Part shown: in pieces, positions 1-64,000 of the stretch
Position numbering within the stretch: position 1 is the stretch's first letter
Layout: each line of letters starts with the position of its first letter
NCBI GenBank assembly: GCA_012103315.1
Contig: WLWZ01000018.1
Location: 1 to 64,000, forward strand
DNA from: Alphaproteobacteria bacterium
GTDB taxonomy: Bacteria > Pseudomonadota > Alphaproteobacteria > MPNO01 > UBA2964
Reading direction: 5' to 3'
DNA length: 64,000 nt
The notes under the pieces: generated by a model
The model's database searches: none
Told to the model about the DNA's origin: nothing
Seen by the model: the letters and a program-made list of their open reading frames with translations, nothing else
Position numbers and translations under genes: made by a program

Positions 1-2
1 AA

Positions 3-161
3 CGCGATGGACGTCGTAAGGCTATTGATGAAGCTCTTGCCGCTCAGCGAGTGTTGGAAGCCAAGCGGCGGCAGGCCCAAGGTATCCGCCATAAAGTCAA
101 TATTGGTAGTTCTGTTGTAGCGGCGATGTTTACCGGGCTTATCATCGTTTCGATGTTCTAA
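3..161 (+). CDS. C-terminal end of an unidentified protein with a membrane tail (partial)
   Basis: An open frame enters from the left edge and ends at TAA 159-161. The visible 52 residues have a charged, Arg/Lys/Ala/Gln-rich stretch that looks helical, followed by a hydrophobic C-terminal segment (about 18 residues, containing VVAAMFTGLIIVSMF) that would serve as a single tail anchor or last transmembrane helix. I do not recognise the family. A strong hairpin terminator follows within 25 bases, which supports a real gene end. The start lies outside the window. Confidence 0.55.
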   Translation, partial: RDGRRKAIDEALAAQRVLEAKRRQAQGIRHKVNIGSSVVAAMFTGLIIVSMF

Positions 162-181
162 GCGTCACAAAATAGTCCCAT

Positions 182-210
182 AAAAAGCGCTCCATTCCAG
201 AGCGCTTTTT
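182..210 (+). terminator. Rho-independent terminator
   Basis: Perfect 11-bp inverted repeat (aaaaagcgctc / gagcgcttttt) with a 7-base loop at 193-199. It ends in five T on the plus strand and has A-tract symmetry on the minus strand, so it can act in both directions: after the partial plus-strand gene and after the convergent hydrolase gene ending at 233. Confidence 0.85.
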
Positions 211-232
211 GCTTCCGCGTATCTCTCTAGCG

Positions 233-931
233 CTAGAGTACTTTTTGCGTCGGAATATTCTCAAGATGTTCGACGACCTCATCGACCTTCATAACGTCTG
301 CATACTTATGATGCATATCGAACAAACTCACCTTGTGGATCATTTCCGCACGATCAAAAACACATTCTTCAACGACTGACACGTGCAACCCAAACATATG
401 CGCCTCCAATACGTTGGCGCGGACGCAACCTGACGTACTTTCACCGCAGACAATCAAGCTATCGATGCGACGTTGATTGAGGTGCGCAATTAAGGGCGTT
501 CCAAAGAATGCACTCGGGCGCTCCTTCCGAAAGACCACATCTTCAGGTTCCGGCGCGAAATCGTCACGAATTTCGCAATCCTCTGCTGTGGTTTTCAAAT
601 GAACCCGCTTGGTAGAATTAACTCTGTGCGGATTGAATTGGGCGGTAACATAGTAAACTGGGACTCCCGCTGCTCGCGTTGCAGCAAATAGTCGTTTGGT
701 GGGCTCGATCGCATTATGCGCATAAACCCCGCAGCTATTCGGAAATTCATCGTCAAGTTCGTGCGGCAAGCCCGGACCGCCTTTGTACACAAGGTTGTAA
801 AGGTCGATGCAAAGAAGCGCCGGGTTTTTGCCGATATAGGTTTCACGAGCGTAAGGAGAGTAAGTTTTGATATCGTCGGTCGGAATAACATCTTGCCAGC
901 AATGATCTTCAAATGCGTCTGGTTTCGCCAC
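233..931 (-). CDS. Isochorismatase-family cysteine hydrolase
   Basis: A 232-residue protein of the isochorismatase-like hydrolase fold. These cytosolic enzymes hydrolyse amides or vinyl ethers with an Asp-Lys-Cys triad. Asp43 (CIDLYN), Lys136 (FRKERPS) and Cys169 (GESTSGCVRA) are in the expected places, and the cis-peptide region before the cysteine is normal, so it should be active. Members act on isochorismate, nicotinamide, N-carbamoylsarcosine, maleamate and similar compounds; the substrate cannot be chosen here. The start is GTG at 931 with a strong GGAGGAG seven bases upstream; a nearby ATG is out of frame. It stands alone between a terminator and a histidine kinase on the same strand. 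Confidence 0.85.
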   Translation of the reverse strand: MAKPDAFEDHCWQDVIPTDDIKTYSPYARETYIGKNPALLCIDLYNLVYKGGPGLPHELDDEFPNSCGVYAHNAIEPTKRLFAATRAAGVPVYYVTAQFNPHRVNSTKRVHLKTTAEDCEIRDDFAPEPEDVVFRKERPSAFFGTPLIAHLNQRRIDSLIVCGESTSGCVRANVLEAHMFGLHVSVVEECVFDRAEMIHKVSLFDMHHKYADVMKVDEVVEHLENIPTQKVL

Positions 932-1012
932 AGCTCATCTCCTCCAAAAGAATGGACAATTAATTCCCTCAATTGAAGTCTCGGAGAAATTAACGTCCCA
1001 TGCAAGGGTCGT

Positions 1013-2218
1013 TCAGGCGACCAGGCGCATCGGCGGAAACTCCAAAGTTACCTTCGTTCCCTCACCGAGCTTGCTTTTCAAATTCAAGCTTCCGCCATGA
1101 TGTTCGACAAGAGATTTAGCGAGAGGTAACCCGAGGCCGGTTCCCGTTACATCCAATTCATTCGCGGTCATTACCTGACCAAAAGGCGTTAGGGCAGTTT
1201 CCAGATCTTCTTGCTTCATACCAATACCGGTATCGTTCACCCGAATACGGAGGCCAGTTTGTGCATTAACACTGGCGGAAATGCTGACTTTGCCGCCATC
1301 TGGGGTGAATTTCGAAGCATTGGAAACCAGATTGAACAAAACCTGCCGTATACGTCGTTCATCACCTCTTAGGGCCGGCAAATCCTTACCAATTCGAACT
1401 GCGAGCTTAATTTCTCCTGTTTCCGCTCGCCGTTTTAGCAATGCGAGACTAGCGTCCACAACACGAGCGACGTTGACTCTGCCCCGTTTAAATTTCATTT
1501 GCCCTGCTTCGATCTTCGAGAAATCCAAAATATCATTGATCAAGGACAGAAGGTGCTGACCACTTGCATGGATATCGGCGGCATATTCGCGGTAGCGAGG
1601 CGTGCCTACCGGACCAAATAGCTCTTTCTCCATAACTTCTGAAAAACCCATAATCGCATTTAGAGGGGTTCGAATTTCATGACTCATATTGGCCAAGAAT
1701 TCACTTTTGGTTCGATTGGCAAACTCGGCGCTTTCCTTGGCTTCAACAAGCGCCTGGCGCCCCTCTACGCGGGACGAAATATCCCGAATAACATTCAATG
1801 CTGCGGGCTTACCGTGCCAAGTTATGCCGATGCCAAGAATTTCTACATCAACTATAGAACCGTCCAGTCGAAGCCGCTGCTGCTCCTCCATCGGCACGTT
1901 GCCATTCGCGACCAACATTCGTCGTCGCGCCGCCAAACGGTCGCGTTCATTTTCGGGAACAAAATCTTGCGAATGCCGCCCGATAATCTCTTCAGAATAT
2001 TGTGCACCAAATAGCTTCACAGCTGCGTCGTTTACATAAACGATCACGCCGTCGCAGGAAATACGAACAGCATCAGGCATGCTCTGAACAAGTAACCTGA
2101 ACCTGTTATCGCTTTCCGTGTAGTGACGGGCATTCTCAAGATCAGAGACACGCTGTCTTAATGTCTCTAATTCTGTCAGAAGTTCCGTCTTGGTCTTACG
2201 AACATCTTGCATAGGCAT
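1013..2218 (-). CDS. Soluble PAS-domain sensor histidine kinase
   Basis: A 401-residue histidine kinase with no transmembrane segment, so the signal is probably sensed in the cytoplasm. The order is a short N-terminal coiled coil (TELETLRQRVSDLENA), one PAS domain with its PAC region (roughly residues 40-155), a HisKA dimerisation domain with the phospho-acceptor His180 in MSHEIRTPLNAI, and a HATPase_c domain with N box (FNLVSNASKF), G1 (NDTGIGM) and G2 (GTGLGLPLAK). No response regulator is adjacent, so the partner is elsewhere. I chose the ATG at 2218 (a second ATG lies at 2212). The frame is open to a TTG at 2275, but that would add an unlikely Gly-rich leader over a poly-C run. Two inverted repeats lie just upstream. 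Confidence 0.85.
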   Translation of the reverse strand: MPMQDVRKTKTELLTELETLRQRVSDLENARHYTESDNRFRLLVQSMPDAVRISCDGVIVYVNDAAVKLFGAQYSEEIIGRHSQDFVPENERDRLAARRRMLVANGNVPMEEQQRLRLDGSIVDVEILGIGITWHGKPAALNVIRDISSRVEGRQALVEAKESAEFANRTKSEFLANMSHEIRTPLNAIMGFSEVMEKELFGPVGTPRYREYAADIHASGQHLLSLINDILDFSKIEAGQMKFKRGRVNVARVVDASLALLKRRAETGEIKLAVRIGKDLPALRGDERRIRQVLFNLVSNASKFTPDGGKVSISASVNAQTGLRIRVNDTGIGMKQEDLETALTPFGQVMTANELDVTGTGLGLPLAKSLVEHHGGSLNLKSKLGEGTKVTLEFPPMRLVA

Positions 2219-2220
2219 AT

Positions 2221-2235
2221 TACCAACCGTTGGTA
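2221..2235. repeat. Inverted repeat at the histidine kinase start
   Basis: Perfect palindrome TACCAAC-c-GTTGGTA directly before the ATG at 2218. The position would suit an operator or a translation-blocking hairpin. The binding factor is unknown. Confidence 0.4.
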
Positions 2236-2263
2236 GAACTATGCCCCCCCCATTAAACTTCGT

Positions 2264-2286
2264 TAACCATGCCAAACATATGGTTA
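2264..2286. repeat. Second inverted repeat upstream of the histidine kinase
   Basis: Arms TAACCAT and ATGGTTA separated by 9 bases, about 50 bases before the kinase start, in the gap after aapP. It could be an operator. It lacks a T-run, so it is not a clear terminator for the aap operon. Confidence 0.3.
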
Positions 2287-2331
2287 ATAAGACGTTAAGG
2301 GTTTGCGTATTCGATTGGGCCCTTTGAAGGA

Positions 2332-3066
2332 CTACAATATCCGGCTAAGAAACTGTTTTGTACGGTCAGATTTCGGAGAGTCGAAGAACTCCAACGGCGA
2401 CGCCTCTTCTACGATCTGTCCTTCGTCAAGAAAAACGATGCGATCTGCCATCGCACGGGCAAGGCCCATCTCATGGGTAACACAAACCATCGTCATGCCA
2501 TCCGCAGCTAATTCTGCAATGACATCCAACACCTCTTTAATCATTTCTGGATCAAGCGCCGATGTCGGCTCATCAAACAGCATGATCTTCGGTTCCATAC
2601 ACAGGGCACGAGCAATAGCCACACGCTGCTGCTGACCTCCTGAAAGCTGCAACGGGAATTTTGTTGCCTGCTCGGGGATGTGAACCCGTTTGAGATATTT
2701 CTCGGCCCGCTCTTTAGCCTCAATCTCTGAAAGACCGAGACCCCGTACAGGCGCAAGACAGAGGTTTTCTTCAACCGTCAAATGGGGAAACAGGTTGAAT
2801 TGCTGGAACACCATGCCAACGGATTTTCGAACCTGCTCTACTGCGGTCGTGCCCCCTGCCAAATCGATCTGATTGACAGTTATTCGCCCAGACTCAACGG
2901 TTTCAAGCCCATTCATACATCGCACAAGGGTCGACTTCCCGGAACCAGAGGGGCCACAAACGACGATCCGTTCACCCGTATTTACCGACAGATCAACGCC
3001 ATCCAACGCTTGGTGGGTGCCAAACCATTTATGAACCTGCTCGACCTTTATAACCGGATCGGACAT
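2332..3066 (-). CDS. aapP: General L-amino acid ABC transporter, ATP-binding subunit
   Basis: ATPase of a polar amino acid importer (GlnQ/AapP group), the last gene of the aap operon. Visible motifs: Walker [10 protein letters not shown] (38-46), Q-loop FQQFN (about 87-91), signature LSGGQQQR (141-148), Walker B IMLFDEP (161-167), and the switch histidine in VTHEM. With the ATG at 3066 the length is 244 residues, normal for the family. An in-frame ATG at 3078 directly abuts the aapM stop but has no ribosome site, while GGAAAG precedes the one at 3066. It would power uptake through AapQ/AapM. Because aapM is interrupted, the complex may not assemble. Confidence 0.95.
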
Positions 3067-3078
3067 CAAACTTTCCAT

Positions 3079-4110
3079 TCACACATGGCGCGTACCACCA
3101 CGTAGCTCGACCCTTATACTCAATCTCGACAGGCTGAAACAAATTACCCAATAGATTAAGGCCGCAAAGATATAGCCCTCAGCGGCAAGACCGAGCCATT
3201 CTTGATCATTCAAACTTGCCTGAATAATACCCAGAAAATCAAACATCCCGATGATCAAGACCAACGTCGTATCTTTAAACAAGGCGATGACTGTATTGAT
3301 TAAGCCTGGAATAACATGCCGAACTGCCTGGGGCAGGATCACATAGAGCATCGTCTTCCAATAACCGAGCCCCAGCGCAGCAGCAGCTTCATATTGCCCA
3401 CGAGGGATCGCTTGTAACCCACCGCGGATGACTTCCGCCAAATAGGCACCAGCGAATAACGAAACACCGATGAGCGCCCGCAACAACTTATCAACGCTTG
3501 CACCATCAGGAAGGAATAACGGCAACATCACGGATGCCATAAATAAAACAGTAATGAGCGGAACCCCACGCCAAATCTAAATAAAGGCAGTACAAAATAT
3601 TCGGACAATCGGCAAAGACGAGCGCCGACCGAGCGCCATCAAGATGGCGACAGGAAATGCCATAGCAAGCCCGGCAATAGTCAACACAACGGTCAACATC
3701 ATGCCGCCCCAAAGCCGTGTTTCGATAGCAGGCAGCGCAAGAGACCCTCCCACTAACAAGAAACCGCAAGCGAATAATGCCACCACGAAACCCACCAATG
3801 CCCGGAGGCCGGAAACCCGAGACCAAAAGAAAAGAACCATTGCAGCAACCAAAATCAATGCCGCAATATCAACACGCCAACGTTCCGCCTCTGGATAAAA
3901 CCCATACATAAACTGGTCGAAGCGTTGTGTGATATAGACCCAACAGGCGCCGCCCTTGCTACAATCCGTACGTTCTGTCCCCATCCAATCAGCAGAAAGC
4001 ACCGCCCAGTCAATCAACGGAACCAATGCCCATACTAAGCCGACAGCAATCACGACGGTGGTCAGAGCATTACCGCAACTCGAGAATAAATTTTGTCGCG
4101 CCCAAGTCAT
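3079..4110 (-). pseudogene. aapM: General L-amino acid ABC permease AapM, interrupted by in-frame TAG
   Basis: The reading frame from ATG 4110 to TGA 3079 is intact except for one TAG at 3577-3579. Upstream are 177 residues with several membrane helices. Downstream the same frame continues without any shift as [16 protein letters not shown], the conserved permease motif, through the EAA-like loop ([13 protein letters not shown]) to the usual C terminus. Homologues carry Glu at the TAG position (FIE-x-WRGVP), so one G-to-T change of GAG explains it. Read through, the product would be about 343 residues, close to the family size. The ATG at 3540 could restart a C-terminal piece, but neither half alone has a full permease core. 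Its start overlaps the aapQ stop by one base. It could be a true nonsense mutation, a suppressible amber, or a sequencing error. Confidence 0.85.
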
Positions 4111-5228
4111 TACGGGGAAAGCCCCCGCATCGCGGTTGTCCGGTTAAAAGCGTTCATCGCCATAGCTATTGCCAGACTTATCGTGAGATACACCGCCATC
4201 GTAATACCGATAATCTCAATCGCCTGTCCGGTAATATTGAGAACAGTACCTGCAAAAACTGAGACCAAATCGGGAAAGGCTATTGCCGCCGCCAGTGAGG
4301 AATTCTTGGTCAAGTTTAGATACTGATTGGTCAACAAGGGAACGATGACGCGCAGCGCTTGCGGAATAACAACAAACCGCATTCGATCTTTGTTGGAGAG
4401 AGACAGAGCGTTAGCCGCTTCAATTTGGCCGCGCGGCACCGATTGAATTCCAGCGCGAACAATCTCAGCAATAAACGCGGCGGTATATGTCGACAACGCT
4501 ATTACCAGAGCCACAAGTTCTGGCGACAAAACTGCTCCGCCAATAAAATTAAAGCTCCGCAATACAGGCACGCTGATACCGGCATTCGCAAACACTAACA
4601 CCAAAAGCAGCACAGCCATCCCGGAGCAACTCCTTGATATTAATTTTTGCTGTCGTTGCCAAAATGCCGTGATTAACAAAGCGATAAGGACACTCAATAA
4701 CCAACCGCCACCGTCGAATATTTCTAACGCTGGAACATAGAATCCGCGGTTATTTAGAAAGAACAATCCCATCAGATCAAAACTCTGGCGAGGACTGGGT
4801 AAGGATCGCAGAACAGCAAAATACCAAAAGAAAATTTGCAGCAGCAGAGGAATGTTACGAAGCGTTTCGACATAGACCGCAGCAAGGCGAGCCAGGAGCC
4901 AGTTGCCGGAAAATCTCGCGACCCCAAAGGCAAAGCCCAAGATTGTCGCGAGCGCCACACTGATTGCAGATACCAATAAGGTGTTCAGCAATCCGACCCA
5001 AAACGCCCTTCCGATAGAAGATGCTTCGCTGAATTCAATCAGACTCGTCGAGATACCAAATCCGGCCGTTGATTGAAGAAATGAAAATCCAGACGCAATC
5101 CCACGGGTAGAGAGATTGTCGAATGTATTTCCAATTACCCAACTGACAAGAACAACAACGATGACCACCGCAACGAATTGCCAAATGAATGCTGCGCGTC
5201 GTCCAGATTGCCAAAGGCTGTTGTTCAA
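4110..5228 (-). CDS. aapQ: General L-amino acid ABC transporter permease AapQ
   Basis: Inner-membrane permease of the His/Glu/Gln/Arg/opine (HisM-GltJK) family, 372 residues. This matches the long AapQ type, which has an extra periplasmic/membrane insertion between the N-terminal and core domains. Visible parts: an N-terminal hydrophobic helix, the conserved VETLRNIPLLLQIFFWY stretch, and the cytoplasmic EAA loop (IEAANALSLSNKDRMR) that docks the ATPase. It starts at TTG 5228 with AGG seven bases upstream, overlapping the end of aapJ; no ATG is available before the conserved region. It is tightly packed between aapJ and aapM and so in the same transcript. Confidence 0.9.
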   Translation of the reverse strand: MNNSLWQSGRRAAFIWQFVAVVIVVVLVSWVIGNTFDNLSTRGIASGFSFLQSTAGFGISTSLIEFSEASSIGRAFWVGLLNTLLVSAISVALATILGFAFGVARFSGNWLLARLAAVYVETLRNIPLLLQIFFWYFAVLRSLPSPRQSFDLMGLFFLNNRGFYVPALEIFDGGGWLLSVLIALLITAFWQRQQKLISRSCSGMAVLLLVLVFANAGISVPVLRSFNFIGGAVLSPELVALVIALSTYTAAFIAEIVRAGIQSVPRGQIEAANALSLSNKDRMRFVVIPQALRVIVPLLTNQYLNLTKNSSLAAAIAFPDLVSVFAGTVLNITGQAIEIIGITMAVYLTISLAIAMAMNAFNRTTAMRGLSP

Positions 5229-5232
5229 CGAA

Positions 5233-6249
5233 TTACCTAATAGGCGGTGCGTAATGTAGCCCGCCTTTATTCCACAGCCGGTTTAGATCACGGGAAATCT
5301 TAAGGCGACTCTTGTTTCCAAGATGTCTTTCGAAGAGTTCACCGTAATTTCCAACGGCAGTGATCGCGCGAACCGCCCATTTGGGATCAAGGCCGAGATT
5401 GGCACCCGCCTTTCCTTCTGTGCCAACAAATCTTCGGACAGCGGGATTTCGGGTCTTTTTCTCAAGCACCGTAACATTGGATTTCGTAACACCTAACTCT
5501 TCTGCCCCAATAAGAGCAAACAACGTCCAACGAACAATATTGAACCATTGATCATCACCTTGCCGCACCGCGGGCCCAAGAGGTTCCTTCGAAATGACCT
5601 CGGGCAAAATCATATGAACATTCCCTTTCGGGAGTTTCAGGCGTTGGGCGTAAAGACCTGACTGGTCAGTAGAAAAGACGTCACAGCGGCCAGCCCGGTA
5701 CGCGGCAAGGACTTCATCAGATTTCTCAAACACCACCGGGGTATATTTCATTCCATGTGATCGAAAATAATCCGACAGATTAAGTTCCGTCGTCGAGCCT
5801 GAGTTCACACAGACGGCGGCGCCATCAAGCTCTCTTGCGGACCTGACGCCAAGATCTCGACGCACCATAAACCCCTGCCCGTCATAATAAAGAATACCGG
5901 CAAAGTTCACGCCGAGCGCGCTATCCCTCGTTTGCGTCCAGGTGACATTCCGGGAGAGAATATGAATTTCACCAAACTGTAACGCGGTGAATGCCTCTTT
6001 GGTCGACAGCGGTCTGAATTTGACCTTGTCTGGAGAACCCAATGCGACCGCCGCAACGGCACGACAGAAATCCACGTCAATGCCCGTCCAATTCCCCTTT
6101 GCGTCAGGGACAGAGAATCCTGGAAGCCCTTGGCTCACGCCACAAGTTAGCCAGCCTTTTTTCTTGATCGTATCAAGAGTCCCAGCACTCGTTGCCGCAC
6201 CGAACAGCACAACGGAAAGAAAAGGTACCAAATATCTTAAAATTCGCAT
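5233..6249 (-). CDS. aapJ: General L-amino acid ABC transporter substrate-binding protein AapJ
   Basis: Periplasmic solute-binding protein (family 3), 338 residues, first gene of the aap operon. A signal peptide is clear (MRILRYLVPFLSVVLF, then a small-residue cleavage region near ATSAGT). The mature part begins with the AapJ-typical TLDTIKKKGWLTCGVSQGL and GIDVDFCRAVAAV. The Gly-x-Ser-Thr-Thr anion/amino-group site is seen in NSGSTTELNL. The start is ATG 6249 after AGGGGG; the frame also has GTG at 6252. AapJ usually binds many L-amino acids. It is divergent from the molybdenum enzyme gene at 6324, with about 74 bases between them that must hold both promoters. Confidence 0.93.
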   Translation of the reverse strand: MRILRYLVPFLSVVLFGAATSAGTLDTIKKKGWLTCGVSQGLPGFSVPDAKGNWTGIDVDFCRAVAAVALGSPDKVKFRPLSTKEAFTALQFGEIHILSRNVTWTQTRDSALGVNFAGILYYDGQGFMVRRDLGVRSARELDGAAVCVNSGSTTELNLSDYFRSHGMKYTPVVFEKSDEVLAAYRAGRCDVFSTDQSGLYAQRLKLPKGNVHMILPEVISKEPLGPAVRQGDDQWFNIVRWTLFALIGAEELGVTKSNVTVLEKKTRNPAVRRFVGTEGKAGANLGLDPKWAVRAITAVGNYGELFERHLGNKSRLKISRDLNRLWNKGGLHYAPPIR

Positions 6250-6323
6250 CACGCCCCCTACCCTGAGAACTAATTTCTATTACACTAAAATAACAGAGTC
6301 ACTTCACCTTGGAGAAATACCAA

Positions 6324-8648
6324 ATGGGCGAGTACGCGCTTGGACAACCAATACCCCGTTCAGAAGACCCTCGGCTATTGAGTGGCGGTGGCCGCTACGT
6401 AGACGATGTGCAGTTACCCAATACAGCACATGCCTGGATTTTGCGCTCACCTTTCGCCCATGCAAATATCAAATCCCTCGATACGTCCGCGGCAGAATCC
6501 GCGCCTGGCGTGGAGTTGGTCCTAACCGGTAAAGACTGGGAAGAATGCGGTTGGGGTGATCTCCCCGTCGGTACAGGCCGTAAGCGACCGGATGGATCGC
6601 CAATGTTCGTTCCACCGATGAAACCAATCGTCACGGACGGACGAGTTAGACGCGTAGGTGATTATGTCGCAATGGTCATCGCCGAGACGGAGAACCAAGC
6701 TAAAGACGCCTGTGAACTCATCAAAGTCGACTATGAAATGCTACCATCGGTCACCTCGGGCAAAGCAGCGCTCGCTGAAGGTTCAGCTGCTGTCTACGAT
6801 GAATGTCCCGACAATATCTGTTTTCTGCACGAGGTTGGCGACAAGGAAGCCGTTGACGCAGCGTTCGCAACCGCAGACCACGTAACGACGCATAAACTCG
6901 ACATCACTCGTGTGATGGCCGCGACAATGGAACCCCGTGGCTGCACCGGTCATTACAGTTCTTTCGACGACACCTACACGCTCTACACAACACTGCAGGG
7001 GGTGCACCCCTATCGCGCTACCTTGGCGCAGCGAATTTTGAAAGTGTCAGAGAGCAAAGTCCGGGTCGTTGCCCAGGATGTTGGCGGCAGTTTCGGCATG
7101 AAATCCCCCATCTATGCCGAAAACCCTCTTTGCCTATTAGCGTCTCGTAAACTCAATCGACCAGTCAAATGGCTTGCTGATCGCAGTGAAGCTTTTCTGT
7201 CAGATTACGGTGGACGCGACAACTTTTGGAAAGCAGAGCTAGCGCTCGATAAGAACGGAAAGTTCCTTGCAATGCGCGCAACGAGCATCGCCAATCTCGG
7301 TGCTTATATTGGCGGCGCGACGCCGAATCCGGCAATTAATAACCTTGGTACTATCGCAGGCGTCTATACAACGCCCTGCATCCACCTCAAAGTAACAGGT
7401 GTTCTGTCCAACACTAATACGATGACGCCCTATCGAGGTGCAGGACGCCCGGAAGCAGCCTACGTGATCGAACGAATGATCGATCTGGCAGCGCAGGAAA
7501 TGGAGATGGATCCAACCGAGCTACGTCGGATCAATACGATCCCACCAGATGCCATGCCCTTCAAAACTGGTCTTACCTTCACCTACGATTCAGGTGAGTT
7601 TGAAAAGAACATGGATATGGCGCTTGAGATGTCTGACTACGGCGGTTTCGAGGCGCGCCGTGAACAGGCTAAAACTAAAGGCAAGCTAAGGGGTATTGGT
7701 GTTTCCAATACGATCGAGCGTGCCGCTGCCGCCGGTATTGAAGCCGCAGAAATCCGTGTCGACCGTTCGGGAACAGTCACAATTCTCTCCGGCTCTTGTA
7801 CCCAAGGGCAAGGTCACGAAACTGTCTATAAACAAATTGTCTGCGACAAGCTCGGCCTAAAACCCGAAGACGTCAGCTATATCTGGGGAGACACCGACAA
7901 GGTGGCTTTCGGGCATGGCGCCGGCGGGTCACGTTCGGCGACACTTGGCGGATCTGCGGTGTTGATGGCTACCGACAAAATCATCGAGAAAGCAACAAAG
8001 GTCGCTGCCCATCAGTTAGAAGCCGCAGTAGAGGATATTGAGTTCAACGAAGGTACCTTTGCTGTAGCCGGCACGGACAAGACTGTGAACTTTGCCGCTA
8101 TCGCCAAAGCCGCAGTAGCACCTGCCACGGTTCCCGACGGAATGGAGCCAGGCCTCAATGAACAGGCGACTTATACTGCAGAAATTATGAACTATCCTAA
8201 TGGATGCCACGTCTGTGAGGTCGAAATTGACCCCGACACCGGCGTCGTTAATATACTCGAATATAATGTCATTGATGATGTCGGCACTGTTATGAACCCT
8301 ATGCTCTTAAAGGGACAGATCCAGGGCGGAATTGCGCAAGGTGTCGGCCAGGCATTGCTAGAAGAGATCAAATACGACTCAGATGGCCAGCTCATCACCG
8401 GGTCATTCATGGATTATGCCATGCCGCGCGCTGAGCATATGAGCTATATGGAGGTCAAAGCCAATCCAGTGCCGACCAAGACCAACCCACTCGGAGTCAA
8501 AGGCGCCGGCGAAGCTGGTAATGTCGGGGGGCTCGCTGCTGTTATGAACGCCGTCGTTAACGCCCTCCAACCTATTGGCGTAACCCATGTCGATATGCCG
8601 CTAACGCCTGAGCGTCTTTGGAAGACAATTCAAGACGCTAACGGATAA
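6324..8648 (+). CDS. Xanthine dehydrogenase/CO-dehydrogenase-type molybdopterin-binding subunit (CoxL-like)
   Basis: Large catalytic subunit of a molybdenum hydroxylase, 774 residues. The N-terminal a/b hammerhead domain (PRSEDPRLLSGGGRYVDD) is followed by the Moco-binding domain. The active-site loop reads PYRGAGRPEA, the form seen in form II CoxL-like and aldehyde-oxidase-type enzymes, not the AYXCSFR of true CO dehydrogenase. The catalytic Glu region (GVKGAGEAGNVGG) is present near the C terminus. The start is ATG 6324 with GGAG at 6311-6314; an upstream in-frame TTG overlaps that ribosome site. Such enzymes normally need an FAD subunit and a 2Fe-2S subunit, but neither is adjacent. The substrate is unknown. 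Confidence 0.88.
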   Translation: MGEYALGQPIPRSEDPRLLSGGGRYVDDVQLPNTAHAWILRSPFAHANIKSLDTSAAESAPGVELVLTGKDWEECGWGDLPVGTGRKRPDGSPMFVPPMKPIVTDGRVRRVGDYVAMVIAETENQAKDACELIKVDYEMLPSVTSGKAALAEGSAAVYDECPDNICFLHEVGDKEAVDAAFATADHVTTHKLDITRVMAATMEPRGCTGHYSSFDDTYTLYTTLQGVHPYRATLAQRILKVSESKVRVVAQDVGGSFGMKSPIYAENPLCLLASRKLNRPVKWLADRSEAFLSDYGGRDNFWKAELALDKNGKFLAMRATSIANLGAYIGGATPNPAINNLGTIAGVYTTPCIHLKVTGVLSNTNTMTPYRGAGRPEAAYVIERMIDLAAQEMEMDPTELRRINTIPPDAMPFKTGLTFTYDSGEFEKNMDMALEMSDYGGFEARREQAKTKGKLRGIGVSNTIERAAAAGIEAAEIRVDRSGTVTILSGSCTQGQGHETVYKQIVCDKLGLKPEDVSYIWGDTDKVAFGHGAGGSRSATLGGSAVLMATDKIIEKATKVAAHQLEAAVEDIEFNEGTFAVAGTDKTVNFAAIAKAAVAPATVPDGMEPGLNEQATYTAEIMNYPNGCHVCEVEIDPDTGVVNILEYNVIDDVGTVMNPMLLKGQIQGGIAQGVGQALLEEIKYDSDGQLITGSFMDYAMPRAEHMSYMEVKANPVPTKTNPLGVKGAGEAGNVGGLAAVMNAVVNALQPIGVTHVDMPLTPERLWKTIQDANG

Positions 8649-8673
8649 CAAATATCTGATCAGGAAACCTGCT

Positions 8674-9399
8674 ATGCCGACTATCAAATGTTATATCGGA
8701 GTTCTCCTGATTTCTGCTCTGACGGCTGGAACGTTGCATGCGCAACGGCTTACACCCGTCGACCTTGAATTAGCATTCGTTGTCGATGCTTCTGGTAGTA
8801 TCGATGAGGAAGAGATGGCGTTACAGCGACAAGGGTATGCAACTGCCCTCGCCCACCCACGGGTCCTCAAGGCAATTAAGAGCGGATTCCTACAATCAAT
8901 CTTCGTTGCCTATATCGAGTTCGCCGGCTTCGAATGTACACGGCTTACCGTCGGTTGGGGACGTGTTGCGGACAAAAAGACCGCAGAGGAATATGGCGCC
9001 CGAATTTTAGCAGCCGAACGGAACCTTTGTTTCGGCGGCAATGCCGTCAGTGAAGCCCTTGCCTTCGCAGCCGCCACTATCGATGCCAATAGCTTTGAAG
9101 GAACGCGCCGCGTCATTGATATTTCCGGCGATGGCCCAAATACCATGGGCGAACAAGTGGAGGTCGTCCGCGATGCCATCGTCAAGAAGCGGATCGTCAT
9201 CAACGCGCTCGCGATTAAGCGCGAGAGCATGCCTGACCTGCCGGAATATTTTCGGGATTCAGTAACAGGTGGCCCCGGCTCCTTTGTTTTAAAGGCCAAA
9301 GACCGTAAAAGCTTCGCAGAAGCTATTCAAAGAAAACTTATTCGGGAAATCGCTGACCGGACACCCTGGCCGACAAAGCAACGCGCTTCATTACGCTAG
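8674..9399 (+). CDS. Exported DUF1194 / von Willebrand factor A-like protein
   Basis: A 241-residue protein with a signal peptide (YIGVLLISALTAGTLHA, cleavage near HAQ) and a vWA-type domain. The start of the domain, LAFVVDASGSID, carries a MIDAS-like DxSGS metal site, and VIDISGDGPNT follows in the middle, as in the DUF1194 family. DUF1194 proteins are periplasmic and of unknown function. ATG 8674 is preceded by AGGA. It follows the molybdenum enzyme by 25 bases on the same strand and is probably co-transcribed. It ends in a 4-base overlap with the convergent monooxygenase gene. Confidence 0.85.
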   Translation: MPTIKCYIGVLLISALTAGTLHAQRLTPVDLELAFVVDASGSIDEEEMALQRQGYATALAHPRVLKAIKSGFLQSIFVAYIEFAGFECTRLTVGWGRVADKKTAEEYGARILAAERNLCFGGNAVSEALAFAAATIDANSFEGTRRVIDISGDGPNTMGEQVEVVRDAIVKKRIVINALAIKRESMPDLPEYFRDSVTGGPGSFVLKAKDRKSFAEAIQRKLIREIADRTPWPTKQRASLR

Positions 9400-10589
9400 A
9401 TGAGTTCTACGGTCAGTGGATTGTACGAATAAAGCCACTCATTCCGATCATCGCCTTCATTGCGATTAGCAAAGGCATCTCTAATCTCCTGGACACTGTT
9501 GAGATGGAAGAGCTTTTTGTTGGCGTCTGAGGTTTCTACAACCCGCGCCGTACGATCTATCCGGTTATTTTCGTAGAGTTTGAGTGCTTCGGCCAGATTA
9601 TCGCGCTGTTGCAATGCCCGCATCAGTACAGCGCCGTCCTCAATCGCCATCGCTGCCCCCTGCGCCAGATACGGGATTGTCGCGTGTGCCGCATCGCCTA
9701 AAATAGTTGCGCGGGAAGTACTCCAAAAATCGAGCTTGGGCCTTTTAAACATCGACCAACGGTAACAGGCGTCGTGATCAACCATATCGATAATGGTCTG
9801 TACCTTTTCGTTCCAACCTTCGAAGTCTGATTTAAATTTTTCCCATGGGAACTTAGCCGTCCAGCTCTCATCAGGTTCATCGTCAGCTTCAACCGCGCCG
9901 ACAAAATTCAGGATTTCACCGCCTCGAATATAATAACAAACCGCGTGACGACCCGGCCCCATCCAGACCGACATAACCTCTTCAATAAAGTTTGGCGGCA
10001 AATCACTGGTTGGGACGGTCACCCGCCAGGCAGCATCGCCCGTATAGACCGCTTGCACCGGTCCACAAATCTGATCCCGAATGGCAGATTTCACACCGTC
10101 GGCACCGATCAACAGATCACCGCTCGCCGAAGATTCATCATCAAATTTCAGGGTTACACCGTCTTCTGTCTCGACAAAACCCGTGGCTCTCTTATTCAAA
10201 TGAATGCAGCCGGGGCTGAGATCGAGAACGCGCTCAACAAGCAGGTCGTGGAAATCGGCCCGATGAGCCTGATTATAGGGTGCTTTGTGGAGAGCCAAAT
10301 GATCATCCGCCAAAGAAAACGTCTGAATTATCTCTGCTGTATCGAAAAGTCTGAAAACATAGGCCCCTGGTCGCACAGAAATTGCGGATACGGCTTCGCC
10401 AACGCCGATGTGATTAAGTACATGCATCGCATTCGCGCTGAGTTGGATACCTGCTCCAATTTCTCCAAGCTGCGGCGCCTGTTCGTATATCTGGACGTCG
10501 TGTCCGTCTTGCAAAAGGCATTCGGCAGCAGAAAGTCCACCGAGGCCGGCACCCGCAACAATGACTTTTTGCTTAGATAACACTGACAC
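9396..10589 (-). CDS. FAD-dependent aromatic monooxygenase (salicylate hydroxylase-like)
   Basis: Group A flavoprotein hydroxylase, 397 residues. The Rossmann motif GAGLGG lies at 13-18, followed by the acidic ribose-binding residue in IYEQAP. The DG motif is in LIGADGVKSAIR, and the second FAD motif (GD) is in ILGDAAHATIPYLAQG, with the usual E-DG after it. Such enzymes use NAD(P)H and O2 to hydroxylate or decarboxylate aromatic acids such as salicylate, or 6-hydroxynicotinate-like compounds. The exact substrate cannot be seen. It starts at GTG 10589 with a modest GGAAG; a second GTG two codons in is an alternative. It stands alone on its strand, separated from the distant catabolic region. 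Confidence 0.85.
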   Translation of the reverse strand: MSVLSKQKVIVAGAGLGGLSAAECLLQDGHDVQIYEQAPQLGEIGAGIQLSANAMHVLNHIGVGEAVSAISVRPGAYVFRLFDTAEIIQTFSLADDHLALHKAPYNQAHRADFHDLLVERVLDLSPGCIHLNKRATGFVETEDGVTLKFDDESSASGDLLIGADGVKSAIRDQICGPVQAVYTGDAAWRVTVPTSDLPPNFIEEVMSVWMGPGRHAVCYYIRGGEILNFVGAVEADDEPDESWTAKFPWEKFKSDFEGWNEKVQTIIDMVDHDACYRWSMFKRPKLDFWSTSRATILGDAAHATIPYLAQGAAMAIEDGAVLMRALQQRDNLAEALKLYENNRIDRTARVVETSDANKKLFHLNSVQEIRDAFANRNEGDDRNEWLYSYNPLTVELI

Positions 10590-10740
10590 TTAACTTCCGT
10601 TTCCTACGAACATAACGTGTTCATTGACCAGATAGCCCTCTCTGCACACGATTGCACTCCAAAATAATATCATACGATAGCAGGTCTATTCCGGCTATGT
10701 CATCGATCACATCGAAATAAAAAATACCTAAGCAAACGTA

Positions 10741-11247
10741 CTAAATTAGAGGATCATGAGACCACTGGAGTAGCGCTTGACGCTGTCGTGGACGGCAAAA
10801 TATGTCTCCAGGGTCGCAATTAGCTCGGATCTGCCCGGCATGACGAGCAAATGCCTTCCAGCGTTTAATTTGAATTGCATCGACGTCCGGCAACCTTCGT
10901 CCGAGGTAATACCTGCAATACCACTGAAACCAACCCCTTGGATCTGGCCCATAAATCCAACCTTTTTGTCGCCAAACAGAGAGCGGCTGTCGGCTCTTAA
11001 TACCAAAGTAATTCAGCGCAATATCCGGTGTGTTAGATATTTTTGCCTTAGCGAACCAGAATGCAGGAAACTCGTTTCTACAATCGTTGCAATATTTGCC
11101 TTCAAATACGCCCATTTCCAGCATTTTACTGGGCGTAAAATGAGGTTTGAAGTCGTTAGCAAAATCTTCGCCAAGCGGCGCAATAAGCTCATAGCTGTAG
11201 CCGAACTGCATTCTATCGTTAACGGGGATGATATCGCCAATCGTCAT
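10741..11247 (-). CDS. Conserved hypothetical protein, Trp/Tyr/Cys-rich
   Basis: About 168 residues from ATG 11247 (a further ATG is at 11211; the frame also opens at TTG 11286). The body is clearly conserved-looking: YSYELIAPLGEDF near the start, then GKYCNDCRNEFP, a LNYFGIKSRQPLSVW stretch, DPRGWFQWYCRYYLGRR, and IKRWKAFARH. It ends with CDPGDIFCRPRQRQALLQW. I recall uncharacterised bacterial proteins with this pattern, but no function is known to me. The paired cysteines (C-x2-C and C-x6-C) suggest possible metal binding. It has no signal peptide or membrane segment. Confidence 0.7.
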   Translation of the reverse strand: MTIGDIIPVNDRMQFGYSYELIAPLGEDFANDFKPHFTPSKMLEMGVFEGKYCNDCRNEFPAFWFAKAKISNTPDIALNYFGIKSRQPLSVWRQKGWIYGPDPRGWFQWYCRYYLGRRLPDVDAIQIKRWKAFARHAGQIRANCDPGDIFCRPRQRQALLQWSHDPLI

Positions 11248-11325
11248 AAGCCATCTATCAATGGCAATAAACGCCGAACTAGACAACTCCGGCGGTCAAA
11301 TTTCTCAAGTATTATAAAAGGAAAA

Positions 11326-11403
11326 TGGGGCGAGTGATGGGAATTGAACCCACGACCTCTAGATCCACAATCTAGCGCTCTAACCAACTGAGCTACACCC
11401 GCC
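11326..11403 (-). tRNA. trnH: tRNA-His (anticodon GTG)
   Basis: On the minus strand the sequence folds as a full cloverleaf. The acceptor arms are GCGGGTG and CACTCGC, preceded by the extra G(-1) that pairs with C73, a hallmark of tRNA-His. The D-loop is AGCTCAGTTGGTTAGAGC, the anticodon stem-loop is CTAGA-TTGTGGA-TCTAG with anticodon GTG, the T-arm contains GGGTTCAATTCCC, and the CCA end is encoded at 11326-11328. Confidence 0.97.
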
Positions 11404-11444
11404 ATCGTCGAGGCCGTTTTCTTTAGACGTGCCACGGGAGGCCG

Positions 11445-12605
11445 TCAACCACCGAAATGGTTTCTCAGCCTGTCCAATGCTTCAACCAACGTATCTTCTT
11501 CTATACAGAAGCAAAATCGGGCGAAATGTTCGACCCCACCGCCCTGGTAAAATGCCCCAACCGGTACCGCCGCGACCCGCGCTTCTGTCGTGATATGTCG
11601 GCAAAAATCTTCGTCATTTCCATTAAAACCAAGCGGTCGAAAATCAGTGGTAATAAAGTAGCTGCCTTGGCAGTGCATCACCTCAAACCCGATCTCCTTC
11701 AGACCATTGGCCAGAAGATCACGACACTTCTGAAGGTTATCAGATAACGAATTGAAATAACTATCTTCTTTAGAAAGACCGTACGCCACTGCGGCCTGTA
11801 AATTAGGCGGTGTCGTGAAAGTCAGAAACTGATGCGCTTTGGCAATCGGTCCTAACAATTCCGGGCAGGCGGTGACATAGCCGACCTTCCAGCCCGTCAG
11901 CGAAAAAGTCTTGCCCGCCGACCCTATACGGATACAGCGCTTGCGCATTCCCGGGAGCGTCATCAAGGGCACATGCTGCAATCCATCAAACAATAGATGC
12001 TCATAGACCTCATCACACACGGCATGGGCGTCGTGCTTTTCCATCAGCCCGGCGATGACCGCCAACTCATCTCTGGAAAACACCTTGGAACAGGGGTTCA
12101 TTGGCGTGTTCAACAGGATCAACTTGGTTTTGTCGCTGAAAGCAGCCGCCAGAGCCTCTTCCGGCAATTCCCAAGCCGGTGGCTTTAACCGAACCAGCTT
12201 CGCAACCCCACCTGCACGTTGAACAATGGGTAGATATGAATCGTATAACGGCTCAATGAGAACTACTTCATCGCCTGGTTCGATCAACGCAAACAGGCTG
12301 GACGCAAGAGCTTCAGTGCCACCGGACGTAACCATAACTTCGGACGCCCAATCGACATCAAGGCCATAAAAACGCTTATTGATGTTTGCTACGGCCTCAC
12401 GCAACGTCGGAATTCCCATCATCGAAGGGTACTGATTGAGCCCATTTTCGAGGTAATCCGTCGCGGCAGCCACGACGTCTGATGGTCCGTTCCCATCTGG
12501 GAACCCCTGTCCCAGATTAATCGCATCATGTTCCTGCGCAAGGCGCGACATAACTTCAAAAATTGTTGTGCCATAAGATGACAGGACAGAATTGACTGAT
12601 TTCAC
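11445..12605 (-). CDS. PLP-dependent class I/II aminotransferase
   Basis: Fold-type I aminotransferase, 386 residues, of the kynurenine/methionine/aspartate aminotransferase group (MSRLAQEHDAINLGQGFPDGNGP at the N terminus). The PLP-binding features are the TSGGTEAL phosphate-binding loop, the Asn and Asp-Tyr pocket in NTPMNP and CDEVYEHL, and the Schiff-base lysine in GSAGKTFSLTGWKVGY. It transfers an amino group between an amino acid and a 2-oxo acid; the preferred substrate cannot be read. It starts at GTG 12605 with GGAG eight bases upstream. It is transcribed away from glnB, so the 270-base gap is a divergent control region. Confidence 0.9.
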   Translation of the reverse strand: MKSVNSVLSSYGTTIFEVMSRLAQEHDAINLGQGFPDGNGPSDVVAAATDYLENGLNQYPSMMGIPTLREAVANINKRFYGLDVDWASEVMVTSGGTEALASSLFALIEPGDEVVLIEPLYDSYLPIVQRAGGVAKLVRLKPPAWELPEEALAAAFSDKTKLILLNTPMNPCSKVFSRDELAVIAGLMEKHDAHAVCDEVYEHLLFDGLQHVPLMTLPGMRKRCIRIGSAGKTFSLTGWKVGYVTACPELLGPIAKAHQFLTFTTPPNLQAAVAYGLSKEDSYFNSLSDNLQKCRDLLANGLKEIGFEVMHCQGSYFITTDFRPLGFNGNDEDFCRHITTEARVAAVPVGAFYQGGGVEHFARFCFCIEEDTLVEALDRLRNHFGG

Positions 12606-12706
12606 ACGTATTGCTCCGCTTTAAAGTCGTTACCGGAAGTTAGCACGTCCTCATTGCAAGACGAAAGACGGACAAAGACTAGGGCCGATTGGGCAGTAAT
12701 TAAGCA

Positions 12707-12729
12707 ATATGCCTAATTATTAGGCATAT
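12707..12729. promoter_or_regulatory. Palindrome matching an NtrC-type enhancer site
   Basis: Perfect 11+1+11 inverted repeat, ATATGCCTAAT-t-ATTAGGCATAT. Within it TGC-N11-GCA has the half-site spacing of NtrC sites. Its centre is about 108 bases before the predicted glnB transcription start, a usual enhancer distance for sigma-54 activators. Confidence 0.65.
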
Positions 12730-12799
12730 GCAATCCCTCCGCGAACGGCCTCTTCCTATATTTTCATTTAAAAACAATAGGTTAGAACAGACCTCTATC

Positions 12800-12814
12800 T
12801 GGCATGAAATGTGC
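12800..12814 (+). promoter_or_regulatory. Sigma-54 (-24/-12) promoter of glnB-glnA
   Basis: TGGCATGAAATGTGC matches the consensus TGGCAC-N5-TTGC, with GG and GC ten bases apart. The predicted start point is near 12826, giving a leader of about 54 bases before glnB. It implies control by nitrogen status through NtrC. Confidence 0.85.
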
Positions 12815-12870
12815 AATGTCATAACCGTCGCCATGTTTGATCATCGCGGCAATTGGAACTATGCGCATAG

Positions 12871-13218
<348 letters not shown>

Positions 13219-13273
13219 GCGTTCGGTTCCATAAATCAACAAAACAGAAGACAAAAGGAAGAGGACAGGTCAG

Positions 13274-14683
13274 ATGAGTGACAGCAAAACTGTATTGGAG
13301 ATGATCGACGAACATGACGTTCAATATGTCGACCTCCGTTTTACCGACCCACGCGGCAAGTGGCAGCACACAGCCCAGCATGTATCGACAATTAACGACG
13401 ATTTCTTTGAGAACGGCATCATGTTCGACGGATCGTCGATTGCCGGTTGGAAAGCAATTAATGAATCAGACATGACGCTGATGCCAGATTGCTCCACCGC
13501 TGTTATGGACCCCTTTACGGCTCAGCCACAGCTTATCATTTTCTGTGACGTCCACGAGCCTTCAACTGGCCAGGCCTATGGCCGCTGCCCTCGCTCCGTT
13601 GCTAAAAAAGCTTTGGCCTATATGGGCGCCGCCGGCATCGGTGACACCGCATTTTTCGGTCCTGAAGCCGAATTCTTCGTCTTTGACGACGTTCGCTACG
13701 AATGCAGCATGGACCGCTCGTTTTATGAAGTAGACAGCGACGAAGGCCCCTATAACTCAGGCGAACCCATGGAAGGCGGCAATACCGGCCACCGTCCGAT
13801 CGTTAAAGGCGGCTATTTCCCGGTTCCACCCGTAGATTCCGGAACAGATCTTCGCGCTGAAATGGTCACAACCATGGTTCAGATGGGTCTCGATATGGAG
13901 AAGCATCATCACGAGGTTGCTCCTAGCCAGCACGAACTTGGCATTAAATTCGATACGCTAATTGGCTCCGCTGACAGCATGCAGATTTATAAATACTGCG
14001 TGCACATGGTTGCGCATCAATATGGCAAGACTGCCACCTTCATGCCCAAACCAATTGCCGGCGACAACGGATCCGGCATGCACACGCATCAGTCCATCTG
14101 GAAAGACGGCAAACCGCTATTCGCGGGTTCCGGCTATGCAGACCTGTCAGAGACTGCCCTGCATTATATCGGCGGTATCATTAAGCACGCCCGGGCGATC
14201 AATTGCTTCTCTAACGCCTCAACCAATAGCTACAAGCGTTTGGTCCCCGGCTTTGAAGCACCGGTGCTGCTGGCCTATTCGGCTCGTAACCGATCTGCTT
14301 CCTGCCGTATCCCGTACGCGACCAGCCCGAATGGCAAACGTGTCGAAGTTCGTTTCCCAGATGCAACGGCCAACCCCTATCTCGCATTCACCGCGATGCT
14401 CATGGCTGGTCTCGATGGTATTGAGAATAAGATCCATCCTGGCGACCCGATGGACAAGGATCTTTATGACCTTCCCGCAGAAGAACTCGAAGGCGTTCCA
14501 ACTGTCGCCGGTTCTTTGCGTCAGGCCATGGAAAGCCTAGATGCCGATCGTGATTTCCTGAAGAAGGGTGACGTTATGTCCGACGACATGATCGATGGCT
14601 ACCTTGCTTTGAAAGAGGAAGAAGTCCTCACATTCGAGCAGGCACCACATCCTGTCGAGTATTCGATGTATTACAGCGTCTAA
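13274..14683 (+). CDS. glnA: Glutamine synthetase type I
   Basis: Ammonia-assimilating enzyme (Glu + NH4 + ATP to Gln), 469 residues, GSI-beta class, which forms a dodecamer. The beta-grasp domain contains the signature [12 protein letters not shown]. Catalytic-domain metal ligands are in GPEAEFF and the ATP/Glu site in [16 protein letters not shown]. The Asp/Arg latch (NRSASCRIP) follows. The adenylylation tyrosine is in KDLYDLP near residue 398, so it is probably regulated by GlnE. GAGGACAGG precedes ATG 13274. It is co-transcribed with glnB. Confidence 0.98.
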
Positions 14684-14700
14684 TCAATTAATGATGCAGT

Positions 14701-14728
14701 TCTCCCGGGCCAGTACTGGTTCGGGAGA
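14701..14728. terminator. Hairpin between convergent glnA and thioesterase genes
   Basis: TCTCCCG and CGGGAGA flank a smaller palindromic core (CCAGTACTGG). With two G-T pairs this makes one long stem. There is no clear T-run on either side, so termination efficiency is uncertain, but the position suits a shared terminator. Confidence 0.55.
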
Positions 14729-14745
14729 CATCATCAATCGACCTT

Positions 14746-15135
14746 CTAGATATTAGGAAGCGGTCGCGAAGTCCCATCGTTGTTAATGGCGACAAAGGTG
14801 AACTCTCCTTCCGTTACCTTAAACTGATCTGTTTCTATCCTCCGTCTGACCCAAACCTCTACTTTTGTGCCAAGCGACGACGTCCCCGTCCGGATAATCT
14901 CGGCATAACAACTTACGACGTCGCCAATCGCCACGGGGCGATGAAATTCAATCTTATCCACTGCGACAGTGGCCACCCGCCCAGCCGCCCTCTGGTATGC
15001 GACGTTCGCACCCGCCATATCCATCATAGACATCAACCAGCCACCAAATATGTCCCCACTGGGGTTAGTATCAGCCGGCATGGCAATAATTCGGATTGAT
15101 GGCTCGGTATCAGGCGGTGAATTCGGGTCTAACAT
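14746..15135 (-). CDS. Acyl-CoA thioesterase, hotdog fold (YciA-like)
   Basis: A 129-residue hotdog-domain thioesterase of the YciA/acyl-CoA hydrolase group. The signature is PADTNPSGDIFGGWLMSMMDMAG, where Asp of the SGDIFGGW motif is the catalytic residue, followed by FHRPVAIGDVVSC. It hydrolyses acyl-CoA to free acid and CoA in the cytosol. I chose ATG 15135 with AGGA seven bases upstream. The frame stays open to 15276, but that start would run into the divergent parE gene and adds a non-conserved leader. It is convergent with glnA. Confidence 0.88.
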   Translation of the reverse strand: MLDPNSPPDTEPSIRIIAMPADTNPSGDIFGGWLMSMMDMAGANVAYQRAAGRVATVAVDKIEFHRPVAIGDVVSCYAEIIRTGTSSLGTKVEVWVRRRIETDQFKVTEGEFTFVAINNDGTSRPLPNI

Positions 15136-15235
15136 AGAATATTCCTGTGATTTACAACATGTTGTTGTTGAATATAGGTCATATACTGCATACTGTCCCT
15201 CTCGTTCGTAAACAGTAGTTGGTGAGTACAAAAAG

Positions 15236-17221
15236 ATGGCGGCGTCACGCAAACGAGCATCAGATAAAGCGGACAACTATTCAGCACAAGATATTGAGGT
15301 GTTGGAAGGATTGGAGCCGGTTAGACGGCGTCCCGCGATGTATATCGGCGGTAGCGATGAACGCGCGATGCATCATCTTGCGGCGGAGTTGCTTGATAAT
15401 TCGATGGATGAAGCCGTTGCTGGCCATGCCAACTGGATTGAATTTGTGCTCGCATCAGACAGCACGGTAACCATTCGAGATAACGGACGCGGCATTCCTA
15501 TCGACCCGCACCCCAAATTCAAAGATAAGTCGGCTCTTGAAGTTGTCATGACCACCCTGCATTCAGGCGGAAAATTCAGCAACAAAGTCTATGACACGTC
15601 AGGCGGGCTGCACGGAGTGGGCCTTTCGGTAGTGAATGCCCTCTCCGACCAAATGACCGTTGAAGTTGCCCGCGACAAGACCCTTTACGTCCAAGAATAC
15701 TCAAAAGGCACGCCGCAGGGGAAGCTCCAGAACAAAGGCCCGGTCAGACGCCGTGGGACAACGGTTATGTTCCACCCTGACCCGGAAATATTCGGTACGA
15801 AGCCTCGTTTTCGGCCTAATACGCTGTTCAAAATGGCCCGGTCCAAAGCCTATCTTTATAAAGGAGTTGAGATCAGGTGGTCCTGCGCTCCCGATTTGAT
15901 TGGCGAAAAAGACGACACGCCAGAAAAAACCGTTTTGCATTTTCCAGGAGGCCTGAGTGATTATCTCGCTACGCGTCTGGATGGTCGCGATACAATCATT
16001 GCCAATTCGTTTTCTGGGGAAGCCAAGCTCAACGGCAAGGGTGGTCGTGTAGAATGGGCCCTCGCCTGGCCAGAAGATGGCGAAGGGTCTCTGGTTTCCT
16101 ATTGTAATACGGTGCCTACACCTGACGGCGGCACGCATGAAGCAGGGCTCCGAGCCGCCCTAACTAAGGGCCTTAAATCCTATGCTGAACTCGCGGGCAA
16201 TAAGCGCGGCGGCATTATAACCGGCGATGATGTCATTGGTGGTGCTTGGGGTGTGCTCTCAGTATTTGTCCCTGACCCCGAGTTTCAGGGCCAAACCAAA
16301 GACAGGTTGACGACGACCAACGTTGCCCGAAACGTCGAGAATTCGCTCAAAGATCACTTTGATCATTTTTTGTCCGGTGATCCGGCTGCAGCGAACATAT
16401 TGCTCGAACGGGTCATTGAGCGCGCCGATGACCGGCTGAAACGACGGCAAGCTAAAGAAACGGCTCGCAAGTCAGCCACAAGGCGTCTCAGATTACCGGG
16501 TAAACTTGCGGATTGCGCTAAGGGGTCCTCCGAAGGTACTGAGATATTTCTAGTGGAAGGTGACTCTGCGGGGGGCTCGGCGAAATCAGCCCGAAACCGT
16601 AACACCCAGGCGATTTTGCCTCTTCGTGGCAAAATTTTAAACGTTGCCAGCGCAACTGCAGATAAACTCCGCGCTAATCAAGAGCTTAGCGATATGATTT
16701 TAGCTTTGGGCTGCAGCACCGGTGCTTCCTACGATGAAGAAAAGCTCCGTTATGAACGCGTTGTTATTATGACAGATGCCGATGTAGATGGTGCCCATAT
16801 CGCGGCCCTTCTAATGACGTTCTTTTTCCGTGAAATGCCAAAACTCATTGAAAACGGTCATCTATATCTCGCCTTACCGCCGTTATTTCGCATCAGCCAA
16901 GGCGCTCTGACGATGTATGCAAAAGACGATGCGCATCGTGAGGAACTTGTTAAAGAACATTTCACGGGCCGTGGAAAAATAGAAGTCAGCCGCTTCAAAG
17001 GTTTAGGAGAGATGCCGGCTCAGCAGCTCAAAGAAACGACTATGGATCCCGCCAAACGAAACCTCGTTCGGGTAACCATCCCAAATATCGATACTGGAGC
17101 AGAAGCAAAAGACGTCAAGCAAACGGAGACATTGGTTGAAGATTTGATGGGACGAAAACCCGAGCGTCGTCTTGCCTTTATCCAAAAAAATGCTCAAACC
17201 GTTCAGGAACTGGACGTTTAG
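15236..17221 (+). CDS. parE: DNA topoisomerase IV subunit B
   Basis: ATPase subunit of topoisomerase IV, 661 residues, the size of alphaproteobacterial ParE and shorter than GyrB. The GHKL ATPase domain has N55 in ELLDNSMDEA, the IRDNGRGIP loop, and the ATP lid GGLHGVGLSVVNAL. The transducer domain is followed by the TOPRIM domain, with EGDSAGGSAKSARNRNTQAI and the acidic DADVDGAHI metal site. It decatenates daughter chromosomes with ParC (not in the window). ATG 15236 is preceded by GGTGAG. It is divergent from the thioesterase gene. Confidence 0.95.
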   Translation: MAASRKRASDKADNYSAQDIEVLEGLEPVRRRPAMYIGGSDERAMHHLAAELLDNSMDEAVAGHANWIEFVLASDSTVTIRDNGRGIPIDPHPKFKDKSALEVVMTTLHSGGKFSNKVYDTSGGLHGVGLSVVNALSDQMTVEVARDKTLYVQEYSKGTPQGKLQNKGPVRRRGTTVMFHPDPEIFGTKPRFRPNTLFKMARSKAYLYKGVEIRWSCAPDLIGEKDDTPEKTVLHFPGGLSDYLATRLDGRDTIIANSFSGEAKLNGKGGRVEWALAWPEDGEGSLVSYCNTVPTPDGGTHEAGLRAALTKGLKSYAELAGNKRGGIITGDDVIGGAWGVLSVFVPDPEFQGQTKDRLTTTNVARNVENSLKDHFDHFLSGDPAAANILLERVIERADDRLKRRQAKETARKSATRRLRLPGKLADCAKGSSEGTEIFLVEGDSAGGSAKSARNRNTQAILPLRGKILNVASATADKLRANQELSDMILALGCSTGASYDEEKLRYERVVIMTDADVDGAHIAALLMTFFFREMPKLIENGHLYLALPPLFRISQGALTMYAKDDAHREELVKEHFTGRGKIEVSRFKGLGEMPAQQLKETTMDPAKRNLVRVTIPNIDTGAEAKDVKQTETLVEDLMGRKPERRLAFIQKNAQTVQELDV

Positions 17222-17427
17222 ACCGTTTACCAGCACTGATCACGATTTCTCGAACCTCGTTGAGACAGCTTGCGATCAACGTCGACAATACCAATTTGTA
17301 ATTTAGTGGTTCATAAAATTGAACTAAAATTCTGACTCAGAAGTGTGAATAATTTCTCCGGTCAGGTGTTTACAGTTTGAGTAGGGAAGCTTGGGTATCG
17401 GAGGAATTAACGATTATGGAGGGTTCC

Positions 17428-17988
17428 ATGAAAACCACCTTGATAAGCTCAATAGCAGTTTTTTCCGTTCTCGGACTAGCGGGGTGCCAGATTGTTATGG
17501 TCGAAGATTCCCCTGGACCAAGGTCATCATACTTTGACGGGGATTTCGAATATGCCGGACACAAAGGCGCTGTATACACGATTGTACGCGGTAACCCCTT
17601 TGGCGGTTCGCAAGAAAGATTCGCGAAAATCGTTCGATCAAAGATGAAGAATCAAGCTCGTGCTGGGCGGCCGATCAGCTTTGTTGGCAAGCAGAATAAG
17701 ACGACATACAAACCATACAAAATCGTCGTTGGGTTTAATCCTGGCAACCGAGATGGTGACGATCTCTGTAAAAGTTCCGATTATCCGCAATCTCGTGGTT
17801 CCACAACAAAAGTTGTCATGGCATTTTGCTTTGGTGACACGCTGAAATCATCCTCAACCGGTTGGGTAGATGGGCTTAAGAGTATCAATGACGCTAACTT
17901 TACGAAGCTCGTAAAAGAAACCACTAATGCGATGATTCCATCTTATGATGGACATGATATCGGCGAAGGTGGAAACATTACAAATTAA
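17428..17988 (+). CDS. Putative lipoprotein of unknown function
   Basis: A 186-residue protein with a signal peptide and lipobox LGLAGC, Cys20 being the lipidated residue; the next residue is Gln, so outer-membrane sorting is likely. The rest contains three more cysteines and a stretch with KIVVGFNPGNRDGDDLC. I do not recognise the family. The start is ATG 17428 with GGAGGG just upstream; the frame opens at TTG 17377, but that leader would spoil the signal peptide. Its neighbours are parE upstream and another small exported protein downstream on the same strand. Confidence 0.75.
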   Translation: MKTTLISSIAVFSVLGLAGCQIVMVEDSPGPRSSYFDGDFEYAGHKGAVYTIVRGNPFGGSQERFAKIVRSKMKNQARAGRPISFVGKQNKTTYKPYKIVVGFNPGNRDGDDLCKSSDYPQSRGSTTKVVMAFCFGDTLKSSSTGWVDGLKSINDANFTKLVKETTNAMIPSYDGHDIGEGGNITN

Positions 17989-18125
17989 CCAAGAATTTTA
18001 ACTGATCTCGCGTTTTGTTGAAGCTCGTTCCTAAAGACATCTATGGACCCGGGTTTCCTCAACTTATAGGCTGAATTGATCGAACCGTTTTTCGATCCAG
18101 TATACTTCGTTGTGAGGTTGGCAAA

Positions 18126-18593
18126 ATGAAAACAGTCTTAGTCATCGCAGCTTTTTGTCTTATGGCGCTGCCCGTCCAGTTGCGCGCCGACAATGCTATG
18201 CCTTCTGGCCTTATACATATCAAAACGGAACTGACTTACGCGGCGCTTGTCAAAAAGCTAGATGCATCTGTAAAAAAGAATAAAATGGGATTGGTAACTC
18301 GAGCTAGCGCAACCGTTGGTGCAAAACGAGTTTTAAAAAAGACAATTCTGGGCAACATGGTAGTCGGCGTCTATCACCCCCGCTTTGCAGTACGCATGCT
18401 AAAAGCCAGTATTCCGGCGGGCATTGAAGCCCCACTCCGCTTCTATATAACGGAAAACTCTAACAACACGGCAAACCTCTCTTACAAAACGCCAACATCG
18501 GTTTTCGCGCCCTACAAAATCGGCGCTTTAACCAAAATGGCGGTAGAACTCGATAAGATATTTGCAAATATTGCCCGAGATGCGACTAGCTAG
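18126..18593 (+). CDS. Exported DUF302-family protein
   Basis: A 155-residue protein with an N-terminal signal peptide (TVLVIAAFCLMALPVQLRA, cleavage near RAD). The DUF302 domain opens with TELTYAALVKKLDASVKKN, as in that family, and continues with VGVYHPRFAVRML and a PLRFYITE strand. The function of DUF302 is not established. ATG 18126 has GAGG eight bases upstream. It may be co-transcribed with the lipoprotein gene 140 bases before it. It converges on the dioxygenase pair at 18609. Confidence 0.8.
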   Translation: MKTVLVIAAFCLMALPVQLRADNAMPSGLIHIKTELTYAALVKKLDASVKKNKMGLVTRASATVGAKRVLKKTILGNMVVGVYHPRFAVRMLKASIPAGIEAPLRFYITENSNNTANLSYKTPTSVFAPYKIGALTKMAVELDKIFANIARDATS

Positions 18594-18608
18594 GCGATAC
18601 AAATACAA

Positions 18609-19454
18609 TTAGTCCAAGCGCCTCGCATTTTCATTACCGCATTCGACAACTTTCAGTCGGTACAACTCGACCGCCTTCGCATGGGCGGCAATCGTTGCGG
18701 AGTCGTCTGACGAAATCGGCGGTTTCTCATCAAATTCATAATGCCCAAACTGGTCTTCTCCTCTTAACAACATTGCCGACGTCTTGACTTCTGTTGTCTG
18801 ACGGACACTCGGGGGGCAACAAGCAATACTAAAACCGACTCGACGTTCCGCACCATTATTGGGCCTCGAGCAGTGCAAAAGATTGACATGATGCAAAGAC
18901 ATCTCGCCAGGACGTAGCGGCATAGCAACGGCTTTAGACTCATCAACGTTGTAGATTGCTTGCTGTCCACTGGCCAACATGTTGGCCTTATCCATGGCGC
19001 TATAGTCGAAGGGCAGCATCCCAAGCTCTTGTGTCCCTGGCAGAACTTCCATGCACCCTTCCCGGATACCGGCTGGCGACAGGGCGACCCATGCACTAAC
19101 CAGATCCCACGGATCCATCCCAAAATAAGTACTGTCCTGATGCCAGCTTACAAACCCTTTGCCATCGGCCTCCTTTAACCATGCCGCGTTTTGATAAACC
19201 AGGATGTCTGGACCGATTAAGTCTTCTATGGCGTCCAAAATGGTTTTGCGGGTGACCATCTCGTATATGAACGGAAACAGAAGACAGGCTTTGGTCCGCT
19301 GAATGCCAAAAATTGATTTGCCCTGTTTTTGTTCAAACGCTTTGATTTCTTTGAGTATCTCCGCCGCATCGCTCTCCGACATAACGCGAAGGGGCGATAC
19401 ATACCCGTCCCGTTTATACTGCTGGACCTGCTCTTCGCTTAACATCTTGGGCAT
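18609..19454 (-). CDS. Phytanoyl-CoA dioxygenase (PhyH) family protein, copy 2 of a tandem pair
   Basis: Fe(II)/2-oxoglutarate-dependent oxygenase of the PhyH/ectoine-hydroxylase superfamily, 281 residues. The iron facial triad is visible: His and Asp in VSWHQDSTYFG and the distal His in NLLHCSRPN, with the 2-oxoglutarate-binding Arg just after (ERRVGFS). It probably hydroxylates a small carboxylate or acyl compound; the substrate is unknown. I chose ATG 19454, which gives the same length as the upstream paralogue; the frame also opens at GTG 19481 inside that gene. The two proteins share about half their residues by eye and the same active-site layout, so this is a tandem duplication that has diverged. 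Confidence 0.88.
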   Translation of the reverse strand: MPKMLSEEQVQQYKRDGYVSPLRVMSESDAAEILKEIKAFEQKQGKSIFGIQRTKACLLFPFIYEMVTRKTILDAIEDLIGPDILVYQNAAWLKEADGKGFVSWHQDSTYFGMDPWDLVSAWVALSPAGIREGCMEVLPGTQELGMLPFDYSAMDKANMLASGQQAIYNVDESKAVAMPLRPGEMSLHHVNLLHCSRPNNGAERRVGFSIACCPPSVRQTTEVKTSAMLLRGEDQFGHYEFDEKPPISSDDSATIAAHAKAVELYRLKVVECGNENARRLD

Positions 19455-19465
19455 TACGTGACCAT

Positions 19466-20311
19466 TCAACCAAGACGCCACGCTGTCTGGTTACCGCATT
19501 CAATAGATTTCGCCCGATAGAGTTCAACAGATTCTTCTTGCCGTTCAATCGTCGCCGGATCGTCATGCGAAACTGGCGGTAATTCGTTCGGTAAATAAAA
19601 TCCGTGCTCGTCTTTTCCTCTGACGAGCATCGCTGTTGCCTTCAGCTCTGTCGTCTGCTTCACATCCGGTGGCACATAACCTGCGGAGAGTCCCATGCGG
19701 CGGTCAGACCCATGATTGGGTTTAGAGCTATGTACCAAACACACATGATGAAGCGACATTTCTCCAGGCCGCAAATGCAACGAAATCGCATCCGCTTCAT
19801 CGAATTCATAAAGCGTATTCTGGCCGCTCGCTAAAAGGTTCGCATCGCTGCGTTCAGTATACTCAACAGGATAAGAACCACCTTTATGCGACCCCGGGAT
19901 AACCGGAATACAGTCGGAAATGTCATCAACTACTGTCAATGCCACCCAGGCACTCAGAAGTTCCCACGGATCCATACCGTAATAGGTGGCGTCCTGGTGC
20001 CAGCTAACGTAAGAGCCAGATTCCGGTTCTTTGAACCAGATGCCATGCTGGTAGCAAAGTATGTCAGGACCAAGCACATCCTCTACCGCATCAAGAATTT
20101 CTGATCGTACGACCAAATCATACGCCCACTGAAACCTCAGAAAGGCTTTGGTCTTCTGAGTTCCATGAATAGGCTTTCCCTGTAATGCTTCAAACGCCTC
20201 AATTTCAGACCTAAGCGCGATAGCTTCTTCCTCGGACATAACCCGTATCGGAGAGACAAATCCGTCACGATGATATTGTACAACTTGTTGGTCGGTTAGA
20301 AATTTAGGCAT
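19466..20311 (-). CDS. Phytanoyl-CoA dioxygenase (PhyH) family protein, copy 1 of a tandem pair
   Basis: A 281-residue Fe(II)/2-oxoglutarate oxygenase, paralogue of the gene downstream. The triad is His-x-Asp in SWHQDATYYG and a distal His in CLVHSSKPN, with the 2-oxoglutarate Arg in DRRMGLS. Both copies start with the same layout (MPK-L followed by V-QY-RDG-VSP-RVMSE) and end with V-LYR-K--ECGN--A-RL, so neither is truncated. It starts at ATG 20311. The gap of 11 bases to the next start suggests one transcript. It is divergent from the DEAD-box helicase gene. Confidence 0.88.
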   Translation of the reverse strand: MPKFLTDQQVVQYHRDGFVSPIRVMSEEEAIALRSEIEAFEALQGKPIHGTQKTKAFLRFQWAYDLVVRSEILDAVEDVLGPDILCYQHGIWFKEPESGSYVSWHQDATYYGMDPWELLSAWVALTVVDDISDCIPVIPGSHKGGSYPVEYTERSDANLLASGQNTLYEFDEADAISLHLRPGEMSLHHVCLVHSSKPNHGSDRRMGLSAGYVPPDVKQTTELKATAMLVRGKDEHGFYLPNELPPVSHDDPATIERQEESVELYRAKSIECGNQTAWRLG

Positions 20312-20340
20312 GAGAGAAACGTTCTGTAAGTAAATAAGGG

Positions 20341-20361
20341 AAAAGTAGATTCTACTATTTT
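20341..20361. repeat. Inverted repeat in the PhyH/helicase divergent region
   Basis: AGTAGA-t-TCTACT, flanked by A-runs on the left and T-runs on the right, lies 30-50 bases before the PhyH gene. No gene ends here, so it is more likely an operator than a terminator. A possible helicase promoter with TTTACC and TATAAC 17 bases apart follows at about 20398-20426 (weak). Confidence 0.3.
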
Positions 20362-20454
20362 ACGGATTAGCCGTCACGACGTTTGACTTCTGTTGATTTT
20401 ACCCGCACATAAGGGCCGGGTATAACCCTATATGTAAGTATTTACGCACACCGT

Positions 20455-21939
20455 ATGACTTTTGATGAACTCGGGCTTAGCCCGGAAGTACTGCGCGCCA
20501 TTGACGACGCAGGTTATGAGACTCCCACACCGATCCAGGAACAGGCGATCCCCTTTGTCTTGATGGGCCGAGATGTGCTGGGCTGCGCGCAAACGGGCAC
20601 CGGTAAAACTGCATCATTCACACTACCGATGATCGAGATTCTGGCCAGCGGTAGAAGCCGTGCCCGAATGGCTCGGAGCTTAATCATTACACCAACGCGC
20701 GAACTGGCCACCCAGATCGCCGAGAATTTCGAAACCTACGGAAAGTACCATAAGCTTTCGATGGCATTGCTCATCGGCGGCGTGTCATTTGACGAACAGA
20801 ATGCAAAACTTGATCGCGGTGTCGACGTCCTTATCGCAACACCAGGTCGCCTGCTCGATCATTTCGAACGGGGCCGGATATTGCTGACGGATATCAAGAT
20901 CCTGGTGATCGACGAAGCGGATCGAATGATGGATATGGGCTTTATGCCTGACGTCGAAAAAATTGTTTCACTGCTGCCCCCGATCCGGCAAACGCTTTTC
21001 TTTTCAGCCACCATGCCGCCAGAGATACGTCGTATAGCCGACAAGTTTCTGATGAATCCCAAAGAAATCACGATTACGCCAAAAACTGCAACCGCGGAAA
21101 CGGTCGAGCAATTTTTAACAATTGTCGATAATAAGGATTTTGTTAAACGCGACACGTTGCGGAGAATGATCCGCTCCGAAGCGGTCGATAATGCCATCGT
21201 CTTCTGCAATCGCAAACGCGATGTCGATACTCTAAATCGGTCACTGATAAAGCATGGCTTTAAAGCTGCCGCTCTACATGGCGATATGTCTCAACCCGCA
21301 CGGCTTGAAACTCTCGACGCCTTCAAAAACGGCGCCACTGAAATTCTCGTTGCTAGCGATGTCGCCGCACGCGGTCTTGATCTCCCCAAAGTCTCGCACG
21401 TCTTCAACTATGACGTCCCGATGCACGCAGAGGATTATGTCCATCGCATTGGACGAACAGGTCGCGCCGGTCGTGAAGGCCGAGCGCTAACAATTGCAAC
21501 ATCGGCCGACGGAAAATTTTTGGATGCCGTTCAAAAGTTTATCGGCAAGAAATTCGACCCCATCGTTGTTGAGGGCGTCGAAGAAACAGAAATTAGCGCG
21601 GATGAACCGCGACGCGTTGGACGACGCCGCTCTGGTGAAGGAGCGAAGAAATCGCCTCGACGTCGAGGGCGCAAAGCACCGGCAAGAAAAAAATCGGACA
21701 CTGAAGCTGAAAAATCAGTCGCTGACGAGGCAGCGCCTACGGAACCAACTCCCCAGGGGGCCGCCCCGGCAGAAACATCACCTACCCCGCCTGCAGCAGA
21801 AAAACCACGCGCGCCCCGGAATCGTAAGCCAGCACCAAAGCGCCAACGCAGTGATCAACCGGCAGAAGAAGCTGTCGTTGGAATGGGCGCACATGTGCCC
21901 GCCTTTATGCTACGCTCTCCTGCAAGCGAAGATGAATAG
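20455..21939 (+). CDS. DEAD-box ATP-dependent RNA helicase (RhlE-like)
   Basis: RNA helicase of 494 residues. Motifs in order: Q motif (TPTPIQEQAIPF), motif I AQTGTGKT, Ia PTRELA, II DEAD (VIDEADRMMDMGF), III SAT, IV FCNRKRDVD, V ARGLDLP, and VI HRIGRTGRAGREG. About 115 C-terminal residues form a low-complexity Arg/Lys/Ala/Pro/Glu tail, as in RhlE-type helicases that act on rRNA or cold-induced mRNA structure. It starts at ATG 20455. No strong ribosome site is visible, so initiation may be weak or use a short leader. A small Lrp-type gene follows nine bases later. Confidence 0.93.
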   Translation: MTFDELGLSPEVLRAIDDAGYETPTPIQEQAIPFVLMGRDVLGCAQTGTGKTASFTLPMIEILASGRSRARMARSLIITPTRELATQIAENFETYGKYHKLSMALLIGGVSFDEQNAKLDRGVDVLIATPGRLLDHFERGRILLTDIKILVIDEADRMMDMGFMPDVEKIVSLLPPIRQTLFFSATMPPEIRRIADKFLMNPKEITITPKTATAETVEQFLTIVDNKDFVKRDTLRRMIRSEAVDNAIVFCNRKRDVDTLNRSLIKHGFKAAALHGDMSQPARLETLDAFKNGATEILVASDVAARGLDLPKVSHVFNYDVPMHAEDYVHRIGRTGRAGREGRALTIATSADGKFLDAVQKFIGKKFDPIVVEGVEETEISADEPRRVGRRRSGEGAKKSPRRRGRKAPARKKSDTEAEKSVADEAAPTEPTPQGAAPAETSPTPPAAEKPRAPRNRKPAPKRQRSDQPAEEAVVGMGAHVPAFMLRSPASEDE

Positions 21940-21948
21940 AGTAGTCCA

Positions 21949-22191
21949 ATGCAAACGATTTTCGTATTTTCCAAGTGCGAGCTCGGCCAGGCCTACAAGG
22001 TCGCTGACGAAGCAGTCCTAAACGTCGAACAGGTTTCTGAAGTCAATTCGATATCAGGCGAGTACGATTTACTAATGAAGTGCTACCTGGATGACGGTGT
22101 CGATATCGGACATTTTGTGACCGAGAAACTTCAAACGCTCCCCGGTATTAAAGACACATTTACACTTATCGGCTTTAAGGCGTTTTCCTAA
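21949..22191 (+). CDS. Stand-alone Lrp/AsnC ligand-binding (RAM) domain protein
   Basis: An 80-residue protein consisting only of the effector-binding RAM domain of Lrp/AsnC regulators; no helix-turn-helix is present. The pattern fits: a beta strand (QTIFVFSKCELG), a helix, a strand with ISGEYDLLMKCYLDD, and a C-terminal TLPGIKDTFTLIGFKAF. Such proteins form octameric or decameric rings that bind amino acids; their output is poorly known. The gene starts 10 bases after the helicase stop and is probably translated from the same transcript. Confidence 0.88.
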   Translation: MQTIFVFSKCELGQAYKVADEAVLNVEQVSEVNSISGEYDLLMKCYLDDGVDIGHFVTEKLQTLPGIKDTFTLIGFKAFS

Positions 22192-22194
22192 AAC

Positions 22195-22809
22195 CTACTT
22201 ATTTTGTTCGCGATATTGATAGAGCGGCGGGATACCTTCCATGCGCACGCGTGGCTTCGCTGCATCTTCTATTGATGTCAACGGTTGAACCTTCTTTAGC
22301 GAAGCATGACTTCGACGAATGATATCCTGATAATCCTCGTCACCCAGCTGCTTCCAGCGCAACTCTTCATCGCTAACTTCAGAAACAATCTTCGCTGGTA
22401 TACCAGCAACGATGCTCCGAGATGGCACTGAGAAATTAGCCTTCACGAAGGCTAAGGCCGCTACGAATGCATGATCGCCAATATGGGCGCCATCCATGAT
22501 GACAGCGTTCATCCCTATCAGAACGCCTTTGCCAAGGTGGCAACCATGCAGAACTGCTCCGTGACCGACATTGGCTGCTTCTTCCAAGAGCGTTTCACCG
22601 CCCGCGAAAGTATGCGCAATACAGCCATCCTGCATATTGCTACGGGGTTCCATAACAATGCGCCCCATGTCACCTCGTAGCGCGGCACCTGGGCCGACAT
22701 AACAGTTCTTCCCAACAATAACGTCACCGATGATTGTCGCTGATGGATGGACGAACGCACTCGGATCGACAACAGGAACGATGCCGTCGATTGAATAAAT
22801 ATTTTCCAT
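22195..22809 (-). CDS. PaaY/gamma-carbonic anhydrase-like hexapeptide-repeat protein
   Basis: A 204-residue left-handed beta-helix protein. The N terminus IDGIVPVVDPSAFVHPSATIIGDVIVG and the repeats that follow (VGPGAALRGDMGRI, MQDGCIAHTF, NVGHGAVLHGCHLG) are typical of PaaY, a thioesterase accessory in phenylacetate degradation, and of the related gamma-class carbonic anhydrases. Metal-binding histidines are visible in CIAHTF and GHGAVLHG. A charged C-terminal helix (DEELRWKQLGDEDYQDI) fits PaaY. I chose ATG 22809, 13 bases after sufA; the frame remains open to 22956 inside sufA. Its place as last gene of the SUF operon is unusual, and no other paa gene is in the window. Confidence 0.85.
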   Translation of the reverse strand: MENIYSIDGIVPVVDPSAFVHPSATIIGDVIVGKNCYVGPGAALRGDMGRIVMEPRSNMQDGCIAHTFAGGETLLEEAANVGHGAVLHGCHLGKGVLIGMNAVIMDGAHIGDHAFVAALAFVKANFSVPSRSIVAGIPAKIVSEVSDEELRWKQLGDEDYQDIIRRSHASLKKVQPLTSIEDAAKPRVRMEGIPPLYQYREQNK

Positions 22810-22822
22810 AAAAGCTTTGCCG

Positions 22823-23182
22823 TTAGACGTTAAAAGACTCACCGCAGCCGCAGCGACCGGTTTCATTCGGGTTGCGAAAGACGAAATTAGACCCGAGCTT
22901 TTCCTCGACGAAATCCATTTCGGTCCCGACGAGATACATAACTGCCATAGGGTCAATCAACAGCTTCACGCCATTGAGCTCCATAACCTCATCGGCGGCG
23001 CCCTTTTCTTCCGCAAAGTCCATCGCGTAAGTCAGGCCGTTGCAGCCACCTTCATTGACGGCCAATCTTATGCCTGCAGCATCTGGACTATGAGTGGATA
23101 TTAGCTTTTTTAATTGAGCCGATGCCGCCTCAGTTACTTTGAGCACCGCCGGACGGTCACGCACTTTATCAGTTGTCGTCAT
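22823..23182 (-). CDS. sufA: Iron-sulfur cluster carrier/insertion protein (SufA/ErpA type)
   Basis: A-type carrier, 119 residues, which accepts Fe-S clusters from SufBCD and hands them to target proteins. The three conserved cysteines are present: one in NEGGCNGLTYAM and the pair in the C-terminal GRCGCGESF. The core VTEAASAQLKKLIS and YLVGTEMDFVEE match the HesB/IscA domain. The start is ATG 23182; the longer frame to 23260 would overlap sufT. The split between SufA, ErpA and IscA cannot be settled from sequence alone, but the operon position argues for the SUF role. Confidence 0.92.
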   Translation of the reverse strand: MTTTDKVRDRPAVLKVTEAASAQLKKLISTHSPDAAGIRLAVNEGGCNGLTYAMDFAEEKGAADEVMELNGVKLLIDPMAVMYLVGTEMDFVEEKLGSNFVFRNPNETGRCGCGESFNV

Positions 23183-23193
23183 CTCAGGCGCCC

Positions 23194-23763
23194 TCACATA
23201 AATCCAAGTTCTAATTTCGCTGCTTCGCTCATCCGGTCCGGGGTCCAGGCAGGCTCCCAAACGAGTTCAACAGCAACACCACCTATACCGTCCACGGTTT
23301 GTACAACTCGCTCAACATCACCAGGCAATGTCCCTGCAACTGGGCACGCCGGTGATGTCAGAGTCATATCGATCCGGACATCCTTCATGCCATTAATATC
23401 TATATTATAGATAAGACCTAATTCATAAATGTTAACCGGTATCTCCGGATCAAAGACCGTTGAGATCGCCTCAATCACTTTCCCTTCGAACTGAGCTTCA
23501 GCTACATCGATGTCAGTGCCCACTGCGGTTTCGACCGGAGCATCAACCTTTGGCTCTGCCGCTAGCTCGATATCAGGCTTAGATTCGATTTCAGACACCG
23601 GCGTCATAGAATCAGGTCCGGGTGCGATAGGTCGTTCAACTGGTACCTGTTCTTGCGGGGCTTCCACTGCCGTTTCCGTTTCCGTCACAGACATAGGCGT
23701 TTCCAAGTTGGTTTCCGAAACGCTTTCTGATTCTGGTGGTGTTGATTTCTTCCAAAACATCAT
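23194..23763 (-). CDS. sufT: SUF system maturation protein SufT, with acidic N-terminal extension
   Basis: The C-terminal 95 residues are a DUF59/MIP18 domain: VIEAISTVFDPEIPVNIYELG, TLTSPACPVAGTLP with the conserved reactive Cys, and the end VWEPAWTPDRMSEAAK typical of SufT. SufT helps mature Fe-S proteins when demand is high. The first 90 residues are a Pro/Glu/Val/Thr-rich low-complexity segment (runs such as SVTETETAVEAPQE) that is not part of the fold and is probably disordered. It starts at ATG 23763. It lies 10 bases after sufU and 11 before sufA, in the SUF operon. Confidence 0.9.
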   Translation of the reverse strand: MMFWKKSTPPESESVSETNLETPMSVTETETAVEAPQEQVPVERPIAPGPDSMTPVSEIESKPDIELAAEPKVDAPVETAVGTDIDVAEAQFEGKVIEAISTVFDPEIPVNIYELGLIYNIDINGMKDVRIDMTLTSPACPVAGTLPGDVERVVQTVDGIGGVAVELVWEPAWTPDRMSEAAKLELGFM

Positions 23764-23773
23764 CTTTTGATAC

Positions 23774-24226
23774 TCATTCCGTCTTTACGTCTTCATCAGT
23801 CCCATCGAGGGCCGCGACCATGGCATGCCAAGCCAATGTCGCGCACTTAATGCGAGTCGGGAAATCTTTTACGCCAGAAAGTGTCGCGAGATCAGCAAGA
23901 TCAGGGCCCGCCCCAAATCCGTTTTCTCCGGTCACCAAGGCATGAAATTTTTCGAACAAGGCCTTAGCCTCTTCGACAGATTTCCCCTTAATCATCTCGG
24001 TCATCATCGACGCAGACGCTAGTGATATCGCGCAGCCGCGCGCATCGAACTGTGCATCTGAAATCTCATCACCATCAAGATTGAGAAACACCGTTACGCG
24101 ATCGCCACATAATGGATTGTTACCCCGTGCTGTTCGGTCAGCTTCATCCGCCGGCCCAAAATTCCGCGGGTTACGGCTGTGATCGAGGATGACCTCTTGG
24201 TAAAGATCTGTAAGACCATCACTCAT
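23774..24226 (-). CDS. sufU: SUF system NifU-like sulfur transfer protein
   Basis: SufU/IscU-like protein, 150 residues. The three conserved cysteines are visible in NNPLCGDRV, DARGCAIS and KCATLAWHA, and the Asp of CGDRV that shares in Zn or cluster binding is also present. SufU proteins accept persulfide sulfur from SufS. The insertion between the second and third cysteine (GKSVEEAKALFEKFHALVTG) is typical of SufU rather than IscU. The ATG at 24226 overlaps the sufS stop by four bases (ATGA), so translation is coupled. Confidence 0.94.
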   Translation of the reverse strand: MSDGLTDLYQEVILDHSRNPRNFGPADEADRTARGNNPLCGDRVTVFLNLDGDEISDAQFDARGCAISLASASMMTEMIKGKSVEEAKALFEKFHALVTGENGFGAGPDLADLATLSGVKDFPTRIKCATLAWHAMVAALDGTDEDVKTE

Positions 24227-25479
24227 TGGCCAAATATCTCCTGCACACGGCCCAACCCAGCGACAAGCGTATCGATTTCCTCACGTGTATTGTACATGCC
24301 AATTGAGGCACGAATCGTTGCCGCGATGTCAAAACGATCCATAACAGGCTGCGCACAATGATGTCCGGTCCGAACAGCAATACCTTCACGATCAAGGATC
24401 GTTCCCACGTCATGCGGATGTACTGTTTCCAACACAAAAGACAGGATTGCGGCTTTCTCCGGCGCTGTTCCGATCATGCGCAAACTATTGATCTCACTGA
24501 GCTTTACGGCGCCATACTCTAGCAAATCATGCTCATGGGCCGCGATGTTCTCAAGGCCTAGCCCGTTGATATATTCAATAGCAGCCCCCATCCCGATGAT
24601 GCCCGAAATATGCGGTGTTCCCGCTTCAAACTTAAACGGCAGATCGGCATAGGTTGTTTTTTCAAAGGTGACGACATCAATCATCTCACCACCACCATGG
24701 TAAGGGGGCATCGCCTCCAGTAACTCAGCTTTTCCATAGAGGACGCCTATACCACTCGGGCCATAGATCTTGTGGCCTGAGAACACATAGAAATCGACAT
24801 CCAGGGCTTGCATATCCAGCACCATATGCGGCGCTGCTTGGCAGCCATCGAGAAGGACCGGTACATCGCGCTCGTGAGCAATACGGATAATTTCTTCAAC
24901 CGGTACAATCGTTCCCAATGCATTAGAGACATGCGTAATCGCAACGATCTTGGTTCTGTCCGACATTAGATCGGCATAGGCATCCATATCGAGAGCGCCA
25001 TCATCACTGATCGGCACAACTTTAATCTCAGCCCCGGTTTGTTCGGCAATTAATTGCCACGGCACAATATTGGAATGATGCTCCATGACGGAAAGGATAA
25101 TCTCATCACCCTCTGACAGGTTCTGCCGCCCCCAGCTTGAAGCCACCAAGTTGATGCCTTCAGTTGCGCCGCGAACGAAGATGACCTCGCGAATATCCCG
25201 CGCATTTATAAAAGCACGAACCGTTTCACGGGCGGCCTCCATCCTATCTGTCGCCTTCTGGCTCATATAATGAACGCCACGGTGAACGTTCGCGTATTCG
25301 GATTCATAGACAGACGAGATCGCGTCGATTACAGCGCGTGGTTTTTGGGCACTCGCCCCGCTATCTAAATAGACCAGCGGCTTACCGTAAACTTCTTCAG
25401 AAAGGATCGGGAAATCTTGACGTACGCTTTCGATATCGAAAGCTGGGGTGGGCATGGCGTTTTCTGGATTTGTCGCCAT
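24223..25479 (-). CDS. sufS: Cysteine desulfurase SufS
   Basis: PLP-dependent group II cysteine desulfurase, 418 residues. It takes sulfur from cysteine and passes it to SufU. The PLP lysine is in FSGHKIYGPSGIGVLYG, and the catalytic cysteine sits in the extended lobe in RTGHHCAQPVM. The N-terminal sequence VRQDFPILSEEVYGKPLVYLD and the MEHHSN-PWQ motif are family-typical. It starts at ATG 25479, three bases after the sufD stop. The SufS-SufU pairing with SufBCD is the usual arrangement in many alphaproteobacteria. Confidence 0.96.
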   Translation of the reverse strand: MATNPENAMPTPAFDIESVRQDFPILSEEVYGKPLVYLDSGASAQKPRAVIDAISSVYESEYANVHRGVHYMSQKATDRMEAARETVRAFINARDIREVIFVRGATEGINLVASSWGRQNLSEGDEIILSVMEHHSNIVPWQLIAEQTGAEIKVVPISDDGALDMDAYADLMSDRTKIVAITHVSNALGTIVPVEEIIRIAHERDVPVLLDGCQAAPHMVLDMQALDVDFYVFSGHKIYGPSGIGVLYGKAELLEAMPPYHGGGEMIDVVTFEKTTYADLPFKFEAGTPHISGIIGMGAAIEYINGLGLENIAAHEHDLLEYGAVKLSEINSLRMIGTAPEKAAILSFVLETVHPHDVGTILDREGIAVRTGHHCAQPVMDRFDIAATIRASIGMYNTREEIDTLVAGLGRVQEIFGQ

Positions 25480-25481
25480 CT

Positions 25482-26825
25482 TTATGCAGCCTCCTCAACA
25501 GAGTTGAGGGTTTCAAGCCACGACGACATCGCCGTCTCAAGATAGGATCGAATACTATCATTCGGCATGGCTTCGACCAGTTCAGCAGCAAAAGCCTGCA
25601 CCATCATGTTCCGTGCTGTAACCGCATCTATTCCACGGCTTTGCAAATAGAACAACGCTTCTTGATCAAGGTCGCCAACGGTTGCGCCGTGGCTGCATTT
25701 AACATCGTCGGCGTGGATGATCAGCTCAGGCTTGCTGTCCGCTTGAGCATTTCGAGATAGCAAAAGATTTCGATTCATTTGATGCGCATCAGTTTTCTGC
25801 GCATCGGGGGCAACGTGAACGCGCCCCTGGAACACCGTATGAGACCGGTCATCGAGAACGTTCTTATAGACCTGACTGCTATGACAATGCGATTTTGCAT
25901 GATCAACATCAGTGGTGTTATCGCAATGCTGACGATCTCGCACCAAAGCAATGCCATTCAGCGTGCAATCCGCACCCTCGCCACCCAACCGAACCCGAAT
26001 TTCATTTCTGCTCAGTCGGCCGCCGGACGATAAAACAAAGCTTTCAAAGTGAGCGTCGCGTTTAATCTGGGCCGATGTAAGACCGATATGCCAAGCAGTA
26101 CCACTTTGAACCTGATGCGTAACATTTCGAAGATTCGCCCCCTGCTCCAATACCGCCTCAGTAACTACATTGCAGAAACCTGTTGAAGCGCCAAGCGAGA
26201 CATAAGACTGCATCACAGTGGCATTGCTGTTTGCACCAGCACCAATCAAATTGCGAAGGTGTATCTCTGCAGACGAATTTTCCGTTGATACAAAAATAAG
26301 CTGGATAGGCTTTTCGACCGAAACATTATCCGCAATCCGGCAAACACCGCCATCCTGCATCAACGCTGTATTGAGTGCCCCTAAGCCCGGCAGTTCGACA
26401 TCCACTGCCTCGCCAAGATCAGCGAGCAATTCTTCATTGCCCAACGCAAGAGCATCGGCCATGGACGAAAATGACAGCCCTTCTGGCAGATCACCCAAAT
26501 CAGAAAATGCTGGTGCATATTGGCCATCAACGAAGACGGCAACATAGGCGTCTTCGAGTTTATAGGGCGTTAGATCTGCAGCAGTAACTTCCGCGCCTGC
26601 CGCCGCCGCGAACTCAGCTCGATGCAAATTGCGCAGATCGGTATATTTCCAACTTTCAACACGACGGGTCGGCAAACCATTCCGCGAGAGTGCCGACAGC
26701 GCCTGATTCCGTAGCGAATTTACCCAATCGCGCGCAGAACCTGGTAGTTCAGAACCCTTCGCAGCATATTGCGCACGATATTTCTCTACGACTGGATCGG
26801 TCAGAGGCTGAACTGAGGATGTCAC
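25482..26825 (-). CDS. sufD: Fe-S cluster assembly scaffold subunit SufD
   Basis: SufD, 447 residues, partner of SufB in the SufBC2D scaffold complex. The N-terminal helical part carries GLPTRRVESWKYTDLRNL, a motif typical of SufD. The core is a right-handed beta-helix, and the C-terminal SufBD signature includes KTDAHQMNRNLLLS, IHADDVKCSHGATVGDLD and ALFYLQSRGI. The conserved His of KCSHGATVG, which takes part in cluster formation, is present. It starts at GTG 26825 with GGAGA seven bases upstream. It overlaps neither neighbour and sits 16 bases after sufC. Confidence 0.95.
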   Translation of the reverse strand: MTSSVQPLTDPVVEKYRAQYAAKGSELPGSARDWVNSLRNQALSALSRNGLPTRRVESWKYTDLRNLHRAEFAAAAGAEVTAADLTPYKLEDAYVAVFVDGQYAPAFSDLGDLPEGLSFSSMADALALGNEELLADLGEAVDVELPGLGALNTALMQDGGVCRIADNVSVEKPIQLIFVSTENSSAEIHLRNLIGAGANSNATVMQSYVSLGASTGFCNVVTEAVLEQGANLRNVTHQVQSGTAWHIGLTSAQIKRDAHFESFVLSSGGRLSRNEIRVRLGGEGADCTLNGIALVRDRQHCDNTTDVDHAKSHCHSSQVYKNVLDDRSHTVFQGRVHVAPDAQKTDAHQMNRNLLLSRNAQADSKPELIIHADDVKCSHGATVGDLDQEALFYLQSRGIDAVTARNMMVQAFAAELVEAMPNDSIRSYLETAMSSWLETLNSVEEAA

Positions 26826-26840
26826 GATATGCTCTCCGCC

Positions 26841-27599
26841 TCAGGCCGCTTCGGTGTCTTCAAGGCCAAGCATCGCGTAACCATTCTTTTCAAGTTCAAG
26901 TGCCAGCTCCTTATCGCCAGATGCAGCGATCTTGCCGTCCGCGAGAACATGCACGAAATCTGGCACGATATAGCTAAGTAGACGCTGGTAATGCGTAATA
27001 ACGAGCGAGGACCTATCCGGCGCACGCAGGGCGTTTACACCATCCGCAACCGCTTTAAGCGCATCGATATCGAGGCCGGAGTCGGTTTCGTCGAGAACCG
27101 CAAGGCTCGGTTCCAGCAATGACATTTGCAGCACTTCATTGCGCTTCTTCTCGCCACCGGAGAACCCAACATTAACCGGTCGCTGCAACAGCTTGTCATC
27201 CATCTCCAATGACTTTGCCGTCGCGCGAACCAGTTTCAGAAAATCAACGGCCGAGATTTCTTCCTCACCACGATAACGTCGTATTGAATTAAGGGATGTC
27301 CGCAGAAAGTTCATGCTGGAGACCCCCGGAATTTCAACGGGATACTGGAACGCCAGAAAAATGCCTTCAGCAGCACGTTCATGAACTTCGAGCTCAAGCA
27401 GGTTTTTACCGTTATAAACGACCTCACCCTCAGTGACCTCGTAGCCCTCGCGACCAGACAGCACATAAGACAACGTGCTCTTTCCCGAGCCGTTAGGCCC
27501 CATGATGGCATGGACCTCGCCCGCACCGATCTCAAGATCAACGCCTTGCAGGATTTCCTTGCCGTGGACCGTGGCGTGGAGGTTCTTTATTGAAAGCAT
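26841..27599 (-). CDS. sufC: Fe-S cluster assembly ATPase SufC
   Basis: ABC-type ATPase of the SUF system, 252 residues. Walker A is GPNGSGKST, Q-loop AFQYPVEIPGV (a SufC hallmark), signature FSGGEKKRNE (the SufC variant of LSGGQ), Walker B LAVLDETDSGLD, and switch His in VITHYQRLL. It binds SufB and SufD and drives the structural change during cluster assembly. It starts at ATG 27599, 27 bases after the sufB stop. Confidence 0.97.
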   Translation of the reverse strand: MLSIKNLHATVHGKEILQGVDLEIGAGEVHAIMGPNGSGKSTLSYVLSGREGYEVTEGEVVYNGKNLLELEVHERAAEGIFLAFQYPVEIPGVSSMNFLRTSLNSIRRYRGEEEISAVDFLKLVRATAKSLEMDDKLLQRPVNVGFSGGEKKRNEVLQMSLLEPSLAVLDETDSGLDIDALKAVADGVNALRAPDRSSLVITHYQRLLSYIVPDFVHVLADGKIAASGDKELALELEKNGYAMLGLEDTEAA

Positions 27600-27626
27600 C
27601 TCTACTCTATTCCTTTAAACGCGCGC

Positions 27627-29081
27627 CTAACCGACGCTGCCTTCGAGGCTAACCTCTAAAAGTTTCTGTGCCTCGACCGCAAATTCCATCGGCAGCTCTT
27701 TCAAGACTTCCTTGCAGTACCCATTGACGATCAACGAAACCGCATCCTCCGCCGACAGCCCGCGCTGCATGACATAAAACATTTGATCTTCGCTGATCTT
27801 CGAGGTTGTCGCCTCGTGTTCTACCTGTGCTGAGGGATTACCGGTTTCAATATAGGGCACCGTATGAGCGCCACATTTATCACCGATCAGCAGCGAGTCA
27901 CATTGGGTAAAGTTCCGCGCACCATCAGCGCTCCCTAACACTTTCACTAGTCCGCGATAGGTGTTCTGCCCCTTACCCGCTGAAATTCCCTTCGAGATAA
28001 TTGTGCTCGACGTATTGCGACCGACATGGATCATTTTGGTTCCAGTATCGGCTTGCTGGCAGTTATTGGTCAGCGCAACCGAATAGAACTCACCCACCGA
28101 GTTATCACCTTCGAGAATGCAACTCGGGTATTTCCAAGTCACCGCAGAACCGGTTTCAACCTGAGTCCACGAGATCTTCGAATTGCGACCACGACAGGCG
28201 CCGCGCTTGGTTACGAAGTTGTAGATTCCGCCTTTGCCGTTCTCATCGCCGGGATACCAGTTCTGAACGGTTGAGTATTTAATTTCGGCGTCGTCATGGG
28301 CGATTAACTCAACAACCGCAGCATGCAGCTGGTTTTCATCCCGCATCGGCGCTGTACAGCCCTCGAGATAGCTAACATAGGAACCCTCATCAGCAATAAT
28401 CAGAGTTCGCTCGAATTGGCCGGTTTTTGCCGCATTGATCCTGAAATAAGTCGATAGTTCCATCGGACAGCGCACACCCTTCGGCACATACACGAATGTG
28501 CCATCGCTATAGACCGCGGAATTAAGCGTTGCGAAGAAATTATCCGACTGCGGAACAACAGTACCGAGATATTTGCGGACCAGCTCAGGATGATCTCTTA
28601 CCGCTTCGCTGATTGGGCAAAAGATGACGCCTACTTCTTCAAGCTTGTCTTTGAAGGTTGTTGCAACAGACACGCTGTCAAATACAGCATCAACCGCAAC
28701 ACCAGCGAGAGCTGCCCGTTCATGCAGTGGAATACCCAGCTTCTCATAGGTCTCCAGCAATGCGGGATCGACTTCATCGAGGCTCTTCGGCGCATCTTCA
28801 TCGGATTTGGGCGCCGCAAAGTAGTAAGCATCCTGATAATCAATTTCGGGATAATCAACCAACGCCCACTTCGGCTCATCCATGTCCAGCCACTGGCGAT
28901 AGGCATCAAGCCGCCATTCAAGCAACCAATCAGGTTCTTCTTTCTTGGCCGAAATAAACCGAACGATATCTTCGTTTAGTCCCTTAGGTGCGAACTCTGA
29001 CTCAATCTCGGTTACGAAACCGTATTTGTATTCGCTATCTTCGGCGAGCTGTTCAGCTGTCTGGGGAGCTACTTCTGCCAT
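27627..29081 (-). CDS. sufB: Fe-S cluster assembly scaffold subunit SufB
   Basis: SufB, 484 residues. It carries the family signatures [62 protein letters not shown] and the C-terminal [21 protein letters not shown]. The conserved Cys of [12 protein letters not shown] and the nearby GAHTVPYIE, where the nascent cluster forms with SufD, are present. The start is ATG 29081 with GGGAG seven bases upstream; a GTG at 29087 overlaps the regulator stop and is less likely. It is the first structural gene of the SUF operon, right after the Rrf2 regulator. Confidence 0.97.
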
Positions 29082-29083
29082 TT

Positions 29084-29554
29084 TCACTCTCCCGCCGCTG
29101 CTGCGTTAGCCGCAGGCTCATAAGGCCGGTGCGGTACAAACGGCGCCATCTGAGGCGTCATATCTGCCAAAGTGACATCACGAAGAGCGCCAATTACCGC
29201 ATCATTGATTTTGCGCCAGTTGGTTCGTGTTGGGCATAGCGCCTCGATATCGCAAACGCCGTCCTCTTCATCGACCGTACAATCGGTCAGCGCGATTGGC
29301 CCGTCGACCGCCGCAATAATTTCCGTCACCGGAATATCGGTGGCTGAACGGACCAAGGCATAACCACCCTTGGCACCACGTTGCGACTCAACCAGGCCAG
29401 CCTGAACCAATTGTTTCATGGTTTTGGCCACGGTCGGCACCGGAAGCCCTGTGACCAACGCCAAATCAGGTGCCTGCATCAAAGAAGACGGGCGACCGGC
29501 AAGTTGGGTCATGAGCACGATTGAATAATCAGCAAGACGGCTAAGCTTTATCAA
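29084..29554 (-). CDS. Rrf2-family SUF operon regulator
   Basis: DNA-binding regulator of the Rrf2 family, SUF-regulator type, 156 residues. The N-terminal winged helix ([17 protein letters not shown]; recognition region [20 protein letters not shown]) is followed by the RGAKGGYAL wing. Three cysteines at 92, 101 and 107 probably bind a 2Fe-2S or 4Fe-4S cluster, as in IscR, so it should report cellular Fe-S status. It starts at TTG 29554 with GAGGG seven bases upstream; no earlier ATG exists. It is the first gene of the SUF transcript and probably autorepresses through the site at 29607-29619. Confidence 0.93.
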
Positions 29555-29600
29555 AGGGTTATCCCTCTTTTCCTGTAATCAGGACCAAATTGGTACTGGT

Positions 29601-29625
29601 ATATAGGACTGTTTTAGTCTGAAAG
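29601..29625 (-). promoter_or_regulatory. IscR/Rrf2-type operator and promoter of the SUF operon
   Basis: On the minus strand GACTAAAACAGTC (29607-29619) fits the IscR type-1 core GACTRWWWYAGTC exactly. It is followed at once by TATATA, a likely -10 element, about 50 bases before the regulator start. A cluster-loaded Rrf2 protein bound here would block RNA polymerase. Confidence 0.75.
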
Positions 29626-29687
29626 GGAAAATAAGGATTATGGCTACGAAGTCAACAGGCGGTAACCCATTGAAATAACCGAGTTAC

Positions 29688-31289
29688 TCAATGAAAGTCG
29701 CGTTGACGCCGCAGAATTTGACCAGCCAAAGCACCAGTATGGTCACCTCCCTGCAATGTTGCCACACCATTGACCAAAACCGTGTCGATACCAGCGGCAA
29801 ATTGGTGCGGATCATCATAAGTCGCGCGCTCTGCAATCGTCTCGGGATCAAAGATCGTAATATCAGCGCGAAATCCTTCTTTAATAACACCGCGGTCCTT
29901 GAGCCCTAACGCCTTAGCCGACGCACCTGTCATCTTGTGAACAGCATCCTGTAACGGCAACAGTCCTAAATCGCGGCTGTAATGGCCCAAAACCTTGGCA
30001 AAGGTGCCGTAAAAGCGCGGATGAGGCCGCCCCTGCCCCGTGGTTCCTTCTGGTGCGACTGAATTTCCATCAGAGCCAATCATGACCTCGGGATCTCGAA
30101 CAAAATCCTGAACATCCTCTTCAGAAATGGAATCCACCAAAACGCGGGTCTGACCATGATCTTCAACAATATAATCCATTGCCATATCGAATTGATCGAT
30201 CCCACGCTCTTCTGCAAGGTTTGCAATCGTCCGCCCGGCAAATTGCGGCAAGTCGGGTGAGATTGAAATCCGCACAGCATCCCAAGACGGGATGCGACCG
30301 AAGTTATTCAGCCCTTCAGCGTCAACTTCCTTGCGTAGCCTGGCACGCGACTCTGGATCAGCAAGCCGCGCCAAGGTTCCGTCGATGCCACCTTCCTGCA
30401 GCCACGCCGGCATCAGATTACGCAGTGGATTACTAGCGGCAGTATAGGGATAGATATCGCAATCAATATTGACGCCACGTCCGCGCGCTTCGGCGAACAA
30501 ATCCATTGCCTTGCGGGCACCGCCCCAATTATCGAGACCCGACAACTTCATATGCACGATCTGCACGTGAACCCCCACCTGCTCGGCAAATTCCATGGTT
30601 TCTTCGACAGCATCGAAGACCGTATTACCCTCATTACGTAGATGTGTGAAATAACGCGCGCCTTGTGATTCCAGTAGTCTGCCCAGCGCTACCAGTTCTT
30701 CCGTTTCCGAGAATGACCCCGGCGCGGTGAAGAGCCCCGACGACATGCCGAGAGCACCCGCCGCCAACGCTTCAGTCAGCAGTCGTTTCATATGATCCAA
30801 CTCGTTTGGTGTCGGCGGACGGTCCTCCATCCCCATCGCCATCAAACGCAACGTGTTGTGCCCCACCAGATGAACGGCATTCACAGACAATGACGGATAG
30901 CTGTCGAGGTAATCTCTAAAGTTGGTTTCGCGAAAGCTAAGCCACGGGGCGCTCGGGCTTAGATATTCGGCAAGCGCATCGACCTTATCCGGCAGCGCTG
31001 GCGCACAGGAATAGCCGCAATGACCGATAACTTCGGTCGTGACGCCCTGACGAATTTTACTCTCGGCCTGCGGCATCAATGGCAACGTCCAGTCGGAATG
31101 GGTTTTAATGTCAATGAATCCCGGCGCGACGACTTTACCTGCAGCATCGACCGTTTCAGCCATGCCAGTCGCGATATCGGTTCCGATTTCGACGATACGA
31201 CCATCTTCAATGGCAACATCCGCCCGGATCGGTTCTGCCCGCGTGCCATCAATGACAGTACCGTTTCTTATGACGATGGGGTTGGACAT
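29688..31289 (-). CDS. N-acyl-D-amino acid deacylase-type amidohydrolase
   Basis: A 533-residue amidohydrolase-superfamily protein of the D-aminoacylase group, which hydrolyses N-acyl groups from D-amino acids or related amides. The family metal ligands are mostly visible: Cys in VIGHCGYSCAP, His in YFTHLRNEG, His in VQIVHMKLSG, and the catalytic Asp in MIGSDGNSV. The first metal motif, usually HxH, reads DIKTHSD, so its first His is replaced by Lys. The tight single-zinc site does not need that residue. It starts at ATG 31289, nine bases after the oxygenase reductase gene, so it is the last gene of the oxygenase transcript and may process its product. Confidence 0.85.
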   Translation of the reverse strand: MSNPIVIRNGTVIDGTRAEPIRADVAIEDGRIVEIGTDIATGMAETVDAAGKVVAPGFIDIKTHSDWTLPLMPQAESKIRQGVTTEVIGHCGYSCAPALPDKVDALAEYLSPSAPWLSFRETNFRDYLDSYPSLSVNAVHLVGHNTLRLMAMGMEDRPPTPNELDHMKRLLTEALAAGALGMSSGLFTAPGSFSETEELVALGRLLESQGARYFTHLRNEGNTVFDAVEETMEFAEQVGVHVQIVHMKLSGLDNWGGARKAMDLFAEARGRGVNIDCDIYPYTAASNPLRNLMPAWLQEGGIDGTLARLADPESRARLRKEVDAEGLNNFGRIPSWDAVRISISPDLPQFAGRTIANLAEERGIDQFDMAMDYIVEDHGQTRVLVDSISEEDVQDFVRDPEVMIGSDGNSVAPEGTTGQGRPHPRFYGTFAKVLGHYSRDLGLLPLQDAVHKMTGASAKALGLKDRGVIKEGFRADITIFDPETIAERATYDDPHQFAAGIDTVLVNGVATLQGGDHTGALAGQILRRQRDFH

Positions 31290-31297
31290 TGTTTTTC

Positions 31298-32320
31298 CTA
31301 ACTCGGTAAGAACTTCTCAGCATGGACCAGCTTGTCGTCTATGCCTTTATCAGCGAGCCAGCTTTCAGCAGCCTCGATCATCGGCGGTGGACCGCAAAGA
31401 TAAATATCAACGCCATCTGCAATAAGTTCATCACGCAACAAAGCGGTCACGTGGCCAGTTTCACCCTGCCAACCATCATTGCCTTCGACAACGGCAATCT
31501 CGGTGGTCAGCGATACTCCCTTTGTTTTGTAGGCTTCGATAACATCAAGGTGGAACAACTCTTCCGGGTCATTGGCTCCTACTAACAAATGTACAGGCCG
31601 TGATGTCGCGCCGCTTTCAACCATATGATCGAGCATCGACAACATCGGTGCTAATCCCGTGCCGCCAGCCACCATCAAGATAGGCCGCTCCGGATTCCGG
31701 AGATAGAAATGACCAAACGGACCGGTCATGGTTATCTGATCTCCAGTCTGAGCGCGATCGCGCACATAATCGCTCATCGCGCCTTGTTCGAGCACCTTGA
31801 TAAAGAAGCTATATATATCGGTTTCATGGGGCGGATTGGCGAAGGAGTACGAACGTTTCTCATCTGTCTCCGGCACCGACAGATGAACATATTGCCCGGG
31901 CATAAAACCCGGGGCTTCACCTTCTAGGTCCACGATCTCAACATCCAACCGTTGCACCGTTGAAGAAACGCTCTCAACGGCAACTACCTTGCAAGCCCAG
32001 CTTTGCGGTTCTGACTTCATCGCCAATCGGGATTCATACGGTAGTTCTATGACGCAGTCAGATCGCACATGCATCTGACAGGTCAGGACCTCCCGCTGCG
32101 CCGCCTCTTCCTCGGAAAGCGCCTCTTCGGAAACGTCGTCGAGATCGTACTCTCCTTCAACGCACAACCCTTTACAGGTCGCGCAGGCACCTTCGAGACA
32201 ATCCGTCAGAATGCGGATCTTGTTCCGAAGGCAGGCCATATAGAGGGTGTCATTTTCGTCGGCGAGGATGTTTTCGCTTCGACCATCCTCAAACACCAGG
32301 GTGACGTTGTATTTACTCAT
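31298..32320 (-). CDS. Ring-hydroxylating oxygenase reductase (2Fe-2S ferredoxin + FAD/NAD domains)
   Basis: Electron-transfer reductase of the BenC/class IB type, 340 residues. The N-terminal plant-type 2Fe-2S domain has Cys41, Cys46, Cys49 and Cys81 (DCLEGACATCKG and LTCQMHV). The FAD domain contains the isoalloxazine-binding RSYSFANPP. The NAD(P)H domain contains MVAGGTGLAPMLSML and ends in VDIYLCGPPPMIEAA. It passes electrons from NADH to the Rieske centre of the oxygenase encoded at 33388-35249. It is the only such reductase in the window, so the second oxygenase at 59655 may depend on it or on one elsewhere. Confidence 0.93.
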   Translation of the reverse strand: MSKYNVTLVFEDGRSENILADENDTLYMACLRNKIRILTDCLEGACATCKGLCVEGEYDLDDVSEEALSEEEAAQREVLTCQMHVRSDCVIELPYESRLAMKSEPQSWACKVVAVESVSSTVQRLDVEIVDLEGEAPGFMPGQYVHLSVPETDEKRSYSFANPPHETDIYSFFIKVLEQGAMSDYVRDRAQTGDQITMTGPFGHFYLRNPERPILMVAGGTGLAPMLSMLDHMVESGATSRPVHLLVGANDPEELFHLDVIEAYKTKGVSLTTEIAVVEGNDGWQGETGHVTALLRDELIADGVDIYLCGPPPMIEAAESWLADKGIDDKLVHAEKFLPS

Positions 32321-32344
32321 GCTTTTTGGGTACTACGGATTGTA

Positions 32345-33376
32345 TCAGGGCACAATAAGCGGCTTGAGCGCTTTTCCTTCGCGGATCAATTCAAAGCCGG
32401 ACGGACCCTCTTTTATCGACAGTGAGTGACTATGGATCGGACCGAGATCGACCGCACCGGTGGATACGAGTTCTGACGCCACATGCCAGCTATCCCATAT
32501 CCGGCGACCATGAATGTTCTGCATTTCGGGGCATTTCAAAAGCCACTGGGTAAAATCGACCGGAATAGCTGTCGGCGGCGCGCCAACCAGTCGGAAATCA
32601 CCGCCTTTGGACAGTGCTTGGAAACAAGCGTTAAAACCGGGCTCGGAACCTGAATATTCAATCGCGACATCAACACCTGCACCGCCGGTCATATCAGACA
32701 CGATAGCCTGCAGATCTTCTTCAGCAGCATTTACGGCACGATCTGCCCCCATCTGTTCCGCCATTGCGAGACGAAGAGGATTGATATCACAGGCAACGAT
32801 GCGCGTGGCACCCAATGCCCGCGCCGTTGCGACATTCATCATGCCGATAGGACCACAGCCGTTAATCAATACGGTCTTGCCAGCAACCCCGGACCCAGCA
32901 AGCGTAGCGTGGACGGATATACCAAACGGTTCCATCATCGCCGCGACTTCTTTCGGGAGGTCAGCAGGGTTTTTCCAGGCAATCTGCGACGGCACGGTGA
33001 CATATTCTGCAAATCCACCGTCGAAGTTAATGCCAGGGTAAGTGGTATTTACGCAGAGATGCGCATTCCCCAAACGACATTGTCGGCAAATCCCGCAATA
33101 GACGTGACTTTCGAGGCTGACATAGTCGCCAACCTCCACATTCATCACGCCGTCTCCAATCTTTTCAACATAACCACAGGCTTCATGGCCGAGCACGCGA
33201 GGTAGTTCCAGCCGGCGCGCCATGCGCGGTGCCCAGTAGTAAATCTGCATGTCGGTGCCGCAGATACCGGCGGCGGCAACCTTTATCAGTATCTCGCCGG
33301 CGTCAGGGTCTCGCGGATCGCGCTCTTCGACTGCGATGCCGCCTTCGCCTTCCTGAACTTTACAGACTGCTAACAT
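32345..33376 (-). CDS. Zinc-dependent alcohol dehydrogenase (MDR family)
   Basis: A 343-residue medium-chain dehydrogenase. The catalytic zinc ligands are Cys in GICGTDMQIY and His-Glu in GHEACGYVE. The structural zinc site is the four-cysteine lobe CGICRQCRLGNAHLC. The Rossmann motif is NGCGPIGMM, followed by an acidic residue in VACDINPLRL, which argues for NAD. Lying between the oxygenase beta subunit and its reductase, it is placed to oxidise the cis-diol or alcohol made by that oxygenase, a role normally held by an SDR (BenD). The start is ATG 33376. Confidence 0.9.
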   Translation of the reverse strand: MLAVCKVQEGEGGIAVEERDPRDPDAGEILIKVAAAGICGTDMQIYYWAPRMARRLELPRVLGHEACGYVEKIGDGVMNVEVGDYVSLESHVYCGICRQCRLGNAHLCVNTTYPGINFDGGFAEYVTVPSQIAWKNPADLPKEVAAMMEPFGISVHATLAGSGVAGKTVLINGCGPIGMMNVATARALGATRIVACDINPLRLAMAEQMGADRAVNAAEEDLQAIVSDMTGGAGVDVAIEYSGSEPGFNACFQALSKGGDFRLVGAPPTAIPVDFTQWLLKCPEMQNIHGRRIWDSWHVASELVSTGAVDLGPIHSHSLSIKEGPSGFELIREGKALKPLIVP

Positions 33377-33387
33377 CAACTATCGCC

Positions 33388-33885
33388 CTACAGATGATAA
33401 ATATCGACGGGGCCTTCGAGCTTGTCGTCAATCAAAGTGATCTTCTTCAGAACGATTTTGAGGCCGGCTTCAGTTTTGCGGAACTTAAAGTCATAAAGAC
33501 TCGCGCGAGTTTGGCCGCCATGTTTTCCAAAGGAATGGACTAGACAATTCGCTGTCGCAGAAATTTCATCGTCCGCAACACCCGCAACCAAAATATTGCT
33601 GACGATGTGGACCGTCCGATCCAGCGGCAAGGAAGCGTAAGAATCGCGGGATTCAATCCGAAATACCCGATCTTCAATGCCGCCACGATTACGGAAATAC
33701 ATCAAATTAAGCTGGGTCTCCGGATCGCTAACAGTGCGTTCTTCGTCTGCCCAGCTTGGCACCCAATAAACAGCATCTTCAGCAAATAGATCGATCCAGT
33801 CGTCCCACTCGCGGCGATCCAGCAGCGTCGTTTCCCAATTAATAAGTTCAGCGACGTCGCGCTTTAAGTCTGTATCGATATCCAT
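33388..33885 (-). CDS. Ring-hydroxylating dioxygenase beta subunit
   Basis: Small structural subunit of a Rieske non-haem iron oxygenase, 165 residues, SnoaL/NTF2-like fold of the BenB/AntB type. Visible family patterns: LINWETTLLDRREWDDWIDLF, EDAVYWVPSW, and the C-terminal KTEAGLKIVLKKITLIDD. It has no redox cofactor and stabilises the alpha3beta3 hexamer. It starts at ATG 33885, 35 bases after the alpha gene, in the same transcript. Confidence 0.92.
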   Translation of the reverse strand: MDIDTDLKRDVAELINWETTLLDRREWDDWIDLFAEDAVYWVPSWADEERTVSDPETQLNLMYFRNRGGIEDRVFRIESRDSYASLPLDRTVHIVSNILVAGVADDEISATANCLVHSFGKHGGQTRASLYDFKFRKTEAGLKIVLKKITLIDDKLEGPVDIYHL

Positions 33886-33920
33886 TAATCGCTGTTCTTT
33901 TTATTTATTTTTTCCGTTAC

Positions 33921-35249
33921 TTAATCTTGGTCGAGCATCATGTCGCGCCAGCGACGATAGAAACCAAAAAACAAAGTCTCGTTTTCCCAACTCTCGCTAC
34001 TCGACACCGGGTCAAACCCAACGGCCTTGGCACCTTCATCAGCGCCATGGGTCATCGTCTGAATACCCCGATTGAAGTCGCTCCATTGCGCCTGACTGGC
34101 GAAGCTACCCGCCATGGTATCTTCAAGCGCGGCCATATCGTCGGACGTCGCCATCCCCGCGGTGAGATAAAAATCTTCAAACTTTCGCAACCGTGCTGCG
34201 CGTGCTTCCGCATCCTCACCCACCGGCGCAATGCAATAGACGGTTACCTCCGCACGATCCGCAGAAATCGGTTTCACGTAGCGGATTTGTGTCGAAGGGT
34301 TGTCCATCAGCATGACGTTTGGAAAGAGCGCGAGGTTTCGGCCCTTTTCCAAAATCCATTCGACATGTGCTTCAGGGAGATTGGCTTCAAGCCATTCCTT
34401 CTTTTTGAAAATCGGTCGGCGTTCAGGCGTCGTATGCTGTGCCCAGATCGACATATGCCCATTTCCCAAATCATAAGCCCCTGAGGGCACGATCCCAACG
34501 AGTCGTCCTCCTTCGGTTTGCTTCAATCCTTTGAGGCTCTCTCGCTCTTCACGATTGCGAACCGTAGAGGCAAACACCCGATGAACTGTCGAGACGTGAT
34601 AGCCATCGACACTGTTCTCAAGCTGCATCTTCCAATTACCGCGAATTACATAGGTCGAGCTGCCGGGAACAATCTCCAGACCTTCCGGAGATTGTTCAAC
34701 CATCAGATCTATCCAGGTCGCCGCAGCACCCAAATATTCTTCAATCGGCTCCACATCATCAACCAAACAACCAAAAACAAATCCACGATAGTTTGCAAGT
34801 TTGGCAATCGGATTTAGGTCATATTGCGAGCGGTCGAAACCGTCTTCGCCGAAACCTTCTTTTTCGTTTTTGATCCGAACACAACGGCCGTCACAACTAT
34901 AGGACCAGCCGTGGAAACGACATGTCAGCGTTGCTGCTTTACCCTGTTTCTTGGGCGTCAGCAGGGCTCCACGATGGGAACAAACATTGATAAAGCCGGA
35001 TAGGCTGTCGTCTTTCTGGCGTACGACGACAACAGGATGACGTCCGATATCTGTCGCAAAATAACAGTTGGCCTCAGGCACCTGGCTTTCATGGCACAGA
35101 TAGACCCAACCTTTTTCAAAAATGCGTTCGATTTCCGCTTCGAAAATCTCCTGGTCGGTATAGACTGAACGGTCTACCCGAAAGACACCTTCATCAACAC
35201 GGTCATCAACCAGCGCCTCTAACCCGTTCTTCTGAAACGATCCATCCAT
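33921..35249 (-). CDS. Ring-hydroxylating dioxygenase alpha subunit (BenA/AntA-like)
   Basis: Catalytic subunit, 442 residues. The Rieske 2Fe-2S ligands are Cys90, His92, Cys110 and His113 (CSHRG and CRFHGW). The mononuclear iron site has the bridging Asp215 and ligands His218 and His223 (VDGYHVSTVH). The size, the beta partner and the class IB reductase resemble benzoate/anthranilate dioxygenases, so an aromatic carboxylate is the natural guess for substrate, without proof. It is first gene of a five-gene minus-strand run (alpha, beta, dehydrogenase, reductase, amidohydrolase). It starts at ATG 35249, divergent from the EthD-like gene at 35471. Confidence 0.93.
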   Translation of the reverse strand: MDGSFQKNGLEALVDDRVDEGVFRVDRSVYTDQEIFEAEIERIFEKGWVYLCHESQVPEANCYFATDIGRHPVVVVRQKDDSLSGFINVCSHRGALLTPKKQGKAATLTCRFHGWSYSCDGRCVRIKNEKEGFGEDGFDRSQYDLNPIAKLANYRGFVFGCLVDDVEPIEEYLGAAATWIDLMVEQSPEGLEIVPGSSTYVIRGNWKMQLENSVDGYHVSTVHRVFASTVRNREERESLKGLKQTEGGRLVGIVPSGAYDLGNGHMSIWAQHTTPERRPIFKKKEWLEANLPEAHVEWILEKGRNLALFPNVMLMDNPSTQIRYVKPISADRAEVTVYCIAPVGEDAEARAARLRKFEDFYLTAGMATSDDMAALEDTMAGSFASQAQWSDFNRGIQTMTHGADEGAKAVGFDPVSSSESWENETLFFGFYRRWRDMMLDQD

Positions 35250-35386
35250 CCCGGCTTAACCCTGACCTAAGAAATCAACAATCTGCTATCCAATATACAT
35301 CGAACAAACGTATAGCGCGGCCCGCCATGTAGGGAAACATCATTCAGCGCGAGTTGCCGCCGACCAACACAAATTTAATGTGCCCT

Positions 35387-35415
35387 TTGCAGAATTCGAA
35401 ACATGGTGCAATATT
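35387..35415 (+). promoter_or_regulatory. Possible sigma-70 promoter for the EthD-like gene
   Basis: TTGCAG and AATATT are separated by 17 bases in the 220-base divergent gap, about 55 bases before the TTG start at 35471. This is a consensus match by eye only. Confidence 0.3.
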
Positions 35416-35470
35416 ACCGGGTAAAGATCATGATAGACATCCAAACCATTGATAATAAAGGAGACAGGCG

Positions 35471-36148
35471 TTGAAGGGCGCCACGATTTTATTTACCGAA
35501 ATGTCCCCCGACGAAGATTGGGAAGACGATTTTAATCACTGGTATGATACGCATCACATCCCTGCCCGCACTCAGGTTGAAGGATTTATCAGTGCCCAGA
35601 GATACCGGGACCCTGACAGGCCAACCTATCTCGCTGTTTATGAAATAGCATCGGAAGAGGTTTTGGAGAGCGTTCCCTACCAGAAAGTTCGGGCACAACC
35701 GAACGCGCAAACAGCGTGGATGCTGTCCAATGTCCAGAATTACAGCCGTTATATTGGCAATGAGATAAGTGACACGCGACAGGATGGCGTTACGGACGAT
35801 GTTCTCGACGAAGCGTTTGTCTATGCCGTTTTCTTTAGTGTCCCTGATGAACGCGCCGAAGAATTCAACAAATGGTACGAAGAAGAGCATAGTCAAATGC
35901 TTCTGAAATGCCCCGAATGGAAAGCGGTACGGCGATTTGAAATCACCGACGGAGACCCGCAGCCATGGACCCATCTAGCGCTTCACTACCTTTCAGATGC
36001 CGATGCAGCTCTTTCCTCAGCTGAACGTAAAGCCGCACGTGACACAGATTGGCGGAAGAAACTGGCAGAAGAAGCATGGTTTCAGGGCAGCAATCATGTT
36101 TACGAAGCAGTCGGCTATCGGTTTATGAGTGAGGACGACGACTCCTAG
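35471..36148 (+). CDS. EthD/dabb-like protein with two ferredoxin-fold repeats, paralogue 1
   Basis: A 225-residue protein built of two similar halves, each with the pattern F-x-x-WYD/E-x-x-H (DFNHWYDTHHIP near residue 25; EFNKWYEEEHSQ near 140). This resembles tandem EthD/dimeric alpha-beta barrel domains. EthD-type proteins are small cytosolic accessory or lyase-like enzymes in catabolic clusters, but their reaction here is unknown. The start is TTG 35471 with AAGGAG seven bases upstream. It aligns along its full length with the protein encoded at 38320-38997. It is divergent from the oxygenase operon and is followed by a PPIase gene. Confidence 0.75.
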   Translation: MKGATILFTEMSPDEDWEDDFNHWYDTHHIPARTQVEGFISAQRYRDPDRPTYLAVYEIASEEVLESVPYQKVRAQPNAQTAWMLSNVQNYSRYIGNEISDTRQDGVTDDVLDEAFVYAVFFSVPDERAEEFNKWYEEEHSQMLLKCPEWKAVRRFEITDGDPQPWTHLALHYLSDADAALSSAERKAARDTDWRKKLAEEAWFQGSNHVYEAVGYRFMSEDDDS

Positions 36149-36267
36149 GCTTTTGAGCTGTAGCTCTACACATTCGGGTTACTGCTAATGGGAAACTATT
36201 GGCAGCTTCATTCGCTTCTGCGACACTAAGAGAAATCAATTGTCCTCAACTAGCTGGAGTGTGCGCT

Positions 36268-37116
36268 ATGAACCGCGCAGTTATCGCGGGCGTGTGTTGC
36301 GCCCTCACTATCGCCGCAACGTCTCAATCATTCGCTCAGGTAAATCCTGTCGAAACCGCTAAAGATTTCGTCGTCGCGACTGTAAATGGCGTCTCAATAA
36401 TGGAATCGGATATAAGCGGTTTCTACAACACCTTGCCGCCGCAATATAAACAGGTTCCCTACGCCCAAATACGGAATCAGCTCGTTGAAAGAATGGTCGA
36501 GCAAACCCTTGTTGCAGATGCCGCCCGCAAGGCAGGTCTTCATGAGGACCCGGACGTCAAACAGCGTATTTTGGCCATTGAACGAAGCTTGCTCAACGAG
36601 GCCTATCTCTCACGGATCATGAAAGCGGAACTAACGGAAGCAAAAGTTCGAGACGCTTATCAGAAATCAATTGCGCTCCAGCCCAAACGCGAAGAAGTGC
36701 ATGCCCGCCATATTCTGGTCAAAACCAAAGCTGAAGCCGATGCCATCGTCACGCAGCTTAAAAAGGGCGCCGATTTCATTAAGCTTGCCAAAGAAAAATC
36801 AACTGGGCCTTCGGGTAAAAACGGTGGTGATCTTGGTTTTTTTGGTGCCGGCCAAATGGTGCCGCCGTTTTCCAAGGCTGCTTTCGCCCTGGAGAAAGGA
36901 CAAATTACTGACACACCGGTTAAAACCCAGTTCGGTTATCACGTGATTAAGGTTGTCGATCGCCGTGTCGCAGGGCAAGCGAATTACGAGCAAGCCTCCG
37001 CCAAAATTCGCGCTGGTCTCCAGGATAAAATCTTCGAAAGAATCATGACCGGGCTTCGTGCTAAAGCGAAGATTGAAATAAAAGGCGGCGGCAGTACGAT
37101 TCAGCCCATCCGCTAA
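36268..37116 (+). CDS. Exported parvulin-type peptidyl-prolyl isomerase
   Basis: A 282-residue periplasmic foldase. The signal peptide is AVIAGVCCALTIAATSQSFA, cleavage near FAQ. A SurA/PrsA-like N-terminal helical chaperone part is followed by one rotamase domain (about residues 140-235), with HARHILVKTKAEAD at its start and GGDLGFFGAGQMVPPF and TQFGYHVIKV at the end. It helps fold exported or outer-membrane proteins. I chose ATG 36268 with GGAG eight bases upstream; the frame opens at 36199, but that would mask the signal peptide. Its place among catabolic genes looks accidental, or it serves an exported protein made nearby. Confidence 0.9.
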   Translation: MNRAVIAGVCCALTIAATSQSFAQVNPVETAKDFVVATVNGVSIMESDISGFYNTLPPQYKQVPYAQIRNQLVERMVEQTLVADAARKAGLHEDPDVKQRILAIERSLLNEAYLSRIMKAELTEAKVRDAYQKSIALQPKREEVHARHILVKTKAEADAIVTQLKKGADFIKLAKEKSTGPSGKNGGDLGFFGAGQMVPPFSKAAFALEKGQITDTPVKTQFGYHVIKVVDRRVAGQANYEQASAKIRAGLQDKIFERIMTGLRAKAKIEIKGGGSTIQPIR

Positions 37117-37132
37117 ACTCACAAAAGACAGT

Positions 37133-37867
37133 ATGACAATGGAAGAACGCCCCGCCAGCTGGCGCGCACGAATTGGTACCATCATTCCGGTCAGCAACAC
37201 GACCAATGAAACCGAATTCAATCGGATGAAGCCGGATGGCGTGACCGTCCACTTCACACGCGTACCGCTTCACGGCAACCCGGCAGAAGACGATTTTCAG
37301 GATATGTTATCCCATGCCGGGGAGGCATCTGAAGGCCTTGCCGCTGCTGGCGCCGACGTCATCGCCTATGGTTGCACATCCGGTTCTATGATTTGTCCTT
37401 CCGACCGGCTCATCGGCACGATGGAGGACGCCTCTGGTAAGCCGGCCATATCAACCGCGGGTGCCATCCTCGAAGCCCTAAAAGCGCTTGGCATAAAACG
37501 GCTGTCGATGGCGACGCCCTATTCTGATGCGACCAACGAAAAAGAACGCGCCTATATTGAACGCAACGGGTTCGAGGTATCGGCGATGAAAGGTCTTGGT
37601 CTTGGCGGTACGCTTGAAAAAATTCAAAAAATGTCGCGTGTGCCACCGTCTGAGATTTTCGACCACGCCAAATCTGTGGACCGTGATGACGCCGAAGCCA
37701 TCTTGATCTGTTGCACTGATTTTGGCTCAGCCGGAATTGTAGAGGATATAGAAAACGATCTCGGAAAGCCGGTTATCACAAGTAACACTGCATCCTTTTG
37801 GCACGCCTTGCGTCGCGCTGGCGTTAACGATGCGATTGAGGGTTACGGCCAACTACTGCGCCAGTAA
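37133..37867 (+). CDS. Asp/Glu racemase-fold enzyme, maleate isomerase-like
   Basis: A 244-residue member of the maleate isomerase/arylmalonate decarboxylase group. Both catalytic cysteines of the two-cysteine mechanism are present: Cys81 in AYGCTSGS and Cys194 in LICCTDFGS. The N-terminal GTIIPVSNTTNETEF and TRVPLHG patterns are family-typical. Possible reactions are maleate to fumarate isomerisation, which ends several nicotinate- and maleamate-type routes, or a related racemisation. It follows the PPIase gene by 16 bases. A second family member, lacking both cysteines, is at 44696. Confidence 0.85.
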   Translation: MTMEERPASWRARIGTIIPVSNTTNETEFNRMKPDGVTVHFTRVPLHGNPAEDDFQDMLSHAGEASEGLAAAGADVIAYGCTSGSMICPSDRLIGTMEDASGKPAISTAGAILEALKALGIKRLSMATPYSDATNEKERAYIERNGFEVSAMKGLGLGGTLEKIQKMSRVPPSEIFDHAKSVDRDDAEAILICCTDFGSAGIVEDIENDLGKPVITSNTASFWHALRRAGVNDAIEGYGQLLRQ

Positions 37868-37885
37868 CCCTCGCTATACACCAAA

Positions 37886-38290
37886 TTACTTTTGGTCTGC
37901 TTCCCAGGCGTCGATGGCTTCCTTCGCATTTCTGAAGGCATCAACACCAGCAGGAATGCCGCAATAAACCGTTGCATGCATCAAGAGTTCACGGATTTCC
38001 TCAACCGTGCAGCCATTGCGCAAAGCGCCCCTCGTATGCGCTTTTAACTCAGCCGGTTTACCAAGTGCTGTCAGCATCGCTAAGACCAACATGGAACGGG
38101 TTTTACGATCAAGTACGCCTTCCCGGCCCCAGCCCATGCCCCAACAATATTCCGTGACAACGTCCTGAATGGCGCCGTGAAAATCGTCCTGTGACGCTTT
38201 TTCAATATTAGGGTCGACATATTCCGCGCCCAATACCTCGCGGCGGATATTTAATCCCTTTTCATAGGTATCCTTATTGGAAATCGCCAA
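37886..38290 (-). CDS. Carboxymuconolactone decarboxylase family protein (PcaC-like)
   Basis: A 134-residue protein of the 4-carboxymuconolactone decarboxylase type; length and layout match PcaC (RREVLGAEYVDPNIEKA at the start, RTRSMLVLAMLTALGK in the middle, HTRGALRNGCTVEEIRELLMH at the proposed active site with His and Glu). No CxxC redox pair is present at the AhpD position. It could decarboxylate a gamma-lactone intermediate, though no protocatechuate branch genes are in the window. The start is TTG 38290 with GGGAG seven bases upstream. It is 29 bases after the EthD-like paralogue 2 on the same strand. Confidence 0.88.
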   Translation of the reverse strand: MAISNKDTYEKGLNIRREVLGAEYVDPNIEKASQDDFHGAIQDVVTEYCWGMGWGREGVLDRKTRSMLVLAMLTALGKPAELKAHTRGALRNGCTVEEIRELLMHATVYCGIPAGVDAFRNAKEAIDAWEADQK

Positions 38291-38319
38291 TGTAACTCTC
38301 CCTTTTAAAGTGTCGGCAA

Positions 38320-38997
38320 TCAGCCGGATTTAAGAAAACGTTTGTTCCGCCGCAGATAAGTCACAACTGTCGGACTAAACCAAGGTTGCTCTGCTAATCT
38401 ATGGCGCCATTCGGTATCAGATGCTGCCGCGCGTTCGGGTGCCTCCAATGCCTCTGGTCCATCGAGATAATGGATTATCAGATGGGTGTGTGGCTCTGGA
38501 TCTTGATCAATAATGTCGAAGCGCCGAGAAAACAGCCAACCTGCATTCTGTTGCAACATGGGAGCGTGTTCGGTGTCGAACCATTCTTCAAACTCACCAC
38601 GTGCTTCCATCGGCACCGTAAACAAGGCGCAGAAGATCACCGCTGCATCGAGCGGCGCCTCAGCGCCACCATTGGGCCCCAGCGTAAACTGTTCCGTCGC
38701 GATATAGCGTGTGAAGCCAGAAACAGATTTAAGCATCTCGTAGGTCGGGTTATCAGGCGTCAGCTTGCGCTTTTTATATTCTTCATGTTCCAGAGTCTCG
38801 GGACCCTCCAGCTCGTAGACCGCCAAAAAATGGGGTCCCTCAGGAGATTGATAGCGCATTGCGCTTCGAAAACCTGGCACGCCTTGCACATGGCTCGGCG
38901 AATGATGCCCGTCATACCAGTCGTTGAACTCGTCCTCACGGCCCGTAGGCGGTGTCATCTCGGAGAACAGAACTGCATTCCCTTTCGTATCATCCAT
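38320..38997 (-). CDS. EthD/dabb-like protein with two ferredoxin-fold repeats, paralogue 2
   Basis: A 225-residue protein, the same length as the one at 35471 and clearly homologous end to end (MTPPTGREDEFNDWYDGHH against MSPDEDWEDDFNHWYDTHH; FEEWFDTEHAPML against FNKWYEEEHSQML). Each half keeps the WY/F-D/E-x-x-H pattern. Function is unknown; EthD-like proteins occur in catabolic operons. It starts at ATG 38997, 22 bases after the aminomutase-like gene, and forms a minus-strand run with it and the PcaC-like gene. Confidence 0.78.
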   Translation of the reverse strand: MDDTKGNAVLFSEMTPPTGREDEFNDWYDGHHSPSHVQGVPGFRSAMRYQSPEGPHFLAVYELEGPETLEHEEYKKRKLTPDNPTYEMLKSVSGFTRYIATEQFTLGPNGGAEAPLDAAVIFCALFTVPMEARGEFEEWFDTEHAPMLQQNAGWLFSRRFDIIDQDPEPHTHLIIHYLDGPEALEAPERAAASDTEWRHRLAEQPWFSPTVVTYLRRNKRFLKSG

Positions 38998-39019
38998 CTT
39001 AGCTGCCCTTAATAATCGT

Positions 39020-40345
39020 TTACTTCATCGCACTACAGGCAGCATCGAGCGCCTTCACGGTATCTTCGAAATCCTGATCGGAATGAACCGATGACACAAA
39101 GCGCCTTACCGACGGCAACACATAGAGACCATTACGCATCTGATGAAGGTCTAGCTCTCGTGTCGATGCCATATCCGCTTGAATAAAATCTCCAAAGTCT
39201 TCAGGCTCTTTATCCATAAAGACGATCTGCCATAGCGAACCACGCCCAATCGCCAGCGCTGGCAATTTATGCGCATCAAGCACTTCCTGACACCGACTTT
39301 GGATATCTGCCGCGCGGCTATGCAAGCGGTCATAGAAGCCTGGTGTTCTTAACTCTTCGAGCGTCGCCAAGCCCGCCGCGCAGCCAATCGGATTGCCGTG
39401 CAGCGTGCCATTGATATAGGCGTAGTCTGACTTGCCGCGATTTACTGGATTGCACTGCTCCATAATCTCAGCCGGACCACCAACACAGCCAACGGGACCA
39501 CCACCACCAACAATCTTGCCGTAACTCGCAAGATCAGGGGTAACACCGAAATAAGCTTGTGCGCCGCCGTAGCCTAGGCGGAAACCAGTTACTACCTCAT
39601 CAAATATAAGCAGGACACCGTTCTCATTACAGATATCGCGCAGACCTTCGAGATAGCCGTCTTTAGGAAATATGATTCGCTGAGCGGGCTCGATGATCAC
39701 TGCGGCTAAATCGTCCTTATTGGCCATAACAATCTGCCGAACCGCATCTAGATCATTGTATGGACTGATCAAAACATTCTCGGACATGTTAGCCGGCATC
39801 CCCGCCGTATCGGGTTGCCCAACCGGGAAGTTCGATGCCGCGCGCGGCGACACCGAGAAATTTGAGTAGTCGTGATTACCGTGATAGCCGCCTTCACATT
39901 TGAGGATCTTGCTGCGACCGGTATAGGCCCGCGCAATCCGCATCGCGTAAAGCGTCGCTTCAGAGCCTGTCGTCGTATAAGCAATCTTGTCGGCACAAGG
40001 GATAGCCTCAACCAGTTGTTCCGCCAGCTGAACCGCCCGTTCGTTCAATGTCCCAAAGAAATGCAAGCCATCTGGTGCCGCTTTCCTAACCGCCTCGACA
40101 ACTGAAGGGAACGCATGACCGAGAATGAGCGCTCCGGCACCACCGACATAATCGATAAGCCATTTGCCACGCACATCCTGAAGACGTCCGGCGGCACCCT
40201 TATGGATGACAAAGCGCACATCTTCCGGCAGCGAATATCCACCGAGCCCACCACCCGGCAAAACGGCTTCCGCTATTTCGTAATATTCTTCATGGCTCAT
40301 CGCGCCTGGCGCGCTCTGATCTATTACCGCTTCGGCAGGTGTCAT
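39020..40345 (-). CDS. Class III aminotransferase, glutamate-1-semialdehyde 2,1-aminomutase-like
   Basis: A 441-residue PLP enzyme. The phosphate-binding GSEA loop (TTTGSEATLYAMRIAR), Asp249 (IFDEVVTGFR) that holds the pyridine nitrogen, and the Schiff-base Lys277 in SYGKIVGGGGPVG are in place. The last motif is close to the GSAM form LGKVIGGG-PVG. True HemL feeds tetrapyrrole synthesis; here the gene sits in a catabolic run with EthD- and PcaC-like genes, so a related mutase or transaminase acting on a catabolic amine is at least as likely. It starts at ATG 40345. No other hem gene is near. Confidence 0.85.
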   Translation of the reverse strand: MTPAEAVIDQSAPGAMSHEEYYEIAEAVLPGGGLGGYSLPEDVRFVIHKGAAGRLQDVRGKWLIDYVGGAGALILGHAFPSVVEAVRKAAPDGLHFFGTLNERAVQLAEQLVEAIPCADKIAYTTTGSEATLYAMRIARAYTGRSKILKCEGGYHGNHDYSNFSVSPRAASNFPVGQPDTAGMPANMSENVLISPYNDLDAVRQIVMANKDDLAAVIIEPAQRIIFPKDGYLEGLRDICNENGVLLIFDEVVTGFRLGYGGAQAYFGVTPDLASYGKIVGGGGPVGCVGGPAEIMEQCNPVNRGKSDYAYINGTLHGNPIGCAAGLATLEELRTPGFYDRLHSRAADIQSRCQEVLDAHKLPALAIGRGSLWQIVFMDKEPEDFGDFIQADMASTRELDLHQMRNGLYVLPSVRRFVSSVHSDQDFEDTVKALDAACSAMK

Positions 40346-40518
40346 CTCTCAGTCCTTTTCCATTCACCCGATTTAGGCTTACTGAAAACCTAAAGGGCTG
40401 TTTCCCGGAGTACAAGCTGTTGCATAGGATTTCGAAGCAATTACCGGGTTTTACCCAACCAGCTTTTATCGGCTACACTCGTAAACAACACAAAATCAGC
40501 TTCAGGGAGCTAAATTGC

Positions 40519-41955
40519 ATGAGCGGTCACGCTATTGGCACAACGGGTGCCGACATTCGCGCCAAGTTAAATCATCCGGTTGTTGATTCTGATGGCCACA
40601 TTATCGAGTGCACCTTCGCTATTCTTGATTTCGTCAAACAGGTCGGCGGTTCTGACATTGCCAATCGCTATGAGGAATATCTGAAGGGCAGCTCTAGTGC
40701 CCCTGGTCGACGCGCCGTTTGGATCGGCAACTCGGGACCCGCTAGCATTGATCGTGCTACAGCCATGCTGCCAAAGCTTTACATGGAACGGCTGGACGAA
40801 GCCGGCATCGATTTTGGTATCTGTTACGGCACACAGGCTTTAGGCGTTCTGCGCATCGGCGACGACGAACTGCGCCCCGTCGTCTATCGCGCTATGAACA
40901 CCATGTACGCGGATATGTTCAAGGGATTGGACTACCGACTGACGCCTACAGCGCTAATCCCAATGCACAAACCTGAAGAAGCTATTGCCGAAATGGAGTT
41001 CATCAAGAATGAGCTTGGTCTAAAGGCAATCGTCATGAACACGCAAATCCAGCGACCTCACCCAGAAGTCGTGAAACACGCCCCGGAACTTGCTCAATAT
41101 TCCATGGCGCCAACTTCTCCTGCTATCGACCAAGGCGACACGTACGACCCGGTCTGGGCGAAATGTGTCGAGCTTGGTCTCGCACCAAACTGCCACAACT
41201 CGTCACGTGGGCGCGGTACGCTCAACGGATCAACGTCGAACTACGTCTATAATTCACTGGGAAGTTTCGCCAAGGGCAGTGAATATTTCTGCCGCTCGAT
41301 CCTGTTGGGCGGCGTTGCCACCCGTTTTCCAACCCTAAAGTTTGCCTTCCTCGAAGGCGGCGCTGCCTGGGCTGCTGCGCTCTATAATACGGTGTTTGAG
41401 TATTGGGAAAAGCGGAACGTTAGGGCACTGGCCGAGAATCTCGACCCAGCGAAACTTGATGTCGACCTTCTTGCTGAAAAATTCGAAGAATACGGAAACG
41501 AATATCTAACCCCAGAGCGTATTCGCGCAGATCCGGATCACCCGGCCTCAAGTCGGCTTCCTGTCCCTCCTGAAGACGTTGATGATTTTACGCCAGCGGG
41601 GATCACCAAACCCGGTCAGATCCGCGATATATTTGCCAATAATTTCTATTTTGGCTGCGAAGCAGATGACAGCATGAACGGCCTCGCCTTCGACACCAAA
41701 TACAATCATTACGGCATCAAGCTCAAAGCCATCCTCGGTTCAGATATTGGCCACTGGGATGTACCGGACCTGACACAGGTTATGGTCGAAGCTTATGAGA
41801 TGGTCGACGAAGGGTTTATGACCGACGATGATTTCCGCGATTTCTCATTCGGTAATATCGTCGACATGCATTGCAGTATGAATCCCGACTTCTTCAGGGG
41901 CACAGCGGTCGAAGATACCGCAGCGGCCTATATGAAAGAAAAGGCGAAGGCCTAA
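40519..41955 (+). CDS. COG2159 amidohydrolase (metal-dependent hydrolase/decarboxylase)
   Basis: A 478-residue TIM-barrel protein of the amidohydrolase_2 group, which includes non-oxidative aromatic decarboxylases and hydrolases. The first metal motif is DSDGHI rather than HxH, as often seen in this subgroup. The later ligands are likely the His in APNCHNSS and the Asp in GSDIGHWDVPD, with FLEGGAAW before it. I chose ATG 40519 with GGGAG nine bases upstream; the frame is open to 40339, but that would overlap the divergent gene. It is alone on its strand between convergent or divergent catabolic genes. Confidence 0.85.
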   Translation: MSGHAIGTTGADIRAKLNHPVVDSDGHIIECTFAILDFVKQVGGSDIANRYEEYLKGSSSAPGRRAVWIGNSGPASIDRATAMLPKLYMERLDEAGIDFGICYGTQALGVLRIGDDELRPVVYRAMNTMYADMFKGLDYRLTPTALIPMHKPEEAIAEMEFIKNELGLKAIVMNTQIQRPHPEVVKHAPELAQYSMAPTSPAIDQGDTYDPVWAKCVELGLAPNCHNSSRGRGTLNGSTSNYVYNSLGSFAKGSEYFCRSILLGGVATRFPTLKFAFLEGGAAWAAALYNTVFEYWEKRNVRALAENLDPAKLDVDLLAEKFEEYGNEYLTPERIRADPDHPASSRLPVPPEDVDDFTPAGITKPGQIRDIFANNFYFGCEADDSMNGLAFDTKYNHYGIKLKAILGSDIGHWDVPDLTQVMVEAYEMVDEGFMTDDDFRDFSFGNIVDMHCSMNPDFFRGTAVEDTAAAYMKEKAKA

Positions 41956-41989
41956 GACCACCGCCCATTTCTACAATCAGGGTTATTGA

Positions 41990-43072
41990 TTAGAAATTAA
42001 TGACCGGCTTCACGACCTCGAAGTTGGCCATGGCGCTCATCGCTTCATTGACCTCTTCGAGTTTGTAGCTGCGGCTGATCATATCATCAAACGGGAACCG
42101 GTCGCGGCGTGATGCCAGGAACTCAACGGCCTGCAACCAATGACGTGGTTCACCAGAACGGACCGTTAGATAGGTCATTTCCTGCGGCATGGCTTCAACT
42201 GCAATCGTACCTTTGCCGCCTGCCCCGATATCAAGATACCGCCCGCCGTCGCGGAGCATCGTCAGGCCTTCGGGCACAGCAGCGTTAGTCGCCACCTGAA
42301 TGACGATATCAGCGCCCCTGCCGTCGGTGTGATCCTTAACCCATTCCTTGCGATCTTGTGCATCAGTAACATCTTCAATGTTCAGCACATCATCGGCGCC
42401 CATTTTCTTGGATACTTCCAAGCGATGTGCCGGCGCACCAAGCACCAAGACTTTCTTTGCCCCATGATCTTTGGCAACTGCCGTTGCAAAATTACCGAGC
42501 GGCCCACTGCCCTGAATGACCACAGTTTCGTGATCCTTGATCGCCCCCAGCATGTCATAACCATGCATGACAGTCCGATAAGCGCATGCTGCAGCCGCCG
42601 CTGAGCCAGAGGAAACCTCGTCCGGTACTTTGATGATCAGACATTCCGGCGGCACATACATAAATTCAGAAACGCTACCGAGGAGATACGGGAATTCATC
42701 ACAACGGTTGTGACCCCAGCTGGCACGACCTCGGCAAATACACGGCTGCACCGCAACGCTGCAATAGTAACAAGAGCCGCAGGCTACGTAGGACCAGATT
42801 ACCCGGTCGCCGCGCTTGAGCTTATTCCCGAGGATATCTGTACGCTCACCATTGAAATCTTCAATTACGCCACAGGGCTCATGACCGGTAATGATAGGCA
42901 AGCTGTCTTTGCTGCCAAGAGGCCCATGCCATCGATGTACGTCCGTGCCGCATAATGTCGACGCCGTAATTTTGACCAATAACGCACCAGGTTCCAAATC
43001 AGGGATCGGTACCTTCTGGATTTCCAGCGGTTTGTTATGTTCAGTTATGACGGCAGCACGACATTCATGCAT
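41990..43072 (-). CDS. Zinc-dependent alcohol dehydrogenase (MDR family)
   Basis: A 360-residue medium-chain dehydrogenase. Catalytic zinc ligands are in TLCGTDVHRW and GHEPCGVIED. A cysteine-rich lobe follows (CGSCYYCSVAVQPCICR), giving a structural zinc site with slightly unusual spacing. The Rossmann motif is QGSGPLGNFA. It oxidises an alcohol or diol with NAD(P); the substrate is unknown. It differs clearly from the MDR enzyme at 32345. It starts at ATG 43072, 62 bases after the enoyl-CoA hydratase gene, and may be co-transcribed with it. Confidence 0.9.
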   Translation of the reverse strand: MHECRAAVITEHNKPLEIQKVPIPDLEPGALLVKITASTLCGTDVHRWHGPLGSKDSLPIITGHEPCGVIEDFNGERTDILGNKLKRGDRVIWSYVACGSCYYCSVAVQPCICRGRASWGHNRCDEFPYLLGSVSEFMYVPPECLIIKVPDEVSSGSAAAAACAYRTVMHGYDMLGAIKDHETVVIQGSGPLGNFATAVAKDHGAKKVLVLGAPAHRLEVSKKMGADDVLNIEDVTDAQDRKEWVKDHTDGRGADIVIQVATNAAVPEGLTMLRDGGRYLDIGAGGKGTIAVEAMPQEMTYLTVRSGEPRHWLQAVEFLASRRDRFPFDDMISRSYKLEEVNEAMSAMANFEVVKPVINF

Positions 43073-43134
43073 CGATTAATCTCCCTGTTTAGTCAGTGCC
43101 ATAATTAAACACTGGCAGCTGATTTGGCTCCAGA

Positions 43135-44025
43135 CTATTTCTGGTTTTTCTTTGCGGCAATCGCTGCGGCCGACCGGGGCCCCATCGGTTCCGGCTGGAA
43201 GGGTCCGTCCCGTTGCTGCAGATAGGCCCGAACGCCCTCCTCTTGCATTGTCTTATAGAGATCTTCACGGTGTTCGTTGTGCGACGAATGCGCCAAGGCA
43301 CCAAGCGAACCCTCCAATAATAACGAAGCATTCACACCAGAGGCCTGCAGCCCTTGCATGGCAATGGCCTTGTTGAGACGTACTGCCGGTTCGGGTACGA
43401 GCGCGATCCGTGCCGCTAACTCACGGGCACGGTCCATGAGCTCATCATGCGGCACGACCTCATTGACCATGCCAATACGGTAGGCTTCTTCGGCATCGAA
43501 ATGATCACCGGTCAGCCCCCAACGATTGGCTGATTTCCAGCCGCACAGGGCCGTCATCAAATAAGATGTATTCGAGATATGGCGGACCTCGGGTTGCGCA
43601 AATACGGCTTTGTCGGAAGCAATCGTCAGATCGGCCGCCAGCTGATACCAGAAACCACCACCCATCGCCCAACCGTTTACAGCCGCGATGATTGGCTTGC
43701 CAAGCTTCCACATATGAATCCATTTATCGGAAATTTTGCTGTCGTTGCGTTGCCAGCCTTCGATAAAATCGGCAATGGAGCGACCGGTCGGGTCGCCCTT
43801 TTTCTTGCCATCTTTCTTCGGGCTTTGGTCGTACCCCGCACAGAAAGCGGCACCCTCGCCAGTCAAAATGATTACCCTTGCCTCAGGGTCAGCATCCGCC
43901 TGATCAAATGCCGCATGAATCTCGTCTTCCAAATTTTCTGACAGCGCGTTCATTACATTCGGACGGTTCATCGTGACTGTCACGATGCCATCCTCAAGCT
44001 CGTAATTAATATCCTGATAGCCCAT
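43135..44025 (-). CDS. Enoyl-CoA hydratase/isomerase (crotonase) family
   Basis: Crotonase-fold protein, 296 residues. The oxyanion-hole motifs are AAFCAGYDQS and VNGWAMGGGFWYQLAAD, and a catalytic Glu candidate lies in FAQPEVRHI. A 30-residue insertion (KKDGKKKGDPTGRSIADF) follows the first motif, and the C-terminal tail is Lys/Ala-rich. It acts on CoA thioesters (hydration, isomerisation or ring opening), matching the presence of the CoA ligase at 49611. It starts at ATG 44025, divergent from the small gene at 44139. Confidence 0.9.
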   Translation of the reverse strand: MGYQDINYELEDGIVTVTMNRPNVMNALSENLEDEIHAAFDQADADPEARVIILTGEGAAFCAGYDQSPKKDGKKKGDPTGRSIADFIEGWQRNDSKISDKWIHMWKLGKPIIAAVNGWAMGGGFWYQLAADLTIASDKAVFAQPEVRHISNTSYLMTALCGWKSANRWGLTGDHFDAEEAYRIGMVNEVVPHDELMDRARELAARIALVPEPAVRLNKAIAMQGLQASGVNASLLLEGSLGALAHSSHNEHREDLYKTMQEEGVRAYLQQRDGPFQPEPMGPRSAAAIAAKKNQK

Positions 44026-44138
44026 TTATGCCTCCCAATTTCTAACCCAGCTATTTGTTTTCGGTCGTTTGTTTATTGGCCCTTTGTGGCGCAAACTAAG
44101 CGTAAGCCTACCGCCATACAAAAACTAGGGAGACCACC

Positions 44139-44681
44139 ATGACACGTATCGCCATTTTATCGCGTGAAGAGATGAATGAGGAACAGGGAGCCGTCTACGA
44201 CGATGCAAAAGCCGCTGGGAGACCTCTTGGCGGACCATTTTTTGCTTATATCCGTATTCCTGAACTAATGCGCACAACCCAGGAAGTCGGCGCCAGCCTC
44301 GCTGAGGTCTCGTTGACAAAGCGAGAACAGCAGGTCGCCATCCTGACCATTGCCCGTTTCTGGGACGCTCAATATCCATGGGCGGTACAAGTTCGGGCGT
44401 CCCTGAAGATCGGCCTTGACCAAGAAATTATCGACGCGATTAACGCTCAAACAGAACCGCCGATTACAGACAATCGTGAAATGCTCGCGCATAAATGTGC
44501 AACCGAAATGCTAGCGAACAAAGGGATCACCGATGCGACCTATGCCGAAGCCGAGGCTGCTTTTTCAGAGGTAGAGCTGGTCGCCCTGGTGGCAAAAATT
44601 GGATCTTTTGCGATGACCTGTTGTACGGCAAATGCATTTGATGTCACACCGCCCGACGACGCCCCTTCCCGGCTTCTGTAA
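44139..44681 (+). CDS. Carboxymuconolactone decarboxylase-fold protein
   Basis: A 180-residue all-helical protein of the CMD/AhpD superfamily. The core helix TKREQQVAILTIARFWDAQYPWAVQ aligns with the family motif, in which the usual form is YEW-x-x-H; here the histidine position reads Gln and no CxxC pair is present. It is therefore unlikely to be a peroxidase-type AhpD, and could be a decarboxylase-like or binding protein. A vicinal CC lies near residue 165. It is a single gene on its strand, divergent from the crotonase gene and convergent with the racemase-fold gene at 44696. Confidence 0.8.
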   Translation: MTRIAILSREEMNEEQGAVYDDAKAAGRPLGGPFFAYIRIPELMRTTQEVGASLAEVSLTKREQQVAILTIARFWDAQYPWAVQVRASLKIGLDQEIIDAINAQTEPPITDNREMLAHKCATEMLANKGITDATYAEAEAAFSEVELVALVAKIGSFAMTCCTANAFDVTPPDDAPSRLL

Positions 44682-44695
44682 GGAAACGGGCTGCC

Positions 44696-45421
44696 TTAAC
44701 CGATGGTGAAAAGCTGTCCAGCGGCGGGCGGCGGCGTTTCATAGGCGTTGCTCATACCAAGGACACGCCTTGCTCCCGCCCAAAGCGACGCCTGAACGCT
44801 GGTCACCACAGGCTTGCCAAGTTCGGCTTCGATCTGCCCAACGGCTTCAAACATCGTCGTGTTCGAGCCGCTGAGAAAGAATCCATCGGCATCATCGCGA
44901 TCACTCTCCCGTGCCATATCGAGCCAAGCCTTTGGCGGAATTGCGGATGATTGTTCTTGACCCCCACGACCAACTGCGTTGGCCACTGAAAAGCCAGATG
45001 CCTCAAGATACGATTGTTCCCGCGCCATTGGTTCTTCGCCTAATGGATGGATCAGAACAATCCGCTCCATCTCCAACGCGCGAAGGGCTTCGACAGCGGC
45101 TTGTGTTGCTGTATAGGTCGGCGTTGATGTTTCCTTGCAGAGCGAAGCAATGAGTTCGGCTTCACCGATCGGGCCACGTTCCATCATGATCCCGGTACCT
45201 TGGAGGCAAATGACATCGACTTTGGCATCTGTCAGAAGTTTCCCCGCAATCGTCGCATCTTCGGCGATATCATCCATCGTCCGACCACCGCCTGACCCCA
45301 TACGCATACGCGTCGTGAAAACACCTAAATTTTTCGGACCAAATTTCTTGAAATAAGGTTCTACAGTGCGGTTTCCTGCCGACAGTATCAGACCTAGCCC
45401 TCGTGTCGGTAGGACCGCCAA
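44696..45421 (-). CDS. Asp/Glu racemase-fold protein lacking both catalytic cysteines
   Basis: A 241-residue member of the arylmalonate decarboxylase/maleate isomerase group by overall pattern (NRTVEPYFKKFGP, VDVICLQGTGIM, DADGFFLSGSNTTMFE, GKPVVTSVQASLWAGAR). Where the family has its two catalytic cysteines, this protein has Gly75 (QGTG) and Gly185 (SGSN); compare Cys81 and Cys194 in the relative at 37133. A classical racemase or isomerase mechanism is therefore not possible. It may be a binding or regulatory protein, or catalyse a different reaction. It starts at TTG 45421, two bases after the hyuA stop, so it belongs to the hyuB-hyuA transcript. Confidence 0.8.
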   Translation of the reverse strand: MAVLPTRGLGLILSAGNRTVEPYFKKFGPKNLGVFTTRMRMGSGGGRTMDDIAEDATIAGKLLTDAKVDVICLQGTGIMMERGPIGEAELIASLCKETSTPTYTATQAAVEALRALEMERIVLIHPLGEEPMAREQSYLEASGFSVANAVGRGGQEQSSAIPPKAWLDMARESDRDDADGFFLSGSNTTMFEAVGQIEAELGKPVVTSVQASLWAGARRVLGMSNAYETPPPAAGQLFTIG

Positions 45422-45423
45422 GG

Positions 45424-47475
45424 TTAGATGCTCACCTGCGGATTACGGCAATCGAGCGAACCTGCCTCAAGTACAGTGACTTTCCAGCCTGGCGGAACGA
45501 TTGAGGTGCCACCGGCTTCCTCAATGATCGCAGGGCCGGTGAGTTCGAAGCCTGCTTCCATTCGGTCGCGATTATAGATCGGACAATCCGTCCAATCATC
45601 GCCAAACCAGACCTTGCGTACTTCGACAATCAAGTCTTTCCCGTCACCGCTGGTAAAGGCCAGTGTCGGCTTATCAACGATGCCTAGTGAAACCAGCCGG
45701 ATATTGACGATCTCGGCATCGTTGTTAGCATCGGCGTGACCAAAGGTCTCCGTATGACGTTGCGCAAATGCATTGCGCACGGCATCCCAATCGGCTGCGT
45801 TCTCATCAAGCGGCACTGCAAGCGTATAAGATTGGCCGACATAACGCATATCGACTGTAAAGCTATGAGATTGTATATCGGGACCAAAACCGGCGTCAGC
45901 AAGCGATTTGCTGGCGTCTGACTTCATCTCGTTCGCAGGACCGTTTAGCTCCGCCGGATCGAGCGCACTGAGCTTGCCTCCCCAGGCCCGCACTGAATCC
46001 AGCCGCTGATCAGCTAGTAGCTGTCCGAGTGCAGATAAATGACCGGGATAACGCGGCACGATCACCTGTGGTACGGCTAATTCTTCTGCAACGAGGAAGA
46101 CATGCATCGGTCCAGCGCCACCGAAACCCAATAGGGCAAAGTCACGTGGATCAAACCCACGATGGACTGACACTTCGCGTACGGCGCCAGCCATCTTGGC
46201 GACAGCAATCCGCAACACACCATCAGCAAGCGGCACGATATCGCCACCGCCAAGCTTTTCGGCCAATGAGGCAAATGCCGTGTCTGATGCCGTCTTATCA
46301 AGCTGCAATCCGCCAGAAAGTGTGCGTTCCGTCGGCAAGCGGCCGAGAACCAGATTGGCGTCTGAAATTGTCGGCTGTGTGCCACCACGTCCATAACAGG
46401 CTGGCCCTGGCAAGGCGCCCGCGCTCTGCGGGCCAACTTCGAGAGTTCCGTCATCCTGAACCCAGGCAATGGAACCACCCCCTGCCCCAATCGTATGAAT
46501 ATCGAGCTGCGGCACCTGTAACGGGTAGGCGTCGATTTGATTGTCATGACTGATCCGCGGTGTCCGCTGATAAATCAGCGCAACGTCTGTCGAAGTACCG
46601 CCCATATCAAACGTGATGCAGTCCTGAACATCCGCCATTTCGCAAATGCGAACCGCGCCACCAGCGCCGCCAACCGGACCCGACAGAAACGTTCCCGCGG
46701 CAAACTTGGCAGCTTGCGGCAGGGTCATCGCCCCACCATTGGACCCCATGATATTGACCGGCGCTTTCACGCCTTTGTCATTTAGCTCACCCGCTAGGGT
46801 CTCAAGATATTTGATTACCACCGGCGTCAGATAGGCATTCAACACACAGGTTGAAAAACGATGGAACTCGCCCTGCTCCGCCACGACATCGGTCGAATGA
46901 CAAACCGGGACATCTCCCAATAGCTGACCGAGCGCAGAAGCGGCATCGCGTTCTGTCTTGTCATTGGCATAGGCATTCACAAAGCCAATAGCGACAGCTT
47001 CAACACCGTCTGACTTCAATCGCTCCGCCAGCGGTCCAAAATCATAATCAGCGATGTCATTGAGGACCTCGCCATCGGCAGCCGTCCGTTCGGGAACTTC
47101 AATCCGCAAAGGCCGATCAACCAACGGCTTAGGTCTAACGAACTTGATGTCAAACAATCCACCGATGAGACGCCGTGTTCGACCAATCTCAAGCGTATCG
47201 CGGAAGCCTTCTGTCGTGATCATCGCTGTTTTGGCGCCCTTGCGTTCAAGCAGAGCATTGGTCGCAATCGTTGTGCCGTGTACGAAAGCCCGGATATCAC
47301 CGGGTGCAATTCCAAGCTCACCCAGCGCATTGAGCACGCCTTCCCATTGTTTTCCGGGCAATGAAGGCGTTTTCGCCGATAAAAGCGTCTGGTTTTCAAT
47401 ATCGAGACACAGGATATCGGTAAATGTGCCGCCAACATCGATGCCAACAAGATAACGCTGTGAACTATCGGTCAT
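45424..47475 (-). CDS. hyuA: Hydantoinase/oxoprolinase family subunit A
   Basis: ATP-dependent hydantoinase/5-oxoprolinase A subunit, 683 residues. The N-terminal actin-like ATPase motif GIDVGGTFTDIL and the HGTTIATNALLERKGAKTA stretch are hallmarks. The second phosphate motif TFDMGGTSTDVAL and the catalytic-site IGAGGGSIAWV are present. With HyuB it couples ATP hydrolysis to opening of cyclic amides (hydantoins, oxoproline) or to carboxylation of ketones (acetone/acetophenone carboxylase). These cannot be told apart here. The ATG at 47475 overlaps the hyuB stop (ATGA), indicating coupled translation. Confidence 0.93.
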   Translation of the reverse strand: MTDSSQRYLVGIDVGGTFTDILCLDIENQTLLSAKTPSLPGKQWEGVLNALGELGIAPGDIRAFVHGTTIATNALLERKGAKTAMITTEGFRDTLEIGRTRRLIGGLFDIKFVRPKPLVDRPLRIEVPERTAADGEVLNDIADYDFGPLAERLKSDGVEAVAIGFVNAYANDKTERDAASALGQLLGDVPVCHSTDVVAEQGEFHRFSTCVLNAYLTPVVIKYLETLAGELNDKGVKAPVNIMGSNGGAMTLPQAAKFAAGTFLSGPVGGAGGAVRICEMADVQDCITFDMGGTSTDVALIYQRTPRISHDNQIDAYPLQVPQLDIHTIGAGGGSIAWVQDDGTLEVGPQSAGALPGPACYGRGGTQPTISDANLVLGRLPTERTLSGGLQLDKTASDTAFASLAEKLGGGDIVPLADGVLRIAVAKMAGAVREVSVHRGFDPRDFALLGFGGAGPMHVFLVAEELAVPQVIVPRYPGHLSALGQLLADQRLDSVRAWGGKLSALDPAELNGPANEMKSDASKSLADAGFGPDIQSHSFTVDMRYVGQSYTLAVPLDENAADWDAVRNAFAQRHTETFGHADANNDAEIVNIRLVSLGIVDKPTLAFTSGDGKDLIVEVRKVWFGDDWTDCPIYNRDRMEAGFELTGPAIIEEAGGTSIVPPGWKVTVLEAGSLDCRNPQVSI

Positions 47476-49502
47476 GACAGCACTCCTGCCGGCGCTGCCT
47501 GGACGGCACGTATCTCGATCCCCTCGCCGGGATCAGCGTTTAACAGTTTCATCCCCGCCGGTCCGACAGGAATCACAGCATCCGTACCATCGGTAACACG
47601 CGCCCAGCCCCGCAGAGGAGCGACTGCTTTCCCTCGCAGCTCGACCAAATCACCTTCGGAAATACCCAAATTACCGGCGAGAGCTGACGGAACTGCAATA
47701 CGACGGCGTGGACCATCGATGTCGTCTTCATTGGCGATTTCAAGCTTCACGGTTTCCCGCGCGCCTGCCAAACTCTCTCGTTTTACTGACGTGGCCGCTG
47801 CATCGACACTGCCATCACTGCCATCACTGCCAAGAACAACACCGTAACGTGTCTCGGCCTGGTCGGCGGTTAGATATTCAAGGCCAACATCGTCGGCCAC
47901 TAAGGCTGGATCGCGGGTTAGCGGATCACCAAATCCACCACCACCAGCAGTTTCCTCGCGGACGATATCGCCGGTTCCAAGGGTGAAACCTGAAACCTTA
48001 CCGGGGACGTCTGAAGGCTGAATTACCTCGCCATCTCGTTCAACGACAAACCGATTGGCTGCGCCATTGCTGCCACCCGCAACTCCGTAAGGCGGAATAA
48101 CATTCTTTTCTGAGAGGACTGACAACATTGCGGTCTCATCGAGGACACGCAGTTCGCGCCGCAAGCCAAAGCCACCCCGGTTAGCCCCATCACCACAGGC
48201 ACCGGTCCTGATCTCGCATCGTTCAACACGAAGCGGATATTGCGATTCGACCGTTTCCACCGACTGGATCGAGTTAAAGTCGCCTTCGTTATAACTTCGT
48301 ACGGCGTTGCTGCCATCGACACCCGCAGATGCCCCAGTGCCGCCCGCCGGCCATTCGTAATGGATATAGGTTCCGCCATCTTCGCGCGGTCCCGCAATAT
48401 GAATGTGGTTGGCACCGCCTTTGAGATCGCCCACGCTCATCTCTGGCACCACCTGCCCCATTGCGGCAGCTACGACAGAGTCGATCAGGAATTTGACCTC
48501 AGCCATGCCACCGCATGGCGCGGTTTCCCGTGCATTAATGAAGCTCTTTTCCGGTGCCGTAACGCTGATCGGGTTAAACGAGCCATTATTAATCGGTGTT
48601 TTGGGATCGAGGAAAGCTTTAACAATAGTGCCCACCGCATTAAACGCCATAGCTGGACCACAGTTGGTCGGTCCATTGGTCTGCGCCGAAGTGCCAGTGA
48701 AGTCTGCGTTTATAGAATCGCCTTCAACAGTGAGCTTGAGCCGGACGACCAATGGATCAGGGTTCGATCCGTCGCTTTCAATATAGCCTTCGGCAAAGTA
48801 ATCGCCGTCGGGACAGTCAGAAATTCGCGAGCGCATCTGCCGTTCAGAGCGATCAATTAACGCTTCCACCCCATCAATCAACCCATCACCGCCAAAGCGC
48901 TGAAAGAGCCGCTCCAGATGTTCTGCGGCCTTACGGCCGGTACCGAGCATTGCGTTAAAATCGCCGATACGTTCTTCGGGGCCGCGCATATTGTTAAATA
49001 AGGCATCAAGAACCGCTTGATTCATCACGCCCTTTTCGCAAATACGCGTCGGCGTAATCCGAATACCTTCCTGATAAATCTCTTTAACCCGGCCAGACAG
49101 CGAGCCTGGTGTCATGCCACCGACATCGTTCCAATGGCACCGCATCGCCGCAAAAAGCGCCAGTTTGCCTTCGTTGAATACAGGATGGAGGAGCAAAACG
49201 TCATTCAGATGCGTTCCGCCAGTATAGGGGTCGTTATGAAGAAACAGGTCGCCCTCGTGAATATCATCTTTGAAAGCCTTCACGACTTCGCGGGTCGAAT
49301 ACGGCACAGCAAAGATATGAATCGGGTGATCGGCTAACCCCTGTGCCACCTGTCGACCATCGGCAGACATGAGCGCACAAGAGAAATCATGTCCCTCGTA
49401 AATAATTGCCGCGTAGGAAGAATGGATGATGTTAGCGCGCATCTCGTTAACGACAGCAACGAGGGATTCCCGGATTAGTTCTAGCTGGATAAGCGGATTC
49501 AT
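47472..49502 (-). CDS. hyuB: Hydantoinase/oxoprolinase family subunit B with extra C-terminal domain
   Basis: HyuB-type subunit, 676 residues, about 100 longer than most. The family core (MRANIIHSSYAAIIYEGHDFSCA, DLFLHNDPYTGGTHLNDV, HWNDVGGMTPGS, ETAGGGGFGDPLTRDP) ends near residue 535. After a Gly/Ser/Asp linker comes a separate domain of about 90 residues (RRRIAVPSALAGNLGISEGD to GEGIEIRAV) whose pattern resembles a double-psi beta-barrel such as the CDC48 N-terminal domain; that likeness is my inference. It partners HyuA, with the stop overlapping the hyuA start. It starts at ATG 49502. Confidence 0.92.
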   Translation of the reverse strand: MNPLIQLELIRESLVAVVNEMRANIIHSSYAAIIYEGHDFSCALMSADGRQVAQGLADHPIHIFAVPYSTREVVKAFKDDIHEGDLFLHNDPYTGGTHLNDVLLLHPVFNEGKLALFAAMRCHWNDVGGMTPGSLSGRVKEIYQEGIRITPTRICEKGVMNQAVLDALFNNMRGPEERIGDFNAMLGTGRKAAEHLERLFQRFGGDGLIDGVEALIDRSERQMRSRISDCPDGDYFAEGYIESDGSNPDPLVVRLKLTVEGDSINADFTGTSAQTNGPTNCGPAMAFNAVGTIVKAFLDPKTPINNGSFNPISVTAPEKSFINARETAPCGGMAEVKFLIDSVVAAAMGQVVPEMSVGDLKGGANHIHIAGPREDGGTYIHYEWPAGGTGASAGVDGSNAVRSYNEGDFNSIQSVETVESQYPLRVERCEIRTGACGDGANRGGFGLRRELRVLDETAMLSVLSEKNVIPPYGVAGGSNGAANRFVVERDGEVIQPSDVPGKVSGFTLGTGDIVREETAGGGGFGDPLTRDPALVADDVGLEYLTADQAETRYGVVLGSDGSDGSVDAAATSVKRESLAGARETVKLEIANEDDIDGPRRRIAVPSALAGNLGISEGDLVELRGKAVAPLRGWARVTDGTDAVIPVGPAGMKLLNADPGEGIEIRAVQAAPAGVLS
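47811..47831. repeat. Short 9-base tandem repeat inside hyuB
   Basis: GCCATCACT is repeated twice and followed by GCC, encoding the Gly-Ser-Asp repeats of the linker between the HyuB core and its C-terminal domain. The length is a multiple of three, so copy changes would not break the frame. Confidence 0.7.
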
Positions 49503-49610
49503 TGGATCTCGTTTCTATAATAGGCGCGCGAAACTATCATTCGCCCCTGTTCCAACCAACCCTTTTTCACTAATGTGCGGCCCCTACCTGTAATTTGAGG
49601 TTACGCGTTT

Positions 49611-51248
49611 ATGTCCACTGCCCATATCGACACGTTTATCCTGGATAACATGCCGCCAGAAGAGCTCTGGCCGGAGATGGATTATTCCGTTCTTCCTGAA
49701 CTTGCTGCCTATCCTGAGCGGATGAATGTTGCCACTGAGCTGCTCGACAAGATGGTCGCAGACGGCTGCGCCGATAAGCCGATGATTTATTTCGGCGATA
49801 ATATTTGGACTTATACCGATTTGATGGAGCGCGCCAACCAGATCGCCAATGTTCTTGTAGAAGATTACGGTATGGTCCCTGGTGAGCGTGTGATCTTGCG
49901 CTCAGGCAATCACCCGATATTGATTGCCTCTTGGTTTGCTGTCCTCAAAGCGGGTGGGATCGCGATTGCAACCATGCCTGTGCTGCGCGAACGCGAACTC
50001 ATCTACATGATGGCAAAAGCCAAAGTGAACCTGGCCATATCCGACATCAAGCTGGCGGAAGATATCGCTGCGGCAGGCGAAAAAGCCGAAGACCTCCGCG
50101 ATATTCTCTATTTTGGCGGTGATGATGCCAAATCGTTGGATAACGCGATGGCAGGGAAATCCACAGTCTTTAAAAATGTCGATACATCAGCCGATGACCC
50201 ATGCGTGATCGGCTTCACCTCCGGATCAACTGGCACACCAAAGGGCACGCTACATTTCCACCGCGATATTCTCGCCGTCGCAGACACTTTCATTCGTTAT
50301 GTGGTCAAAATTCAGCCAGACGATATTGTCTGCGGCAGCCCACAAATCGCCTTTTTATACGGTCTTTGCGCCTATATGACCGATACAATGCGGTTTGGTG
50401 CCTCAACCGTCGTGGTCGAACGGGCAACACCCGAAGTGCTGCTACAAACCATCGAGAAATTCAAAGCCACGGTCTGTTTCTCGACCCCGTCGGGCTACAA
50501 GCTCATGCTGGACGAGATCGATAAGTACGACACGTCATCTCTGCGGCTTTGTATTGCAGGTGGCGAACCGCTAGCACCCGCTGTTTTCCATGGCTGGGAA
50601 GAGAAAACTGGCGTGCGGATTATAAACGGCCTCGGGATCTCCGAACTGCTCCACATCTTCATCTCCGCTTCCGGTGATGATATCCGCCCTGGTTTAATCG
50701 GCACCGCAGTCCCTGGCTTTGAAGTCCGCGTGGTTGATGACAATTTCAATGACACCGCCCCTGGCGAAGTCGGCCAAATGATCGTTAAAGGCCCCAATGG
50801 CTGCCGCTATCTCGACGATATCGACCGTCAGAAGGCCTATATCCGCGATGGCTGGAACCTTTCTGGCGATCTCTGCATCCGCGATGAGGAAGGCTATTTC
50901 TCTTACGAAGCCCGTACCGACGATATGATCCTGACCGGCGGCTATAATGTCTCCGGTTTGGAAGTCGAAGCGGTCCTAATGGAACACGCCGCCATCCGCG
51001 AAGTCGCCGTTGTCGGGTCACCGGATAAAGACCGTGGCCAAGTGGTCAAAGCCTTCATTGAATTGCGTGATAAATCTGCCGCTGGAGATGAATTAGTTAG
51101 CGAGATGCAGAATTTCGTCAAATCGCAAATTTCTGCCTTTAAATATCCCCGCGCTATCGAGTTTGTGGAGGAGTTGCCGCACACACCAACGGGTAAAATT
51201 CAACGCGGCGCGCTGCGCCAGTTAGAGCGTGAACGCGCCGAACAATAA
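49611..51248 (+). CDS. AMP-forming acyl-CoA ligase (benzoate/2-aminobenzoate-CoA ligase-like)
   Basis: Adenylate-forming enzyme, 545 residues. The P-loop-like motif is GFTSGSTGTPKGTLHFHRD, later motifs are INGLGISELLHIF and SGDLCIRDEEGYFSYEARTDD, and the C-terminal catalytic Lys is in TPTGKIQRGALR. The order LPELAAYPERMNVATELLD at the N terminus and QIAFLYGLCAYMTDTMRFG resemble aromatic acid-CoA ligases such as 2-aminobenzoate-CoA and benzoate-CoA ligase. It activates an aromatic or cyclic acid as its CoA thioester. It starts at ATG 49611, divergent from hyuB and 36 bases ahead of an amidase gene on the same strand. Confidence 0.9.
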   Translation: MSTAHIDTFILDNMPPEELWPEMDYSVLPELAAYPERMNVATELLDKMVADGCADKPMIYFGDNIWTYTDLMERANQIANVLVEDYGMVPGERVILRSGNHPILIASWFAVLKAGGIAIATMPVLRERELIYMMAKAKVNLAISDIKLAEDIAAAGEKAEDLRDILYFGGDDAKSLDNAMAGKSTVFKNVDTSADDPCVIGFTSGSTGTPKGTLHFHRDILAVADTFIRYVVKIQPDDIVCGSPQIAFLYGLCAYMTDTMRFGASTVVVERATPEVLLQTIEKFKATVCFSTPSGYKLMLDEIDKYDTSSLRLCIAGGEPLAPAVFHGWEEKTGVRIINGLGISELLHIFISASGDDIRPGLIGTAVPGFEVRVVDDNFNDTAPGEVGQMIVKGPNGCRYLDDIDRQKAYIRDGWNLSGDLCIRDEEGYFSYEARTDDMILTGGYNVSGLEVEAVLMEHAAIREVAVVGSPDKDRGQVVKAFIELRDKSAAGDELVSEMQNFVKSQISAFKYPRAIEFVEELPHTPTGKIQRGALRQLERERAEQ

Positions 51249-51284
51249 TACAAAACTATTTATTGGTTTCATGGAGTTATAGAT

Positions 51285-52775
51285 ATGTCTTCATCTAATA
51301 CTTTCGATATTATCGACACTACAATTGCTGATGTGCACGCCGCCTATCAGGATGGCACTCTGACAGCCCGGCAATTGGTTCAGATGTATCTTGATCGAAT
51401 TGAGGCCTATGACAAAAATGGCCCGCAAATTAACTCGATAATCTCGCTCAATCCGAAGGCATTGAAAGACGCCGACCGCCTTGATCAAGCCCTCGCTGAT
51501 GGCGGCATGGTTGGTCCTTTGCACGGCATTCCCCTGCTCATGAAAGACCAGGCCGATGTCGATGGTATGCCGACGACCATGGGGTCTGTTCTTTTCAAGG
51601 ACCATAATCCAGGGCGTGACTGCACCATTGCCGCCAAACTCAAAGAAGCAGGCGCCATTTTCATTGGCAAGGCCGCGCTCGGTGAATTGGGCGCCGGTGA
51701 TACTCATGGCTCTTTGTTTGGATCCACTCGCAATGTTTACGATCAGGAACGCACCGCCGGTGGTTCGTCCGGTGGCTCTGGCGCTGCGGTATCCGCTAAT
51801 TTCGCTACCATTTGCGTTGGACAGGAGGGATTTGCCTCGATCCGGCGCCCCTCAATCTGGAACGGTGTCTCCGGCATGCGGCCAACCGCCGGCTTGGTCA
51901 GTCGTCACGGGGTCTATGCCGGATGGCCAATGATCAACGGCTCGTTGGGCCCAATGTCCCGCACCGTCAAAGATCTCGCGAAACTTCTCGATTGTATGGT
52001 GGGTTATGACCCCGCAGACCCCATCACGGCCCGCGGTGTGGGCAACGCCCCGGAAAGCTATGCTGATCTTCTCGACAAGAATGCCCTGAAAGGCAAACGG
52101 ATCGGCATCATGCGGGAGCCTATGGGTCACCGAACAGAACCAGAGTCAGATGATTTTGCCAAAATAGATGTGCTATTTGATCGCGCCGTAGGTGAACTAG
52201 CGGATGCAGGCGCGGAAATCGTCGATCCCGTTGAAATACCAGGTATGAATGACCTCTTGGCCCAACGCGCGCGCAATAACGATGACGAAAATCAATCCTT
52301 TGCTGATTACGCTGCAGGTGGTGCCAATACACCGTTCAAGACCCGCGCGGGAATCATGGCCTCCCCGCTGTTTCAAGAAACCATGCACGGTGTCCGCACC
52401 CGCTGGAAAAACGAAGATACAAGCGCTGAATGGGGCAAATATCTGCATGCCCGCGATCAATTGATGACACGGTTTCTCGCCGTCATGGCCGATCACAAGC
52501 TGGATTCAATCGTTCACAAGGCAGTCGAGCATCAGCCCACCCCGATCAAAGACGGATTAAATCCGCCCTATATCGACCAATGGGGTGCCCCGCATATCAA
52601 TACGTTCCTGATATTTGTGCCATCTGTGGTCGTGCCAGCTGGCTTCACTACAGACAATCTACCCGGCGGCATTACCTTCCTTGGCAGACCTTATGATGAC
52701 GCCAATATGATCAACTTCGCCTATGCCTATGAACAGGCAACGAAGCATCGCAAAATACCGGACTTCGCCTCGTAA
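51285..52775 (+). CDS. Amidase signature family hydrolase
   Basis: A 496-residue amidase. The Ser-cisSer-Lys triad is conserved: Lys87 (LLMKDQ), Ser161 in GGSSGGSG, and nucleophile Ser185 in FASIRRPS, exactly 24 residues apart as in the family. The usual GTDTGGSIR loop reads GQEGFASIRRPS, a variant that may change oxyanion or substrate contacts. It hydrolyses an amide to acid and ammonia. It starts at ATG 51285 and is likely co-transcribed with the CoA ligase upstream, which suggests the freed acid is activated next. It is convergent with the AhpD-fold gene. Confidence 0.9.
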   Translation: MSSSNTFDIIDTTIADVHAAYQDGTLTARQLVQMYLDRIEAYDKNGPQINSIISLNPKALKDADRLDQALADGGMVGPLHGIPLLMKDQADVDGMPTTMGSVLFKDHNPGRDCTIAAKLKEAGAIFIGKAALGELGAGDTHGSLFGSTRNVYDQERTAGGSSGGSGAAVSANFATICVGQEGFASIRRPSIWNGVSGMRPTAGLVSRHGVYAGWPMINGSLGPMSRTVKDLAKLLDCMVGYDPADPITARGVGNAPESYADLLDKNALKGKRIGIMREPMGHRTEPESDDFAKIDVLFDRAVGELADAGAEIVDPVEIPGMNDLLAQRARNNDDENQSFADYAAGGANTPFKTRAGIMASPLFQETMHGVRTRWKNEDTSAEWGKYLHARDQLMTRFLAVMADHKLDSIVHKAVEHQPTPIKDGLNPPYIDQWGAPHINTFLIFVPSVVVPAGFTTDNLPGGITFLGRPYDDANMINFAYAYEQATKHRKIPDFAS

Positions 52776-52780
52776 ATGAA

Positions 52781-53341
52781 CTACTCGTTGTCTTCGTCAG
52801 CGAGCGCGTCATACATATTCACGTAGCCCTTGTTAAGGCGATCCTGTGCTCTCTCCTTGGCGTGCTCCCGGCTATAGGGCGTAAAACCATGCCCTTCATT
52901 GATCCGCGCCATAAAGCTCATACGGGCAGTAATCGCGATCACATCGTGTAGGCCTTTTTCATCCCAGCCCTCATCAAACACCGCGTCGGCATCTTCCTGG
53001 GTCATATTACTCGGGGTTACCATAAGTTTGCCGGCAAAAGTGAGTAAGGGCTTAAACCTGTCCTCAATTGGCGCCGTATCAAGGTCCGCGAGGAGCTTGT
53101 CTATCAGACCTTCCTCAACACCCATTGCATAGGCAACTTCAGCATGAGCAATCAACGCGAACTGGCAGTCCGCCACCCCCGCTACATAAGCTTGCAACAT
53201 CTCCCGTTCCGCGGGAGACAAAGGTGACGGCCCGTTGATGAGCTTTTGCCCCATTTCCGCCCAATGGCCATAAACATCAGGATAAGTACCAAAAACATTA
53301 CTGGGATTTGCATCGGGCGGATGCGACTTAAAAAATGGCAT
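52781..53341 (-). CDS. AhpD/carboxymuconolactone decarboxylase-fold protein without redox pair
   Basis: A 186-residue helical protein of the AhpD-like peroxidase-related group. The motif helix reads ADCQFALIAH: the AhpD pattern C-x2-C-x3-H is kept at Cys59 and His66, but the second cysteine is Ala62. Without the pair a disulfide-based peroxidase cycle is not possible, so another role is likely. It starts at ATG 53341, 55 bases after the COG2159 amidohydrolase gene, and is probably co-transcribed with it. Confidence 0.82.
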   Translation of the reverse strand: MPFFKSHPPDANPSNVFGTYPDVYGHWAEMGQKLINGPSPLSPAEREMLQAYVAGVADCQFALIAHAEVAYAMGVEEGLIDKLLADLDTAPIEDRFKPLLTFAGKLMVTPSNMTQEDADAVFDEGWDEKGLHDVIAITARMSFMARINEGHGFTPYSREHAKERAQDRLNKGYVNMYDALADEDNE

Positions 53342-53396
53342 GTCTATCCTTTCGGCTTTGCGCCGTTTCCACTGCTAAAAACAACAAATTTGTTAG

Positions 53397-54569
53397 CTAA
53401 GCAGCGGCCGTTTTAGCTTCATTGAGATCAAGGCCATAAAGCTTAGCCGTACCGTGCCACAGGATCTTTTCTTTGGCTTCGTCAGTAACATCGGGACGGT
53501 TAAGCACATGCTTTGGTGAATCCACCAGTCGATGAGCATGCGGAATATCGCTGGCATAAACCCAGCAATCCGTACCGTACTTGTTGATCATATAAGGTAA
53601 CAGGTCATCATCGACCTCAAACCCGATAAAGATCCGCCCTGCCTTGATATATTCTTCTGGTGTCATCTTTGGCAGGCCGCGTTCAATGATCGGCATATGC
53701 TCTGCACGCAGCGCATCGTGCTCAATGCGTTCGCGGATACTATCGAGGGTGAAATCCATCACCTCAATGGCAAAATCCACCCACGTGCAGCCCGTCTCAA
53801 GGAACGAAACTGTCACATCCGGATAACGATCCAGAATACCGGAGCTACAAATCGTCTTGAAACCCCGTACCACCGACATCAGGAACTGATCCGCTGCAAC
53901 GCTGGGATAGTCTTCCCACGCCTTTAGCGCTCCAGTGCCAGGATGCACATTCACCGGCATACCGATGTCGTTGGCAGTCTGCCAAATGATCTCAAAATCA
54001 GGGTGGTCGAGGCCTTTTTCATTGTATTCGCCAAGCACCATAAGTCCTACGGAGCCCATTTTTTGGGTCCGGATCATCTCACGGGCTGCTTCTTCAGGGT
54101 CGCTTGGGCAGATCACCGTGACCCATTTCAAACGATCAGGCGCCTGGTTGGAAATATCGCAAACCCAGTTGTTATAAGCGCGCGTAAGGGCCTGATTCAA
54201 CTTCGGGTCTTTGGCAATCGGCCACTGCAGCAACAAAGTTGGATAGTTGATGGAAATCAACGTATCTTCGGCATCCATCACCTCAAGACGATCTTTCGCG
54301 CTATGAAACTCACCGCTTTCATGCGATCCCCGCCACTTGGACATCTTTTCGTATTCCAGTGAAACAACCCCGCCTTTGCTCGACGGAGAGCCACCGATGC
54401 GGAAGGTTTCACCTTCAATGAGCCATTTATAATCGCGCTCGTTTTCTCCGGTTTCAATGACCACAGGACGACGATCACGGAACTCCTCATCAAGATACTT
54501 ATCGGAAAAGGTCTCTTCCCATTCCTCGACATGGCCATCGCCATCAAAGGCGTTAATGTTGCTCACCAT
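53397..54569 (-). CDS. COG2159 amidohydrolase (metal-dependent hydrolase/decarboxylase)
   Basis: A 390-residue amidohydrolase_2 protein, related to but shorter than the one at 40519. The N-terminal metal motif is DGDGHVEEW. Further likely ligands are His in PVNVHPGTG and the Asp in YASDIPHAHR, with FLETGCTWVDFA before it. Relatives include aromatic decarboxylases of the ACMSD and gamma-resorcylate type as well as hydrolases; the reaction here is open. The start is ATG 54569 with AGGAG upstream; GTG 54572 is adjacent. It is divergent from the substrate-binding-fold gene at 54729. Confidence 0.86.
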   Translation of the reverse strand: MVSNINAFDGDGHVEEWEETFSDKYLDEEFRDRRPVVIETGENERDYKWLIEGETFRIGGSPSSKGGVVSLEYEKMSKWRGSHESGEFHSAKDRLEVMDAEDTLISINYPTLLLQWPIAKDPKLNQALTRAYNNWVCDISNQAPDRLKWVTVICPSDPEEAAREMIRTQKMGSVGLMVLGEYNEKGLDHPDFEIIWQTANDIGMPVNVHPGTGALKAWEDYPSVAADQFLMSVVRGFKTICSSGILDRYPDVTVSFLETGCTWVDFAIEVMDFTLDSIRERIEHDALRAEHMPIIERGLPKMTPEEYIKAGRIFIGFEVDDDLLPYMINKYGTDCWVYASDIPHAHRLVDSPKHVLNRPDVTDEAKEKILWHGTAKLYGLDLNEAKTAAA

Positions 54570-54728
54570 CACGAAACACTCCTCTGCACAGTACGATTAA
54601 ATTTATTAGCCGCATTTTGTCTGAAAACTTGTCTATTTGTCTACTTTGAACGCAGCCGCTCCTTTGATACCGCGGGGTATTTGCTGTAAGGAAAGATATC
54701 GAAATCAAGATCACCGAGGGATTACCCA

Positions 54729-55667
54729 ATGCCAAAATTAGTAGTGCCGACGCGTAGCTATGGCCTGATGCGTGAAATGAAGACCCGGACGTCAATAAAC
54801 GATGGTCTGGAGCTCGAATTTCCCGAAGCGGAAAATATTTTGGTCTTCGCTCGGAAAATGGTGCGGGAACTCGCATACGATATCTGTGAAATGCCGTTTA
54901 CGACCTATCTCGCTGCGAAAGCTGTTGGCAAGAAAATCACCGCTATCCCGCTCTTCATCACGCGAAATTTCCATCACCAAGCTATTCACGTTGATAGTAA
55001 GGCTGGTCTCGGCAGCCCGAAGGAACTCGAAGGAAAGACTGCCGGTATCGTGCGTGGTTACACAGTCACAACCGGCGTCTGGGCGCGTCATGTCCTCAGT
55101 GCGGAATATGACGTTGATCTCAGCAAGGTTCACTGGACCTGCACCGACGATGAACATGTCGCCGAATATAAGCTTCCGCCCTTCGCTGACTACGATTCAA
55201 TGGGTAAGAACTTTACGGAAATGTTTGGCAATGGAGACATCGTCGCGGCAATCGGCACGTTGCCCGAAGAAGTCCCGGGCGTAAAACCCTTGATCGGTGA
55301 TCCCAAGGCCGCAGGTTTTGCGTCTTATCACAACACCGGCGTCTACCCAGTCAATCATGGCATCGTCGTCAGGGATGAACTGTTAGAGCAATATCCCGGC
55401 CTTGCCGTCGATCTGTTCAACGCCCTGAAATCTTCAAAAGATGCCTACCTTTCCTCAATCAATCGCGGTGGAGATCTTTCCAAAGAGGATACTCTGACGG
55501 TTGAACTGGAAGAAGGTGTTAAAGGCGATCCGTTCCCTTACGGAATAGAACCAAACCGCTTGGCGCTGGAAGCATTGACGCAAACCGCTTTCGATCAACT
55601 CATCACGCCCCGTAAATTCAGTGTCGAAGAACTCTTCGCTGAGGGCACACACGACCTTATCGGTTAA
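54729..55667 (+). CDS. 4,5-dihydroxyphthalate decarboxylase-like (NMT1-fold) protein, no signal peptide
   Basis: A 312-residue protein with a periplasmic-binding-protein type II fold (SPKELEGKTAGIVRGYTVTTGVWARHVL; NHGIVVRDELLEQYPGL). It begins directly with MPKLVVPTRSYGLMREMK and has no signal peptide, so it should be cytosolic. The closest characterised relative I know of is 4,5-dihydroxyphthalate decarboxylase. Genes of this kind are often labelled ABC substrate-binding, but no permease or ATPase is nearby. It is the first gene of a plus-strand run with an amidase (28 bases on) and a dienelactone hydrolase. Two further family members are at 58543 and 61396. Confidence 0.78.
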   Translation: MPKLVVPTRSYGLMREMKTRTSINDGLELEFPEAENILVFARKMVRELAYDICEMPFTTYLAAKAVGKKITAIPLFITRNFHHQAIHVDSKAGLGSPKELEGKTAGIVRGYTVTTGVWARHVLSAEYDVDLSKVHWTCTDDEHVAEYKLPPFADYDSMGKNFTEMFGNGDIVAAIGTLPEEVPGVKPLIGDPKAAGFASYHNTGVYPVNHGIVVRDELLEQYPGLAVDLFNALKSSKDAYLSSINRGGDLSKEDTLTVELEEGVKGDPFPYGIEPNRLALEALTQTAFDQLITPRKFSVEELFAEGTHDLIG

Positions 55668-55695
55668 ACACAACAGCTAAACAGAAAGAATTATC

Positions 55696-57048
55696 ATGGC
55701 CGCTGGCATTGATCCCAAAGTCCGTCCTTTTCATTCTGCTACTGCCGCATTTGCAGATGGCAGCGATACACCAAGCGCATACCTGGAACGCTGCATCGAA
55801 GTAATCGATGCGCATGACGGCACTATCGGCGCCTTTGTTGCGACCAATTTCGACGGCGCTCGTGCCGCTGCGGATGAAGCCACCGCTCGCTGGAAAAGTG
55901 GGAATCCGCTATCCCCTATCGACGGAATGCCGATTGGAGTCAAAGATGTCATGGAAACCGCCGACATGGTCACCGAACAGGGGTCACCCTTATTCCTCGG
56001 TTGGAAGATGGGCCGCGACTGCGCGGCTGTTGCAGCACTCCGCGAAGCTGGAGCCGTTGTCGTTGGAAAAACCGTGACAACTGAATTTGCCGCAACTCAG
56101 CCTCGTGGCACCCGCAATCCTTACGACACTGACCGCACACCTGGCGGTTCAAGCAGTGGATCAGCAGCCGCTGTCGGCTCTGGCATGCTTGCTGGCGGCA
56201 CGGCGTCCCAGGTGATCGGATCAACGATCCGGCCAGCAAGCTATTGCGGCGCATTCGGCTTTAAACCGAGTGTCGGTGGTATCAATCGTGGCGGCAGCTT
56301 CGATGGTTTCAGCCAAAACTGTACCGGTGTCATCGCGGCTACCCTGGCAGACACCTGGGTTATGGCCCGCGAAATGTCATCCCGCGCGGGCGGTGATGCC
56401 GGCTATGTCGGACTTACCGGTCCAATGACTTTGCCAGAAGCGAACAAACCAAAGACAGTTGCTCTGCTGCAAACTGCTGGATGGGAAACCGCAACTGACG
56501 ACGCTAAGCAACAACTGCAGTCGGCGCGTGAAACCCTGGAATCAGCTGGTATCACCGTTATCGATCGCGCTAGTAACGCAGCTGTCGAAGCCGCTGAGGA
56601 AGCGATTTCAGATGCCAACCCCCTCTCCCGCGACATCAATGCCTGGGAAGGCCGTTGGCCGCTTAACACCTATGCCCGTGACATGGATGCTTCCAAACTT
56701 AGCGAGAGCTCTCGCGAGCGCCTTGAACAAGCCAATGGCATGAGCCAGGAAGAGTTCAGCGGGCACATCGCGCGTCGCAACGAAGTTCGGGCTATTTTCG
56801 CGAAACTAGCCGATCACTGCGATGTTTGCGTCACCCTCGCCGCACCTGATGCTGCGCCGGAAGGACTCGGTTGGACCGGTGATCCCAACTTTACGGTCTG
56901 CACATCTCTGCTCGGTGTTCCTGCCGTTTCATTGCCGGTTCTCGAAACCCAGGGATTGCCGCTGGGTCTACAGCTCATCGGCTTCCAAAACGAAGACACC
57001 GCAATGTTTGCCGCCGCTGGTGCTATTCTGCCGTTGTTCAATACCTAA
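55696..57048 (+). CDS. Amidase signature family hydrolase
   Basis: A 450-residue amidase with the full triad: Lys83 (IGVKDVMET), cis-Ser152 in GGSSSGSAAAV, and nucleophile Ser176 in VIGSTIRPAS, 24 residues apart. The GxGSTxRPA loop is normal, unlike the variant in the amidase at 51285, so the two are not recent duplicates. It hydrolyses an unknown amide. It starts at ATG 55696 in the middle of a three-gene run, with only 15 bases to the dienelactone hydrolase gene. Confidence 0.92.
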   Translation: MAAGIDPKVRPFHSATAAFADGSDTPSAYLERCIEVIDAHDGTIGAFVATNFDGARAAADEATARWKSGNPLSPIDGMPIGVKDVMETADMVTEQGSPLFLGWKMGRDCAAVAALREAGAVVVGKTVTTEFAATQPRGTRNPYDTDRTPGGSSSGSAAAVGSGMLAGGTASQVIGSTIRPASYCGAFGFKPSVGGINRGGSFDGFSQNCTGVIAATLADTWVMAREMSSRAGGDAGYVGLTGPMTLPEANKPKTVALLQTAGWETATDDAKQQLQSARETLESAGITVIDRASNAAVEAAEEAISDANPLSRDINAWEGRWPLNTYARDMDASKLSESSRERLEQANGMSQEEFSGHIARRNEVRAIFAKLADHCDVCVTLAAPDAAPEGLGWTGDPNFTVCTSLLGVPAVSLPVLETQGLPLGLQLIGFQNEDTAMFAAAGAILPLFNT

Positions 57049-57063
57049 TCAGAAAGAAATCAC

Positions 57064-57744
57064 GTGCCGAGTCAGGACATTAAATACACCACCCGCAATA
57101 ATGAGACCTTCGACGGCTATCTGACTAAACCAGACGGCGACGGCAAATATCCTGGCCTTCTCTATATCACGGCGATTTCAGGTGCGGATGCAACCAACAG
57201 AATGCTGGGTGATGCCTGGGCCGCAGATGGTTTTGTTGTCTCGATGCCCGATATTTTCTGGCGTCAGCACCCCGGCCCAACGGCGGATCGGGAGATTGCA
57301 CAGGCGCGTTACGCGGCCTTTGATGCCGAACAAGGCATGCTCGATATTGAAGACATCATCAGCGACCTCAAAAGCCGGCCCAACTGCAATGGTAAAATTG
57401 CTGTTCTAGGGTTCTGCTTTGGTCGGCGTTACGCGCATCTTTGCGCATCACGTCTCGGTGTAGATGCCGCTGCTGCCTTCCATGGCACGAAAATTGGCCT
57501 GCATCTAGATGAGACCCAGAACATCACCTGCCCTGTCAGTTATCATTTCGGATCTGTCGATAACTCCATTCCGATGGACGAAGTCAACGCCATCAAAGTG
57601 TCTTACGCCAACCACCCAAATGCCGAAATCGCAGTCTATGAAGGTCATGCCCATAATTTCTCGACGCCCGGGAAACCGGCCTATGACGCAGATGTCGCCA
57701 AGACGTCACGCGCTGCTGTCCTAAGCTGTTTTAGAAGCATGTAG
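57064..57744 (+). CDS. Dienelactone hydrolase family protein
   Basis: Alpha/beta hydrolase, 226 residues, of the dienelactone hydrolase family. The triad is Cys118 (GFCFGRR), Asp166 (GSVDNSIP) and His197 (GHAHNFS). The nucleophile elbow reads GFCFGR instead of the usual GxCxGG, a small change after the cysteine. True members open dienelactones from chlorocatechol or related routes, but many relatives hydrolyse other esters. It starts at GTG 57064 with a weak AGAAAG site. It is last of the plus-strand run beginning at 54729 and convergent with the transporter gene. Confidence 0.87.
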   Translation: MPSQDIKYTTRNNETFDGYLTKPDGDGKYPGLLYITAISGADATNRMLGDAWAADGFVVSMPDIFWRQHPGPTADREIAQARYAAFDAEQGMLDIEDIISDLKSRPNCNGKIAVLGFCFGRRYAHLCASRLGVDAAAAFHGTKIGLHLDETQNITCPVSYHFGSVDNSIPMDEVNAIKVSYANHPNAEIAVYEGHAHNFSTPGKPAYDADVAKTSRAAVLSCFRSM

Positions 57745-57747
57745 CAG

Positions 57748-58524
57748 CTAAAACCAGCCGAGACCTCTTGCGCCAACCCACAACAGGCGAAGCCCCAAGA
57801 TCGTCAAAAGGACCTTAAACAAGGTCCGAAAGATCTGCTCCTGCATGCGGTCGAGCATCTGGCCACCGATCCAGTTGCCCGTTGCTGCCCCGGCGACCAT
57901 TGCGATGATCAGCGGAACATAGGCACTAAGCGCAATGCCTAGAACACCAAAAGCAACGATCTTGGTGACATGGCTACAAATCATCAATGCTCCCATTGTC
58001 GCGACATGATTGCGTCGATCAGGTGAAGCACTCGCTACAAATGAGGCCAATAGTGAGCCTGTTGCACTGACAAATATACCGAGGAACGTAACGCCAAACC
58101 CAACTACGGCAAAACGTTTGGTCTCACCGCCCGCGCTGGCGATCTTAGGCAACCAGGTCAAGATCAAGATAAAGATAAAGATGCCGATGATGCCTTGCAG
58201 GATTGCCGCCGGCAGCGCGATAAAAATTTGCCCCCCGAGCGCGGCGCCCGCAATTGACCCGCCGAGAAATGGCAACACAGTGGCTTTCAGCGTGTATCGC
58301 CAAAACAGGATAGCCACGTGGACAGATGTCAGCAGCATAATAATGGTATGCAGCGGCAAAAGCGTTGTAGGTTCAAAGAAGAAAGCCATGATGGCGAGCA
58401 AGAGCAATCCGCCTGCAGTCCCTGTGACCATCGCCACGATAGACGTGCAGCAGGCTGCCACCGACAGGCCAAAGAATATCCAGGCGTTTACGCCGGGGAC
58501 GCCGAGAAATGCAGTCTCAATCAC
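57748..58524 (-). CDS. TSUP (TauE/SafE) family membrane transporter
   Basis: A 258-residue integral membrane protein with about eight hydrophobic helices in two repeats, typical of the TauE/SafE/TSUP family of sulfite, sulfoacetate or organic anion exporters. Family patterns include GTAGGLLLLAIMAFF near the first repeat and FVSATGSLLASFVAS near the second. Its substrate is unknown. It is the only transporter in the catabolic half of the window. It starts at GTG 58524, 18 bases after the decarboxylase-like gene at 58543 and on the same strand. Confidence 0.88.
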   Translation of the reverse strand: MIETAFLGVPGVNAWIFFGLSVAACCTSIVAMVTGTAGGLLLLAIMAFFFEPTTLLPLHTIIMLLTSVHVAILFWRYTLKATVLPFLGGSIAGAALGGQIFIALPAAILQGIIGIFIFILILTWLPKIASAGGETKRFAVVGFGVTFLGIFVSATGSLLASFVASASPDRRNHVATMGALMICSHVTKIVAFGVLGIALSAYVPLIIAMVAGAATGNWIGGQMLDRMQEQIFRTLFKVLLTILGLRLLWVGARGLGWF

Positions 58525-58542
58525 AAGGGGTGCTTTTCAGGT

Positions 58543-59535
58543 TTAATGATCGAGAGTGTTTCTAGCGAAAACTTCGTCGAGTGCAACCTGCCTCGGCGTT
58601 AGACCCTGTTCATAGGAATACAACGTCGCTGCCTCCAATGTCTCGCGATTGGCTTTAACACCGTGTTCTACCAACGGTTCAGACAAAGCCTTGTATGCGT
58701 CTGCAGAGATGAGTCCTGATGCCCGGTAGTAATCGATATGTTCCAGTCGTTGTTGGTTTGCCACCTCATTCGCTTTATTGAACGCTTTGAGGATATTCAG
58801 CAAGAGCCAGGGATGTTCTTCCGCCAACGTCCGCCTGATCACCATCGTATGGTTGATTGGATAGATATTGGTCTTTTGGTAATAGCGCAGGCTCTCTGCT
58901 TCTGGGTCGGGAAACAAGTATCCAAAATTTGGATGGTTCCAAAGATCAGCAGAGCTGCGGTCCACAAGGTTCGGACGCGAAAGGTATAAGAGCGTCGCAT
59001 CGAGTTCGCCATCCAGCAGCATTTCTCCAATGTTTGTCTCAATCGGGATCTGATTAACCGTAACGCCCGGTGGGGGTTGAAATCCGGTCGCCCCGCCGTG
59101 GCTGGTTTCGGGCAGCCGCTCCATAAAATATTCCATCTCGGTCTGATCGACCCCGAACTCATGCTTCAACATTCCTCGCGACCATACGGCGGCGGTTTGC
59201 TGGAACTCCGGCACCCCGATGCGCTTGCCGCGCATATCCTCGGGCTTTTCAATGCCGGCATCCTTTCGGATCAGAATCCAATTTTGAAAGAAATGATGAG
59301 TGGTAAAGACGGGGATACCGACCCAACTATCGTCACCGCGGGCAACCGCTTTGATCAGCGATGAAAATGACATTTCGGATACATCAAAATCGCCAAATTT
59401 AAGCTGCCGCCAGAACATTTCTGATGGATGTAACGCCGTGTGGATCAGATCAACACCGTCAATTTCCACTGCGCCATCCATGATCGGACGAGTCCGCGGG
59501 TTTGTATCTGTCGCGATACTTAAGGTCAGTTTCAT
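58543..59535 (-). CDS. 4,5-dihydroxyphthalate decarboxylase-like protein
   Basis: A 330-residue protein, the length of known 4,5-dihydroxyphthalate decarboxylases. The N-terminal half carries the family pattern TNPRTRPIMDGAVEIDGVDL, FDVSEMSFSSLIKAVARGD, PEDMRGKRIGVPEFQQTAAV; the C-terminal half has YPINHTMVIRR and HPWLLLNILKAF. There is no signal peptide, so a cytosolic enzyme is more likely than a transport binding protein. Of the three family members in the window this one fits the decarboxylase best. It starts at ATG 59535, divergent from the second Rieske oxygenase. Confidence 0.82.
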   Translation of the reverse strand: MKLTLSIATDTNPRTRPIMDGAVEIDGVDLIHTALHPSEMFWRQLKFGDFDVSEMSFSSLIKAVARGDDSWVGIPVFTTHHFFQNWILIRKDAGIEKPEDMRGKRIGVPEFQQTAAVWSRGMLKHEFGVDQTEMEYFMERLPETSHGGATGFQPPPGVTVNQIPIETNIGEMLLDGELDATLLYLSRPNLVDRSSADLWNHPNFGYLFPDPEAESLRYYQKTNIYPINHTMVIRRTLAEEHPWLLLNILKAFNKANEVANQQRLEHIDYYRASGLISADAYKALSEPLVEHGVKANRETLEAATLYSYEQGLTPRQVALDEVFARNTLDH

Positions 59536-59654
59536 AGAAGGCTCCCAATCTCAGAATTTTGGTAGTACTCTTTGGGGTATCGATTGTTAAAGCTGAGTTC
59601 ACCACGGCGCGCAAAACCATTCAACCGACGCCGCGCAGTAAGGGACCATCAATT

Positions 59655-60881
59655 ATGGCACCACTTGATTTTAAACCGAATGATTTCAGTGAAGTCCCTT
59701 ACTCCGTTTATTCAGACGAGCAGATTTATGCACAGGAACAGAAGCAACTGTTTCAGGGCGATGCCTGGCATTTTCTAGCCATGGAAATCGAACTGCCGAA
59801 TGCTGGTGATTACAAAACCATGCCAGTCGGTGATACACCGGTCATCGTTGTGCGGGACAAGAACGGCAACATCAACGCCATGGTCAATCGGTGCGCCCAC
59901 CGGGGTAATCTTGTCTGTATCGAAGATCACGGCAATCTCGACTGTCTGACCTGCGTTTATCACAACTGGACTTATGACTTGCAGGGCAACCTCGCAACCA
60001 TCGCCTTTGAAAAAGGCATTCAGGGCAACGGCGGCATGGCAGAGGACTTCGACAAGTCCTGCCATTCGTTACAGCGCCTCAGAGTCGAGACCTATTGCGG
60101 CCTCGCCTTTGGCACATTCTCAGATGACGTCCCTTCTTTGACTGATTATTTTGGCCCGGAAATGTGCGGTAATATCCAGCGGCTCCTCGGACGCGATATG
60201 GAACTGCTTGGCCGGTTCCAGCATGGTCTCGATGGCAATTGGAAGCTCTATATGGAGAACGTCCGTGATACCTATCACGCGACACTTCTTCATTCCTTTA
60301 TGACCACGTTCCGTCTCAATCGCCTTTCGATGAAAGGAGCTGTCGAGGTCAGCGAAGGCGGGCTGCATCACCTGACATACTCAATTCGCGCACAGGACAA
60401 TGATCAGGGCCAATATGACGCGAAGGAAATCCGCGCGCAAAAGGATGATTATGCTCTGAAGGCCCCAGAACTCTTGGAAAGCTGGCCGGAGTTTGAATGT
60501 GACACCACATTGGCAATTCAGAGCCTGTTTCCGAATTTTTCGATACAGCAACTTTCAAACGTCATTACATTGCGTCTAATCGTGCCCAAGGGCCCGAATA
60601 AAAGTGAGCTTACCTGGTGGGTACTGGGTGCTGTCGAAGACACACCAGAACAGCGCGCTATGCGTATTCGACAATCCAATCTCGTTGGACCGGGCGGTTA
60701 TATCGCTATGGAAGATGGTGCCGTGGTTGGCTGGGTCCGGCGCGGTGTCACGGGCGCTGAGGACAAAAAGTCTATTTTGGCTATGGGCGGTCGCGATGTC
60801 GAACGCATATCCGAAAGCCGGTGTAACGAGCTTGCCGTACGCGGATTTTGGCAAGGCTGGCACGGGTTGATGGAAAGCTGA
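59655..60881 (+). CDS. Ring-hydroxylating dioxygenase alpha subunit, second set
   Basis: Rieske non-haem iron oxygenase, 408 residues. Rieske ligands are Cys80, His82, Cys100 and His103 (CAHRG and CVYHNW). The catalytic iron site has the bridging Asp205 and His208/His213 (RDTYHATLLH). It resembles anthranilate/benzoate-type alpha subunits but differs widely from the one at 33921 outside the motifs. I chose ATG 59655 with AGGGA nine bases upstream; the frame is open to 59559, but the added residues are not conserved-looking. It is followed by its beta subunit after three bases. No reductase or ferredoxin follows. Confidence 0.92.
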   Translation: MAPLDFKPNDFSEVPYSVYSDEQIYAQEQKQLFQGDAWHFLAMEIELPNAGDYKTMPVGDTPVIVVRDKNGNINAMVNRCAHRGNLVCIEDHGNLDCLTCVYHNWTYDLQGNLATIAFEKGIQGNGGMAEDFDKSCHSLQRLRVETYCGLAFGTFSDDVPSLTDYFGPEMCGNIQRLLGRDMELLGRFQHGLDGNWKLYMENVRDTYHATLLHSFMTTFRLNRLSMKGAVEVSEGGLHHLTYSIRAQDNDQGQYDAKEIRAQKDDYALKAPELLESWPEFECDTTLAIQSLFPNFSIQQLSNVITLRLIVPKGPNKSELTWWVLGAVEDTPEQRAMRIRQSNLVGPGGYIAMEDGAVVGWVRRGVTGAEDKKSILAMGGRDVERISESRCNELAVRGFWQGWHGLMES

Positions 60882-60884
60882 CCA

Positions 60885-61385
60885 ATGCCCGACAGTTCTC
60901 TTCCCCCCTTTGATGCCGACGCTTCCCTATTGCAGCGGATCGATACGCTCAATCGGCGCTATGGCCATGTCATCGATGAAGATAAGCTCGAAGAATGGCC
61001 AAAATTCTTTACAGAAGATGGGCGCTACATGGTCACGACACGACAGAACCATGAAGCCAATATGCCAGTTGGTCTCATTCTGTGCGAGAACCGCGCCATG
61101 ATTGAAGATCGGATATTGGCCCTCCGCAGCGCCAATCTGTTTGAACCACACAGCTATCGCCATTTGATTGATCCACCAGTGGTAACGGGACTGGACGGTA
61201 TTGAGTATTCTCTGCAAACCAGCTTTGCCTGTTTCCGAACGGTGCAATCCTCGGCACCGGAGATATTCTGTACTGGGAAGTATCTTGATCGGATCATTGA
61301 CGACGGCAGCATTCTGCGGTTCAAAGAGCGTATCGTCGTGTGTGATTCAGAACGCATCGATACACTCATTGTGATCCCGCTCTAA
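60885..61385 (+). CDS. Ring-hydroxylating dioxygenase beta subunit, second set
   Basis: A 166-residue SnoaL-like beta subunit. Patterns: LLQRIDTLNRRYGHVIDEDKL, EEWPKFFTEDGRYMV, and the C-terminal LRFKERIVVCDSERIDTLIV. It supports the alpha subunit encoded just upstream. The ATG at 60885 is only three bases after the alpha stop, so translation is coupled. It precedes a third dihydroxyphthalate-decarboxylase-like gene by ten bases. Confidence 0.9.
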   Translation: MPDSSLPPFDADASLLQRIDTLNRRYGHVIDEDKLEEWPKFFTEDGRYMVTTRQNHEANMPVGLILCENRAMIEDRILALRSANLFEPHSYRHLIDPPVVTGLDGIEYSLQTSFACFRTVQSSAPEIFCTGKYLDRIIDDGSILRFKERIVVCDSERIDTLIVIPL

Positions 61386-61395
61386 GGAAGTCCAA

Positions 61396-62310
61396 ATGGC
61401 AAAATTCACCATTCAGCCGCATGGCAGACTCAATGACTGGGTAGCCGATGAAAAAGGCTATTTCAGCGATGAAGGGCTAGATTACTTCCTCAATGTCGAT
61501 GCCAGCTATAAGACTGTCGATATGCTGCCCGAAGCCGTTTCTGATGCGCCGATTAAAGACAATCGGCATGGTGCATTTGAACGCTATGCCGATGGTGGTG
61601 GTCGCAAGGGTGACGCCGAAGATGCTGGCGATGTCAGCTGCGCCTGTCATTGGACGGTAAACCAATCGGCCAAGCTCAGTACCGGCGTTATGTATGGCAA
61701 AGCCTACAGCATTTGTGAGGCAGCTATTGTCGTTCCCAATGACTCTGACATCCTCGTCCCGGACGACCTTGCAAATGTTGATGTAGCCGTTGGCTTCCAC
61801 TCTGGTAGCCACTATTCCGCTCAACAGGCGTTGGAAACGTTTCTCGACCCCAAAGTTATCGCGTTGAAATTTGTCGGCACTAGCTGGTCACGTGTAGATG
61901 CCGCGATTGCCCGCAAGATCCCTGCCGTAAATGTCTGGGGACCGCAGCTCTATCTCATGGAGCAAAAAGGCTTCCGCCGTATCGTTTCAACGACCTTCAT
62001 GATGGCCTTTATGTTCGCCAACGATGCCGATCCGGAGAATGTTGAGAAATACATGCGGGGCTTGATCCGGGCTCAAACCGACATCGATGCCGAACCTGAG
62101 AAATATAAAAAATACTTCCGAACAGAAATCCCGGATCGCTATGTCGATAGTGTGGATGTCAGGCAGTTTGGCAACGGCGAGCGCGTCGTTCCACAACCCT
62201 ATACGCAAGAAATGTTTGAAAGGACCCAGAGCTGGATGCATGAACGAGATCTGTTTGACGACATCAAACTGGACGATGGTCTAGCCTATGCCGAGGCGGT
62301 TCACAGCTAG
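61396..62310 (+). CDS. NMT1/dihydroxyphthalate decarboxylase-like protein, no signal peptide
   Basis: A 304-residue binding-protein-fold protein. It begins FTIQPHGRLNDWVADEKGYFSDEGLDY, the usual opening of NMT1/nitrate-taurine-type proteins, but has no signal peptide. A cysteine pair (DVSCACHW near residue 80), LSTGVMYGKAY and VGFHSGSHYSAQQ follow. It could be a cytosolic lyase or decarboxylase working on the product of the oxygenase encoded just before it, or a binding protein exported another way; the first fits the context better. It starts at ATG 61396 with AAGGAAG upstream, in the same transcript as the oxygenase. Confidence 0.75.
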   Translation: MAKFTIQPHGRLNDWVADEKGYFSDEGLDYFLNVDASYKTVDMLPEAVSDAPIKDNRHGAFERYADGGGRKGDAEDAGDVSCACHWTVNQSAKLSTGVMYGKAYSICEAAIVVPNDSDILVPDDLANVDVAVGFHSGSHYSAQQALETFLDPKVIALKFVGTSWSRVDAAIARKIPAVNVWGPQLYLMEQKGFRRIVSTTFMMAFMFANDADPENVEKYMRGLIRAQTDIDAEPEKYKKYFRTEIPDRYVDSVDVRQFGNGERVVPQPYTQEMFERTQSWMHERDLFDDIKLDDGLAYAEAVHS

Positions 62311-62386
62311 CGTTGCACCCCGGTCTTGCTCCAACGCAGACCCCATGACACAAAGAGCCAACATTTTTCATTCGAAGTAGATAGTT

Positions 62387-62908
62387 ATGCAAGCACCTGA
62401 CAGAGAAGTCTGGTCAAATCTGGTCTTTGACAAATTGGTCGACGCGAATGTCTCGCTGTTCGGCTATGTCCCTGACTTTGGCAATACGGACATCATCAAG
62501 ATGGCCGACGAACATAATGAAACCCGCACCGTCCTTTTGACCAGCGAGGAAGAAGGCGTCGCCGTGTGTGCGGGTGCCGATCTCGTTGGACAACGCGGCG
62601 TTGTTTGCATGCAATCTTCTGGCGTAGGGAACTGCCCGAACTATCTCAGCGTCGTCAAAGGTGGGCGGTTTCCGATGCTCATGATCGTGACCATGCGCGG
62701 TGATTATGGTGAAGAGAACCACTGGCAATATCCGATGGGGCAGGCCGTCACACCAATCCTCGAAGCGATGGGAATCCTCGTCATTCAGGTCGACCGTGAA
62801 GACGAACTGGAACACGCCACCGAAGCTGCAATCTCAGCGGCATATACCGGTGGCCAAGGCGTTGCTCTCGTGCTTTCCCAAAAATTCCTCGGCGCAAAGG
62901 CCTTTTGA
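62387..62908 (+). CDS. ThDP-dependent decarboxylase, alpha (PYR) subunit
   Basis: A 173-residue protein equal to the pyrimidine-binding half of ThDP decarboxylases, as in the split sulfopyruvate decarboxylase ComD and phosphonopyruvate decarboxylases. The cofactor-activating Glu lies in LTSEEEGVAVCAGAD (54-56), and GRFPMLMIVTMRGDYGE is typical of this split group. With the beta subunit it would decarboxylate a 2-oxo acid to an aldehyde. It starts at ATG 62387, 76 bases after the binding-fold gene, and is one base ahead of the beta gene. Confidence 0.88.
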   Translation: MQAPDREVWSNLVFDKLVDANVSLFGYVPDFGNTDIIKMADEHNETRTVLLTSEEEGVAVCAGADLVGQRGVVCMQSSGVGNCPNYLSVVKGGRFPMLMIVTMRGDYGEENHWQYPMGQAVTPILEAMGILVIQVDREDELEHATEAAISAAYTGGQGVALVLSQKFLGAKAF

Positions 62909-62909
62909 T

Positions 62910-63497
62910 ATGAGCACCATCAACCGCCGCGATCTTCTTCCGAACCTCCTGGCCAATCCGGATGATTTTCTGATTGTTTCAGGTTTGGCTGGCGCCTCCA
63001 AGGACACTGCTGGTCTCACCGATGACGGCGCCAATCTATTCACAATGGCGGGGGCCATGGGATCAACGACTTCAATGGGGCTTGGTGTCGCGTTAGCCGC
63101 ACCGACAAAACCGGTACTGGCTGTTGCCGGTGACGGTGAGTTAATGATGGGGATCGGCGCACTGGCAACAGTCGCGTCGATGATGCCAGATAATTTGACG
63201 ATCATCTGTATTGATAACGGCATGCACGCCGAGACCGGCGGTCAGCTTGGCCATACCTCACGGCGTACAAATCTCGCGGTCATGGCCGAAGGCGCTGGCA
63301 TTCCATCCGTGCTGGAGATCGATGCACCGGGCCAGTTTGCGGAGGCAGCGACGTTTATTACCGATGCTCCCGGCCCGCGTTTTCTGTGGGCGCGCGTCAC
63401 AACCGAACCGCCGACAGCCTACAAGCGTGACTTCGACCTCGCGGCAAGGAGGCAGATTTTCCGCACGGCTTTTCTTGAGAACAATCCTGTCGATTAG
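62910..63497 (+). CDS. ThDP-dependent decarboxylase, beta (PP) subunit
   Basis: A 195-residue diphosphate-binding half. The Mg-ThDP motif begins at GDG (74-76) and ends at Asn103 (CIDNGMHAETGGQ). MGSTTSMGLGVALA before it is typical of ComE-like subunits. The start is ATG 62910, one base after the alpha stop; the frame is open to 62700 inside the alpha gene, but only in an overlapping frame. The pair decarboxylates an unknown 2-oxo acid. It ends in a 4-base overlap with the convergent dehydrogenase. Confidence 0.88.
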   Translation: MSTINRRDLLPNLLANPDDFLIVSGLAGASKDTAGLTDDGANLFTMAGAMGSTTSMGLGVALAAPTKPVLAVAGDGELMMGIGALATVASMMPDNLTIICIDNGMHAETGGQLGHTSRRTNLAVMAEGAGIPSVLEIDAPGQFAEAATFITDAPGPRFLWARVTTEPPTAYKRDFDLAARRQIFRTAFLENNPVD

Positions 63498-64000
63498 CTA
63501 CCTGGTTCGCGCCACGCCTTTTCAAGTGGTGTTTCGCGTTTTGGTGGGGTAAAGATCGCCCGCTCGCGGCAACCCTCCGCTGCGTCATCAACCGGTAACT
63601 TATCATCCCAATTTTCAGCGACAAAACGGCAACCCGTTGTGTCGTTTGAGGCATCCGACCCGAGCCACACGGACATCGGCCCAATGACTTTCGCGTCCAA
63701 TCCCCTGCCATCAATTGTACCGGTGGCGAATTTTGTATCCACTAACCCGCCTGGGCTTAGGGCGTTGAATGTAATACCGGAGCCATACATTGCTTCCGCC
63801 CAGGCGATGGTCGCCGCTTCGATAGCGGCTTTCGATGGCCCATAAGGCGTAATCGCCGAACGATGCATCGAATCCGTACGCTTGGAAATATTGATGACTC
63901 GTCCCCAACCTCCCGCCTGCAAATGTTTAAAGGCAGCGTGAGTCATCAGATAGGGCCCAAGGATGTTGGTATCGATGACGTCTTTAAACCCAGCGGGATC
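63494..64000 (-). CDS. Short-chain dehydrogenase/reductase (partial, N terminus outside window)
   Basis: The C-terminal 168 residues of an SDR oxidoreductase run to the right edge. The frame continues through FKDVIDTNILGPYLMTHAAF, the usual N-N motif region of the fourth strand and helix. The active-site Tyr and Lys are in TPYGPSKAA, with Ser or its substitute in VINISKRTD just before. The PGG motif follows (NALSPGGLVDT). Near the C terminus TTGCRFVAENWDD corresponds to the TG-x-x-x-V-x-G region. It uses NAD(P)H; the substrate is unknown. The coenzyme-binding N terminus is not in the window. Confidence 0.85.
   Translation of the reverse strand, partial: DPAGFKDVIDTNILGPYLMTHAAFKHLQAGGWGRVINISKRTDSMHRSAITPYGPSKAAIEAATIAWAEAMYGSGITFNALSPGGLVDTKFATGTIDGRGLDAKVIGPMSVWLGSDASNDTTGCRFVAENWDDKLPVDDAAEGCRERAIFTPPKRETPLEKAWREPGS

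Follow-up and report, generated by a model that had tools for sequence, protein, structure and literature searches.

A cysteine-less member of the arylmalonate decarboxylase/maleate isomerase family encoded directly downstream of hyuA in an alphaproteobacterial genus

The mechanism of the arylmalonate decarboxylase (AMDase)/maleate isomerase family is explained through its cysteines. In the AMDase of Bordetella bronchiseptica (3dtv, 3eis), C188 protonates an enediolate intermediate, which is stabilised by a dioxyanion hole (PMC12576825, PMC4517146). The active-site residues of the enzyme are listed in PMC4996985, from which we took the residue criteria applied here, and TTT-type transport genes are reported there as neighbours of true AMDases. 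The maleate cis-trans isomerases of Nocardia farcinica (2xec) and Pseudomonas putida (4fq7) use two catalytic cysteines together with a Tyr. Here we describe, from its sequence and predicted structure, a family member, protein J, that has glycine at both cysteine positions. It is encoded in a window of 64,000 nucleotides of alphaproteobacterial DNA, the whole stretch that was analysed, in which the following genes are relevant:

44696-45421, reverse strand: protein J, a Cys-less Amdase-family protein of 241 aa with a TTG start
45424-47475, reverse strand: hyuA (hydantoinase A/oxoprolinase), directly upstream of protein J
47472-49502, reverse strand: hyuB (hydantoinase B/oxoprolinase), overlapping hyuA by 4 nt
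37133-37867, forward strand: a Cys/Cys Amdase-family relative in the same cluster, 30% identical to protein J

The frame of protein J is open and begins 2 nt after the stop codon of hyuA. Its TTG start codon is unusual but credible, given that orthologues of the same genus start at or near the same codon (ATG at the same codon in five, GTG one codon earlier in a sixth). The frame is open in all seven copies from the genus, and these orthologues, from separate genomes, rule out a sequencing error or pseudogene as the source of the two glycines. The order hyuB-hyuA-J recurs in 7/7 genus members with a hyuA-J spacing of 0–2 nt, so the tight coupling to hyuA proposed in the sequence-only reading holds genus-wide. 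No promoter-like site was found in 44600-45500, and this, with the close same-strand spacing, suggests that protein J is co-transcribed with hyuBA.

In the genus, the hyuB-hyuA-J block also holds an AMP ligase, an amidase, a crotonase, a dehydrogenase, an aminotransferase, and the Cys/Cys relative. A CMD gene is also present in the cluster, and the wider window contains Rieske oxygenases, amidohydrolases, a second amidase, and a dienelactone hydrolase (DLH). This gene set probably serves the catabolism of a compound that is aromatic or carries an amide. The Cys/Cys relative is flanked by genes for two similar-looking 225-aa proteins (35471-36148 and 38320-38997), the latter with a weak, below cut-off match to ABM/DUF4286.

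Protein J belongs to the AMDase/maleate isomerase family. It scores 67.7 bits against the Pfam Amdase profile (PF17645), above the curated cut-off of 25.9, and by sequence its top hits in the PDB are arylmalonate decarboxylase and maleate isomerase. The AlphaFold2 model (pLDDT 85.7) superimposes on AMDase 3eis with a Z of 29.2 (2.0 Å over 222 residues) and on 4ix1 with a Z of 28.7, with values of 28–29 across the AMDase, 4ix1 and maleate isomerase entries. The racemase-type fold assigned earlier is thus recovered as an AMDase fold. The Asp/Glu/hydantoin racemase profile PF01177 picked up the relative at 37133 at E 0.01, but not protein J. The best NCBIfam match, over the full length, was the ectoine utilization protein EutA (TIGR02990), but at 86.7 bits against a cut-off of 318, and no ectoine genes were recognised among the neighbours scanned.

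The codons that bear on the active site, all on the reverse strand, are as follows:

45197-45199, reverse strand: Gly75 (GGT), column of the first catalytic Cys and of AMDase G74
44867-44869, reverse strand: Gly185 (GGC), column of the second catalytic Cys and of AMDase C188
45041-45043, reverse strand: Leu127 (TTA), column of the AMDase dioxyanion-hole Tyr126
45206-45208, reverse strand: Cys72, variable within the clade and outside the active-site columns
45137-45139, reverse strand: Cys95, near the far end of helix 76-98

With phmmer, Gly75 of protein J pairs with G74 of AMDase and Gly185 with the catalytic C188. When 183 family members were aligned in MAFFT together with AMDase, the Nocardia maleate isomerase, 4ix1 and 2dgd, the same columns emerged, reading C/C in the maleate isomerase, G/C in AMDase, C/C in the relative at 37133, and G/G in protein J. 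The sequence-only reading had placed Gly75 and Gly185 at the two catalytic positions and both cysteines in the relative, as these alignments confirm. The sole cysteines of protein J are C72 and C95. In the model, C72 lies in strand 70-73, before the motif, and its column holds Tyr in one genus member (L011/L074) and Asp in the two clade members from outside the genus (L097 and L099); C95 sits near the far end of helix 76-98, at whose start the motif is found, and is Ala in the same two members. Alignment, conservation, and secondary structure together rule out either residue as an active-site thiol, so the description of the protein as lacking catalytic cysteines stands. We did note that L097 and L099 have a Cys at loop position 154 (protein J numbering), which the hyuA-linked members lack; the loop may lie alongside the pocket, and this Cys might be a substitute thiol.

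Placed by alignment to AMDase numbering, the pocket of protein J keeps only part of the AMDase active-site apparatus. Fold, length, the Gly at 74/75, and Thr75/76 are shared with AMDase, while C188 is replaced by G185, Tyr126 by Leu127 (Gly in L097 and L099), Ser76 by Gly77, G189 by S186, P14-P15 by S14-A15, and the hydrophobic pocket L40/V43/Y48 by M41/G44/M49. The V156/M159 columns fall in a poorly aligned loop, where protein J has a gap and S158. With the maleate isomerases, protein J shares the fold, N17, R38, and the TRMRM segment, but has G75, G185 and L127 in place of their two cysteines and Tyr. A parallel in cysteine state is 4IX1 (hypothetical protein OPAG_01669 of Rhodococcus opacus), which also has Gly at both Cys columns; it differs in keeping Tyr at the Tyr126 position and is only 22% identical. 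Within the set of papers searched, none on Cys-less family members or on 4IX1 was found.

The clade of protein J comprises nine complete sequences, all Gly/Gly: seven from the genus (71–100% identical to protein J) and two from other alphaproteobacterial MAGs (53% and 48%). A fragment covering residues 2-88 only (L098/L077; 66% identity) comes from another genus of the same family. A single-protein query of the genome contigs returned no loci, whereas an alignment-based search returned nine; a plasmid search gave distant relatives only (<60% identity), and a clade profile run over 385 genomes of the class found close relatives confined to the genus. The motifs LQGTG and LSGS, with Gly75 and Gly185, are invariant in the nine complete sequences, and the RMGSGG-R loop, variable in Cys/Cys relatives, is constant save for one G/A swap. 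Ten residues (S14, G16, Y23, G42, G44, G45, R47, E81, R82 and M190) are invariant in the clade at columns that vary or differ in Cys/Cys relatives, and we read them as a probable rebuilt pocket under constraint.

In a quick, unrooted maximum-likelihood tree, with the two trait columns left out, the Gly/Gly sequences grouped together (SH-aLRT 100) within a larger set that also holds Cys/Cys members and a single Tyr/Cys member (SH-aLRT 97). Although the lack of a root leaves the direction of change to inference, Cys/Cys was most likely the starting state, with the replacement by glycine probably a single event for this clade. The pN/pS of protein J against the gene in the window is 0.18–0.23, the highest in the cluster (~1.5–6x its neighbours; ~0.03–0.16 for the other genes compared), although these ratios are comparative only, with synonymous sites near saturation. 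Protein J is therefore under purifying selection (pN/pS well below 1), and the raised ratio is as compatible with relaxed constraint as with a new function. Across this evidence, the Gly/Gly state is a real, fixed replacement.

The best explanation as a whole, in which our confidence is evenly balanced, is that protein J has a repurposed pocket for a carboxylated intermediate from the catabolic cluster, which it binds and may also convert by thiol-free chemistry. Protein J would be a folded, selected, lineage-specific offshoot of the maleate isomerase/AMDase family in which glycine took the place of both cysteines that ancestrally served as the acid-base (or nucleophile) pair and the surrounding pocket was rebuilt. 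A carboxylate-bearing catabolic intermediate would most likely still be bound, via the retained family elements N17, R38, T76, S186, S208 and Q210 and the clade-specific S14, G42/G44/G45, R47 and E81-R82, and would then be either turned over without a thiol or simply held. In this genus, its gene would have become part of the hyuBA operon within an amide/aromatic catabolic cluster. Ligand binding is possible, and the retained family residues may be purely structural. More tentatively, and somewhat doubtful in our view, the Gly/Gly clade may be a branch of the AMDase/maleate isomerase fold that catalyses without any thiol, through a new active site formed by S14, R47, E81 and R82; its substrate would be what a HyuAB-type amide hydrolase or carboxylase consumes or releases.

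The alternative that survives best, though we consider it unlikely, is that protein J serves in this genus as a non-catalytic accessory subunit or chaperone of HyuAB. Its position directly after hyuA in 7/7 genus members (0–2 nt), the loss of the active-site Cys, Cys and Tyr, and its faster evolution than HyuA and HyuB would all suit such a role. Against this stand the gene contexts outside the genus. In L097 and L099, the Gly/Gly gene comes after one for a TctC-like receptor (27% identity to a neighbour matching PF03401) with an FMN-dependent dehydrogenase nearby, and neither hyuA nor hyuB lies beside it; upstream of the L098/L077 fragment is a nitroreductase-family gene, with hyuA absent within reach. 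The occurrence of the clade protein beside TctC-like receptor genes makes an obligate HyuA-partner role unlikely, and the differing contexts argue for a stand-alone function. Cys-less members are also not generally enriched near hyuA/B (2/14, with the protein J clade left out, vs 7/89 Cys/Cys members, p 0.35), which speaks against a general link between cysteine loss and hyuA, a tree-aware version of the comparison having too few informative pairs to add to this; the dedicated partner role suggested in the sequence-only reading thus finds no support in these three loci or in this survey. A heteromer of protein J with a Cys/Cys paralogue appears unlikely too, no such paralogue having been found beside the clade gene in L097 or L099.

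A role as a hydantoin/allantoin-type racemase or isomerase that needs no thiol appears distinctly improbable. The predicted fold is of racemase type, hydantoinase-type genes adjoin protein J, and superfamily racemases have been reported with Thr or Ala replacing one Cys (PMC12838360); those cases, however, retain one Cys where protein J has none. Moreover, glycine has no acid/base side chain, and the OpaE double mutant C90S/C199S lost nearly all activity (PMC12661438). Hydantoin-type racemisation by other residues, as had been proposed, finds no positive support, given the unmatched PF01177 profile and the loss of the AMDase-pocket Tyr. That protein J is a decaying relic heading for loss is scarcely credible and appears largely refuted by conservation: despite its cluster-high pN/pS and lost catalytic residues, its frame is open in 7/7 genus copies at a pN/pS of ~0.2, and both motifs are invariant and recur at 48–53% identity in other taxa.

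The complete absence of both cysteines had been considered unusual, a view that the wider family does not bear out. In a profile-drawn (Pfam) sample of the phylum (n=80), 59 members were Cys/Cys, 17 had one cysteine, and four had none. Both were lacking in 26/183 members of the pooled set, where relatives of protein J are over-represented, and 4IX1 adds a solved Gly/Gly structure. In this genome, four of the nine Amdase paralogues are Cys-less: protein J, the C22 and C2 paralogues (Gly/Gly), and one C19 paralogue (Met/Gly). On the family tree, cysteines must have been lost or gained at least seven times, with deep branches poorly supported. The Cys-less state thus appears to be a minority but recurrent condition of several lineages and not unique to protein J. 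Further Cys-less motif classes recur in the family alignment (MGMSxxTF/QVGTNLxM, FCQTxAS/PGGNMPC, TSTSASF/PDTALHS and GNPxN/SAHW), and we know of no function for any of them.

Several lineages, the protein J clade among them, are conserved although both cysteines have been dropped. The textbook mechanism is therefore not available to a minority of the proteins annotated as 'racemase', 'maleate isomerase' or 'arylmalonate decarboxylase'. Protein J is a modest but testable Cys-less variant of a known decarboxylase/isomerase family for which a Cys-less structure is already in the structure database, and its clade, together with 4IX1, offers a concrete system for asking what such members do. We also noted that this genome shows an unusual expansion of the Amdase family, with nine genes of mixed cysteine states; none of the 68 other genomes in the phylum sample that carry the family has more than three.
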